DNA from: Diphasiastrum complanatum
Taxonomy: Eukaryota > Streptophyta > Lycopodiopsida > Lycopodiales > Lycopodiaceae
DNA length: 64,000 bases
Assembly: GCA_029204225.1 (NCBI GenBank)
Contig: CM055095.1
Span: forward strand, 15,654,049-15,718,048
Reading direction: 5' to 3'
Shown here piece after piece: positions 1-64,000 of this stretch. The translations under genes were made by a program, and so were the position numbers. Below the pieces are notes generated by a model that saw only the letters and a list, made by a program, of their open reading frames with translations, searched no databases and had not been told where the DNA came from. How positions within the stretch are numbered: position 1 is the stretch's first letter; each line of letters opens with the position of its first letter.

Positions 1-2147
1 TGGCTTTCTCAAAATCATCTGGTTTTAAGGGCTGTATGAGTGAAGGGCGTTTCTGAGGAGCTTCACCTTTAAATTTATCTTCTTTCTTTCTTTTTAAAAA
101 TTTCTTTTTAAATTGAAAGTCTTTCTGAGGAAGCTGCTCAGAAAGTGGTTGTTGTCTCGCTCTCTTCCTACCCACTGAATCATCATAGATTTGAGCATAT
201 CTGAGAGCTTGCTCAAGGGTAGTAGGCGAGTTTCTCTGGACCTCTACTTTATATTCATCTTTGAGGCCACGGACAAATCCCCTGATTTTCTGATAGTCAT
301 CCATATTTTTAATCTTTAAAATTGCTTCTCGATACTGCGAGATATATTGGATGAGGGATTTATCCATTACTGTTCTTTCCCAGGCTTCCCAGGCTCTATC
401 CAGTTCATTTTCTGGTAGAAATTCTCTTAGGAAAGCTTTTTCAAAAGCTTTTCATGACCGGGGAGTCTGCCCAGTCTCCTGGAGATTTAACCACCACTTA
501 TAGGCCATAGGCCCTAAGGAAAGACTAGCCTCAATTGCTTGCAAATGGTTAGGGGTCTGTTTAAGAGCATGAATGTTCTTCCATTTGCTAAGGAAGGTTT
601 GTAGAATATCTGCATTTCTATCCTTCTCTTCCCCATTAAAAGTAGGAGGCTTTAAATCTTTAAAAACACTGGGGTGAGACCGTAAAGTCTCACCCGAAAC
701 TGATGGAAGTGGAGAAGGGGATAACTGAGAAGTGGAGGGAAGGCTTCCTTTCGCGGAGCTCAAAATCAAGTTTTTGAGTTCAGCGAACGAGTCGTCCACA
801 CTGGACTTGAAATTGGCTAATGTCAGCTTCAGTTCATCCACTTCTGTTACCAATTGGAGGAACTGCTCCTTGGTAACCAGTTCGTCGAGTTCTTCGGCGA
901 ACTGTTCCTGTTCTTCTACTTCCATGGGTTCCTTCCCTTTTATATAAGCCAAGGCTTCTGTTTCAAGTTCATCGAAGCTTCTCTCCGGGGGTTGATCAGG
1001 TCCCTGAGGAGTGGTCATCTTCGGAACTGAAAGAGAGCTACCTTAACTTCTGAAGGAAAAAAAGTCTAAAAGACTAATTTACAACTGTACAAGGGAAAGG
1101 AAACTTAGCTCTTTCTGAGAACTGTACTTCCACAGAGAGAATACAAAAAATCCCTTCTCAACTTCTTTCTCAATTTGATTTGAGGTTGGAAAATGTGCAA
1201 CAAGATCTGAAACTTTTGCTATCCCCCCTCGCTGGTCTGACAGCATCTCAATTTGTCCACATTTAGACTCAAAAATCCGCTTGAATCTCTGATTTGACCT
1301 CAGCAGGTAGGTCGCTGGTCTGTGACAAGCAAGTCTGAAGCTCAGACTTCTAGAAAACCTTTGAAATGCAAGGATAAATTCTAAAATTTATTCCCTACTG
1401 TCCAGCACTGGACCTGCTGTAGAAATCTGCTTCAAATCTTGCTCAATTTGTCACTGATTTCCACTCAAAACTCAAGGAAGGAGGCTGCTCTGACAGCGCT
1501 GGTCTGCATCAAACTTCCTGACTTGAAAACGCTCCAAAATCCGGAATTTCCACTCCAAAATTGAAGTTTAAACCCTGATTGGCAGCGCTGGACCTGGCCT
1601 AGAAAGCTTATCCAAATTTTACTGTAAAAACAAGTAATCCTACGGAGATTTCCACCATAGATAGCTGGTTCTCCAGCGCTGACCCTGCTCTATCTATCTT
1701 TGCATATTAACCATAGTTGCTATGCACTCTGATGGATTTCTCCCCTGCTGAATCTGAGCTCCCAAAGAAGGAGATGGCTCTGATACCAGTGTAATAGATC
1801 CTAACACCACAGTAGGGCAAACACTAACTGATCCACCCAACCTTGCCTACTCCCTGATATAGAGTAAGCCCCTCCTAGCCCAGTGTGAGGACTGGTAGCA
1901 TGCAACTGCCAAGTGTCGGCCATGTGGCACTGACGTGGTCGACTGCACGTCGGGACCCAACTGGGGGCCCTATCCTGCTGACAGGGTCCCTAGGCTGTGT
2001 TAGGCCCGCCATGGCTATGGACCGTGCTGGGGCACACTACTCACACTGTCTTGCCCTGTTGGTCATGTACACTGGACACGACCATAAATATGGTATCTGA
2101 CCTATCTGTGTTCCCTAGGGTTCGGCACTGGTTACGAGCTCGTAACA
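1..2147 (-). mobile_element. Ty3/gypsy-type element, 5' end (LTR, leader, gag)
   Basis: The minus strand shows an LTR end, an initiator tRNA-Met primer-binding site (complement at 1776-1788), a leader of about 750 bp, then a gag-like reading region from 1018 down to the left edge. The gag stretch has an acidic N-terminal half and then a PPTFNGEEKDRNA-type segment followed by WWLNLQ, the pattern of plant gypsy gag proteins; the part left of 450 keeps the gag character (RGFVRGLKDEY). The rest of the element lies outside the window. It is not open from end to end, so it is a fossil with at least one break in the visible part. Lineage within gypsy is not assigned. Confidence 0.75.
1790..2147 (-). 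repeat. Putative 5' LTR of the gypsy element
   Basis: The segment abuts the PBS complement after one base, starts TGTAATAG and ends GTAACA on the plus strand, so both ends carry the TG...CA rule. No second copy lies in the window, so the outer boundary is a guess from the terminal bases only. Confidence 0.45.
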
Positions 2148-2168
2148 ACGCCTGAGCCCAAAGCTCTG

Positions 2169-2954
2169 ATTGTTGTGTCAATGGCAGGTGATGAATGTCA
2201 GAAATGGTGAACTCCTGCAACTTTGTTGCAGCACGAAAAAGAAATGAAGGTCTAACGAGAACAATTCATGGTAGTCAACGTCCCTTGACTTGAAGCACAA
2301 ATGATTCGCGAATCATTTGTGAATTGTAAACACACCTCCAAGACCGCAAACTGCAAAGAGATGCAAAACGAGAAACTATGAAAAGAACGAAAGCAAACGG
2401 GAGATTACGAACCAAGGCTTGGAGTCGTAGACTTCACGCCCAGGTGAAACGAGTGGCAACAACGGGGACTAACTGATTAGTTGATTAGCGTTAACTAGTC
2501 TTGTGATTCTACGTTTAGCTATCTTGTAAAATGCACACTGTGGCTGTATAAACTATCATTTATGGATCATAATAAGTAATCTGAGTAGATAGATCTGTAA
2601 GAGATAGAGAGAGACGTAGTGAGTAGAGCATAAAGGTAAAAATACTAGAGTTGTGCATGAAAGTCTGCCAACAAGCAGAACACAACGAAAGAGTAGAGTG
2701 TCACTCTGCCAACGAGCGAGACACTGACGATCTCGCTCTAAAATTATACTGATAATACAGTCGCTCTATTCTTGTGCATCTCCTTGTCTTGTGATGTGTG
2801 CCTAAATTGCTAGAATAAAATATGTCCTTTGATGTGTAGTCGAGTGTCTAGGACACTATAAAAGCTTCCACGCAAAAGAAAAATTCAAAGACACAAAATC
2901 GTTCGCGAATAAGAAGACGAAGACAAAAACGAAACCAGTCTCGCTTTCGCGACA
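2169..2954 (+). repeat. 5' LTR of copia family A
   Basis: It ends in GCGACA directly before the PBS. The left end is set by a TGTTGTG start and is approximate. It shares segments such as CTGCCAACGAGC with the inverted LTR pieces at about 18.3-18.7 kb and 42.35-42.65 kb. It contains a 26-bp perfect palindrome at 2296-2321. Confidence 0.6.
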
Positions 2955-5756
2955 TGGTATCAGAGCTGACAGGTTGTCACTACTGATATCTTAGTAGTGA
3001 TTCTACAAGACAACACAATATGGCTACAACAATCCAGACAAGAGTAGTAATCAGCCTTGATGGCGCTAATTACAGAATCTGGAAATTCAAAATCAAAACG
3101 CTTCTGAAGGGTGAAGGCATCTAGTCGGTGATCGAGCTCTCAGAGGTGCAGCCTCCAGAGGGAGACCCAAGGAGAGCAGAATGGATTAGAAAGGATGAGC
3201 GCGCAATGGCGATCATCGTTTCATCCATAAATGAGGATCTACTCATACAGATTGAAAACTGCGAAAGCAGCCATGCAGCATGGAAAAGATTAAAATAGAA
3301 GTATGAAGTGAGGACTGCAGCTTCAGTCATGCACCTTCACAATCAGCTGCAATCCATACGGTGGAATGGCAACCAGTTGGATCAGCACGTTGAGAAGATC
3401 AGAATGATCTTCACTCAACTCACTGCATCAGGACAGGAGCACCAAGTCGCAACACCACAGGAGTTGATATACTTCATGAAATCTCTACCGACATCTTATC
3501 AGCCACTGAGAATGCTCATATTGAGTCTACCAGATATGACATTCGACAAAGCAGTCAGTCTTGTCGTTGATGAGAGACGAGGAGAGGGAAGCAGTGATCA
3601 AGAGAAAGCTCTCTTCATGAAAGGAAAGAAGAAGAACAAAAACAAGCCAAGATTTGAGAAGACGAAGTCCTCGAATCAGCAATCACAAACCAGGCCATAT
3701 GGCCAACAAATGTTGGTTCAATCCAGCAATACCTTGCATGCACTGCAAGAAGAAAGGACATTCTGATACAATTGCAGATTCAACCCAAAAAGGAAAAACA
3801 AAGCTGAAAAGGCAAACGTTGCAGAGTCATCTAAGGATGTAGAAAGAGGTGACGAAGCTTTTACGATACTCGATGAAGCTTCAACAGGCTACTCTGAACA
3901 CGACTATGATATAGTCATCGATTCAGGAGCAACATCTTACATAACCTGCAACAAGAAGATCTTGATCAACTTTTGCAAATGCGAAAATGACAAAGCAGTG
4001 ATTCTAGACAATGGAAGCAGACATGATGTCAAAGGCATCAGCTCTCTACAACTACGAACATTGTCAGGCCAAGCAGAGTTGCCAGGAGCACTCTATGTGC
4101 CCTCACTCAGAAAAGATCTGCTATCTGTCTCCAAGATGGTAGATCTAGGCATTCGACTTTTGTTCGACGGCACCACTTGTCGTATGATCGAGAAGACAAC
4201 AAACAGGTTGCTGACGGTCGAATGCAGAGAAGGAAACCTCTACCAGGCCAAAATAATCAACAACTCTGATAGCATTTTAATGCTTCAGAGAAAGAAGATT
4301 AGCTCTGGAATAGGAGAATGTATCATCTGAACATGCGGAGCTTGCACGACATGAGCAGAAAGGACATTGTCACAGGTTTCAAAATTTCAAGGCCTGAAAC
4401 TGAGTTCTGCGAAGCTTGTCAAAAAGGCAAGCAACATCGAAATCCATTCACACATGAGGGAAGAAGAGCCAAGGAAGTTCTTGAGCTTGTCCACTTGATG
4501 TCTGTGGATCGATGAAAACAGATTCGCTCTCAGGTTCGAGATACTTTCTAACATTCATAAATGATTACAGCCAGATGACCATGATCTACTACTTGAAGAA
4601 AAAATCTGAAGTGTTTGATTCCTTCAAAAGGTTCATGGCATTTGCAGAGCGACACACCTCAAAAAAGATAGAGATCCTTAGATCTGACAACGGAGGTGAA
4701 TACAAAAGCACAGAATTCTCAAGATTCTACGAAGAATAGGGAATCAAACACCAGTTCACTCCTGCATACACACCAGAATACAACGGTGTGGCAGAAAGAA
4801 GAAACAAAATGCTAGTCGAAGGAGCTAGATGCATGATGGCACAGGCTCAATTACTAGGTCAATTCTGGGCCGAGGCAATAGCTGCAGTTGTACACCTGCA
4901 GAACAGATCTACAATGACAACGCTGAAAGAAAAGCTTGATCTATCATGCGTACGAGTGTTTGGATGTGCATCATACAAGCACATTCTGAAGGAAAAGAGA
5001 AGCAAGCTCGATGACAAATCTGAGCAAACAATCATGGTCAGCTACTCGAATGGAACACATGTGTATAGGCTCTACGATCCAACCACGAAGAAGGCTGTTT
5101 CGAGCAGAGATGTGAAGTCCGATGAGTCCACATTCTCTGGACTGAAAGATGAAAGAGGCCATGAGATCTTCACACTGCTGCCCATTCAAAAGAGAGATCA
5201 AGGACAAACATCAAATCAGAATACAGAGCTACAGACTCCAGAGCAACAGGAAGGAGAGGATCAACCCCACAAACAACAAATGTTCAAGCAGCGACGAAAC
5301 GGACCTCGAAGGTCAACGAAACAAAGAAGACCTCCAGACCGCTACTTTGACAATCTTCAATGGAGCAAAGATATGCAGTTTGAATACTACAGCTTCACAG
5401 AAGAATTAGCAACATATCAAGAAGCTATTTAGAGTCCAGAGAGAGAATTCTGGAAGCAAGCGATGTCAGAGGAGATCGAGTCGATGAAGCGAAACGAGGC
5501 ATGGACATTAGAGCCACTGCCAGAGAACAGAAAAATAGTCGATTGCAAGTGGGTGTACAAGAAGAAGATGAAATCTGATGACACCATTGGCCGCTATAAA
5601 GCAAGGCTTGTCATGAAGGGCTACACGTAGAGATATGGTGTTGACTATTTCGACACATATTCGCCCATGGTAAAGATGGCAAGCATAAGGCTACTCCTAA
5701 GATGCCAACCAACAACCTCATACGGAAGAAAGCCTACCACACTTCGGGTCGACAAA
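2169..5756 (+). mobile_element. Ty1/copia fossil, family A (LTR, gag, PR, INT, start of RT)
   Basis: In order: LTR to 2954, PBS TGGTATCAGAGC at 2955-2966, gag from 3020 (MATTIQTR start), protease motif VIDSGATSY near 3911-3940, GAG-pre-integrase and integrase about 4300-5000 (NGVAERRNKM near 4780), and the first part of reverse transcriptase (KWVYKKK...YKARLV) to about 5700. Sequence beyond 5757 matches an unrelated repeat at 59.67 kb. Family A occurs twice more in the window, on the minus strand at 15.6-17.2 kb and 42.1-42.7 kb. The coding region carries several breaks, so this is an old copy. Confidence 0.85.
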
Positions 5757-8700
5757 ATTGGATAGTTACGCCAATATCTCTGCATTTGATCTCGAGCTCA
5801 CGTCTTTTACGTACCTGCATAAATTTAATGCAAAGTATGGTACATTTTGTATATAGATTATACTAGCAATTTTTGACAGAAACTATACAAAAGAATAGAA
5901 TGTTTATAGTTACTTATGAGTTTACCATTTGAAATGAATCTGAAGTTCGAAAGCATATCATCTTGTAGGAGCAACAATTCTTGTCTGACGTAATTTAGGC
6001 TCCAATCATCTTCCACCTCAACACATCAAAAGTGCATCATTGTATATTATTTCAATCTTTTTTTGCTTAGAATGTCCAGTGGCTTCCAAGTCTTGATCGA
6101 GTGGCACCCATTTACTCATGTTCTTTTTCCATCTTTGATAATGGAAGCATAAGCTCAACATTTGTTTTTCAATTTGATAGCGAAAGCGCATGGAAGACAT
6201 TTTAATTATGCATTCTATTTCTCCATCTGATTTTTTTTCCCAGCCTTCATCCATAAATTCAAATAATAAACTATCCGATAAATTTTTTCATACAAACATT
6301 GTTGGAGTTTTGTGTACATTGACACTTGAAAAGAAATTCACAAATATATTCAAAGAAATAAACCAACTCATTTGAACTGTTTATGAACCCGTGCTTATCT
6401 TCAATGAATTTTTTATATCATTATATAGTTTGCAACGAAATGATTCTGATACTGTAGCATTTGGAGCAATGTTGTAAAGCTACCTTTACAAGCTTTACTT
6501 CCGGCGCCATTGGCGCCAGCTATGTCCCCGGCGCCAGCAGCGCCCCTGCTGCTCCCGGCGCCAACAGCGCCGGCGCCGCTCCCGGCGCCAGTGTGACCAG
6601 AATCCAGCCGGCGCCAAGTTCCTATGGCTGAAAATCTTTGATCGGTTCTAACGGAGTCCAGAGAGCTCAGATCGATGTGCAATCACCTCACACGATCTAG
6701 GCATGATTAAAGGAAGCCTGGGGATCAATAAAATCTAGAGAGATAAAATGACTTTCTAGAAAGAGAAAATCCTAGAGAGAGAAAAAACGTGCTTTACCAG
6801 CTTGGGTAGAGTGCTTGGTATGAGGGGGGGCACCGAATCACACCAATACTATAGGGGAGTGCGGGTTGCGACTCAGGGCGAGCTCCAACCAAGTCTCAGC
6901 CTCCCTTGCTGGAATGTTGTCATGGCTCTCGCCTTGGCATGCTAGCGCCCCGGAGACTAGGGTCGGTCACACACTTGAAATGTAACCTTCTCAGATTTAT
7001 CAATAAAGTGGGATTTTCCTCAAACTGACTCTGATTACCTTCTGGGTTTCAGTGTTCGGTAAAAGCGCCAGTTGTAAGGCCGCTTTCAAAATTTTTAACT
7101 TGGCACATAGCTGAGGGTCGTATCCCGGGACGCCAGCGGTATGCCGTCGGGACCATTCGGTCCGTGGCGCCAGCGGTATGCTGTCGGGACCATTTGGTCC
7201 AGGAACTGGTTGTTTCCATATCTGTCGCGGCTTGTGGTTCTGAGTGTTCCTTGCATGAACGTGAATGGGTTAAGCTCTTGGGGAACGGGCTCTAACCTGT
7301 CGGCTGAGTTGGATGGCTTGCTTGGGTGGATGTTACCTGTTTATGTCTGGCGTGGCGCCAGGTTGGCTTCCAGCGCTCGTGACGAAGCTTTCAGTTGGTT
7401 AAGTCTGATGTAAGTCAGACCGCTTGCTTGGAATGGATGTTACTCGTTTGTAACGAAGCTTCGAGTTGGTTAAGTTTGATGTATGTCGGGCGGCTTGCTT
7501 GGAGGGAAGTCACCCACATCGGGACCCCCGATCTGGCATGGCGCCAAGTTGGGTCTCAATGTTGGTTTTCGGAACTTCATGTTGGTTAAGTCTGATCGTT
7601 GTTGGCGAGTTGGCTGCTTGTATGTCAAGTGGGTTTGGATGGCAAGAGTTGAAGGCTGGGAAGCTAAGTCGTGGTTCCTGGCTCCCTTTGGGATGCCTGC
7701 GCTACAAGCAACCCATTCATCACTTTCAAAACTAGGTAATGGAATTGGGACTATTTGCCCAAAATTTCCATTTATATCAAAAATGTACATTAATTCATAA
7801 AAGAAGATTCCGCAATCAACAAGATCTTTTGCAATTCTACCTCTATATTTCTACCTCTATATTGCAGATGTTTAATATCAGTGTGTACTACATCTAACAC
7901 ACTTGGAAGAGATCCACTTGGCTCCCATTCATTTATATTGGATGGATATAAATCTGCAAGAGAAAAATGATCAGATTTGCAAGTTTAGTAATAGATGATA
8001 AGGAATGACAAAAAAATCAAAGTATTATAATATATCAATACTCACAATTGTTTTTTTTGTGATCCTGACAGTAGAATCCTTGGAGGCTCGATAGATCAAT
8101 CTTCGTTGGTGCTAGCATCCTTCCTGCCAACACTCCCTGCTCTGTCTAAGTAAGAATGCCAAAATGGTTGCACAAGCGCGAGATATGTGCTCCCACTACA
8201 ACAAACTTCTTATGCTTGATCTAGTGCATAAATACTTTGCATGTAATAGAACCAAAGCATACTCATGGCTGACCTGCTAGAGCATCAATCAGGTAGCCAA
8301 AATTTTGTGCCAAAATTGTCGCATCAGCATCAGTAATCAAGAGCACCTGGATTGAGTACTTGCAGAAAAACTTCATCTATGCATCCCTCACCATGGTTAT
8401 CTTGTACCCTTTGCTAGTTACAAAGCAATTTGACAGAAAATATGTCGACTCGTCAATAGCATCCTTTGAAGTGACATTGGCTACCCCATCAGTTGGCAAC
8501 CTAAGAGCTTCAGAGAATACGGCTTCATTCACAGTAAAAGTGGTGTTTCGCAAGGTAACCTGGAAATCAGAGTCATCAACCGTGTGAATAGAGTGAACAA
8601 ACTCAGTGTTGATCTCTGACAACACGATTGATAGATCCACTTTCAAATTACTCAACCTGCAATGATCGAGTAAAGACTGAATTGAAGCAAGTCGAATAGA

Positions 8701-8787
8701 TGCACGGATTTTCCACTGGTACTTGCAGCGAAATCCATTTCGATCGCGAGGGTGGCAACAGATTGACAGAAGAGTAATAGCGAGCAC
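5757..8787 (-). pseudogene. Unknown multi-exon gene-like locus, copy A, split by a solo LTR
   Basis: Minus-strand reading, function unknown. The first block (8787-8046) has one frame with a few in-frame stops and includes EINTEFVHSIHTVDDSDF and EALRLP, then GAHISRLCNHFGI; this arrangement distantly resembles the 'putative plant transposon protein' domain (PF20167-like), an inference only. A short intron with GTGAGT donor and TTGCAG acceptor (about 7960-8045) joins it in phase to an exon reading LYPSNINEWEPSGSL. That exon is interrupted by the solo LTR at 6470-7706 and resumes to its left. Further exons (MDEGWEKKSDGEIEC, 6255-6018; EDDWSLNYVRQEL; KRRELEIK, about 5830-5760) match a second copy at 59.66-60.18 kb. 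Stops and a frame change in the visible exons suggest it is no longer functional. Confidence 0.5.
6470..7706 (+). mobile_element. Solo LTR of the GGCGCC-rich LARD family, with 5-bp target duplication
   Basis: It starts TGTTGTAAAGC and ends GCCTGCGCTACA. The same 1.2-kb unit forms the LTRs of the element at 46.77-52.70 kb. The five bases before it (6465-6469) and after it (7707-7711) are both AGCAA, a perfect target-site duplication, so it is a solo LTR left by LTR-LTR recombination. It has at least seven GGCGCC palindromes between about 6500 and 6620, a CAATAAAG poly(A)-like signal near 7000, and no coding capacity; short open frames inside it are chance. Confidence 0.9.
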
Positions 8788-8799
8788 TTAAGCAGCGAA

Positions 8800-9200
8800 C
8801 AATGGAAAACAAGAAAGTAAAAAGAAAGTGTAAAGTGAAAATAGAAATTAAAATGTTTAAAAGTGACCCGATGGAGAAGCTGATTACGTGGCAACGTGAT
8901 TTGACAATTGTCACTTCATAAACTAAAGCGGTGGCCAAAAAAATGATCTTTAATTGAATTAAGACTATTAAAATTTAAAAATAATCTTGCCTACGCAATC
9001 TTCCACGTGGTCATAAATATGAATATAATTATGTATGACCTTTTATAACATGTGTATAATACGCATTTAATAAAGGAGAGTCACTAAATCCAAGAGAAAT
9101 AAATAAAGTGATAAATAACAATTAATTAAATAGTTATATAAATAAATAAAAAATAAAAATTCAGAAAGATGAAACTTAGAAAAAGAAAATTTTGAGGTAG
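8800..9200. other. AT-rich spacer
   Basis: Between the unknown minus-strand locus and the gypsy fragment. Very AT-rich with many TAAATAAA runs; no motif, repeat or reading frame of note seen. Confidence 0.5.
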
Positions 9201-10795
9201 ATTCAAAAGATTCTGTCCTCAAAAACCTTCGTCAGAGATCATATTTCTTCAGTCTGAAACCGTTAATATGCATTGGCAATAATTCACCATCCAATGACTG
9301 AAGTTGGACAGAACCATTTTCAAATACCTCAATGACCTTGTACGGTCCCATCCATCTCATGTGTAACTTTCCTGAGAATTTTTGATGTCGACTGTCATAT
9401 ATCAAAGCATAATCATCAGTCTGAAGATTAACAGTTTTGATACGAGTGTCATGCTTTTTCTTTCGCTCCTCCTGTATTTTCTCTGTGATTTCCTTTGAAT
9501 TGTTTCGAGATTCAGATAGTTCTTCAATATTCAACAACCTTTCATTAATACAGTCGTCTTCGGTTCTTTCTGCTTGTATTGGAAAAGTGGGCACCTCAAA
9601 TTCAATTGAAAGAATTGGATGCATTCCATATGTAAGGAAATAAGTCTGTTTTGTTGTGATCTTCTCCATATTTCTATATGCCTAGGGCACTGAAGGTAGC
9701 TTTTGATCCCAATCTGTGGCATGTGCAACAATAATCTTGTTAAGGATCTTGCATAGTATTCCATTAGCTCTTTCATTGACTACATTGACTTTCGGATTAT
9801 ACGGGGTTGTCTTTCTGTGTTTGATCAAAAAATATGTCGTCAATAAACGAATTGTATCATTTAGAAAATGAGTACCACGATCACTGCCTAAATCAAGAGG
9901 ACACCCATAACATGTAATTATAGATTTGAATAGAAAAGCAGCGACAGTTTTTGCATCGTTTCGTTTCGTCGCTTATGCTTCAACATTCTTCGTTACATAA
10001 TCAGTTGCTACCAATATGTATCGACATTTTCTGTGTTGAATTACTGGCTTAATTGGTCCAACAAAGTCAATCCTCCACTTTTCAAATGGTGCAAGCTGAA
10101 TGATTGGCATCAACGGCCAATTCATGGATTTGTTTGGTTTACCAGATCTCTGGCATGGATCACAAGATCGAATATAAATGGAAACATCCTTAAACATGGT
10201 AGGCCACCAATACTTGGCGGTCATAATCTTAGTAACAGTGTTCTTTAAAGCAAAATGTCCACCAGCATCTTCGAATTGTAAAGCTTGAATAACCTTTGGT
10301 ATATCTTCAGCTTCAAGACACCTTCTGAGCTGATGATCTGCACCAAGCTTATACAGAACATTGTTAATGATGGTATAAGGTGCAACCTTATATTGAAATA
10401 TTGTCTTTTTCTCCAAATCATATCCATTAAGATATATCTGATCCTTAAGATAAATAATAATATTAGAATATAAAGAATTTGTGGAGGATATCTTGAACAA
10501 ATTTTCATCTAGAAAGTCATCATTCAATGGTTTTTCAGTCATTCCTGTACTAAGTCGTGAAAGATTATAAGCATTGGTATGATACTATCCTTGACGAAGC
10601 TCGACTTGATATGTGAATTCGTGCAACAAAACCCATCGAGCTATTCGTCCAAATAAATCAGGTTTATTAACAAGATAATTTAAAGCACAATGATCAACAT
10701 GGAATGTAAAAGCATATCCCAACAAATAATGTCAAAATTTCTTTACAGTAAAAATCATTCTAAGAGCTTCCCTTTCTGTTGCCAAATAATTTTTT
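9200..10795 (-). mobile_element. Ty3/gypsy fossil: RNase H and integrase
   Basis: Minus-strand reading shows RNase H-like sequence (10795-10560), then the integrase zinc-binding region and core (10542-9973: [41 protein letters not shown]), then the integrase C-terminal part (9669-9232: MRWMGPYKVIEVFENGSVQL). Protease, RT and LTRs are not present here. Several breaks; old. The related RT/RNase H fragment at 42.7-45.7 kb may belong to the same lineage. Confidence 0.85.
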
Positions 10796-13700
10796 ACGTG
10801 TGAGGCCACTCCTCTAAGATCAATAACTCTTAATGATTGATTTACAACCATAATTGTCCTTTTTCTCTGAAAATTGACATGGTATCAGAGCCAAGTCTAA
10901 GAGTGATCTAATGATCAATGAAACTAGTGAAATCATTGACAAGGAGTTGTTTTTGAACTTTACTTGAGAGGGTGAGTTAAAGGAGAGAGGTACCATTAAT
11001 ATTTTTGGTCAAGATCAATTTGTGGGCTGCTGATGTACTGTCCACACTTGTGAAATCGTACAACAACCTTCAAATTAACTTCCTATAGTGTTTTTGACCC
11101 AAAAATGTGCATACTAGTCCAAAATTCAAGGTTTTTGGTGCATTGTCAAATCTATTGAATGCTAATGATCAAATAGTGATTTGAGTCATTGAAGCAATTC
11201 ATTTTGAAGCATTAGATCAGATCTATAAGGCTGGTTTGTTCAGATATTAAGTGTTGTGAAATATCAAACAAAATTGTTCTAGAATCAACTTTTGGAGGAG
11301 TGATTTGCTAGGATATTTGAAGTAGATCTAATGACCTCTTGAAGGAGGTGGCTTCATGTGCCTCATCAAAAGAGGCTTGAGATTCACTAAAGAACATTTA
11401 TGAATCCAATAACACTTCAAGAGTGCTTATGCTAAGAAACTTGATCTTGCAATGCATGAGGGGAAGTGGAGAAAATGGACAAGAGTATGTCCTAAGGGTA
11501 AAATCTTTGAACAAAGAATTGGGATCTATAGGAGAGAAGATCCAAGACAATGAACTAGTACAAGTAATTTTGAATGGATTAGGAGATGAGTTCTCTAATC
11601 TAGTTCAATCTTTTGCTAATCAAGACCAACTTCCATCAATTGATAAGTTGCATAATGCTCTTGTGGCCGAGGAGAGTAGGATTCTACACCTCAAAACAAG
11701 AATGAGGTCTTTGTCACTACATAATGGTGATGAGAAATCAAACTTCACATCAAAAGGCAAGGAAAGTAAGTCGAGGCAAAGGATGGAGGATCTACCTCCA
11801 AAGGGAAGCAAAAGAAGAAAGCCAAGCTAAAGTGTTTCTTTTGTGGGAAGAAAGGACACTTTGCTTCCGAATGTTATGAGAAGAAGAATGTGGCAAGGGA
11901 GTGAAGATCAAGGCAACCTTGCACAAGGAGAGGAGGAAGAGGATGACTTCAACACATCCTTGATGGTAGCATCTACACCAAGATCAAGCCAAGAGACATG
12001 GTGGATTGAAGTGGGGCTAGCTCCCACATGTCATTCAACAAGCATTATTTTTCTACTCTACTTTCTTGTAATGATTCTAAGAAGTCAATCTACACTGCTA
12101 GTGATCAAGAATGTAAGATAGATGGCATAGGATCTATTTCATTATGCTTAGGATCATCTAAGAGGATGGATCTTGATAATGTTTTGTATGCTCCATCCAT
12201 TACAAAAAACTTGGTTAGTGTTGGCCAATTAATGGACAATGGACTAGATGTAAATTTCAAGAATGGAGTGGGTTCCATCTTGAAAAGTCAGAAGTGCATA
12301 GCTAGTGGCATTGAGGAAGGAAGGCTCTTTAAGTTGGATGATAATGTGGCTATTGAGAGTGTGAATATGGTTAGGGAGGGTTGACTCAATTGGAGCTTTG
12401 GCACAAAAGATTGGGCCATCCTAATCTTCAATCAATGAAATCCATGGCATCAAAGGAGCTAGCTCTCGGCCTACCAAAAGCTTTCAAGAAGTGTGGCAAA
12501 GTGTGTGAGGCATGTGGCCTTGCAAAGTCACACAAGACTTCCTACAAGAGATCTTTAACAAGATCTACCTCACCTTTGGATCGTATCCATTCAGATGTAT
12601 ATGCTTTTTCTCATGAAAGTAATGGAGGTGCTTTACTGTATGTGACTTCTTTAAATGACTGTACTAGATACACTTGGATTGAATTATTGCCTAAGAAAAA
12701 CCTTGTATATGAGGCTTTTGTAAAGTTTAAGTCTCTAGTGGAAAAGCAACTTAGTTCTTGCATTAAAGCTCTAAGATGTGACAATGGAGGAGAGTATATC
12801 TCCAACAAGATGAGATTCTTTTGTGAGATCAATGGCATTAACAGAGAACTCACTTGTTCCCACACCCCCCAACAAAATGGGGTGGCCGAGAGAAAAAATA
12901 GGATCCTTTGTGAATGTGCAAATTCTTTAAGACTTGATGCATCTCTACCCATCTCTTTTTGGGGGAGGCCATAACTTGTGCTAATTACTTATGTAATAGG
13001 CTTCCTAGTAGTGCTATTGGTGGGATCTCGCCATTTCGAGCTTTGTTTGGCAATAATCCCAATGTAAAAGATTTTAAAGTGTTTGGATGTATATGTTATG
13101 TCCACATTCCTTTGGAAACTAGAAGGAAAGAAGATGCAACTTCCTTCAAAGGAATATTTGTAGGCTACAGTGAAAATAGCAAAGGATATAGAATATTTGA
13201 TCCTATTTCAAGCAAAGTAAAAGTTAGCAAGGATGTCTTATTTGATGAATCTCAAAGTTACAAGATGTCTCCAAATGCATCTAATATTTTAGGTGATGAA
13301 GATCTTGCAACACCCGAGGAGGAGCATCTTGAAAATGATCTTTTGGAAGATCAAAATCAAGCTCCAAAGGGGCCGAGAAGAACCACAAGGAGCAAGGTCA
13401 AGCCTTCAAGGCTCACATACTTTGAGAAAGGGAAGCAAAGGGAAGCCACTGGCATGCAAGTGGATCTATAGATTAAAGTACAATCAAGATGGATCTATAA
13501 GTAAGTACAAAGCTAGATTGGTTGCTAAGGGGTTTCTTCAAACTAAAGGCATATATTATGAAGAAACTTTTGCACCTGTAGCAAAGCTTGTAACTATTAG
13601 ATTGATCATTTCTGTTGCTACTTTGTTCAAGTGGAATCTCCATCAAATGGATGTGACCAATTCTTTCTTGAATGGCTACTTGGAGGAGGAAATATACATG

Positions 13701-15633
13701 TTGTAGCCCGAGGACTTCATCAAGGATGGTGAGGAGGACAAGGTTTGCCACTTAAGGAAGAGCCTATATGGCTTGAAGCAAGCACCTAGAGCTTGGTACT
13801 CTAGGTTGCATGATTTTCTCTACTCTCTTGGATTTGTGATTAGCTCTTATGAGCCTTCTAATTTGTACATCAAATGTAATGATGAAAAGATCATCATTTT
13901 AGTTCTTTATGTTGATGATATCATTTTGACAGGAAATGATGGTGAAGGCATAAGAAAAGTTAAAGCTTCTTTGTCTAGTGAATTCAAAATGGTAGATCTA
14001 GGACTTCTAAAGTTTATACTTGGAATAGAAGTTGCTAGAGGTAGTGATTTTACTTTTATAAGTCAATCAAAGTATGCTACTTCCATTCTTGAAAAGTTTG
14101 GCATGAAAGATTGACACCCCTATGGAGCCAGTTTGTAAAGTTACTAATGATTGTGATGAAGCATCCTTTGAGGAAATCACACTCTTTAGCTTTGATGCAT
14201 CATTGGAAGAGTGCCAAGAGAGTGCTTAGATATGTCTCTTCTACTAGATTTTTTGGCATTCTCTATCAAGGATCTTGTACTTGAGGGCATATTCGGATTC
14301 AAATTTTGCAGGAGACAAGATGAATAGAAGATCTATAAGTGCATTTTCCACCTTCCTTTATGGAGGAGTGATATCTTGGCTTTCCAAAAAGCAAGACACA
14401 ATTTCTCTTTCCTCTTGTGAAGCCGAGTACAAGGCATTGACTCCAACAACCAAAGAAGTCCTATGGCTAAGAATACTTTTGGCGGAACTACAAGTGCTAA
14501 AGGCCGAGGAGATCCCTTGCATCTATTGTGACAATCAAGCTTCTCAACAAATTGCTACCAATCTGATCTTCCATGCTAGAACAAAGCATATTGAGATAGC
14601 TCATCACTTTTCGAGAAAGTGCAATCCAAGGAGGTTTAACTTCATCATGTGCCATCATCCGAGTGCATAGCTGATATCTTAACCAAACCTTTGGCTAAAG
14701 ATCCATTTTTCAAGTTAAGAGATGCTCTTGGAGTTGTATATAGATGTAGATTAGACTTGCCAAGTTAGAAGAGAGGAGGAGTGTTAAAAATATCACTTCC
14801 AACTTGATGTACTTTGTAGATCTTAAGATATTTTGATCTTGATAGGATCTCACACATGTGGAGTCTGTTCCCACGTGTGATATAATGTACATAAGTCACT
14901 TTTACAAAGTTAGATTGATTTTAGCTAGATCTACACAAGTGTGAAATTGACCTTTGAATAGAATCTTGAAATTGGTCAAATTGGTCAAACTTTATGTAAA
15001 TAGATTGGACTTCCATGTGAATGAGTTATTACTCACACATGTCAAGATGCCATTCACATGTGTGGATAAGCTTCTAGATGATAATATAGGAAGATTCCAT
15101 TAGATTCTATTTTATAGAAAATATTCTTATAAATGTGGAAGACTAGCTTTTTTGTTTCTAGCCAAAGAGAATAGTCAACTTTGTGAAATGAGCATATATG
15201 GCTCCCATTGGTGGATCTGGATGACTAGGCACTCTTCACACGTGTGAAGGTTTGTTGGACAGTACACAGCTTGTGGATGTACTTGATCTATAAAGGGATC
15301 AACCAAATCAATGAGAAGTTGATGAGACATTGGCAATTTCTAGTTTTGCTTGTATTTTCCACATTTGTCTTGTGTTTTTGTGATTGGAATGCATTTTTAA
15401 GATTTACTTTACTCTCAGTTTACAAGCCATACAGGTACTGTCCTCCACATGTGTGAGGCCGCTCCTCCAAGATTTTAATCATTTGATCCATTGCTCTTGC
15501 CTAAATCTTAGTGTAATGCATCTAGATCAAGATCTAACACCTAGAACTTGATAGATCATTGGATTAAGCAATCAATAGCTCTTAATGATTGATTAGTACA
15601 ATCATAATTGTCTTTTTTCTCTGAAAATTGACA
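10796..15633 (+). mobile_element. Ty1/copia fossil, family B (nearly full length)
   Basis: Parts in order: a short 5' LTR remnant ending GAAAATTGACA at 10879; PBS TGGTATCAGAGC at 10880-10891; gag about 11400-11980 with zinc-knuckle CFFCGKKGHFASEC near 11830; protease about 11990-12380; GAG-pre-integrase LWHKRLGHPN and integrase 12381-13300 (CDNGGEY, QQNGVAERKNR); RT about 13420-14110 with YVDDIILTGND; RNase H 14275-14690; purine tract before 14782; 3' LTR 14782-15633. PBS, PPT and LTR ends are all visible, giving a secure orientation. Roughly half a dozen or more breaks; a fossil. Confidence 0.9.
14782..15633 (+). repeat. 3' LTR of copia family B
   Basis: It follows the purine tract AGAAGAGAGGAGGAG, starts TGTTAAAAAT and ends AAAATTGACA; the last ~85 bp match the 5' LTR remnant before the PBS at 10880. 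It carries at least six CACATGTG or CACACGTGTG-like palindromes (about 14853, 14871, 15033, 15055, 15234, 15446). Confidence 0.85.
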
Positions 15634-17220
15634 CATGTATGATGCACCTCCAAACACACGTACATACGATAGATCAGGCTTTTCACTAGTCCACATTTCA
15701 TACGACATTTTGTCTTCCAGGGCTGTCGTTGTGGATCTGTTCTATAGGTGTACAGCTGCAGCAATTGCCTCGGCCTAAAATTGACTCGGCAATTGAGCAT
15801 GTGTCATCATGCATCTGGCTCCTTTAACAAGCATCATGTTTCTTCTTTCTGCTACACCATTGTATTGTGGTATAAACAGGTGTGAATTGATGCTCGATTT
15901 CTCATTCTTGGCAGAAGTTTGAGAACTCCTTGCTTTTGTACTCGCCTCCATTGTCAGACCTGACAATCTGCACTTTCTTGGAGGTGTGTCTTTTGCAAAT
16001 GCCACGAACTTCTTGAAGGCATCAAACACTTCTGATTTTTTCCTTATATAGTATATTGTTGTCATCTGGCTACAATCATCAATGAAAGTGATGAAGTATC
16101 GTGATCTTGAGAGTGAGTCGACTTTCATTGGTCCGCACACATTTGAGTGAGTGAGCCCAAGAATATATTTGGCTCTTCTTCCTTCATGCACAAATGGACT
16201 TCGATGTTGTTTGCCCTTCTGACAGGCTTCACAGAAGTCGGTGTCAGGTCTTGTTATCTTCAGACTTGTGACAATCTCTTTTCTGCTCATGTCGTACAAA
16301 CTTCTCATATTTTGATGATACATTCTTCTGTGCCAAAGATGATTTTCATTTTTTGATGCATTTAATATGCTATCATGTCTACTGATGATCTTTGCTTGGT
16401 TAATATTTTCTTGTCTTGATCCGACAATCAACAATGTCCTTTCTTCTTGCAGTGCATGTAAGGAATTGTCGGGTTGAGTGAACTAGCATCTATCGGCTGA
16501 GTGTCCTGATTTGTGACAGTGATCACAGGTAGAAGTTTCTTTGTTGTTGTTGTTGCCTCTTGTCGATGACTTCAATTGAGTCTTGTCAAATCTGGGTTTG
16601 TTTTTGTATATCTTTTTTCCTTTTGTGAAAAGGGCCTTCTCCTGGTCGTGCTTGTCTCTCCTTCATCTCTCATTAGTCTTTCATCTACAACTAAGCTGAT
16701 GGCTCGCTCGAACGTCATGTCTGGTAAGCTCAGAATGAGCATTCTCAGAGATTTCATGAAGTACATCAGCTGTTGTGGTGTTGAGACCTGGTGCTCCTGT
16801 CCAGATGCAGCAAGTTGAGCAAAGATCGTTCTAATCTTCTTGACATGCTGATCCAACTGGTTTTCATCCCATCACAAGCTTAGCTGATTGTGTAGGTGCA
16901 TCACTGAAGCGGTAGTCCTCACTTCGTACTTCTGCTTTAGATTTTTTCATGCTTCATGGCTGCTCTCACAGTCTTCAATCTGCACGATTATCACCATTGC
17001 GTGTTCATCCTTCCTGATCAATTCAGCTCTCCTCGGGTCTCCCTTTGGAGGCTTTTCTTCTGTGAGATCGGTCACTGGCCATATCTCTTCACCCTTCAAG
17101 AGTGTTTTGATTTTGAACTTCCAAACTCGATAGTTTGTGCCATCCAGATTGACTACAATCCTAGTCTGAATCGTTGTAGCCATATTGTGTTATCTATAGA
17201 ATCTACTATGATACCATGTC
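15634..17220 (-). mobile_element. Ty1/copia fossil, family A, second copy (INT to gag)
   Basis: Minus-strand order: PBS complement at 17209-17220, gag start MATTIQTRIVV at 17183, gag to about 16570, zinc-knuckle region, GAG-pre-integrase WHRRMYHQNMRSLYDMSRK and integrase down to about 15775 (QYNGVAERRNMMLV). It is the same family as the plus-strand copy at 2.2-5.7 kb. RT, RNase H and 3' LTR are not here; the left end abuts the LTR of copia family B. Several breaks; old. Confidence 0.85.
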
Positions 17221-17221
17221 C

Positions 17222-18301
17222 CAAGGATGACCCGTTTCGTGATTGCTCTTTGAGTGCTTGGGCTGATGTGTTTGGTGCTCAATTATGCGTGCCTATTCCT
17301 GGGTAGATGGCACCGAGGAGATGCCTACAACAATAGGCAAAGAGCTACGCGAATGGAGAGAGAAGAATGACAAGGCAGTAGTCCTGTTATCTTCATCCAT
17401 CGAGGATAGCCTGACTCTTGACCTGGCTACAATCTCTAAAGCAAAAGAGATGTGGGATACTTTACTCACAAGATTTTAGACGAAATCACGCAGTCAGATC
17501 ATGCTACTCGAAGATCAGCTGACAAATCTACAGTGGGATGGCAAAGATCTCACTTCCTTTATCAAAAAGATGAAAGAACTATTTCTTTCATTACACAATT
17601 CTGGAGCAAAAAATGTAGTATCAACAGAGAAGCATCTTACTTATCTGTTGAGAGCCTTACCAAGATCCTTCCAAACAACCAGAATGCTGCTAGCAAAGAA
17701 TCCTACTATGACACTCGAAAAGGTAGTTGTCGAGATTCGAGAAGAAGTCGAAGCTCGAGAGCACCTTGATCACAAGGATGCTTATGACCAAGCCCTCTAC
17801 AGCAACAAGGAGAAAGCTAAAAAGCAATTCAAGCCTAAGAGGAAGTCATTTCGAAAGCAAGATCGAGATCAGCAAGCAGAAGGAGCCATTAAAGGCAAAT
17901 GGAAGAACAAAGGAGCAGAGTGGAGACAAGAAGACATGCGTGAGATGCAAACATGAAGGACATATTGTCGATTCGTGTTGGCTAAATCCAAAAATTGAGT
18001 GTATCCATTGTCATAAGAAGGGTCATGCAGCCATGGATTGCTGCCAGAACCCAAGAAACAAACAAGCTCAAAGCATACAGGAGAACAATAATTGTTCATC
18101 CTATGTCGAGGAGCCAGAGAGCTCAAAAATGGGCAAAGAAAGATCAAATCATGGAAATTCGACCACCTATATCTGTGTAGACATGTGTGCAGTATCAACA
18201 CCTGACACACATGAGGTAATCCTTGATTTAGAAGCTACCTCACACTTTGTTACATCAAGACAGATCGTGTCTGATTTTCGAAGTGCAGATCCATCAAGAT
18301 A
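17222..18301 (+). mobile_element. Ty1/copia gag segment of another family, lying between the family A PBS and LTR
   Basis: Plus-strand gag-type reading (KELREWREKNDKAVVLL, LTNLQWDGKDLTSFI, ALPRSFQ) followed by two CCHC zinc knuckles, CVRCKHEGHIVDSC near 17934 and CIHCHKKGHAAMDC near 18003, and the start of a protease-like DLEATSHFVTS motif. It differs clearly from family A gag. Both sides are family A sequence on the opposite strand: PBS to the left, LTR to the right. A few breaks; no LTRs of its own seen. Confidence 0.8.
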
Positions 18302-18680
18302 ACAATCAAATCAATCAAATGCAGCACGACAATCAAAGATGAAAGAACATAATGTATTTTGTATTTGGTTATAGAGTGAGTCGGCAGTGTCTCGCTCGTT
18401 GGCGGCCTGACGCTCCTCTTACAACATTCGCTATGTTTTGCTCGTTGGCAGACTGCTTGCATAGCAGATAATACTTACTATGTGCTTACTACTTCTGATC
18501 TATACTTATATCTCACATTGTAAGATTACAAGAAGGATTAACTAATCATTATAGGAGAGTTTTTGCTAAATCTCTAGTTAATTGCCTCTCTAGTAATGTT
18601 GCCTTTTTGGCGGATGAGCATGACAGCTTGATAGCTTCACGCCCGTCGTCGGGAGGCCGATGGTTTGGCTTGCCCAATGA
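18302..18680 (-). repeat. LTR piece of copia family A
   Basis: Shares AACAATCAAATC, AATGTATTTTG, GTGAGTCGGCAGTG and the GCTCGTTGGCAGAC segment with the LTR pieces at 42.4-42.6 kb and, inverted, at 2.4-2.9 kb. It fits as the 5' LTR of the minus-strand copy at 15.6-17.2 kb, displaced from its PBS by the inserted gag segment. Confidence 0.6.
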
Positions 18681-18989
18681 GCAATGGTCCTGATAATCTT
18701 ATTCTGCACTTCAACTTTTTGGTAGGGGGTTATTTGGTGACTGCCGATATGTCGGCCCTTTTGGGAACTGCTTGTAGGAGCATCTGTTGGTCATTTCAAT
18801 GACCGATTGTTCGGTGAATTTGGCTTTGGGGAACGATAGGGAATGGTTGCTGAGTTCACCATTTCCAACAAGTTCATTCACTTCGAATCATCAAACTGAA
18901 TCATTTCACTTCCCTCTTTCCAACAAGATGAAGACATTTGTTTGCACCCACAACATCTTGAAGTTTTCATGCAGTATAGGCATGGATGT

Positions 18990-20020
18990 TTTAAACTTCC
19001 ACTCCATGAGAGGCATTGAACATGCAAATTACAATTTCAATCAATTGGCATACTTGAAATTTTTCAAGTATTACAATTTCAAATATGCCATTATTGTTTT
19101 GCACACAAATGAAACTCAAAGACACAAATATTGCAAAACAATATCTTACTTGAAAGCAAAAATTCTTTTTGTTTCGGTAACTTCCATTTGATGAAAGTTT
19201 ATCAATGCCCTTTGACACAACTCTTTTTCTCTTATTACTTTGTAGTTTCTTATCCAGTATTTGTATTTTCTCATTTATCTGATAATACGAGCTACACAAT
19301 GTTTGTATAACTAGTTTCATATGATCATTTTTTGATTAAGATTCAATATAAAATTCTGCAAACTTGAATGATCTAAATTTAAGATTTCATTACCTTTTCT
19401 TGTTAGCAATAACAAAGTCTTTTTTTTTTTTTGTAGTCAGTAAGCAAACCATTCCAACCTATGTAGTTTTTGCATTGAGCTACCAATGCCATAACTTTTT
19501 GATCTTTCACAATAACCCAATATTTTGTCCTTCACACAAAAACACTATGAGTTGTGTGAATGATTCAAATACGATGTTGCATTGAGCTTGGACCTATCGA
19601 ATATAAACTTCTATTAGCCCATAGATCACAATTTTTGTTGTTCTTGGATATGCGTCAAAATTACAAATTTTTTAACTGCAAAAATTTGCATTGTCATGGG
19701 TGTTCATTGTGATCCAATCTGTTTGAATTGTCTTGGATGACATTTTGTTCGCTAATTTTGTTCTCCTCTGATATGCAAGCAATGAGCATAAGGTGAGAAT
19801 TTGGTTTCATTGCTTTCTAGCTGAAATGAAAGGCAAGATTTGCATTTACAAAAGAGGTGACATTAGTTAATATTAGTCCATTGTCTTGAAGTTTGGACTC
19901 CACACATTGTGACTACCTATCTTTAGTTAACTACACATGTTACTAGTAGGGTAAAATTACCGAAGTTGCGCCGGTAGGCCTGAAATTTAGTCGGAGTTTT
20001 AAAAAACGACAATTTTCTCT
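18990..20020 (-). pseudogene. R1 repeat family, copy 1, with coiled-coil exon
   Basis: Minus-strand block that matches 62.23-63.47 kb (plus strand) along both coding and non-coding parts. The coding part (19440-19150) reads LVIQTLCSSYYQINEK, LDKKLQSNKRKRVV and SKGIDKLSSNG, rich in heptad-like leucine and charged residues. It ends at a splice donor-like TTTCAA|GTAAGA at the same place as copy 2. The upstream part (19440-20010) shares ACTAGTAAC.TGTGTAGTTAA, GGAGTCCAAACTTCAAGA and a GTCGGAGTTT segment with copy 2. A one-base frame change inside the exon suggests a pseudogene. Function not recognised. Confidence 0.55.
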
Positions 20021-20191
20021 CTCCTACGTGGGATTCCTTAGAAGGCCCTTTTTGTGTATGGATTTTCCCGAATGTGAATCGTGTGACTGATATGGCTCAT
20101 AGTAGTTGTGCACTAAGCGCTATGATCTTACTACACTTCTAAAGTTGATTGAAGATGCAGTTGACAAATAGATTATTTCTCTATTGTCTTA

Positions 20192-20194
<3 letters not shown>

Positions 20195-20240
<46 letters not shown>
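20195..20240. repeat. (TC)n microsatellite
   Basis: About 23 TC units, uninterrupted. Confidence 0.95.
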
Positions 20241-20241
<1 letters not shown>

Positions 20242-23073
20242 AGGAATCAGAGTATCTGATTGATTGATCATCTTGTTTTCAAGTTGCTGTAAAATCAAAG
20301 GTTCAATTAAATGAGAAATAGATTTTAAAGGCTTCCAAATTTGTATATAGTGAGATACAATTTAAGATTTGAATCAATATCGCAAAAATTTACAATACCT
20401 GAAAAAAAAAAATAACCAATGGTTTTCCACTATTGGCTTTACTCCCAAAAGTAATTGCTAATCATTGGCATTTAGATCATTCTCACACGAGAAGATTCCT
20501 TTAAAAGTATGATGTTTCATACCGCCAATTCTCCTTCCAGAAAAATTTTCGGCTTCTAGACCAGAAATTCAATATGATTTGAGCACTTGTCCTATACTTG
20601 ATATAGGACTAGATCTACAACCAATTCTTGAAAACACGACTTTCTGATGCACAATAACAATTTTTTTGGAAAAATATATCAAAAAAACTACTCCAAATAG
20701 GCAAGAAGAACTATAAGACTCAAGGCTTTTCACCACATTATCAACCATCCACATGTTAGTAAATATCATCCCAATGAACTGAAAATAGTCAACTTCAAGA
20801 ATAAAAACTCTTACACAAATTCTATATGGAATGACTTGTATCCCAGTATTATGACAATATCCAAAGATAAATTCCATTTCATAATACAAGTCCATAGCAC
20901 AGTTATTGATTCAAATGTCCAGCCCATTTGTTCCCATAAAATTTTCATCAAATGGAAAATTAGTATGTTTTTTACTAGAAAAAGTGAAATCATAGACCCA
21001 TATCAAGGCATTACTAACAAATACCAAATGCTTTTTTTGTAGCCCAAGTCAAGGCTAATATTGAATTTGGCATGTTGAAAGAACAATGAATGATTCTACA
21101 CACTCCCAAGTGTCTGCGAAAAACCAATTCTTCAACCATTCTAGGTTCTAGAGTGCTAATTACCTTCTTAGACTAGCTTAAACTTGAATTTAAAGAGGTC
21201 AATTCCTCTTTAATTTGAAAATTAGTGTCTTATATTGATCTCATATTTTGTTTTAGCTATTCATACAATAAAAAAAACTAGACCAGGTGCTCTATGTTGC
21301 GCCACCCAAGGTTTATGAAATTGTTAGCTACCATTGTCAGTTTATCAAAAATACAAACAATTGCTATTTTAGAAAAATAGATAAAAATGTCTATTTCTTA
21401 TAGTAAAAATTAGTAGCGACCTCAATCAAACTGAATTTTTCAACTCAAGGCCATCCCACTGTTTCATGACAAATTTGAAATAATGAATAATACTTAAAAA
21501 TCAGCTAAAAATTAGACTAAGTATTACACAATTTACTATAAATAATAATAATTGACAAATTTTCCCATTCAAAAACTAATAAAGCCAATTATTGACTTTA
21601 ACCACCGAACTAGCTAATTAAGTACCTAATGTCACTAGTACGATGTTGCTCTGAAAAAATTCACATGAGATTTGATACAAATGCAATTGTGCCACTCATC
21701 ATCTATATCATGACACCAAGAGTCGAGGCCCCTTGCCCTCAAAGTATGTGAAAAAACTGCCTAGAAAAAGTGAAGGACAAAATATAAGGTTTTCGCTGCA
21801 TTCCTATAAAAGTGACATACAAAGGAACAACACTCACTACTTGCTCAAGATTTAACCAAGAACATGAGATCTTGCAACATTTATACTGCAAATGATGAAC
21901 ATCATCCGACTATTTGAGAGGAAGTATGATAGTAGATTTAAGAAAGTTTCTACTTCAAATTTTTGTTTACTCTCTCCAGACACTTACTAAACCTCAAAGT
22001 TCAAGCTCAAGTTTTGGTTTCAAAGAAACTTATTAAAGACGTTAATTGAGAAAAATTAATGGTCTAAGTTTAAGCTTTTAGGCTAAACCTAAAATTTTGA
22101 GAGTTGACTCTCTCTTTTTTCAAATGTAACTAGTAACCATGGCACCTAAGTATTACAAGTAAGTCTAGTTTGACTTTGTAGATTTATACAGTGTGTATTC
22201 AAGGATAGATGGAGCCTAGACATGGAGCTCAAGACTTCCAAAACCATGCACGATTCAAGCTTGTGCTACATCGACTAGAATAACATCATCTCCTGGCTCT
22301 ACATGCTAGATTTAACTAGCCTTATGTTAAGATTGATCACTTTTGAGTTTAGAGATTAAAGTTCAAAGGTTTGATCTTGAAGCTTTTAACTTTTAGCCTT
22401 TGAAATTCTTAAGTTTGTAAATGTATATTCAAATGCTTTGTATATAAGTAAATAAATACACACAAGCATAGGAGTATCATGTTGGCATTGACTTAGAACG
22501 TGCTAAGTAAGCTTGCTTGATCATTAAAATGCTCACCAAGAATTGCTTTCCAAGAAAACACAATCACTATTTTTGTTATGTGCATGAACATGCATGCTTC
22601 ACATCTTGAAGCAAATTGCCTTAAAGTCTAGTCTCTTGGTTGAGGCAACTTACATGTAGAGTACCTCAATCTAGATAATTGTCCAACTTACTCTAAGTAG
22701 TCAATTCTTTGACCTTTCCAAGGGGAGCAACTAATTTTTAGACCTCAAATCAAGCCATCCATCAAGTAAGCAATCATTGGTTTACTCAAGAGTAGTGAAC
22801 ATCCATTATGTCTTGCAATGTCAAGTAAACAAGTAGTTCTAACATTTAATAACTATTTTTTTTTCAATGCATGCTTGTAGTCAATAACTCCATGCCATTT
22901 CTAAAGGATATATTTAGATGTTAAATGAAAAGAACTCATCATGCATGTTATAATTAAAAGAAATAATCAATGGGTGCGATAGTTTCAAAGATTAGTAGTC
23001 CCAATTTTGGTCTCTCCCTATCTTGTGCATTACTTTTTGCTCAAGTTATTAATAAACCAAATGAAGTGCTTGA

Positions 23074-23076
<3 letters not shown>
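20241..23076. other. AT-rich intergenic DNA
   Basis: No gene, LTR end or known domain recognised. Open frames are short and not like any family. An exact relation to other parts of the window was not seen. Confidence 0.4.

Positions 23077-23151
<75 letters not shown>
23077..23151. repeat. (CT)n microsatellite
   Basis: About 37 CT units, uninterrupted. Frames across it translate to Leu-Ser runs and are not genes. Confidence 0.95.
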
Positions 23152-23153
<2 letters not shown>

Positions 23154-24490
23154 CTCCTAGATGCATGGCCTAATACCATAAAAAATTAGTAATGCATTTA
23201 TGTAGCTGCAATAGGGTCCTAGAATATGTTTGAGTAAGGGCATATATTTTGTAGGGGAACATAATTATAGTCTTCTATTAGCAACTATGTCAAGTGGTAG
23301 CAAGGAGGAGCCTGCTATAGGTAGTCCTATGCCTGGCTCGACTTTTGGGGTCATTAACCCAATGGTGCGCTACCTAATAATAATGATAGACTAGGGCCCC
23401 CCATTACAACATGCACAAGTTGGTGGCTCTCTCCTTGGGTCTCAACTCGATGGAATGTCAACAACTTGCTTTTTCTTTGTAATTTAGCAACAACTCATTT
23501 GTAATTTTAGCGGCAACTCAAACAATCTAATCTACTTCTATTTTGCCATAGAGTGAAACTTTGTGCCTAGAAGTTCAAATGGACATCCACTTAAGGAACA
23601 ACACCTACCAATTGCACCTTCTAATATAAGGTTGTCCTCATCTAACATAAAACGGAGGTAGAGGTGCTAGAGATCAGTCAATAAATGGATGATCTAAGTA
23701 ATTCCCACCTATATAAACCCTTTGTGATGGAGATAAAACATGCTACATGAAGAAAAAAGAAAAGAAAAACCTTTGCACATGGCACATGAGGGAAGTCCCA
23801 AGATCTTAAACCTTTCTCCATGATTAGGCTTTTCCTTTGGACTCATGAGTCCCATCGTGGAGTGAAGGTACTCAATCCTTCGCCTTCACCCAGTCCTCTC
23901 AAAATGACGTAAACACAAGAAAGAAAAAGAAAGAAGCACAAGTATGCAAGGCTTATGGCTTACCTTCTCACACAAGCCATTCACCTAACCCACCCATAGA
24001 ATCATTTGCTTGTTTGTTGCTTAAATTATATCACCAAAAAAAAAAACTCACTAGAAATTCGAAACCTGGAATCTTTAGACTTGCTTAGGCCGGCCCCTAC
24101 TATTAATGCTTCTCAGGGGGTGGGCGGGGGGTCCCACCTGCCTTTGCATACCAACCTTCTCATATTGAAGGCCTACATTTTATTGTCAACCTTCAATGAC
24201 ATAAGACCTTTCATGACTGCTTTTCAAATGCAATTGTAACAAAGATTCAGCCCTTCTTAACTTTTCAGGCGTAGTTTTAAAGAGAAGGGTAGCTTTTTGA
24301 CGTGCCCTTTTCAGTTTAAACAGTTTGGCTAACCGTTGCCTTTCTTTGCAAGGCATGTACAGCCTTTGACGTGCATTGCATCTTGCAAATGACGTGCCCT
24401 GCAATTTTCTGCCCGTCACCCCTCCACTTCACTCCACCCCACCTCCTGCATGCTTACCAAGAAGACGGAATGGATCGCGTGCACTAATGC
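23152..24490. other. Upstream flank of the aspartic proteinase gene
   Basis: No gene recognised. Mixed composition, with short purine-rich stretches around 23750-23930. It may hold distal regulatory sites of the downstream gene but none can be named. Confidence 0.4.
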
Positions 24491-24494
24491 AAGT

Positions 24495-24599
24495 CACGTG
24501 GTCAGGGTTTGTCCTACGTGTCAAATTGTGATTCGCCTAAAAATTATCGAGGACGTGGGACCCTAAATATTAGGTTCTTGTTCTGTTCTTTATATAAAA
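24495..24599 (+). promoter_or_regulatory. Promoter of the aspartic proteinase gene: G-box, ABRE-like sites and TATA box
   Basis: TATATAAAA at 24591-24599 lies about 105 bases before the start codon, a normal place for a plant TATA box with a leader of about 75-80 bases. Upstream are CACGTG (G-box, 24495-24500), ACGTGTC (24516-24522) and GACGTGGG (24552-24559). ACGT-core sites in this spacing are known targets of bZIP factors in abscisic acid and light responses; that this gene responds so is inference. Confidence 0.7.
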
Positions 24600-24646
24600 G
24601 CTTGAGAGCAACCTCCTCCTCCTCCGAGGGAGCTGTCTCGCCATAG

Positions 24647-30899
<6,253 letters not shown>

Positions 30900-31740
30900 G
30901 GCAAAGATTCTGTAAATTTTGGACAGAAGTTTGAGTCGTATGTGCTGTATATAATTATGTTCAACACAAGTAAATAATGCATTTGTAAATGGTGAGGCTG
31001 ACAAATGTCAATGGCCGTGGAGCAAGTAAGAGCAAGTAAGCATCACATAAGTTTAAAGAGTCAATGAGCCTGGATTATGTTTCCTTGTTGCAATACAGAA
31101 GGATGATGCTTCTATGTCAGATTTGTTTGAAACATTGGGTTTCAATTAGACTGTTGAAGGATATCTAATGGTATGGTAAAACAATGCTTTGCACACTTGT
31201 GCTCAAATCAAAGTTTGCAGTCTTTTGTTAGTTGAGCATATTTCTTCTTAATTTTCTGCTTTGTGAAGCTTTTTTTGCATGCCTTATTAGTTCTTGCTTG
31301 TAAGTCTGTTTTGGTGAAACTATCATGTTAAAACTAGAAATGGAAGGGAGAGACTAGACACATCCACCATGTTTAGGTGGTGGTGCAAGATTTTCCTCAG
31401 CCAGCCCTTGACAATTAGATAACTGCTAGGGGTATAGGCTGCAGAGGTGAAATAAAATTCCACCTTTAGGCCATTTTCTACAGCGAGTTGTGAAGTTCTT
31501 TAAGTCCTCAACACGAAGTGCTAGTGGGTAAGTTAGAAACCCTAAATACATGGCAACATTTTGTACACAATATATAGTATGATGAATAGTGTGGGAGTTT
31601 TATGTATAGGGGAAGGCCCTCTAAGAGGAGACTTCCCTGTTCTGAGGTGTCCGACGGTGGCAGCCCACCTGCCACCCTCGGACATGGGAAAAAATAAAAA
31701 AATAAACGTTTTATGTTTCTATAAGCCAGTAATTGCTTCT
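30900..31740 (+). other. 3' flank of the aspartic proteinase gene
   Basis: The 3' UTR must begin here; AAATAAT near 30971 is a plausible poly(A) signal. Beyond about 31000 no gene is recognised. Confidence 0.45.
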
Positions 31741-31754
31741 CAATCACAGCCTTG

Positions 31755-32790
31755 ATCTTTGACATCAGAAAAGAATTTATCTCAGACCACTTGAAATCCT
31801 ACTTCCCTGTCCTTGTCTTGCCCTTTGCCCCTCCTTTCTGGATCTGAAACAAAACCTGCACAATGAGCTGGACTCTGGATAAATAACCGTCTATGCTGTA
31901 AACTGTCCACAACTCGTTCCTTACACTCTCCTGAAATCCGAGGCAAATCGCACACACACACTCAATCAGCTGAACTATGTGGTCGCAGAATTTCCCCATA
32001 GTTGGAGTTTCAAAATCCATGAAGTGCAAAGACTGAAAATGGTTTCTGAACTTGCAATCACCAATTCCAAATTCTTGTCAGGACTATTGGACAGAATTAT
32101 TTCCATAATTTCTACCTCCACTTTGCAACTCTGATCCCATTCATTCTACTCTCTATTAACCACCATCTTCTATGAAGCTGATTTCACCTTTAGAAGTCTC
32201 TCCAACATTATTAAATATGTTTGGAAGCTTGTGTCTCCAGGTCTAAGCAGCTCCAAGATTTTATGTAAAGATCTTGTTTGCAATGATAATTGTTAATGAA
32301 TTCCACCAAGTGCTTTCCATCTCTCACAAGAGAAAAAACCCAATTCAAGCTACTCACATCTTACAGACAAAGATCCAGACAATGAGCAGCACTTTCAGAA
32401 TGTGCTATTTGGGGTACTTTTCCTCTACAGATCTTTCATGCAGGGGCATTATCAGTGATAACTTGGACAACTTTCTCAGGTATTAATGTATTATGTGGGG
32501 GTACTTCTCTTCTCCAAGTCTTCATGCCTTTTTGCAAATAGGAGCATGATCAATAATATATTGGACAACTTTCTAAGGTCTTATCCTTGCAATTGCCTCC
32601 TTCAAGTGATTTGCTATAGATTCAGCTATCTCCTCGTTCCCACTTTGGCCATTTTGAAAAACTCTCCGTCGGGTAAATTAGGCAAGAAAATTCAATTGAG
32701 GCGAGTTGGTAATGTTTGTGCAACCGTCACTCATCTTTTTGCAACCTGTTCAGGCTGTTCTTACCCAAAATGTGCCACATAATTCATAGT
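31755..32790 (-). pseudogene. hAT-type (DUF659-like) transposase remnant
   Basis: Minus-strand reading gives KVVQVITDNAPA (about 32477-32445), SAAHCLDLCL (about 32393-32364), KHLVEFINN, and further on DFETPTMGKF (about 32020-31995). VVQVVTDNA, AAHCLDL and PTMG in this order are the landmarks of plant hAT transposases with a DUF659 domain. A second version of the first motif, KVVQYIIDHAPICKK, lies just upstream (about 32576-32530), so that block is duplicated. Stops are scattered through it and no terminal inverted repeats or 8-bp target duplication were identified. It is a dead plain DNA transposon gene. Confidence 0.6.
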
Positions 32791-33909
32791 TCTTTATGAG
32801 TTCATAAAGAGATGCCATCATTGAGGGTCAAAACATTTTGTTCTGTGATGGAGAATTAAGTTGGCTTGAGAGTGAAAAGGCTGAGATCTGATAATTGGAG
32901 AAAGTGCTATTTTGAGTTGTCCTAAAAAAAACTTGCTTTTTTTTAACTTCTCGATTTTCACTGAGGGCTAATACTCACTACATAAGAAACTGTCAAAATT
33001 TTCATAATGCTGGTTTCTGAGAAATAATGCCGCTTCTATTCCTATACTTTGCAGGTTTTCCCAAGCACTAATTAGAGAGAGTATTGAAGCAAAGACCTAA
33101 CACTTTTGCACAAGGAAAGGCATTCGTTAAGAATTTACAATTACATACACACCTCATCAAAATGATCTTACAAATAGGAGGTTATTGCGTCCTTCACTGA
33201 TTTGCGTTAGTCTAGATCTAAGTTTGGTCGAGTGGCCGAAGCTAGCAAGAGTTATTCAATGCTTGAAATTGGGTTAAGGAAAGACCTTAGAGGAAAGATT
33301 ATTTCCTTCATCATATGTATTAATTTTAGGTACGTAGTGTTTTACATGCGTCCACAACATATTTCTTTGAAAATAAGGGCTCTCTATCAAATGTTGTTCA
33401 AACCCTAAAAATTGGATAAGCATGAATGCTATGTGATCTCAATATGCATGAAACTTGGTTTTGAAACATTTGGAAAGGTTGAGAAAGGTTTGGGGTATGA
33501 TGAGCATCGCAATAGGATCTTATGGATTCTAGAAAAGGTCTCCCGTAGACTTTATGTAAGTAATCTTGTATAAACATGAGATGTTTTTAACAAGATAAAC
33601 TTGTAATTTCGTGATTGGTATGTCATGTACTTTTAGTACAATGGACTTATAATGCATTATAATATCCAATGTAAACTTTGTTAGACCCAAAAGGAGCTAT
33701 TACCTTTAAGAAGAAGGCGGTTCTCTCTTTAGGCCTTCCAAAGTATGTAAATAAGGATAATAGGCCAACAAGGGCCCAATGTAAACTTAATAAGACTTAA
33801 CAAGGGCTAACTATCCTTCAATACATTGATGTTTAGTTAAGTTAGGGGATTGTCTATAAGTTGGCAAGAGACATCATTTTGAAGATGTTTTGGTTCATTT
33901 GCAAATGAG
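32791..33909. other. Unassigned sequence
   Basis: No gene recognised. Part of it (33650-33900) may be degraded flank or the 3' part of the neighbouring copia fragment, but no RNase H, PPT or LTR end could be seen. Confidence 0.35.
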
Positions 33910-35459
33910 AAAGCTTAGCCTTCTCTAAACTTGATGTACATGGAAGGATCATAGTCACTTAGAACAAATCCAAGTGAGTTGAGTCTTGCATACCATGATC
34001 TTGGGGCTTGCTTAAGCCCATATAAACTTTTGAAAAGTAGGCAGACTTTGGATTCTTCACCATGCTTGATGAAGCCTTGTGGTTGCTCCATATATATCTC
34101 CTCCTCAAGATATCTATTGAGAAAAGCATTGGAGACATCTAGTTGGAACATTTTCCATTTGAAGTAGCAAGCAATAGAGATGATGATCCTTTTAGTCACC
34201 ATCTTTGCATATAGTCAAGGCCTTGGATTTGAGCAAATCCTTTTGCACATATCCTTGCTTTGAGCTTGTTGATGGAACCATCATTGTTGTACTTGATTCT
34301 AAACACCCATTTGCAACCAATAATATGCTTGTTGGATGGTGGATCCACTAGCTCCCAAGTGTTGTTCGTAATCAAATCATCTCTTGCTTCATAGCTTCAT
34401 ATCGCTCCTTTGAATAGAGTGCATCTTGCACACTTCTTGGCTCTTCATGAGAGATAAAAAATGCATAATTGGTGGATTCAACATCCACTTGCTTGTCTTT
34501 ATCAATGTATGATAGCCTCTTGGGCTTGGATCTCTCTGTCATGGATCTTCTAGGTGAGAATACATGAGGATGCTCCTCCTCAAACCAACCCCATCATATC
34601 TTGATTGTCATCAATAGAAATAATAGAAGATGCATCATGAGATGCCTTGATCTCGTCCCCATCCAAGGTAGTTTTTTGGTCTTCATGAAAAGTGACTTCA
34701 CTACTTTCAATAACCTTGGAAGTAGAGAGTATGTAGACTCTATAAGCCTTCTCGGTTGATGAATATCCCACCATAACTCCTTTTCTTAAGCTAGGATCAT
34801 CCTTCTTCCTTGTCTCCAAAGGAACATGAGCAAAGCAAACACATCCAAAGATTCTAAGGCGATCAATCTTAGGCTTCTCTTTATGTAATATCTCATAAGG
34901 TGTCTTTCCTCCAAGAGCAAGATGAGTGAGTCTATTGCATGGATAATTGGCGTAATTGGTGGCCTCTCCCCAAAAATCCTTAGGCAAGAATGCTTCAATT
35001 CTTAGAGCTTTGGCACATTCACATAGAACTCTATTCTTCCTCTCGGCCACCCCATTTTGAGAAGGGAAATAGGCACAAGAGAATTCTCTTTTGATTCCTT
35101 CTTGCTCACACAGTATTGCTTTTCAACAAGAGCTTTGAATTTGAGGAAATAATCAAACACCATAGCTTTTGAAGATAAAAGATACAACCATGTAAATCTT
35201 GTGCAGTCATCAATAAAGGTGACAAAACAAGTGGCTCCTCCCTTGCAGAAATGCACATACGAGTGCACAAGCTCCAATGGATGATGAGTCTTGATAGATC
35301 TTGGATATGGACTCTTATGTGACTTTGCAATAGCACATACTTGACAAGGCTTGAACTCCTTGGATAGTGTATTTGGCAAGCCAATTTCTTTGACCATAGA
35401 ATGCATAGATTTGAAGTTGGCATGTCCCAATCTACCATGCCATAAATCTTCTTTGGAAA
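33910..35459 (-). mobile_element. Ty1/copia fossil (GAG-pre-integrase, INT, part of RT)
   Basis: Minus-strand order: LWHGRLGHANFKSMHSM at about 35440-35390, integrase with FIDDCTRFTWLY and AERKNRVLCECAKALR (35050), then RT with FQLDVSNAFLN and SLYGLKQAPRSWYARL (34150-33960). It is closer to copia B than to family A. Gag, RNase H and LTRs are missing. Its right edge abuts the 261-bp LTR-like repeat at 35460. Several breaks. Confidence 0.85.
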
Positions 35460-35720
35460 TGTTAGGGCCATTTTCGGCAGGGGATTGAAACATCCTAAAA
35501 GGGTCAAGGGGCCCCACCTCTAATGGCGGTTCGGCCCTACGTGAGCAACAGAGGATTTGCCGCTTCCAACCCTGATGGCCTTCTCTATTGCCTCGTGCTC
35601 CCCAACCGATGAGAGTTTTCCAGGCTCTCAGAGATACGGTTGCAAGGAGGGGGTGCTGTCACTTTTGGTGCAATGATTCACTAGCTTTCTAGGTTTACGG
35701 TTCCATAAAACTTATGATCA
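35460..35720 (-). repeat. 261-bp LTR-like direct repeat, left copy
   Basis: Starts TGTTAGGGCC and ends CTTATGATCA on the plus strand. By hand comparison it differs from the right copy (41886-42146) at about 12 of 261 bases (~4.6%). The orientation is taken from the tRNA-like PBS at the right copy. Confidence 0.8.
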
Positions 35721-38700
35721 CTAATTTGGGTTAGGATCTTGCTAATATCTCTTTCCCCATTGAATTCGGCTTACAGTTAGTAAAAATCTTACATGGGCTT
35801 GAAACCGATTTATTGCTTATGATGTGCTCGTGGGGTGCAAGTAATACGCACCACTTTGTTTGATAAGCGGTGGTATTTTTGCCAATCGTCGGGTCTAGGT
35901 ATTTCGCTAGACAGTACCAACGGCAGCTGTGACTAGTGTGACACTTAACCAAGGTGGTGTTTTTCAACCACGGATGGTGGACGGCCCGCTCTGGTGTTTC
36001 ACAGAGGTCGGGTCCAATTGATATGCTTCATATAAAAACAGGAAAACGTTTCACAACTTGAAGATTTCGTATAGCCATTAATAAATCTAAATCAGCAAAC
36101 AGTAAAATACCCAATCTATGGTTCTTTTCGTAAAATGTATTCTAAATTAGTACGAAACAAGTCATTTACTAAACAACTTTTACTAAACAAGTCATAAATA
36201 AGCACTCATTGTTCTAATTACCCATGCCGCATTTGTTTATAAAATATAATGATTTCGGACTAAATTCAAATTTGTGTTAAAAATGATTCACTACAATGCA
36301 CAATCGGCCTATACTCTACGACAATCCATTCACTAGTTACGTAATTTCAATTATTGAACTCAAGCAAACAACGTTCCCATTGCAAGCAAGTGATTCTGAG
36401 TCCATACTACCGGTAAACCCACAAATACGCACAGACCTGATACTTCAATGTCTACTTGTTCAAGAAAAGAATCACAATCGTTTAGGTCCCAATAGGGGCA
36501 TGGCAAATGCGGAATTATTGAAATGATTAGGTCCTCACACAGTTACACAATGAATTCTCAGTATCCTACCATCCATTTAATGAACGAAAGCAAGTACGAA
36601 CGTCAAGCACCCACATTCCAACTGAAAGCAAGGTTAGTTCCAAATTGTGGTTAGTCGCTTGACGTTGATTGAGAGTTGATGAATATCATGCTTGGGTTTG
36701 AGGAGTACGTCGTGAAAGATGTATGCTTGAATCTTGATGGAAGAATGAATATTGCTTGAAAGGAGTTGGTGGGTTGATTAGAAATATTATAAATTCACAA
36801 CTACTTGTTTACCATTGGAGGGTAATGGTTACATTGCATGCTAATGTGTAATTGAGTGGTGAAGGTTTGATTATGAGTTTTGGTTGTTTGATAGACTACA
36901 TTGTGGATTGCATGGCTGGAATGATTTGGGGAGGTTTGCTTAAGTGAGTGATGGAGTGAAGTGAAGGGTTTGCATTAGTGATAGAGGTAGGGTTGACCTT
37001 TGCATGTGGGTATGTGGTTTCAATTGAAGTTGTTTGCTTTCCACGAGGTTAGCTATTGGTGGGAAACAAACCCAGTGATTTGAGAAGTGTTATTTGTTGC
37101 TTGTCCACTGTGTGATTATGCGCTTGATGTATTCATTGTTGTTCCTACGCTAAACTCATTGTCGTTTGGTTGTTTGTAAGTGAGTATGTTTGTTGATAAT
37201 TAATGGGCTTTGTAATTGGCAAATGTGTAAAGTCAGATGCTTGCTCAGTGAGCGAAAACTTGCAAATATGGACTATTCGGATTGAGGGTTTAGTTGAAGA
37301 AGCCCATTCCACGACCTTCATTGTCTATAAGCAGGGTTGCTGATTTTTTTGAAAGATCTGCTAGGCTCTGCTAACTGATTCATAGCCCTGTCTGCGGCGA
37401 CGAACCGGCTGGTTGCGGCCTGCCCACAGACCCACAGTCTATCAACGGCCACCTGCAGGGAAAACCCAACCATTTGTAGACCCTGCTGTTGCTCTACAAC
37501 CTCAACATTTGCGGAATGAACTCTGCCTAAGGCCTGTCCTACCTGGTACGACCAAAACAGTCCATTTGCAGGTTCTAGATCCCGGTCTACGACAAAAATC
37601 TAATGTAGCCTACTGTCTGCGACTGTTTCGACCTGCCTGCTCCTACTGCTCACTGCATCTGCGGCCTCTGTCAGACCTGTCTGCGGCCAATAGGCTGCTG
37701 CCACGTGGCCTACAACTGCCAAAACGGGCCCCTGGCCTGCTGTTTTCCTCTGTTTAGACGTGTTTAGCTCTGATGTGGCCTGCTATCCTCTGCCTGCGGC
37801 CCACAGACCCTCGCTGGTGTAGCATCTGTTCTATCTACATTTTTCAGATCTGTGACAGCACATAGTCTGCAGCTAGTTTGCAGGCCTGTGATCCTCTTTC
37901 AGTCTCTGCCTGTGCTGTGGAAACTTGTGTGGCACTCCGTCTTAGCCTAAATTCTTCCATAGTGATCTATATCAGGGTTTTCCAAGGCTAATTCTTTGAT
38001 TTCGTGGACAATCCTACAATCTGTGAGTGAACAGCAAGTGGCAAGCGAAACATGACCTGGAGTTTTAAAAGTGGCATTCATGACTAGTACTTCAATGATT
38101 TCTAGTCACCTATGCTCACACTGAGGTATGGGTTTACCTCACATCGATTTTTTTTATATACGTTATGCTCGTGTTTAGCCAAGCAGTCCAGCCAAGCACT
38201 ACCATTGAGTGACATTAGCCACAAGAAGCAAGACATACAAGCTAACCCAACCACTAACCATAACATGGAGTAAGAACATTCACACTCACTAACACCAAAA
38301 TAGAACTTAACTCCAAAGGAGAACTAATCAACATTCTCTCTCAAACAAACAAGCTCTCAACATTCAACTCCCAAATGTACCAACTCTTAAAATTACTAAC
38401 ACACAAAAGTATTAACATTTTAAATACAAGGAGTTGGCTCCTTCTTATAGGAAAATCCAATGGATCCCCTTCACAATGCCATCTTGTCATTCTTCATGCC
38501 CTTCAAGCCCTCTTTGTCATTTGTCCCCAACTCATTAGATAGTACACCTAGTGGCCTCCATAACAGAGTGGGGGACTGGTGCATTCAAGGCTCTCTTCCA
38601 AAAACTAGCCAAGATGCCATTTTTGTCAAAGGCTAGGCTAGGGAGGCCATTCAAGTTTCTCCTTTTGTACACCCTAGAAGCCCAAAATGTCAATGGCTAG

Positions 38701-41673
38701 TGGGTGTACCTCCCAATTTTTATAGCCTCCAAGGTGTTTTGGCATTTATTATCCAAATTTTGGGCGAGGCCCTTTTTCAACCCCTATTTTTAGTAGGCGG
38801 CCTTCGTTTTTCTTTGGGTACCTGTGTTTTTGGCCTTTCTTTGATTTTTCAAGGGCCGTGCACCTACTGCTCATTTGTCTGGATTTTTGGTCTGTTGGGT
38901 AACCACTTGGCCCACACATTTCGTTAATTGCCCATAAATTGTGCAAACTTTGCCGTTAGGGTTTTTGTGACTCCTTGACACTGAATCCATATTTTTCGGT
39001 CCCGTTTTTACCCGAAATTTTTCTTTCTCATTTTTTTCTTCTATGGTTGACTTTTTCAGCATTCATGACCAGGGCTCTCACGACAACACGGTTTCCCTGA
39101 AAAATACATTGAGTGATCATATATTAGTAAAAATGGACTGAGTACATCGTGAGATTTTAGCACGGTCATACCGGCTATTTTTTTACAACTGGCCAGTTTT
39201 TTGAAAAGTCGTAAAATATTTACTGGCCATTTCTAAGGCCGCAAAATTTTCTCTAGCCCCATTTAGGGTGGGCTGGGACCCAATTCTAGGTGGACCGGCA
39301 CTCTTGGCTCGGTCTTACAAAACTTGACCACAAAATATTGTTGACGGGTTTTTTTTTTTTGAAAAGTTAATTTCTTACTTTAAAACTGTGTCTAGCCACT
39401 TTAGGGACGGGCTGGGACCCAAATCTACGACAAATTTGTGCCAATTTTTCTCTACTAATTGGGTTTTATATGCTGGTTTTTCAGGTATTGCGAACTTAAG
39501 CTTCAATATTAGCCCGATTTTCCGTGCGAAAATATCGGCTAACAGTGGCGACTACCATTGGGTAGTATGGTCACCATACGGCGAACCCAGAGTCTCTAGT
39601 TTCGCAGACCAGCTCCTGGCGGTGAATCAAGTATAGTGGGCTCAGCACCCTTGCTAGGTGATGCTAACCACAGTGAGTGGGTGGGATGGCTTCAACAGCT
39701 TCCTACCCAAAGGTCATCGATTGAGCCCTTAGGGTCCATCTGCAACAGGATTGGATTTAGCCGTAGCATCTTTGAACAATTTGGTGTCTTCATACCTGCA
39801 TAAACCCACCTGTGACCTAACTGACAAATGCTCCCATTTCCATCAGTTGTAAGGCAAAGCCCACTTTCGGACCCATGCATGGAGGGATATGCAAATGCAA
39901 ATCTCAGGATTGGAGATAGGATGATATGGATGCAAGTCAATAGTATTATGTTGGGTGAGGCGTCACTCGTCCTCACAAATTGGTTCGAGATCTACTAGAT
40001 ACGGTTGAAGTCTTTTTCTTTTTTCATTTTTTTTCTTTTACTTTTCTCTCAGTCTTTCTTTCTCTTTCTTTTTCTGTTTTAGTAGGGCCCTTATGAAAGA
40101 TGGTTCCCGGTCAATGGATATGGAGAAGAATCTTCTTAGTTGTCTGATATCAGTAGGTGGTACTGATTCAAATGTATACATTCGTTGCAGATCATCCATC
40201 CCATCTGATCCAACTTTATGTACAAAAAGCATAAATAACCTTCAACAACTATCTCAAATGGTTTACTACTCAAAGAAGTAGTGACATTTCAAGCTTGTTA
40301 TCTCATTGCATGTAACCATCATGTGGAGACTCTCGGTTTTTCCCTTATCCATCACGTCCTGAAATTCTCCAATTGTCCAGTCAATCATGCCTTATCTATT
40401 GGGTGATGGAGTCACTCCCCACCCCACTGCATTGTTTCTATTTCCAACTTTTTCATTCTTACCCTCCCTTTTATGCTTCTAATCAAACACTCATGCCCAT
40501 GGGAGAAAATATGTTATGTCCTATGCAGCTCAGAGTATATGCAGAATGTAGGGGTATGGATGCATGAGACGGTCTTGCAATTAAATGTCCAAGCACATTG
40601 TGCCTACATGATGCAGTGCAGCATGAGTGAATGGAGTGAAGTCAACTCATTTGTGATATCTATGGATCACAATTTTCAGTAATACGTCTTGCCATTCTGT
40701 TGGCAACAGGTTCTGTAGCAGCAGGTGTTACGTTCACTAACGGTGGTTCTGTAGCGTCGGTTGGCTCAAGTTCTGATAGTTCTTCTATAGGTTCCAAGGT
40801 ATCATCCAAGTCCATTATAGGTGGGTGAGACTCATCATCTAAGGCTGGTGGGACAAGAAACCCATGATTGCTTCTTCTAAGCCCTAAACGCTCTCTCTGG
40901 GGATTTGAAGTCTCTCCGTGCAGTGCTCCCTTAGACCTGGGTTTCCTTGGTATACCTATGATGTCTTGTCTAGGGTGACACTAATGATTGCTGCATAATA
41001 TGTTTTTCACTTACGGATAGCAATCAACTGTCATTGCACATGTGTTTTGTGATTTTCCCAAGTTACCCCATAGGTCATCCACCCTTCGTTCACTAATACT
41101 GCATATGACCTAACTAACTCTACTTGGTCATTTTTTTGCTCAATCCTAATCCAACCGTACCCATGCATAGTTTTCCTTGGTTATTTGTACCATGTGCCGT
41201 CTCTACGGGATGCTAGGGTTGGTGGGTCATAATGTACTGATTTTCGACTCAGGGCTCTGGTTTTCACCTTTACCCTAGGTTTCACGAGAAACCCCATTGT
41301 CTAATATGTTCCGTCACTCTATAAACAATCTCTAGTAGTACTTGGCATCACTGTCTAAACTCCCTGCTGGTGAAAACTGTATGCAGTCCCTAGATTCTTT
41401 TCAGGTATTGGAAGCAGGATGTCCTTGGTGAAGTTGGATCATGTGCAGCTAGGGGTGGACTGCGAACTCATGTGTGGCAAGGCTCTAAAACGTATGTTCT
41501 AGGTGTGGGATCAACACACATTACTGTGTGATGCTAACCACTTCAACCTGTGATACTTGATATTGGTTTTCCGAAAACAACGTGTGCACTAGTAGCTTGC
41601 ACAACCATGTTATCTTGCGGCTGACGGTCTAAACAGTTGAATTGTTCACAACATATGCAATCTGAGACATATG
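35721..41673. other. Interior between the two 261-bp repeats, without recognised pol genes
   Basis: About 6 kb with no RT, integrase or protease motif seen on either strand, so any element here would be non-autonomous. From 37380 to 37830 there is a degenerate run of CTGTCTGCGGCC-like units. From 38000 to 40000 are AT-rich stretches and a segment at 39370-39700 with GAACCCAGAGTC-type sequence. Poly-pyrimidine (TTTCTTT) runs lie at 40015-40080. Confidence 0.4.
40660..40980 (-). other. Unrecognised open frame of about 105 codons
   Basis: A minus-strand frame without early ATG, acidic and proline-rich (PPALDDESHPP, DLDDTLEPIEELSELEP). It could be the N-terminal part of a gag-like protein of the element in which it lies, or chance. 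No family recognised. Confidence 0.3.
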
Positions 41674-41750
41674 AAATCTGTAGGCCATCGGTAGTATGAC
41701 TATCCTCCAACCACTATTCTCTTATCAGGTAACTCCCGGCAGACGCACCA
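41674..41750 (+). other. tRNA-Gly(TCC)-like sequence with 3' CCA, first copy
   Basis: Reads TCTGTAGGCCATCGGT, then an anticodon-arm-like CCTCCAAC, then ACTCCCGGCAGACGCACCA. The last 19 bases equal the 3' end of plant tRNA-Gly(UCC) plus CCA; the 5' part agrees in TCTGTAG, CCA and CGG and about 60% of the D arm. Plant tRNA genes do not encode CCA, so this derives from a mature tRNA. One base later a TGTTGG LTR-like start follows. It is too degenerate to be a working tRNA gene. Confidence 0.55.
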
Positions 41751-41809
41751 ATGTTGGACGTCTGGCGGGTCAAATAACATAAGCAACGTGCAAATGGCTA
41801 ATTCGTACA

Positions 41810-41884
41810 CTTCACAGCCCTACGTATAGATAATTGCCCTTCAAACAATATCCCATTATCAAATTCCTCTCGGCAGACGCACCA
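41810..41884 (+). other. tRNA-Gly(TCC)-like sequence with 3' CCA, second copy, adjoining the LTR
   Basis: Contains TAGATAATTGCCCTTC, which is close to the D-stem and anticodon arm of plant tRNA-Gly(UCC), and ends CGGCAGACGCACCA. After one base the 261-bp LTR copy starts at 41886. On the minus strand the sequence TGGTGCGTCTGCCG would be the PBS of an LTR element primed by tRNA-Gly, but the similarity continues across the whole tRNA rather than stopping at 14-18 bases. Confidence 0.55.
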
Positions 41885-41885
41885 A

Positions 41886-42146
41886 TGTTAGGGCCATTTT
41901 CGGTCGGGGATTGAAACGTCCTAAAAGGGTCAAGGGGCCCCACCTCTAATGGCCGTTCAACCCTACGTGAGCAATAGAGGATTTGTCGCTTCCAACCCTG
42001 ATGGCCTTCTCTATTGCCACGTGCTCCCCAACCGATGAGAGTTTTCCAGGCTCTCAGAGATACGGTTGCAAGGAGGGGGTGTTGTCACTTTTGGTGCAAT
42101 GATTCACTAGCTTTCTAGGGTTACGGTTCCATAAAACTTCTGATCA
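41886..42146 (-). repeat. 261-bp LTR-like direct repeat, right copy
   Basis: Same ends as the left copy at 35460, TGTTAGGGCC and CTGATCA. On the minus strand its CCTAACA end lies one base from the tRNA-Gly-type PBS, so it would be the 5' LTR. With the usual plant LTR rate of about 1.3e-8 per site per year, the ~4.6% difference between copies would mean one to two million years; rough. Confidence 0.75.
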
Positions 42147-42665
42147 CTAATTCAGCTCTCCTTGGGTCTTCCTCTGGAGGCTTTTGTTCTGTGAGATCGG
42201 TCACTGGCTATATCCCTTCACCTTTTAGAAGCATTTTGATCTTGAACTTCCATACGCGATAATTTACGCCATCAAGATTGATTGTAATCCTTGCTTGAAT
42301 TGTAGTAGCCACGTTGTATCTAATGAATTCACTTTGAAACCATGTTGTGAAATTGCTTAAATGCGGTGTGTGCACCTATTATGTGCGAAAGTGCGCTACA
42401 CAATGCATTAAATTACAAGGCCTAGATACGCTGCTACCAATCGCAGACAATGCAACAATCAATCAAATAACAATAGATGCAACGCACATATCACAATTGG
42501 AAGAACAGAATGTATTTGTATTTTGTTTTCTTTTGGGAGTGAGTCGACAGTGTAACGCGCGTTGGTGACCTATGCTCCTCTTACAAATCTATATCCTGCT
42601 TCATGCAGATCATTACTGCATTCTAGAATAAGCATATGTTCTATTGATTTCTGGTTGTTGACTGG
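42147..42665 (-). mobile_element. Ty1/copia fossil, family A, third copy (gag start, PBS, LTR piece)
   Basis: The minus strand shows the family A gag start (ATTCAAGCAAGGATTACAATC region, 42310-42150), a weak PBS near 42332-42343, and an LTR piece to about 42665 sharing GTGAGTCGACAGTGT with the one at 18.38 kb. Only the 5' end is present. Confidence 0.7.
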
Positions 42666-42671
42666 TGCTGT

Positions 42672-45600
42672 CTATATTCTTGAGACATAATCGGCAAGAT
42701 AATGTTGTTTACCTTTTTGAACCACAACTCGAAAACCAAATTCAGTCATTAATAGTAACCATCTTGCAATGTGTCTCGTATTGCATGTCTTGTTTACTAG
42801 ATAAAGCAATGGCTGGTGGTCGGTATATATTACAAAATGTGTTGCCATTAAATAATGTTGAAATTTTTTCACTAAAAATACCATAGCCAACGCTTCTCGT
42901 TCCGTTGTAAAATAATTCTTCTCAGAATCAGTCAGTTGTCGGCTAGCAAATATGATAGGGTAGTCCTTCTTGTATTCTCTTGGTTGCGTCAAAATTGATC
43001 TAGCATATTTTGATGCATTAGTATGCACATGAAACTCGATTGCCCGGTTTGGAGCTCATAAAATCAGTGCAGAAGCTAAGGCTTTCTTCAATTTCTCAAA
43101 TGCTTCCAACGTCTCAATTGGTACAATAGTCAACTTATATATAGGTCGTGCCAAATCTGCAAAAAATAGAATGAATATCCGATAATAATTTGCATGGCCC
43201 ATAAAAATATAAACTTCTCGAATTGTTTCTGGTGGAGGCAACTCCACAATGACCTTGATTTTGGAATAATTCGTAGCAATTCCATGTCTTGATATCACAT
43301 GTCCAAGAACAACTCCATGAGTAATCCAAATCTGACACTTTTCTGGATTCAAAAAAATTTGATACTTGCGACAATGTTCAAATACTTTTTTCAAACAATC
43401 CAGAGGGTCTGTATCAGCACTATGGACTCCAAGATCATCCAAGTAAATTTCAAGAAATTTTTGCAAATACTCAAAAGCAAATTGCATAACTCACTGAAAT
43501 GAACTTGGTGCATTACATAGTCCAAATGGCATAACTTTATAAGCATATGTTCCTCATTCTATTGCAAAACCTGTTTTATGTCGATCGGCAGGTGCGATTT
43601 TAACTTGGTTATAACCACTGAATCCATCCAAAAAATTATAGGCTTCCGCTCCAACAAGGCGATCCAATATTCTTTCTGTAAAAGGTAACGGAAGTGATTC
43701 TTTGCGCATTACTTTGTTCAAAGCTTTGAGGTTCACACAAGTTCTCATCTTCCCATTTTTCTTAGGAATGACAACAATTGGAGAAACCCACTCAATATGC
43801 TCAATTTCATAAATAAAATCTGCTTCTAGTAACCTTTGTAACTCCTTCTTGATAAGATCAGTGACATTCGGATTACAACGATAGAATTTGGTCACTTTTG
43901 GCACTGCATCAGGTATCAAGGGTATGGTATGCTCAAATACTGATGTAGGAATTCCTTTTAAATCCTTGTATGTCCAAGCAAAACCATTCTTATTAGGCAT
44001 AGGAATGTCGCTCAACTCTGAATTGTTATCTCGTTGACACATATATCCTACTGTACAATCCATAGTTTCAAGAGCTTGATTTCAATTAACATTATCTGTC
44101 TGAGAGTCATCGTGCACTCCCAAAGCTTTTACTGGTCGATCACAAGTATGATCCATTTTTGATGAATCATCATCTCCTTTTTGGACTACTGGTTTGATTG
44201 TCCAAGTTAATGGACCAACTTTCACTACACATGTTGGGAGTCGAGGCAATGCGCGTCGTATTAGTGAGAAACGAGCAGAATCCTCAGTACATGTAACTAT
44301 GTCTATCGTATTCAAATCAAATTCGAACGAATCGAATTCATCACTGGATCGAAAGACTCGATTCCATAGTCATGCACGAATTCACTGAGTTATAGATTTA
44401 GATTTTATGTGTGGAGGTGTAAAGCATCTAGAGACGGTAATTAGAACAACGAATTTGACTTATGCTATCAGTCACACGAATAGTTTAATCTACGAATAAT
44501 TTATCTGCAAGCATGAATCTATTTGAGCATGAATGAAATAAACATTCAATCAGAACACGAACGACTCGAATTATGGAACAAATATCAATTATTCACGAAT
44601 GATAACAGTTTGATTGTAGACAGAGTCACATTCTTTCTAAGACAATACTTTGTAGTAACAGAGATAAAGAACAAAACAATTGCACTCTAGATGTTCAATC
44701 ACTGACTCAATCCTCTAAGTGTTCAGTGTTCGATTCAAGATTCTAACTTCACAACTGATAAGTTGATGGGTATTTGCTCAAATGGCTAGCTAATTAAAAG
44801 AATGGTTAATCTGTACATTGCAAATTGGATTAATCCACTATGTGTTGTTGTTAGTCGTTTTCGGATAATATCGGAGTCCGTTGGAGATCCTACCTGATCG
44901 TGACAATGGTACAGTTGAGCCGCCTTTTGATCGATTCGACTTGAGAGTGACAAATGACCAGCTTATGAGCTCGAATTAGTCAAGGTTGCCAAATAGTCGT
45001 CAAGGTGGAATAGAAAATATTCGAGATGGCAGATAATAGACGTGGCAGAGTGGCTGAGTGGTCGAAAGTCAAAGTCATCGAAATGTTCGACGTGGCGAAT
45101 GTCGAATAGCTGAGGTGGTCGAACACTTTTGTGTTGTCAGAACTCTGTCACAATTTTTTTTGTATTTCAACAGACTGTTAGAAAACAAGTGTAATTTTAC
45201 AGAGCGTGCAAATGTATAGGTATTTACAAAAGTTAGTGAATGGACCTAGATTAGAAGAAAGTTAGGGATGGAGAGGATATGAATCCAATAGAACGCTCAT
45301 GATTTTCAAATGTAATTTTTCTGGTTGCCCAATTATGAATCACTTGCACAACTCGTAACCATGGACGTCCCAATAGAATATGATAAACTAATGGTGCTTT
45401 CGGTAAGTCCATTACTATAAAAGTAATGACAAACTGAACTCCAGCAATCTTGACAGGTATGTCTTCCACTATGCCTTTAGGACGAACTGTAGTCTACTGA
45501 TCAGCTAGCTTGACAACAAAAGCTATAGGATTCATTATAAGGCCCCATTTAGCACATAGCTTTGTTGAAATCAGATTAACTCCTGAATCTCCATCTATCA

Positions 45601-45690
45601 AGGCTGCATCTTTACCAAATTGTTTATGTTGTATGAATAGGGTGATAATTCTCTGCTCACTCTCCTAGGCGGCCCCTACATTGAGTACTT
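42672..45690 (-). mobile_element. Ty3/gypsy fossil: protease, RT, RNase H
   Basis: Minus-strand order: protease-like region (about 45640-45250: DGDSGVNLIS, HILLGRPWLR), a spacer of about 1.1 kb without recognised coding, RT (44063-43554: GFAWTYKDLKGIP, VVIPKKNGKMRTCV, FLDGFSGYNQ; 43487-43056: FLEIYLDDLGVHS, KCQIW), then RNase H (43028-42672: YFTTEREALAMVF, YTDHQPLLYLV, LADYVSRI). Integrase and LTRs are not here. The spacer at 44340-45230 is rich in TCGAA/TTCGA and could hold an insertion. Several breaks. Confidence 0.85.
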
Positions 45691-46764
45691 CGTTTGATTC
45701 TTCAAAACTGGCACAATATCCCAATGTCATCCCTGATCACAAAGATCTGAAGATCTACCATGTAGTGCCCACCTGTATTCCCCCAAGCTAGCTCCTAGTT
45801 GCTCCTGTGAATGGTCCCAAACCACTTCCTGAGAATACATTGAGATGTGAACTCCAAAGCCACCATCAAGTCCCTCACATGATTGTGCATGCCAATATCC
45901 CTCCAAATGAACCTATGAGATCTTCCATGGCCCAAACCAAATGATCTACACCCTGACATCACTGAAATCTGCATCCCTGATGCAATACTGATATGGCAAA
46001 TTGAGTTGACTTACCCGGAATAGGCAGTTGAAGTGTATCTCCTAGATGACAAACCTGATACACTGCTCCACAGCTACAATGACTTGGTCAAAATTGACTT
46101 ACCGACTGCAAAACCACAAAATCATCACACTCGCCACTCGCCAAGAGCATCCAACATGTGATTATCGACCCGTTCTTCATCCTCTGTGTGTCCTACACAC
46201 AACTCATCCAATGCAAGTCTGCATCTTGCCCAATGGCTTCCAACTGGCACCACCTAGCACTTCCATCACCTGTGACAGCCAAAATGTGTGTAGCTCCAAG
46301 CTAGCCCATATTTCCCTCCGAACAAAAAATTTCCAAGCTACAGATGCGTGTGTCAATGCAGCTATCACCTGACTCGACAATGCCACTACTGATCATACTT
46401 GTGAGAGCGTTCCCCCAAAATGCCACTTGACGTTGGTTGGTTCGAACCCCAAGAGTTGAACCTGATCACAAGATTTTTTCACCTGTAATCGGCATACTAT
46501 GCCTACCTCTCACCTGTGATTGCTTGCCCTCTCAAAATTGTCGCCAATGATGAGTAGTCACGACGCCAAACTGCACTTTTGTCGCCAAAACTAGCTTTCT
46601 CCACACGATTCCGCTACCATTCGCCCCCATACTGCATTTACCACTTCCAAACACCCTGTTACCCTATCAAGAGTAAATAATAATTATTTCAAAGTGATAA
46701 TGCCTCATTGTACCGGCATGTAGCAGGTTTCACCAACCAAAAATCACCCCAAATTTGGCCCTAC
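45691..46764. other. Unassigned sequence
   Basis: C-rich on the plus strand with repeated CACCTG and CCAACTC words; no domain or LTR end recognised. Confidence 0.35.
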
Positions 46765-46769
46765 GGTAC

Positions 46770-49159
46770 TATAGCGTAGGCATCCCAAAGGGAGCCGGGA
46801 ACCACGAGTTAGCTTCCCAGCCTTCAACTCTTGCCATTCCAACCCACATGACATACAAGCAGCTAACTCGCCAACAACGATCAGACTTAACCAACTGGGA
46901 GTTCAGAAACCAACATTGAGATCTAACTCGGCACCATGCCAGATTGGGGATCCCGATGTGGGTGACTTCCCTCCAAGCAAGCCACCCGACATACATCAAA
47001 CTTAACCAACTCGAAGCTTCGTTACAGATGAGTAACATCCATTCCAAGCAAGTGGTCTGACTTACATCAGACTTAACCAATTGAAAGCTTCGTCACGAGT
47101 GCTGGAAGCCAACCTGGCGCCACGCCAGACTGAACAGCCATAAACAGGTAACTTCCACCCAAGCAAGCCATCCAACTCAGCCGACAGGTTAGAGCCCGTT
47201 CCCCAAGAGCTTAACCCATTCACGTTCATGCAAGGAACACTCAGAACCACAAGCCGCGACAGATATGGAGACAACCTGTTCCTGGATCAAATGGTCCCGA
47301 CAGCATACCGCTGGCGCCACGGACCAAACGGTCCCGACGGCATACCGCTAGCGTCTCGGGATACGACTCTCCGCTATGTGCCAAATCAAAAAGTTTGAAG
47401 CGGCCTTACAACTGGCGCTTTTACCAAACACTGAAACCCAGAAGGTAATTAGAGTCAGTTTTAGAAGGTTACATTTCAAGTGTATGACCAACTGTAGCGC
47501 AGGCATCCCAAAGAGAGCCGGGATCCACGACTTAGCTTCCCAGCCTTCAACTCTTGCCATCCAAACCCACTTGACATACAAGCAGCCAACTCGCCAACAA
47601 CGATCAGACTTAACCAACTTGAAGTTTCAAAAACCAACATTGAGATCCAACCTGGCGCCATGCCAGATCGGGGGTCCCGATGTGGGTGACTTCCCTCCAA
47701 GCAAGCCGCCCGACATACATCAAACTTAACCAACTCAAAGCTTCGTTAGAAACGAGTAACATCCATTCCAAGCAAGCGGTCTGACTTACATCAGACTTAA
47801 CCAACTGAAAGCTTCGTCACGAGCGCTGGAAGCCAACCTGGCGCCACGCCAGACTTGACAGCCATAAACAGGTAACATCCACCCAAGCAAGCCATCCAAC
47901 TCAGCCGACAGGTTAGAGCTCGTTCCCCAAGAGCTTAACCCATTCACGTTCATGCAAGGAACACTCAGAACCACAAGCCGCGACAGATATGGAAACAACC
48001 AGTTCCTGGACCAAATGGTCCCGACAGCATACCGCTGGTGCCACGGACAGAATGGTCCCGACGGCATACCGCTGGCGTCCCGGGATACGACCCTCAGCTA
48101 TGTGCCAAGTTAAAAATTTTGAAAGCGGCCTTACAACTGGCGCTTTTACCGAACACTGAAACCCAGAAGGTAATCAGAGTCAGTTTGAGGAAAATCTCAC
48201 TTTATTGATAAATCTGAGAAGGTTACATTTCAAGTGTGTGACCGACCCTAGTCTCCGGGGCGCTAGCATGCCAAGGCGAGAGCCATGACAACATTCCAGC
48301 AAGGGAGGCTGAGACTTGGTTGGAGCTCGCCCTGAGTCGCAACCCGCACTCCCCTATCGTATTGGTGTGATTCGACACCCCCCTCATACCAAGCACTCTA
48401 CCCAAGCTAGTAAAGCACGTTTTTCTCTCTCTAGAATTTTCTCTTTCTAGAAAGTCATTTTCTCTCTCTAGATTTTATTGATCCTCAGGCTTCCTTTAAT
48501 CATGCCTAGATCGTGTGAGGTGATTGCACATCGATCTGAGCTCTCTGGACTCCGCTAGAACCGATCAAAGATTTTCAGCCATAGGAACTTGGCGCCGGCT
48601 GGATTCTGGTCACAGTGGCGTCGGGAGCGGCGCCGGCGCCGGAGACATAGCTGGCACCGATGGCGCCGGATGTAAAGCTTGTAAAGGTAGCTTTACAACA
48701 CCAACCCTAGTCTCCGGGGCGTTGGCATGCCAAGGCGAGTGCCAGGACAACATTCCAACAAGGGAGACTGAGACTTGGTTGGAGCTCGCCCTGAGTCGCA
48801 ACCCGCACTCCCCTATAGTATTGGGGGGATTCGCCACCTCCCCTAATACCAAGTACTCTACCCAGGCTGGTAAAGCAATTTTTCTCTCTCTAGGATTTTC
48901 TCTTTCTAGAAAGTCATTTTCTCTCTGTATATTTTATTGATCCCCAGGCTTCCTTTAATCATGCCTAGGTCATGTGAGGTGATTGCACATCGATCTGAGC
49001 TCTTTGGACTTCGCTAGAATCGATCAAAGATTTTCAACCATAGGAACTTTGCGTCGGCTGGATTCTGGTCACAGTGGCGCCGGGAGCAGCAAGGGCGCCG
49101 CTGGCGCCGGAGACAATGCTGGCGCCGAATGTAAAGCTTGTAAAGGTAGCTTTACAACA
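46770..49159 (-). repeat. 3' LTR of the LARD-like element, split by a nested solo LTR
   Basis: The first part (46770-47492) carries the GCGTAGGCATCCC end, the second (48706-49159) the TTTACAACA end next to the purine tract. Together about 1.18 kb, as expected for the family. Confidence 0.85.
47493..48700 (-). mobile_element. Nested solo LTR of the same family
   Basis: A complete 1208-bp LTR (TGTAGCGCAGG to TTTACAACA on the plus strand) lies inside the 3' LTR of the LARD-like element. The five bases on each side, 47488-47492 and 48701-48705, are both CCAAC: a perfect target duplication. It must be younger than the element it sits in. Confidence 0.92.
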
Positions 49160-49740
49160 TCCACCCCACCTTTATAAAATCTGATGTCCTCATCTGATGT
49201 CAGATTAAAGTAAAGGTGTCTCCCAATTAAAATAAATATACATTTAAGCTACTTGGCACAGTACTCAATTCACTGGCCACTTTTTATTAACATTGAAGCT
49301 GGCACACCACAAGTCGGAGGCTCAGCTCTTTGTACTGAAAAATTACATAACTTGAAAATATCTCTTTGTCTGAGAAAAGCGTAGATTTTATATCGCTTAC
49401 GTAAAACCCAAGAACCTTATTAATTGGTGACAGAGGCCTTTCTGTGAAATGTTCGCCCTTGTCGCTTCTGACTTTTTGACTCTGGAACTCCTTTGACCTC
49501 CTGATTTCTCCTTGATGCACTTTGTGTTGAGCTCCCTGAGCTCCAGATTTGATCAGTTCCGCATAGGTATCAAGGCTCCCTGAGCCAAAGGATTTATCGT
49601 TTGACTGCCCACTTTATGGTCCACTTCGTGCCTTGTTGCTTCTGCACCTTGATTTCTCTCCTTTTTCCAACTTTATCTTGATACTTTTCCTTCTTGGCTC
49701 TTTAAGGTAGGCAACAATTGAGTACTCCGCAATGCACCTC

Positions 49741-50114
49741 TCACTTAGCTTGAAGTAGCTCTTTGAATCAGCCCAAATGTAACCACTGACCTCGTGAAGA
49801 GCCAAAGGGTCGCACCAGTTTGATCCGCATACGAACTATCTCTTCGCGTTTGTTTGAAGCACCATGTCCGTCGCGCAAAACTCGACTTTCACAATTCCAT
49901 CACTGGTCAGTCGCCTCACAGTCAAAACAAGAAGTGTACATCGAGCTTGGCCTCAAGTAGCTCTCTTTGAATCAGACACATGCACCCAAAGTTTGCACTA
50001 GTCCGATCTCAACACGAACTGTCTCTTAGCGTCCGTTCGAAATACCAAGTCTCTCATGCAAGACTCAACTTTCACAGTTCCTTCATTGATCAGTTGCCTT
50101 ACACGTAACACAAG
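49741..50114 (-). repeat. Two imperfect ~185-bp tandem units in the LARD interior
   Basis: Unit 1 (49741-49931) and unit 2 (49938-50114) share AAGTAGCTCT..TTTGAATCAG, ACGAACT.TCTCTT and TTTCACA.TTCC.TCA motifs in the same order. Non-coding. Confidence 0.75.
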
Positions 50115-51498
50115 CCAACGTACTCATATGTTTCCTCATCATTGTTGGTCCAGAGAAAGCCTATAACAAACTTTCCATTCCGCAACAAAAGCTTGTCAAC
50201 TTATTAGGTCCAAAGTTCCCAAGTCTCCTCGTGTGAGTATGTCTAGGTCACCCTGAATTTGCCCCCGTTGTGATCAACTTTCATTCAAAATTTGCCCCAA
50301 GAGAGAGGTGTGTGTGATAGTTCCCCTCTTGCTTATAAAATCAGCTGACCGGACTTAGAGTAGAGTTCTTTGGACACAAAGCCTTTCCAACACTTTGCTT
50401 CCCATCTGCTAGGATTATGGCTTGGTCCAACTTGTTGCCAATCTCTGAAGAGGATCCTAGTCTTTCCTCTTTGAGGAAAAACCCAACTGATACTGGATAT
50501 CAGCCATGCTCAGTGAGTTTTAGTTCTGAAGGTGGCCATCCCAAATGAAGACCAACTGCTCCATAGAAGATCTCCCCTGAAATAGCCCTTTCCAACTTTT
50601 GACTTCCTGCTTGCGTCTGGTGGGCGTTGTCGCAAATGAAACTAACCCAAGAAATAGGCTAGCCATCCATCCTTTGCAAACATTGAGTCGTTTTGTTGCC
50701 GTTCACGTGCGAGTACTTGAACTGCAAATCCGCCCCACAGATTCTGTAGTCCTCTTTGTTTGATGGTATCAGCCTTCAAAAGAAAAGTTCCTTCTCGAGC
50801 CATCAGCTCCTTGTATCACAAGCAATCATGCAAACTAGACAAAGCACGAGTACTAAGACTCACCACAAATACTTGCAAGCAAGACACTCAGGCAGGTTTA
50901 CTAACAGGTAACAAAGACAAGGTCCCCTTTGAGACGGTCCTGCCAACGGACCTTCGCCTGGCCGTGCCCATACAAATCGATCACAGAATCAGCCCACATA
51001 GGACACCCCTCCAACTATCCGTGCTTTCACCATTAAGCAGCACATTGCCTCAGTCACGCCCCACCACTTTTTGGTCGATAGCCCTTATATCTAAACGATC
51101 GGCAGCTATCCCGCACCGTCAGCTAAGCACCCGTGCTTTACACCCGAATTCGAGCAGCATCTCTGTATCAATGGTTAACCTGTACAGTTCGAATATGTTG
51201 CCCCACACCCCACAAGGCATAGACCATGCTTACACCAACCTAATGGCAGCACACTGCCTCATCTATCCTACGTGCAGACAGCGCCAGGCCTGAACCTCGA
51301 GAACTGACTGTGCTTACACCTCAAGGGCAGCACCTTGACTCATCAAGTCCCCTGTTCTATCGACCACCCCGATCGTGGATGCACCCGTGCTTACACTGTG
51401 GGCAACACCTTGCACAACAGTTGTCTTGATGAACCCCAAACAGTGGCCATTTCCGTGAGATCCGTATAGCTGACCGGCCAGTCGGCTCTGATACCACA

Positions 51499-52695
51499 TG
51501 TAGCGCAGGCATCCCAAAGGGAGCCGAGAACCACGACTTAGCTTCCCAGCCTTCAACTCTTGTCATCCAAACTCACTTGACATACAAGCAGCCAACTCGC
51601 CAACAACGATTAGACTTAACCAACTGGGAGTTCAGAAATCAACATTGAGATCCAACCTGGTGCCATGCCAGATCGGGGGTCTTGATGTGGGTGACTTCCC
51701 TCCAAGCAAGCCGCCTGACATACATCAAACTTAACCAACTCGAAGCTTCGTTACAAACGAGTAACATCCATTCCAAGCAAGTGGTCTGACATACATCAGA
51801 CTTAACCTGGCGCCACGCCAGACTGGATAGCCATAAATAGGTAACTTCCAAGCAAGCCATCCAACTCAGCCGACAGGTTAGAGCCCGTTTCCCAAGAGCT
51901 TAACCCATTCACGTTCATGCAAGGAACACTCAGAACCACAAGCCGCGACAGATATGGAGACAACATGTTTATGGACCGCATGGTCCCGACAGCATACCGC
52001 TGGCGCCACGGACCGAACGGTTCCGACGGCATACCGCTGGCGTCCCGGAATATGACCCTCAACTATGTGCCAAATCAAAAAGTTTGAAGCCGCCTTACAA
52101 CTGGCGCTTTTACCGAACACTGAAATCCAGAAGGTAATCAGAGTCAGTTTGAGGAAAAGCCCACTTTATTGATAAATCTGAGAAGGTTACATTTCAAGTG
52201 TGTGACCGACCCTAGTCTCCGGGGCGCTGGCATGCCAAGGCGAGTGCCAGGACAACATTCCAACAAGGGAGGCTGAGACTTGGTTGGAGCTCGCCCTGAG
52301 TCGCAACCCGCACTCCCCTATAGTATTGGTGGGATTCGCCACCTCCCCTCATACCAAGTACTCTACCCAGGCTGATAAAACACATTTTCTCTCTCTAGGA
52401 TCTTCTCTCTCTAGAAAGTCATTTTCTCTCTCTAGATTTTATTGATCCCCATGCTTCCTTTAATCATGCCTAGATCGTGTGAGGTGATTGCACATCGATC
52501 TGAGCTCTCTGGACTTCGCTACAACCGATCAAAGATTTTCAGCCATAGGAACTTGGCGCCGGCTGGATTCTGGTCACAGTGGCACCGGGAGCGGTGCCGG
52601 CGCCGATGGCGTCGGGAGCAGCAGGGGCGCTGCTGGCACCGAGGACAAGCGCCAGTGGCGCCGGATGTAAAGCTTGTAAAGGTAGCTTTACAACA
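51499..52695 (-). repeat. 5' LTR of the LARD-like element
   Basis: 1197 bp, TGTAGCGCAGG to GCTTTACAACA on the plus strand, with the PBS two bases to its left. It has fewer GGCGCC palindromes than the solo LTR at 6.5 kb. Confidence 0.88.
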
Positions 52696-52700
52696 AGTAC

Positions 52701-54215
52701 CCAAATGGCGAATGTAGCCCCTCACTAGGTCACTTGCACTCCGCTCAATAGAATGGTGATAAAAACACCCCGAAACACTTTCTCCCTACTTTGTGACGTC
52801 GCTGTGTCTGCTGGCTCTGAGCAGCTAGTTTCAGGGGTCATTTTGGCCCAAGGATGGCCAAATTAGGTGCTTTTTAGCCAAAGTTATCCCTTTCCAAAGG
52901 GTGAGTTGCAAATTTGAACTATTTCTTTATGATGAAGCAACTTCACCTTTCAGTTGTGAAGGGACCCAACTCAACTTTCAATATGAAAATTTTTAATGAA
53001 GTGCAAGTGCTTTATGCACTTCAGACCCCTTCAATTCAAGTTCTTGGTGGTTTTGAGGCAATCCAATGGTGCATTCACATCCAACGGCCCATATCACATG
53101 TGGCCTCCATCGTTGATCAGCAGAGTCCTTGATCGCATGGCCACAATGAAACTTGAGCACCAAACAAAGCTCTAGGAGACACCACTCCCTTTCATACACT
53201 ACAAGACCAGCGTAGCTGGCTGCGCGCGCTGGCCCGCGAGCCTTCAAGGCTATCTCTCCTCCATTCTCCTTCAGGCCTTCTTCCAAGCTTTTCAGCTATG
53301 GCAGATGCTGGGGCATTTTTCACACTTACTCCTCCTCTGGCCCGCGGCCATCCACAACCCTTTGCTAGATCCGTATGTGTTCTAGGGCGCCCATCTGCAG
53401 CCGTTGGCAGCATCCAAAACGGTTCACATCAAAGGTAAAATGAAGGATTTTCAATTGTAAACCCTAGCCACCATTTTGGCTCTCTGAGAGAACTTGATCC
53501 AATGCCATAATCTGTCAACAGCTGTCCATGGCCATCTACAGGCTGCCTCGCCCTGCCAGTGCGCCCCTCTTCACAAATTTACACTGTTGCAAAAGGCTTT
53601 ACATAGAGTACGATCTAAGCTTTTTGCTCTGTAAACCCTAGCAGCTTGAAAAAGAGGATATCTTGGGCATTTTACCACATTTTCCAGTCATTCTTCTTGC
53701 AGCTCATCATCTGACTGAGGTCGCCCTTCCTCTAGTGATCTGATCCAATTTACAGTTCTTCAATTGATGCGGTATTGACTGCAAACAAGCCGAGTTTCCA
53801 AGAAATCCGGCAACACCCCACAAAACTAGAAATTTCTGAAATTTCCTCCGTTTTCAACCAAATTTGATCATGTAAATTGCCATGGCTCTCCATCACTGCT
53901 CTTTGCAAATCCCTTGCAAGTCCCATTGTGCCAAACGGCTATCCACACAGTGAATTATGAAGCCACCATCAATGATTTTCCCAAAACCACCAAAACTGCA
54001 AGTTTCTCCGTGAATTCTCCCTGGAATCCACCTACGACAATCGTTCTGATCTTCTCCGAAGCTCCGATCAAAGGAACTTTGCCGTCTCATGCCATCCAGA
54101 CTGCCGATATCCCGTATGGAGTCCTCTCTCCTGAGATGCTCCGAGTGCTATTTTTCCTGGTGAAATACGCTATTCCATAGCTCCACCGGATCGTGCATAC
54201 CTGCATCACCCTGAC
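52701..54215 (-). other. Leader-like non-coding sequence, probably 5' region of an LTR element
   Basis: No domain recognised. The 53380-54215 part lies directly downstream (minus strand) of a PBS and has the look of an untranslated leader; short open frames here match nothing known. Confidence 0.35.
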
Positions 54216-54710
54216 GCTCTGATACCAAGTTGAAATTTTGTTAGGATCTAGTGCAGTATGCAGATCACATGACACAATCACCATAGTCACTCCTCACAAG
54301 CTCTCATAGATGGCACAACAAAAGTTATTAGATTACAAAGAAACACTGTACATATAGAGTATTCACAAACTGTATGAAAAGGCAGGTGTCCTAAAATTGG
54401 CCTACCACCTGTCAAACTAAGGTCGGGCCCAATATGCCCACAAGTATAGCAAGTACTGTAAATAACTATGTACAGGCTAATTCTTCCTATGTGTGGCTAC
54501 CCGGTTAACCCAAGTAGCCGTCCACAGGATCAGTTCCTGATCAATATATCCTAACGGGTCACGTCCCGATCACAACCATATACAGTAAACCAAATAAACT
54601 GTACACTAATTACATCATCACATTTAGAACTTATACTAATGAATCAGTCCACAAGCTGATTTCTAACTATTAGTTGTGGTTGTCTACTTCCATTGGAACA
54701 GACTGTACTT
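54216..54710 (-). mobile_element. PBS and probable LTR of a further element
   Basis: GCTCTGATACCA at 54216-54227 is the complement of the tRNA-iMet PBS; three bases later a TGAAATTTTGTTAGGATC start follows. The outer end near 54710 is a guess, and no second LTR copy was seen. A fossil piece. Confidence 0.5.
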
Positions 54711-54739
54711 GCGGCCGTCTTTCTCTGTGAGATCAGAGT

Positions 54740-55370
54740 ATGCCGCGTGGGGCTTCATGGATGCAAGAAAGTGAATTTCAGTTTTTAACACATGTTACCA
54801 TCATGCCCAAGGATTTTGTTATTCTCAAAAGACTTCGGGAGCGTTATTTAGATCTTCATGTGGATAACGCCAACACCTCCAGAGATCTGCCTCTGGATAG
54901 ATCAGACCTGCCAACTACCTCAAGGAGGAAAAGGAAGCAGACTGTCCCTAAAAAAAAGCTGGATCTCGAAGGCTAGCTGCTTCTTTTTCTCCTAGAGTAA
55001 TCTCTACAAAGTGACTCTGGATCTTGTCTTGACCACTGAATCAGTGTCTTTGGGCTCTGATTCATAAATAGAATCAGCTTCTCCTCCTCATGTTACTCGT
55101 GAACCTCCTCAGAAGGTTTCTTTGTCAAAGGTGGAGACAACCCAAGAGGAGCTTGACAAGATAATAGAAAAATATGTAAATATTATCTCAACATCCATTC
55201 TAAACCCAGTACATAACCTTTTTTTAGAATCCCATACGATCCTCGACAGATTTATTTTGATTCTGACCATTATAATGAATATGAATCTTATTTAGCCAAT
55301 AAAATTGATATGCTCGACAACTATTTTGACTTTTTTCTTTCAGATTCAAATACTAAGATATAGATTAGGT
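54740..55370 (+). other. Unrecognised protein-coding remnant
   Basis: A 78-codon frame from 54740 reads FQFLTHVTIMPKDFVILKRL then RERYLDLHVDN and a basic tail RRKRKQTVPKKK. Further on, in other frames, are VETTQEELDKIIEKYV and DPRQIYFDSDHYNEYESYL. They look like true protein sequence rather than noise. A gag- or virus-like origin is possible but no family could be named. It ends where the copia fragment begins. Confidence 0.35.
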
Positions 55371-55379
55371 CCCAGATTT

Positions 55380-58200
55380 TGTACAAAGCTTAAAGATAAA
55401 ACTTCAGAGATTACATATATGATTGTAGTGTCCTATCATCAATAGCTATGTTGACATAGCATGTGCATCCAAAAGTTCTAAGAAAGCTGACACTCGGCCT
55501 CGTCTTGAATAGCATCTCAAAAGGTGTGCCTCCATCCAAAATAACCTTATTACACAAGAAATTAGCACACAACAAAGCTTGATCCCAAAATGGCTTATCA
55601 AGGTTAGAACTTAACCTCATGTCTTTAGCACTTTTACATAAAGTCCTATTCTTCCTTTTGGCCACTCCATTTTGTTGTGAGGTCCTTGGCATTGTATACT
55701 CTCTCTTGATCCCATGCTCATCACAAAAGGCCTTGAACTTGGTAGATTTGTACTCTCCACCATTGTCACTCCTCAAGCATTTGACTCTTGTAGAAAATTG
55801 GTTCTCTCTTGCATTCTTGAACTTGACAAAAACATCATACACTTCATCTTTGCTCTTTATTAGATAGATCCAACAAAATCTATCAAAATCATCAATGAAA
55901 GTGACATACATCCTGGCTCCACTATTGCTAATTGTAGTCATTCCATGAATATCCGAATGTACAACCTGAAAAGGCTTGGCAGATCTAGATGTAGATGTAG
56001 TATAAGGTAGTCTATGTGACTTTGACAAAGCACAAGACTCACAAACATGATTGATGCTACTTAAGGAGCTTGGCTTGAAGTTGACGTGCCCCATCCTTTT
56101 ATGCCAAACCTCTTGAATATGTATTTGCTCTCTTGCAACACATCCAACTTGGTTAGCAATAACACAAGCATCTAGTTTGTACAACTTCCCTTGTCTTTTA
56201 CCTTTCGCAATCAAGATATTCTTACTTTTGATCATGTAAGCATCTCCATCAAACTCAACTTTGAAACCTTTACTTAGCAATTGACTCACAGTAAGTAAAT
56301 TCTTGGTAATTGAAGGTATGAACAAAACATCCTTCAAATAAATATTCCTATATGTAGAGAGATAAATTGGAATGGTGCCAATCCCTTTGATTGCACACTC
56401 ACCATCGTTGGCCGTGTAGATCACCCTCTTGTCATCTCCATATGTCAACAAGGAATTGAAGTACTCTTTGTGAAAAGTCATGTGTGAACTTGCTCTACTA
56501 TCAATCCACCATGGATCTAGATCTCCATCATTAGCAATCATACATGAAGACATCACAAAGGCATCATCATCTGTATTTTGAACATCCAATCCATCTTCAT
56601 CATGAGTAAGATTACCTTGTTTATCTCCTTGATCTCTCTTCTTCTTGTAGCCCTCACTTGCAAAGTGTCCTTTGATGCCACAATAGAAGCACTTGAGCTT
56701 TGATCTATCTTTCTTTTTTCCATTTGAAGAAGCCTCCCCTTGATCTTGCCCTTTAGACCACTTGCTGAATTTTCCCTTGATGAACATAGGCTCTTCTCCG
56801 ACTTGAGATGTTGATGAAGATCCACCTTTTGCTTGAAGCCTATATTCTTCATTGATCAAGATCTTTTGAAGATCAATCAGACTTGGTAAAGTCTTTTGAA
56901 TGGCATGACTTTGTACAATGTTAGCATGAGCATCCAACAATACATTAAGAATAACTTGAACAAGCTCTCCTTCCTTAATGCTCTCATCAACGCAAACCAA
57001 CTCATCATTCAAAGCCTTCACTCTCAAAATAAAAGTATTTGGACTCTCTTCACTCTTTTGCAAACAAGAAAAGATTTGTCTTCTTAGACTCTAGAAGTAG
57101 ACTTGGATTCATAAATCTTCTTTAATGAATCCCAAGCATCCTTTGATGAAGTACTCTTACCAACTTCCTTGAGAAGGTCATTGGTATCATATGTAGAGCT
57201 TTCTTAGCTCTCTTGTCATACCTTACTTGGTCTTGTTGTGTTGCTAGCCTCTCCTCCAAACCTAAAACAATATCCAAAACATCATTCATCTCAAGAAGTG
57301 ATTCTATCTTTCCACAATGAATAGTTACTTGAGGTAAGCCTATCATTGCCTTCCAACATGAATCCACTTGATGTAGCCATATAGCAATGGCCTGATCCTC
57401 TCTTTCAACCTGTTCCAATGCACAAATCACTCTTTTGAAAAACAACAAATGTTTTCAAAAAAAATCACAAAGATATGGAACCTCTCAATTCTCTTCTAGC
57501 ACTTATATCTAGCAAATCAACGCATAGAGTAGTGAAATCTTGATCAACCTATGATCTATCTTCAATCTAATGACTCTTGCCACTTCCTAAGATTGAAACA
57601 CACTCTCATATGAAGTTTATTAATATCACAAACTAGAGATCCAATCAGAATTAGTGTTTTGACAAAATCACAAAAAATTGAATATTTTAAAATCTACATG
57701 CAATTGCCTAAATCTCGATACGCAATCTTGTAGCCACCACTTAGGCTTTTCTAATGCATCAAAAATTGGTTGAATCCAGCAAGTGAAGTGTGAAATCAAA
57801 ATCGATCAAGTATGTAAACCTATTTTGAGTTTTGATCTACAAAAGATCTAATCTACATATGCAAGAAACTCGATTTTTGGATAGAAGCCAATCTAGCATG
57901 CTCTAGCATTGATATCTTCTCCAAATCATTGATAGACGTGATTGATTCCTTCATAACCTGAAACAAAGCTTTGATACCATATGAAAGATTTCAGATCAAT
58001 TCATATCCAAATCCATAAAAGGATCTTGGGTTAGAAAGACGACAAATCACCAATCTTGCCAATGTAGAAAAACCAACATCTACACTATGAGTGAGATGAA
58101 AACTCTAATAGATCTTGATCAAACATCAATCAAAACATGAAATGAAGTTGATTCCCATACAAAAATAGTCAGCTACTGTATATCACATGTGTGGATCTGA
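55380..58200 (-). mobile_element. Ty1/copia fossil (LTR start, gag, PR, INT)
   Basis: Minus-strand order: LTR from about 57982 outward (outer end not found; may reach 58200 or beyond), PBS complement GCTTTGATACCA at 57968-57979, gag 57450-56750, zinc knuckle CFYCGIKGHFASE near 56690, protease WWIDSRASSHMTF near 56510, GAG-pre-integrase VWHKRMGHVNF, integrase with FIDDFDRFCWIYL and RSDNGGEYKS to about 55411. One reading of about 550 codons stays open over gag to integrase, so decay is moderate in that part. RT, RNase H and the 3' LTR are absent. A CACATGTGTG motif near 58182 recalls the LTR of copia B. Confidence 0.85.
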
Positions 58201-58301
58201 CAATAACATTTAATGAGCATTCTACACATGAAATTGCAGGATATCACCAATATAGTGCACCAATGGATAGTAGAACCCAAGATAACCCTGTATAAGCATG
58301 A

Positions 58302-58304
<3 letters not shown>

Positions 58305-58396
<92 letters not shown>
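58305..58396 (+). repeat. (GA)n microsatellite
   Basis: About 46 uninterrupted GA units, the longest in the window. Confidence 0.95.
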
Positions 58397-58399
<3 letters not shown>

Positions 58400-58930
58400 T
58401 CTTCTCTTCCCACGAGTTACATCCTTTTATAATAGGTCCAAACATAAATTCAAACTTTGGTTTCCCTCCATAATGAAAAACCCTACTATTATTGAGACTA
58501 AATTCAATGTCTCTACTACTCGATCTACCAAAAACTCGTGTTCTATAGTTTTTCACACTTTCCAAAAGTTTTTATTCAAATTGTTTTAGACTAATATAAC
58601 TTTGAAAAGTCAAATTGTAACTCTAATATGAAATTGGCATCAATTGCCATATAAACAAATGTAGCAAATTTGACTAAACTAGTTGAAATCTCTCACAAAA
58701 TTTTCTGTGTAAAAAAAAAACTCAGCTGAAAATACACATAGAGAATTTGATTATCTACTTCATGACGTCGTTCGAGAAATACTGACTACGGCAAGTTCTA
58801 CTGGTGAAATAACCATTAAATCGCTCAAAATATATACAATTTATCGTTGATATTGATTTTTTTGTATTTTAAATCTATCGTCATAGCATGAATAAATTAT
58901 ATATCATAATATTAATAATTTTTGTTTAAT
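58397..58930. other. AT-rich spacer
   Basis: No gene or repeat recognised. Confidence 0.4.
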
Positions 58931-58934
58931 ATCT

Positions 58935-59460
58935 GCAGTTTGTACAACAAAAGGATGCTTTTAGTCGTGTGTGGTTTGTCCAGTACAATACAAAGCTCTT
59001 TTTTGAGTGGTACAATCTACAAATGTCGATATTGACTTACAAATGTCGATATTGACAAGGTAATATTTGGTTCATTTGTTGTTCTTTTCATTCTAATTCT
59101 TATTTATTTAGTGTCATTGTTAGTAATTTGCTCATTCACCTTGTTTGTGATGACAATTCACTCTTGAGCCATACAATCCCAACGATGTGTATAGAGTTGA
59201 TCATAACTTTTGTAAATAATGGTGTAAGTTTTGTGTCAGAGCTTGAGGGCGCGGAAAAGAATGTTGCTCCTGTCTTAACAGCCTTTCAGGTTGTTCGGGA
59301 TGCAGATATTATTATATATGATCAAAGAGACATAGAAGTACTTACTAAAACATAGGAAGGTGAAACAATAGGACATGAGAGTGTTGTCTTAACAACTCTT
59401 GATACTGATGTACAAAATAAAGAAAAACTTACTGAATAGGATTTCAAATGTACACATGTA
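58935..59460 (+). pseudogene. Gene-like exons of unknown function
   Basis: After CTGCAG an exon-like stretch reads FVQQKDAFSRVWFVQYN, with an exact 18-base tandem duplication (ACAAATGTCGATATTGAC, 59021-59056) just before a GTAATA donor-like site. A second stretch from 59128 reads SFVSELEGAEKNVAPV and VVRDADIIIYDQRD, followed by stops. No family recognised. It may belong with the neighbouring plus-strand gene-like pieces. Confidence 0.3.
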
Positions 59461-59659
59461 TATATTACCATCCAAAGATACAATCTTACATGTAGACAAC
59501 CCATTTATGAGATTTTTATTGATTATAGATTGTTACAATCAAGTTGTGTCTGTAGTTTAGTACTGTATTGCAATTTTCTAGATTGATAAGAAACAAGAAT
59601 CTTGTTTTCATCTTCAATAATGATGATGGACATGTATTTTATGATAATAAATCCCAGTG

Positions 59660-60180
59660 TTCTTCTATCAGTTGGATAGTTTTGCCAGCATCTCTGTATT
59701 TGGTCTCAAGCTCCCGTCTTTTATGTACCTGCATAAATTTAAGACATAGTATGTTACATTTAGTATAAAGATTATACGAGCAATTTTTGAAATAAACTAT
59801 TCATAAAGAATAGAGTGTTTACAGTTACTTATAAGTTTACCATTGGAAATGAATCTGAAGTTTGAAGATATATCATCTTGTAGGACAAACAGTTCCTACC
59901 TGATGTAATTTAGGCTCCAATCTTCTTCCACCTCAACACATGTCAAAAGTGCATCATTGTATATTATTTCTATATTTTTCAGTTTAAAATGTTCACTAGC
60001 TTCCAAGTTTTGATTGAGTGGCACCCATATACTTTTGATATTTTTCCATCTTTGATAATGGAAGCATAAGCTCAACTTTTGCTTTTCTATTTGATAATGA
60101 AAGCACATGGAAGACATTTTAATGCTGCATTCTATATCTCCATCTGATTTTTTGTCCCAGCCTTCATCCATAAGTAACTA
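59660..60180 (-). pseudogene. Unknown gene-like locus, copy B of the 5.8-6.3 kb exons
   Basis: Minus-strand reading MDEGWDKKSDGDIEC, FHYQIEKQKLSLCFHYQRW, WVPLNQNLEAS, IEIIYNDALLTCVEVEEDW (60171-59896), then the same next exon (LQDDISSNFRFISNG) and a third (KRRELETKYRDAGK) after an ATTTATGCAG acceptor, all matching copy A at 6255-5757 in order and orientation. Non-coding spacers between exons match too. About 80% identical by eye. Upstream exons of copy A are not present here. Function not recognised. Confidence 0.5.
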
Positions 60181-60608
60181 TCTGATAAATTTTTGCATAC
60201 AAACATCGTATGATTAGATCTACATGAATTTTGCAATTCTAGCATTGTAGATGTATGATTTCTAGCTTGTGACCAACTTACCTATTTACCAAGCATATGT
60301 TGTGAATCCACTTTTCACTATAACTATTCCTTTCTACAATCCATCTCTCAACAACATTTCCTTACTCCCACTTATCTATTCTCAATAGATCATGTTTTTT
60401 TGTCTTGTTATTATTCACTTTTTCTTGGTTAAAGTTAGGACACTATCTCTTATCCAATATATCATTTACATCAGACATCATGACTTCTAGCCAGTCAAGG
60501 AAGCCAACAAACCAACTGAATTCTATTGTTGCACAAATCAAAGACTCCAATGGGGATTGGGTGCCTACCATACTTTCAACTCTTGATTGGATTCTCATGC
60601 AATCCTTT

Positions 60609-60675
60609 GGCAAGGAAATCTCCATGACGATCTATTCATGAATTCAAAATAGATCATCATGGAGATTTCTTTGCC
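60609..60675. repeat. Inverted repeat (28-bp arms, 11-base loop)
   Basis: Left arm GGCAAGGAAATCTCCATGAC... (60609-60636) and right arm (60648-60675) pair at 26 of 28 positions. It would fold as a compact hairpin if transcribed. Confidence 0.85.
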
Positions 60676-60778
60676 AGAGTACAGCACGTGCATTGAGATA
60701 TTTTGTTGGACATGGCAGTTGCTGATAGAAGCATACCTTCACATTGTAGGTTTTACATCCTTTATTGTCATGTAAATT

Positions 60779-61779
60779 TTGTATTATGAATATTATTCCA
60801 TTGCGCTTTGTGTAGACATTTTTCCTTCAAATAGCTTCGAGTGGCAACATGTAAAGTCGTTTATAGGAAAAAAATTTGTCATACATGCAAACTATGGTGA
60901 ATTGATATATGGTGGTCTTTCGTCTTCGTCTCTCACTAACATGGGTATCTACTTTTATAATCGCATGTACGAAGTTCCAAAAAGGAACTTTGGCCATGGA
61001 AAATTATTACCCATTTCTGAACCTGCAAATAATTCTCATGAGTGGCCCTATGTTGATCTATTGACTATTGAATTAACAAAGACACAACTCATGAGAGAGA
61101 TTACAATGAACATGAAGCCAACATTTGGTTCTAAATGGTGTCTTTCTACCAATCACTCTATTTGTTGCGATATTCAAAGAAATTCCATGTAAGAAAACAA
61201 ATACAATGTGGGCGTGGAAAGCGGCAGAGGCCTCATTTGTTGGATATTGTACTTACCTCTTGGGATTCAAGGGAGGTAGAACACAAAGGGGATCTGATAA
61301 GGTGTAATCTTTGTCGTGAAACAATGGCAATAAGATATCACATTTCAGGTCAAACATGCTCTTTTAGTTTCGTTTATAGGCAGGTAAAGTTTGGTCATGG
61401 TCAATGGGATGTGTTGGATGCTGATATGAGAGAGCAAGATGTGGACATGTGTATCCATCTCTCACATGATGAAATACGTGAAGTGTGCATCAACAGTGGG
61501 TGGAATCTAGAAGATTTACGAGCTCTGCTTGAATTGACATTTGCCGATGTGCCCACAAATTTCATCTTCAATATTGATGGACAAAATGTATGTCTTTTAA
61601 ATTACTTTCCTATAATTTGCTTTGTAAGGATTTCTGTGCACAATGTCTAACATGTGTAGCAATGAATAATACATCGTTTAATACTAGTGTCTAATTTGCA
61701 GATTAGGAGACGTGCAGAAAAGGACCATACTTGCGATTCGCTTATAAATTTTGCTACATTAAAAATTCAGTGGGACTGA
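60779..61779 (+). pseudogene. Unknown two-exon gene-like locus with a CxxC...H...C motif
   Basis: A first frame (60779-61192) reads EWQHVKSFIGKKFVIHANYG and PISEPANNSHEWPYVDLLT. An overlapping frame (61135-61587) reads RPHLLDIVLTSWDSRE, GDLIRCNLCRETMAIRYHI, SGQTC and SGWNLEDLRALLELTFADVP; it ends at a GTATGT donor and joins in phase over a 114-base intron (TTTGCAG acceptor) to 61702-61779 (IRRRAEKDHTCDSL, stop). The change of frame between the two parts suggests it is broken, or that an intron was missed. The CxxC-x8-H-x5-C spacing could bind zinc and loosely recalls BED fingers of hAT proteins, but that is weak. No family recognised. Confidence 0.35.
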
Positions 61780-62229
61780 TGTGCTTTTATACATCAACGG
61801 CATGCTATTATCTCTGATTGTTCAAGAATTTGTGAGCATAATTCAAGCAAAAAAGCAGTTAATCACTTTTCTTTACCTTTTCTTGAAAAGTGTTTGGATC
61901 AAAGAGGATAGAAACTGAATTTTCATATCAGAATTGACATTGTACGGAATTCTAGAATTTCGCACGTGTGAAAATCATAGATTTTCAAACCTCTTTAATT
62001 CCTGGCTATTTGGTCCAAAGATATTGATGTTATAGCTTGATGGAAAGCTTATGAAGTATACTTTCCATTGCAATTGATCCCAAATCAATCTGATGTGTCT
62101 TACAAAAATAGCAGTCTTAGTGAATTTATTTGCAATATGCATGTACTGGACCTAAAGAAAGTTTAAATTGAACTTTCAAAAACAAGAAATTTTAATGGGA
62201 ATCTGTTGTTATAAACATCTGTGTATTTA
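61780..62229. other. Spacer between gene-like pieces
   Basis: AT-rich; no domain or repeat recognised. Confidence 0.4.
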
Positions 62230-63890
62230 TTTTTTTGAGAAAACCGTCGGATTTTGAAACTCCGACCAAGTTTTTGGTCTGCCCGCACAACTCCGATGAC
62301 TTGACCTCACTAGTAACGTGTGTAGTTAATTGGAAGTTGGGTAGCCGCAACGCGTGGGGTCCATACTTCAAGATTCTATTTTCTACCATTAACTAACATA
62401 ATTTCTCATGTAAATGCACATCAAAGCTTCTTTCCATCTACTCATAGCGTTCACATCAATGGAAAACAGTCTTATCGATCTAAATAGCATAGCAAGAAAC
62501 TTTGAATATTTTGGATCACAATGAGCGCCAACGTGAATCTAAATTTTTGCAATTCAGAAAATATGGAGTGTGTTGGATCAAATGGAGCGGCAAGGTTATT
62601 TCAAACTTTTGCAATTCAAAAATTTGCAATTTCAACACACATCTATTGAAAAAGTATTTTGCTCATAACTGCAAAGCTTTGATTTTGCATATAGAGCAAG
62701 AAACATGGAGTGTGTTGGATCAAAAAGAGCGCCAAGGTCATTTCAAACTTTTTCAGTTCAATTTTTTTTTTCAATTAAGATGAGTTTTAATAGCTTGCAA
62801 GATATATAACAATTTGGTTTTCTACTAGATTAATCTATCGATTATTAAGATGTCTAAATATCATCTCCATATTGATCTTCTCACAAAATATGTTGCACTG
62901 TCAAAAAAAAAATCTGAAAAGATCCACCTTACCAGCTCACCAAAGGATGCAAGACAGGAAACATTGTGATCTACGGGTTGATGGAAGTTTATATCCAATT
63001 GATCCAAGCACAATGCAACATCCAAATTTTAGATCAGTCACACAACTCATACTGTTTTTGTGTGAAGGAACAATGGTCTATTGGGTTATTGTGAAAGATT
63101 GAAAAGCTATGGCATTAGTAATTCAATGAAAAAAATCCATTGTTTGGAAAATATGTTGAATGGTTTGCTTACTAACTACAGAGAAAAAGAAACTCTTTCG
63201 TTGCAAACAAAAGAAGAGAATGAAATCTTGAAGATAGATAATTCTCGTTTGCAAGATATTATATTAAACTTTAACCAAGAAACTGACAATATGAAAATAA
63301 TTGTACAAACATTGCGTACCTCATATTGTCAAATAAATGCAGAAGTAAACACATTACGGAAGAAAATATTGAACAATAAGCAAAAAAGAGTTATTTTGAA
63401 AGGTATTGACGAGCTTTCATCAAGTGGGGGTCAATGGAAAAAAAGAATATATGCTTTCAAGTAAGATTATGTTTTAAACTATTCATGTGTTTTGTTTCAT
63501 CTAGCACATCAATTATTGTGAATTATTTTTTTTTCTAAATCTTATTTTATTTTGCAGATCAGTTTAGTCACGAATCGAAATCTGAAAGACAAGGACATGA
63601 TTGGAAAGTCTTTGAGTGCAGAACTTACAACCAAGTCAACGACGAGTCTACTAGGAAATCAACGATATTCTCGAATCAAGTCCAAGATTGTAGAGGCCCT
63701 TATGGGCAAAGCCGACAAGATCATTGACCAAAAATTGATATAAGGAGCATGTGATTATTCTGGTATTAGCAGGGATGCATATGGCACAATGTTTAAAATT
63801 ACCAAAGAGGCATTTGGACAAGTACATATAAAAAAATTTCCTATTCCCCAGCCTTGTCAAATCAAATTAGAGAGGGATTAGTTAAACAAG
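62230..63890 (+). pseudogene. R1 repeat family, copy 2, with coiled-coil exon
   Basis: Plus-strand counterpart of 18.99-20.02 kb. The upstream part (62230-62870) shares GTCGGAGTTT, ACTAGTAACGTGTGTAGTTAA and GGGGTCCATACTTCAAGA with copy 1 and has three imperfect TTGGATCAMAAKGAGCG-type units (about 62512, 62573, 62714). Coding-like sequence follows: DLRVDGSLYPIDPSTMQHP (about 62970), then 63081-63460 with KETLSLQTKEENEILK and LKGIDELSSSG, predicted coiled coil by its heptad-like leucines. The exon ends at TTTCAA|GTAAGA. The next exon-like block (63558-63742) reads LVTNRNLKDKDMIGK and further KIVEALMGKADKII, followed by a stop and then GISRDAYGTMFKITKEAF. Function not recognised. Confidence 0.5.
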
Positions 63891-64000
63891 GGTCTGCAAA
63901 ACATCGTTTGTATTTCTTACCATATCAATGAAATTTATAACTCAAAACATGGCACTTTGTCATATGATTCTACCAACAATATGTTTGTAGATCTGAATCA

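Follow-up and report, generated by a model that had tools for sequence, protein, structure and literature searches.

Probable inherited copies of a complete primer tRNA-Gly(UCC) in LTR-retrotransposon leaders of Diphasiastrum complanatum

The 64,000-nt stretch of Diphasiastrum complanatum DNA analysed here (the window; C4:15654049-15718048 in the 1.74-Gb host genome, G000) contains two tRNA-Gly(UCC)-like sequences in tandem, directly beside an LTR-like repeat. We consider it likely, with a probability of about 0.68, that both are copies of the entire primer tRNA, inherited and decayed, in the leader of a minus-strand LTR retrotransposon, and that they stem from a lineage in which the primer was read through, the product transferred and older copies rewritten. 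Across the host genome, comparison of sequences indicates that whole-length primer-tRNA sequence, often in tandem, is systematic in the retrotransposon families.

As the earlier note had reported, the 19-mer CGGCAGACGCACCAATGTT stands at 41737-41755 and 41871-41889; no third place in the window matched it at ≤3 mismatches (100 shuffles: mean 0.00). The two copies are 79% alike over the 52 nt up to and including the end of the 19-mer. Copy 1 (41679-41750, plus strand) spans tRNA nucleotide 6 to CCA with 70% identity to the host tRNA over 73 columns, lying in tRNA sense on the plus strand and hence as the complement of the element’s RNA; copy 2 (41816-41884, plus strand) spans nucleotide 9 to CCA with 72% identity over 71 columns. 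Within copy 1, an inner PBS-type 18-mer, CTCCCGGCAGACGCACCA (41733-41750, plus strand), matches the 3’ end of the host tRNA exactly. The spacer separating the copies (41751-41815, plus strand) begins with A plus TGTT, resembling an LTR end. The outer PBS (41867-41884, minus strand), complementary to the 3’ end of tRNA-Gly with 1 of 18 positions mismatched, is 1 nt away from a repeat identified by self-comparison (41886-42152, minus strand), which would be the 5’ LTR of an element on the minus strand. Nothing tRNA-like was seen at the outer end of its partner, the putative 3’ LTR (35458-35726, minus strand). The pair (35458-35726 and 41884-42152) is 95.5% identical over 269 nt, which bears out the claim that the right-hand copy adjoins an LTR repeat. 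Since the minus strand reads LTR and then TGGTGCGTCTGCCG, the element’s RNA would be complementary to the tRNA here, as expected of a PBS. Two LTRs and a PBS beside the 5’ LTR were thus found. Inspection by eye gave no clear match to a target-site duplication or polypurine tract, the repeat borders being uncertain, and eight internal pieces of the element contained none of the transposon domains sought (gag, protease, reverse transcriptase, RNase H, integrase). ARAGORN called no tRNA across the window, nor did Rfam return a match in 40000-44000.

The leader of the window element (41000-41660, minus strand) is homologous to those of L050, L055, L013, L102, L042, L082 and others, with 73.5-93.6% identity over 615-668 nt and L050 as the closest (93.6%). 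L126, which continues inward from the L082 leader, has open frames with strong matches to RNase H and integrase, with integrase last, an order as in Ty3/gypsy, along with capsid and protease matches below the curated cut-offs; no reverse transcriptase domain was detected in the frames scanned. Elsewhere in the window, an open frame at 35002-35658 (minus strand) leaves the LTR-like repeat and enters a GAG-pre-integrase domain (E 3.4e-11), marking the left flank as copia-like, and long repeats in direct and inverted arrangement, ~85-94% identical, lie at 46768-52695 and 6470-7706.

We took the primer to be plant tRNA-Gly(UCC) and sought its sequence in the host genome. Eight gene loci (L094-L101) are 97-100% identical to the host form, five of them completely, and in 0/8 is the gene followed by CCA. 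The first 19 nt (5’) of the plant form appear as a wheat small RNA in a passage of PMC5411081. When the bodies (nt 1-57) are aligned to the host tRNA, 31 of 52 letters agree in copy 1 and 31 of 49 in copy 2. The earlier picture of a sharp PBS with a decayed remainder holds. With a single tRNA body lacking the PBS letters as the query, the resemblance was not significant (copy 2, E 1.8; copy 1, no match). A first body profile (nt 1-57) had the window among its source sequences; the repeat run, with a body-only profile from relatives and the window excluded, recovered 41679-41713 (E 6e-5) and 41829-41853 (E 2.6e-4), the next place in the window scoring E 0.052 and the reversed window E 0.24. Because this left-out profile is significant and the single-tRNA query is not, we judge the similarity beyond the 18-nt PBS, which the earlier note had seen in the ~55 bases preceding each 19-mer, to be real, though the window alone makes a weak case.

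In the host genome, CGGCAGACGCACCA occurs at 412 sites (reversed control: 0). One hundred of these were analysed together with L102 and with 32 rows from another 16 tandem loci; the resulting 133 rows fell into 39 clusters, of which one representative each was scored. In anchored alignments with the host tRNA, the body beyond the 18-nt PBS beat all 60 shuffles in 18 of the 39 clusters (88 of 133 rows), including those of both window copies; 16 of the 18 passing clusters extend to tRNA nt 1-9. An earlier run with 42 clusters yielded z >5 in 16 and all 100 shuffles beaten in 18. The other 21 of the 39 clusters had no tRNA body above shuffles, which counts against the whole-primer explanation. 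The body-only profile (nt 1-57), built from the set including the window, found 92 matches, 77 of them followed by a PBS within 40 nt at ≤3 mismatches, as compared to 620 of 20,000 random places. A full profile returned 163 matches, the best in the reversed control having E 0.81. The PBS pattern gave no matches in viral contigs.

Tandem arrangement is recurrent: PBS pairs 100-130 nt apart occur in tandem 27 times genome-wide (control 0). By the full profile, arrays comprise seven copies at L009, five at L056 and four each at L015, L039, L060 and L074, with copies ~120-150 nt apart. The spacers, to which that of the window is similar, consist of a few letters followed by TGTTA, TGATA or the like, resembling LTR ends, and many contain GTCTGGCGGG or a near variant.

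A separate observation concerns the opposite strand. At eight loci, tRNA-Gly from nt ~1-6 to 46-55 is present in the sense of the element RNA, on the strand opposite to the PBS copies, with 82-89% identity and in homologous context throughout (L103, 1501-1555; L104 and L105, 1501-1554; L122, 120-72; L123 and L124, 136-91; L086, 1533-1581; L077, 1419-1467). In L103, L104, L086 and L077 the distance inward from the PBS copy to this stretch is some 340-460 nt. Sequence of this kind could pair with the antisense copies.

The most telling single element is L102 (C19:13074208), in which a whole 72-nt tRNA, CCA and one A precede an LTR start of the L010/L020 type. Its body is identical to the host tRNA at 54 of 57 positions. 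The adjoining 100 nt of leader are 91-97% identical to those of the sisters L012, L020, L042, L075 and L082 (the mis-anchored L053 row was left out), and since the sisters are 88-95% identical among themselves, the L102 leader is no outlier; on the LTR side identity to the five sisters is 79-96%, with L020 the best. The sisters have one decayed body in common; aligned with that of L102 it needs 8-12 gap columns and agrees at 38-43 of 54-56 letters, and the fresh copy begins and ends where the sisters’ old copy does. We read L102 as a probable in-place replacement by fresh whole-primer sequence, seen in one element. As the host tRNA-Gly genes do not encode CCA, this triplet would have been added to the primer after transcription, making this one element the best evidence that a whole primer, including the post-transcriptional CCA, was copied into a leader. 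The junction may alternatively be a misassembly or the outcome of recombination with another element. A genome-wide search for ACCCGGGTTCGACTCC plus PBS plus CCA at ≤3 mismatches returned only L102 and L059, its other six matches being tRNA genes; that there are just these two fresh places with T-arm and CCA counts against our preferred explanation. L059 was considered as a second in-place rewrite and dropped, its leader being unrelated to that of its LTR family.

The window’s own copies appear to be older. Copy 1 is identical to the L050 copy at 53 of 58 positions, and copy 2 agrees with L052 at 50 and with L060 at 49 of 55 positions, in each case with the outer copy, so both belong to old types common to other elements and seem to have been inherited as such, rather than reflecting two events in this element. 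Their bodies agree with each other at 29 of 55 positions and jointly depart from the tRNA at nine columns, mostly in the T-arm block, which suggests a common origin for at least that part. Of the proposal that whole primer tRNAs were copied twice by read-through, the whole-copy idea therefore gains from the relatives, above all L102, while ‘twice’ gives way to old, shared types.

How such copies might arise can be sketched from what is directly visible, namely the full tRNA with CCA in the shared leader of L102, the recurrent bodies and arrays, and sequence past A58 at the LTR ends of tRNA-iMet elements described below. Plus-strand synthesis would sometimes pass A58 and reach the 5’ end of the primer tRNA; upon second strand transfer, the whole-tRNA complement would be retained in the leader. 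Later read-through products could anneal to the old copy and rewrite it in place, and misaligned transfer or unequal recombination could expand it into tandem arrays of tRNA copy plus ~60-nt spacer. The window’s old copies would have arisen by the same route. A leader already bearing the tRNA complement would let a read-through strand anneal and finish transfer, so that read-through would be tolerated and the copy rewritten. Somewhat short of even odds, and hence tentatively, we propose that the entire primer tRNA is inherited and repeatedly rewritten in this way, forming arrays of up to seven copies that provide a long annealing site and make the m1A58 stop dispensable.

An unlikely alternative is that a whole-tRNA complement was acquired once, long ago, and that selection has since preserved it for its pairing with the primer’s D and anticodon arms, which would aid packaging or initiation; Ty1 and retroviruses are known to make extended contacts with their primers. 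Derived letters are indeed common to tandem copies and families, and across clusters the D and anticodon arms are best kept and the T-arm least. Bodies are also better kept than leader flanks: between 17 clusters, the median z was 2.70 for the body and 0.08 for the leader flank, and among 136 cluster pairs z exceeded 3 in 63 for the body, 12 for the leader and 46 for the LTR side. Better-kept bodies count towards the rewriting scheme as well, in which selection may also play a part. Transitions that keep G.U pairs were commoner at first sight (60/412 vs 36/422; p 0.007 by Fisher’s test), 13 of 16 clusters showing the excess, but it vanished per position (19/30 vs 16/27, p 0.79), and clusters are not independent. 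Ancient acquisition moreover fits poorly with the fresh copy that L102 carries at the old copy’s place.

A quite improbable route would have leader copies originate at outer LTR ends: a primer retained at the 3’ LTR end, or its copy, would have been joined to other DNA and have entered leaders by later recombination. Copies of a second primer illustrate its first half. The sequence AGGATCGAAACCTGGCTCTGATACCA, which we take to be a 26-mer of tRNA-iMet, has 95 places in the host genome at ≤3 mismatches (20 exact; control 0); some of those without CCA, among them ATATCA places, may be tRNA genes. Eighteen of 20 fetched loci match the tRNA beyond any of 100 shuffles, with end points at many positions and three (L127, L132, L141) reaching nt 1; with L146 (cut short, without CCA, possibly a tRNA gene) and L144 (a palindrome) set aside, 16 of the 18 have read-through. 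The copies (L127-L145) vary in length, carry CCA and adjoin several LTR ends. Their LTR sides are alike in 10 pairs and their upstream flanks in none among 18 loci, whereas leaders of ordinary members of one such family (20 of 547 places) are alike in 100 of 190 pairs; all 20 of these members have PBS runs of 12-15 nt and no longer tRNA copies. We infer that the iMet copies are outer LTR ends at which the primer was copied and then end-joined to other DNA. They thus appear to document read-through past A58, as distinct from inheritance in a leader, and were rejected as leader copies given the unrelated flanks and the short PBS runs and mostly shared leaders of ordinary members. L059 likewise lacks leader homology, as does L125 among the loci compared, and both would suit an outer-end origin. 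In L102, conversely, the borders of the fresh copy are those of the old copy within a shared leader, for which annealing of tRNA sequence to tRNA sequence is the simpler account.

Two further observations concern iMet sequence: L144 has iMet PBS and tRNA sequence arranged as a palindrome, as a read-through strand that folded back might leave, and the iMet PBS-type GCTCTGATACCA occurs exactly at 1777, 2955, 10880, 51485 and 54216 in the window (five places vs 0.02 expected).

Least credible of all is a tRNA-Gly-derived SINE end beside an LTR, the alternative offered by the earlier note, or a chance resemblance. The sequences do lie in tRNA orientation, and a search of the window with one tRNA gave nothing significant. 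But the copies end in a CCA that genes do not encode, directly beside LTR-like starts in many families, and preservation is poorest in the T-arm, where the B box resides; at the loci compared, the kept A and B boxes, separate body and tail and lone insertion expected of a SINE were not seen. Chance is countered by the shuffles beaten in many clusters, the PBS following most profile matches and the left-out profile scores. We therefore discarded the SINE reading and retain that of inherited primer copies.

Passages of PMC13191261 set out the accepted scheme: plus-strand strong-stop DNA normally ends before m1A58, and an unmodified primer tRNA is copied to its 5’ end, active products ending only at 58, 55 and 54. 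Full copying by the HIV-1 reverse transcriptase likewise reaches the primer’s 5’ end, but is described there as an unproductive dead end, which counts against our explanation; L102 has a full copy within an inherited leader. The same passages, describing Muthuswami 2002 and Fukuda 2021, attribute a primer over-extension sequence to lentiviruses and spumaviruses. This PBS-downstream complement of the primer past A58, which lets over-extended plus-strand DNA transfer, has a parallel in the complementarity directly past the PBS seen here, decayed in the window and fresh in L102; in those viruses the stops concerned are at nt 55 and 54. An LTR-retrotransposon study cited in PMC5371799 asked the same question, with the opposite outcome judging by its title. 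In plant LTR retrotransposons, a PBS beside the 5’ LTR similarly matches a tRNA 3’ end (Neumann 2019, PMC6317226); that survey required a tRNA 3’ end to be matched over 12 bp or more no further than 50 bp from the LTR, and its pertinent passages do not name tRNA-Gly. In the open-licence PMC literature we found no account of leaders that contain whole copies of a primer tRNA.

Against a scheme of arrest at m1A58 and unproductive full copying, a natural lineage here bears whole-length primer sequence in many families. With one copy that looks freshly rewritten, this makes the fate of primer read-through open to study in genome sequence. Annotation restricted to the 12-18 nt of a PBS would miss whole-primer copies, and the extent of read-through may be recorded in the differing end points of the iMet copies. 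Taken at face value, the findings suggest that reverse transcriptase at times copies the primer into the element in full, beyond its last 18 letters.
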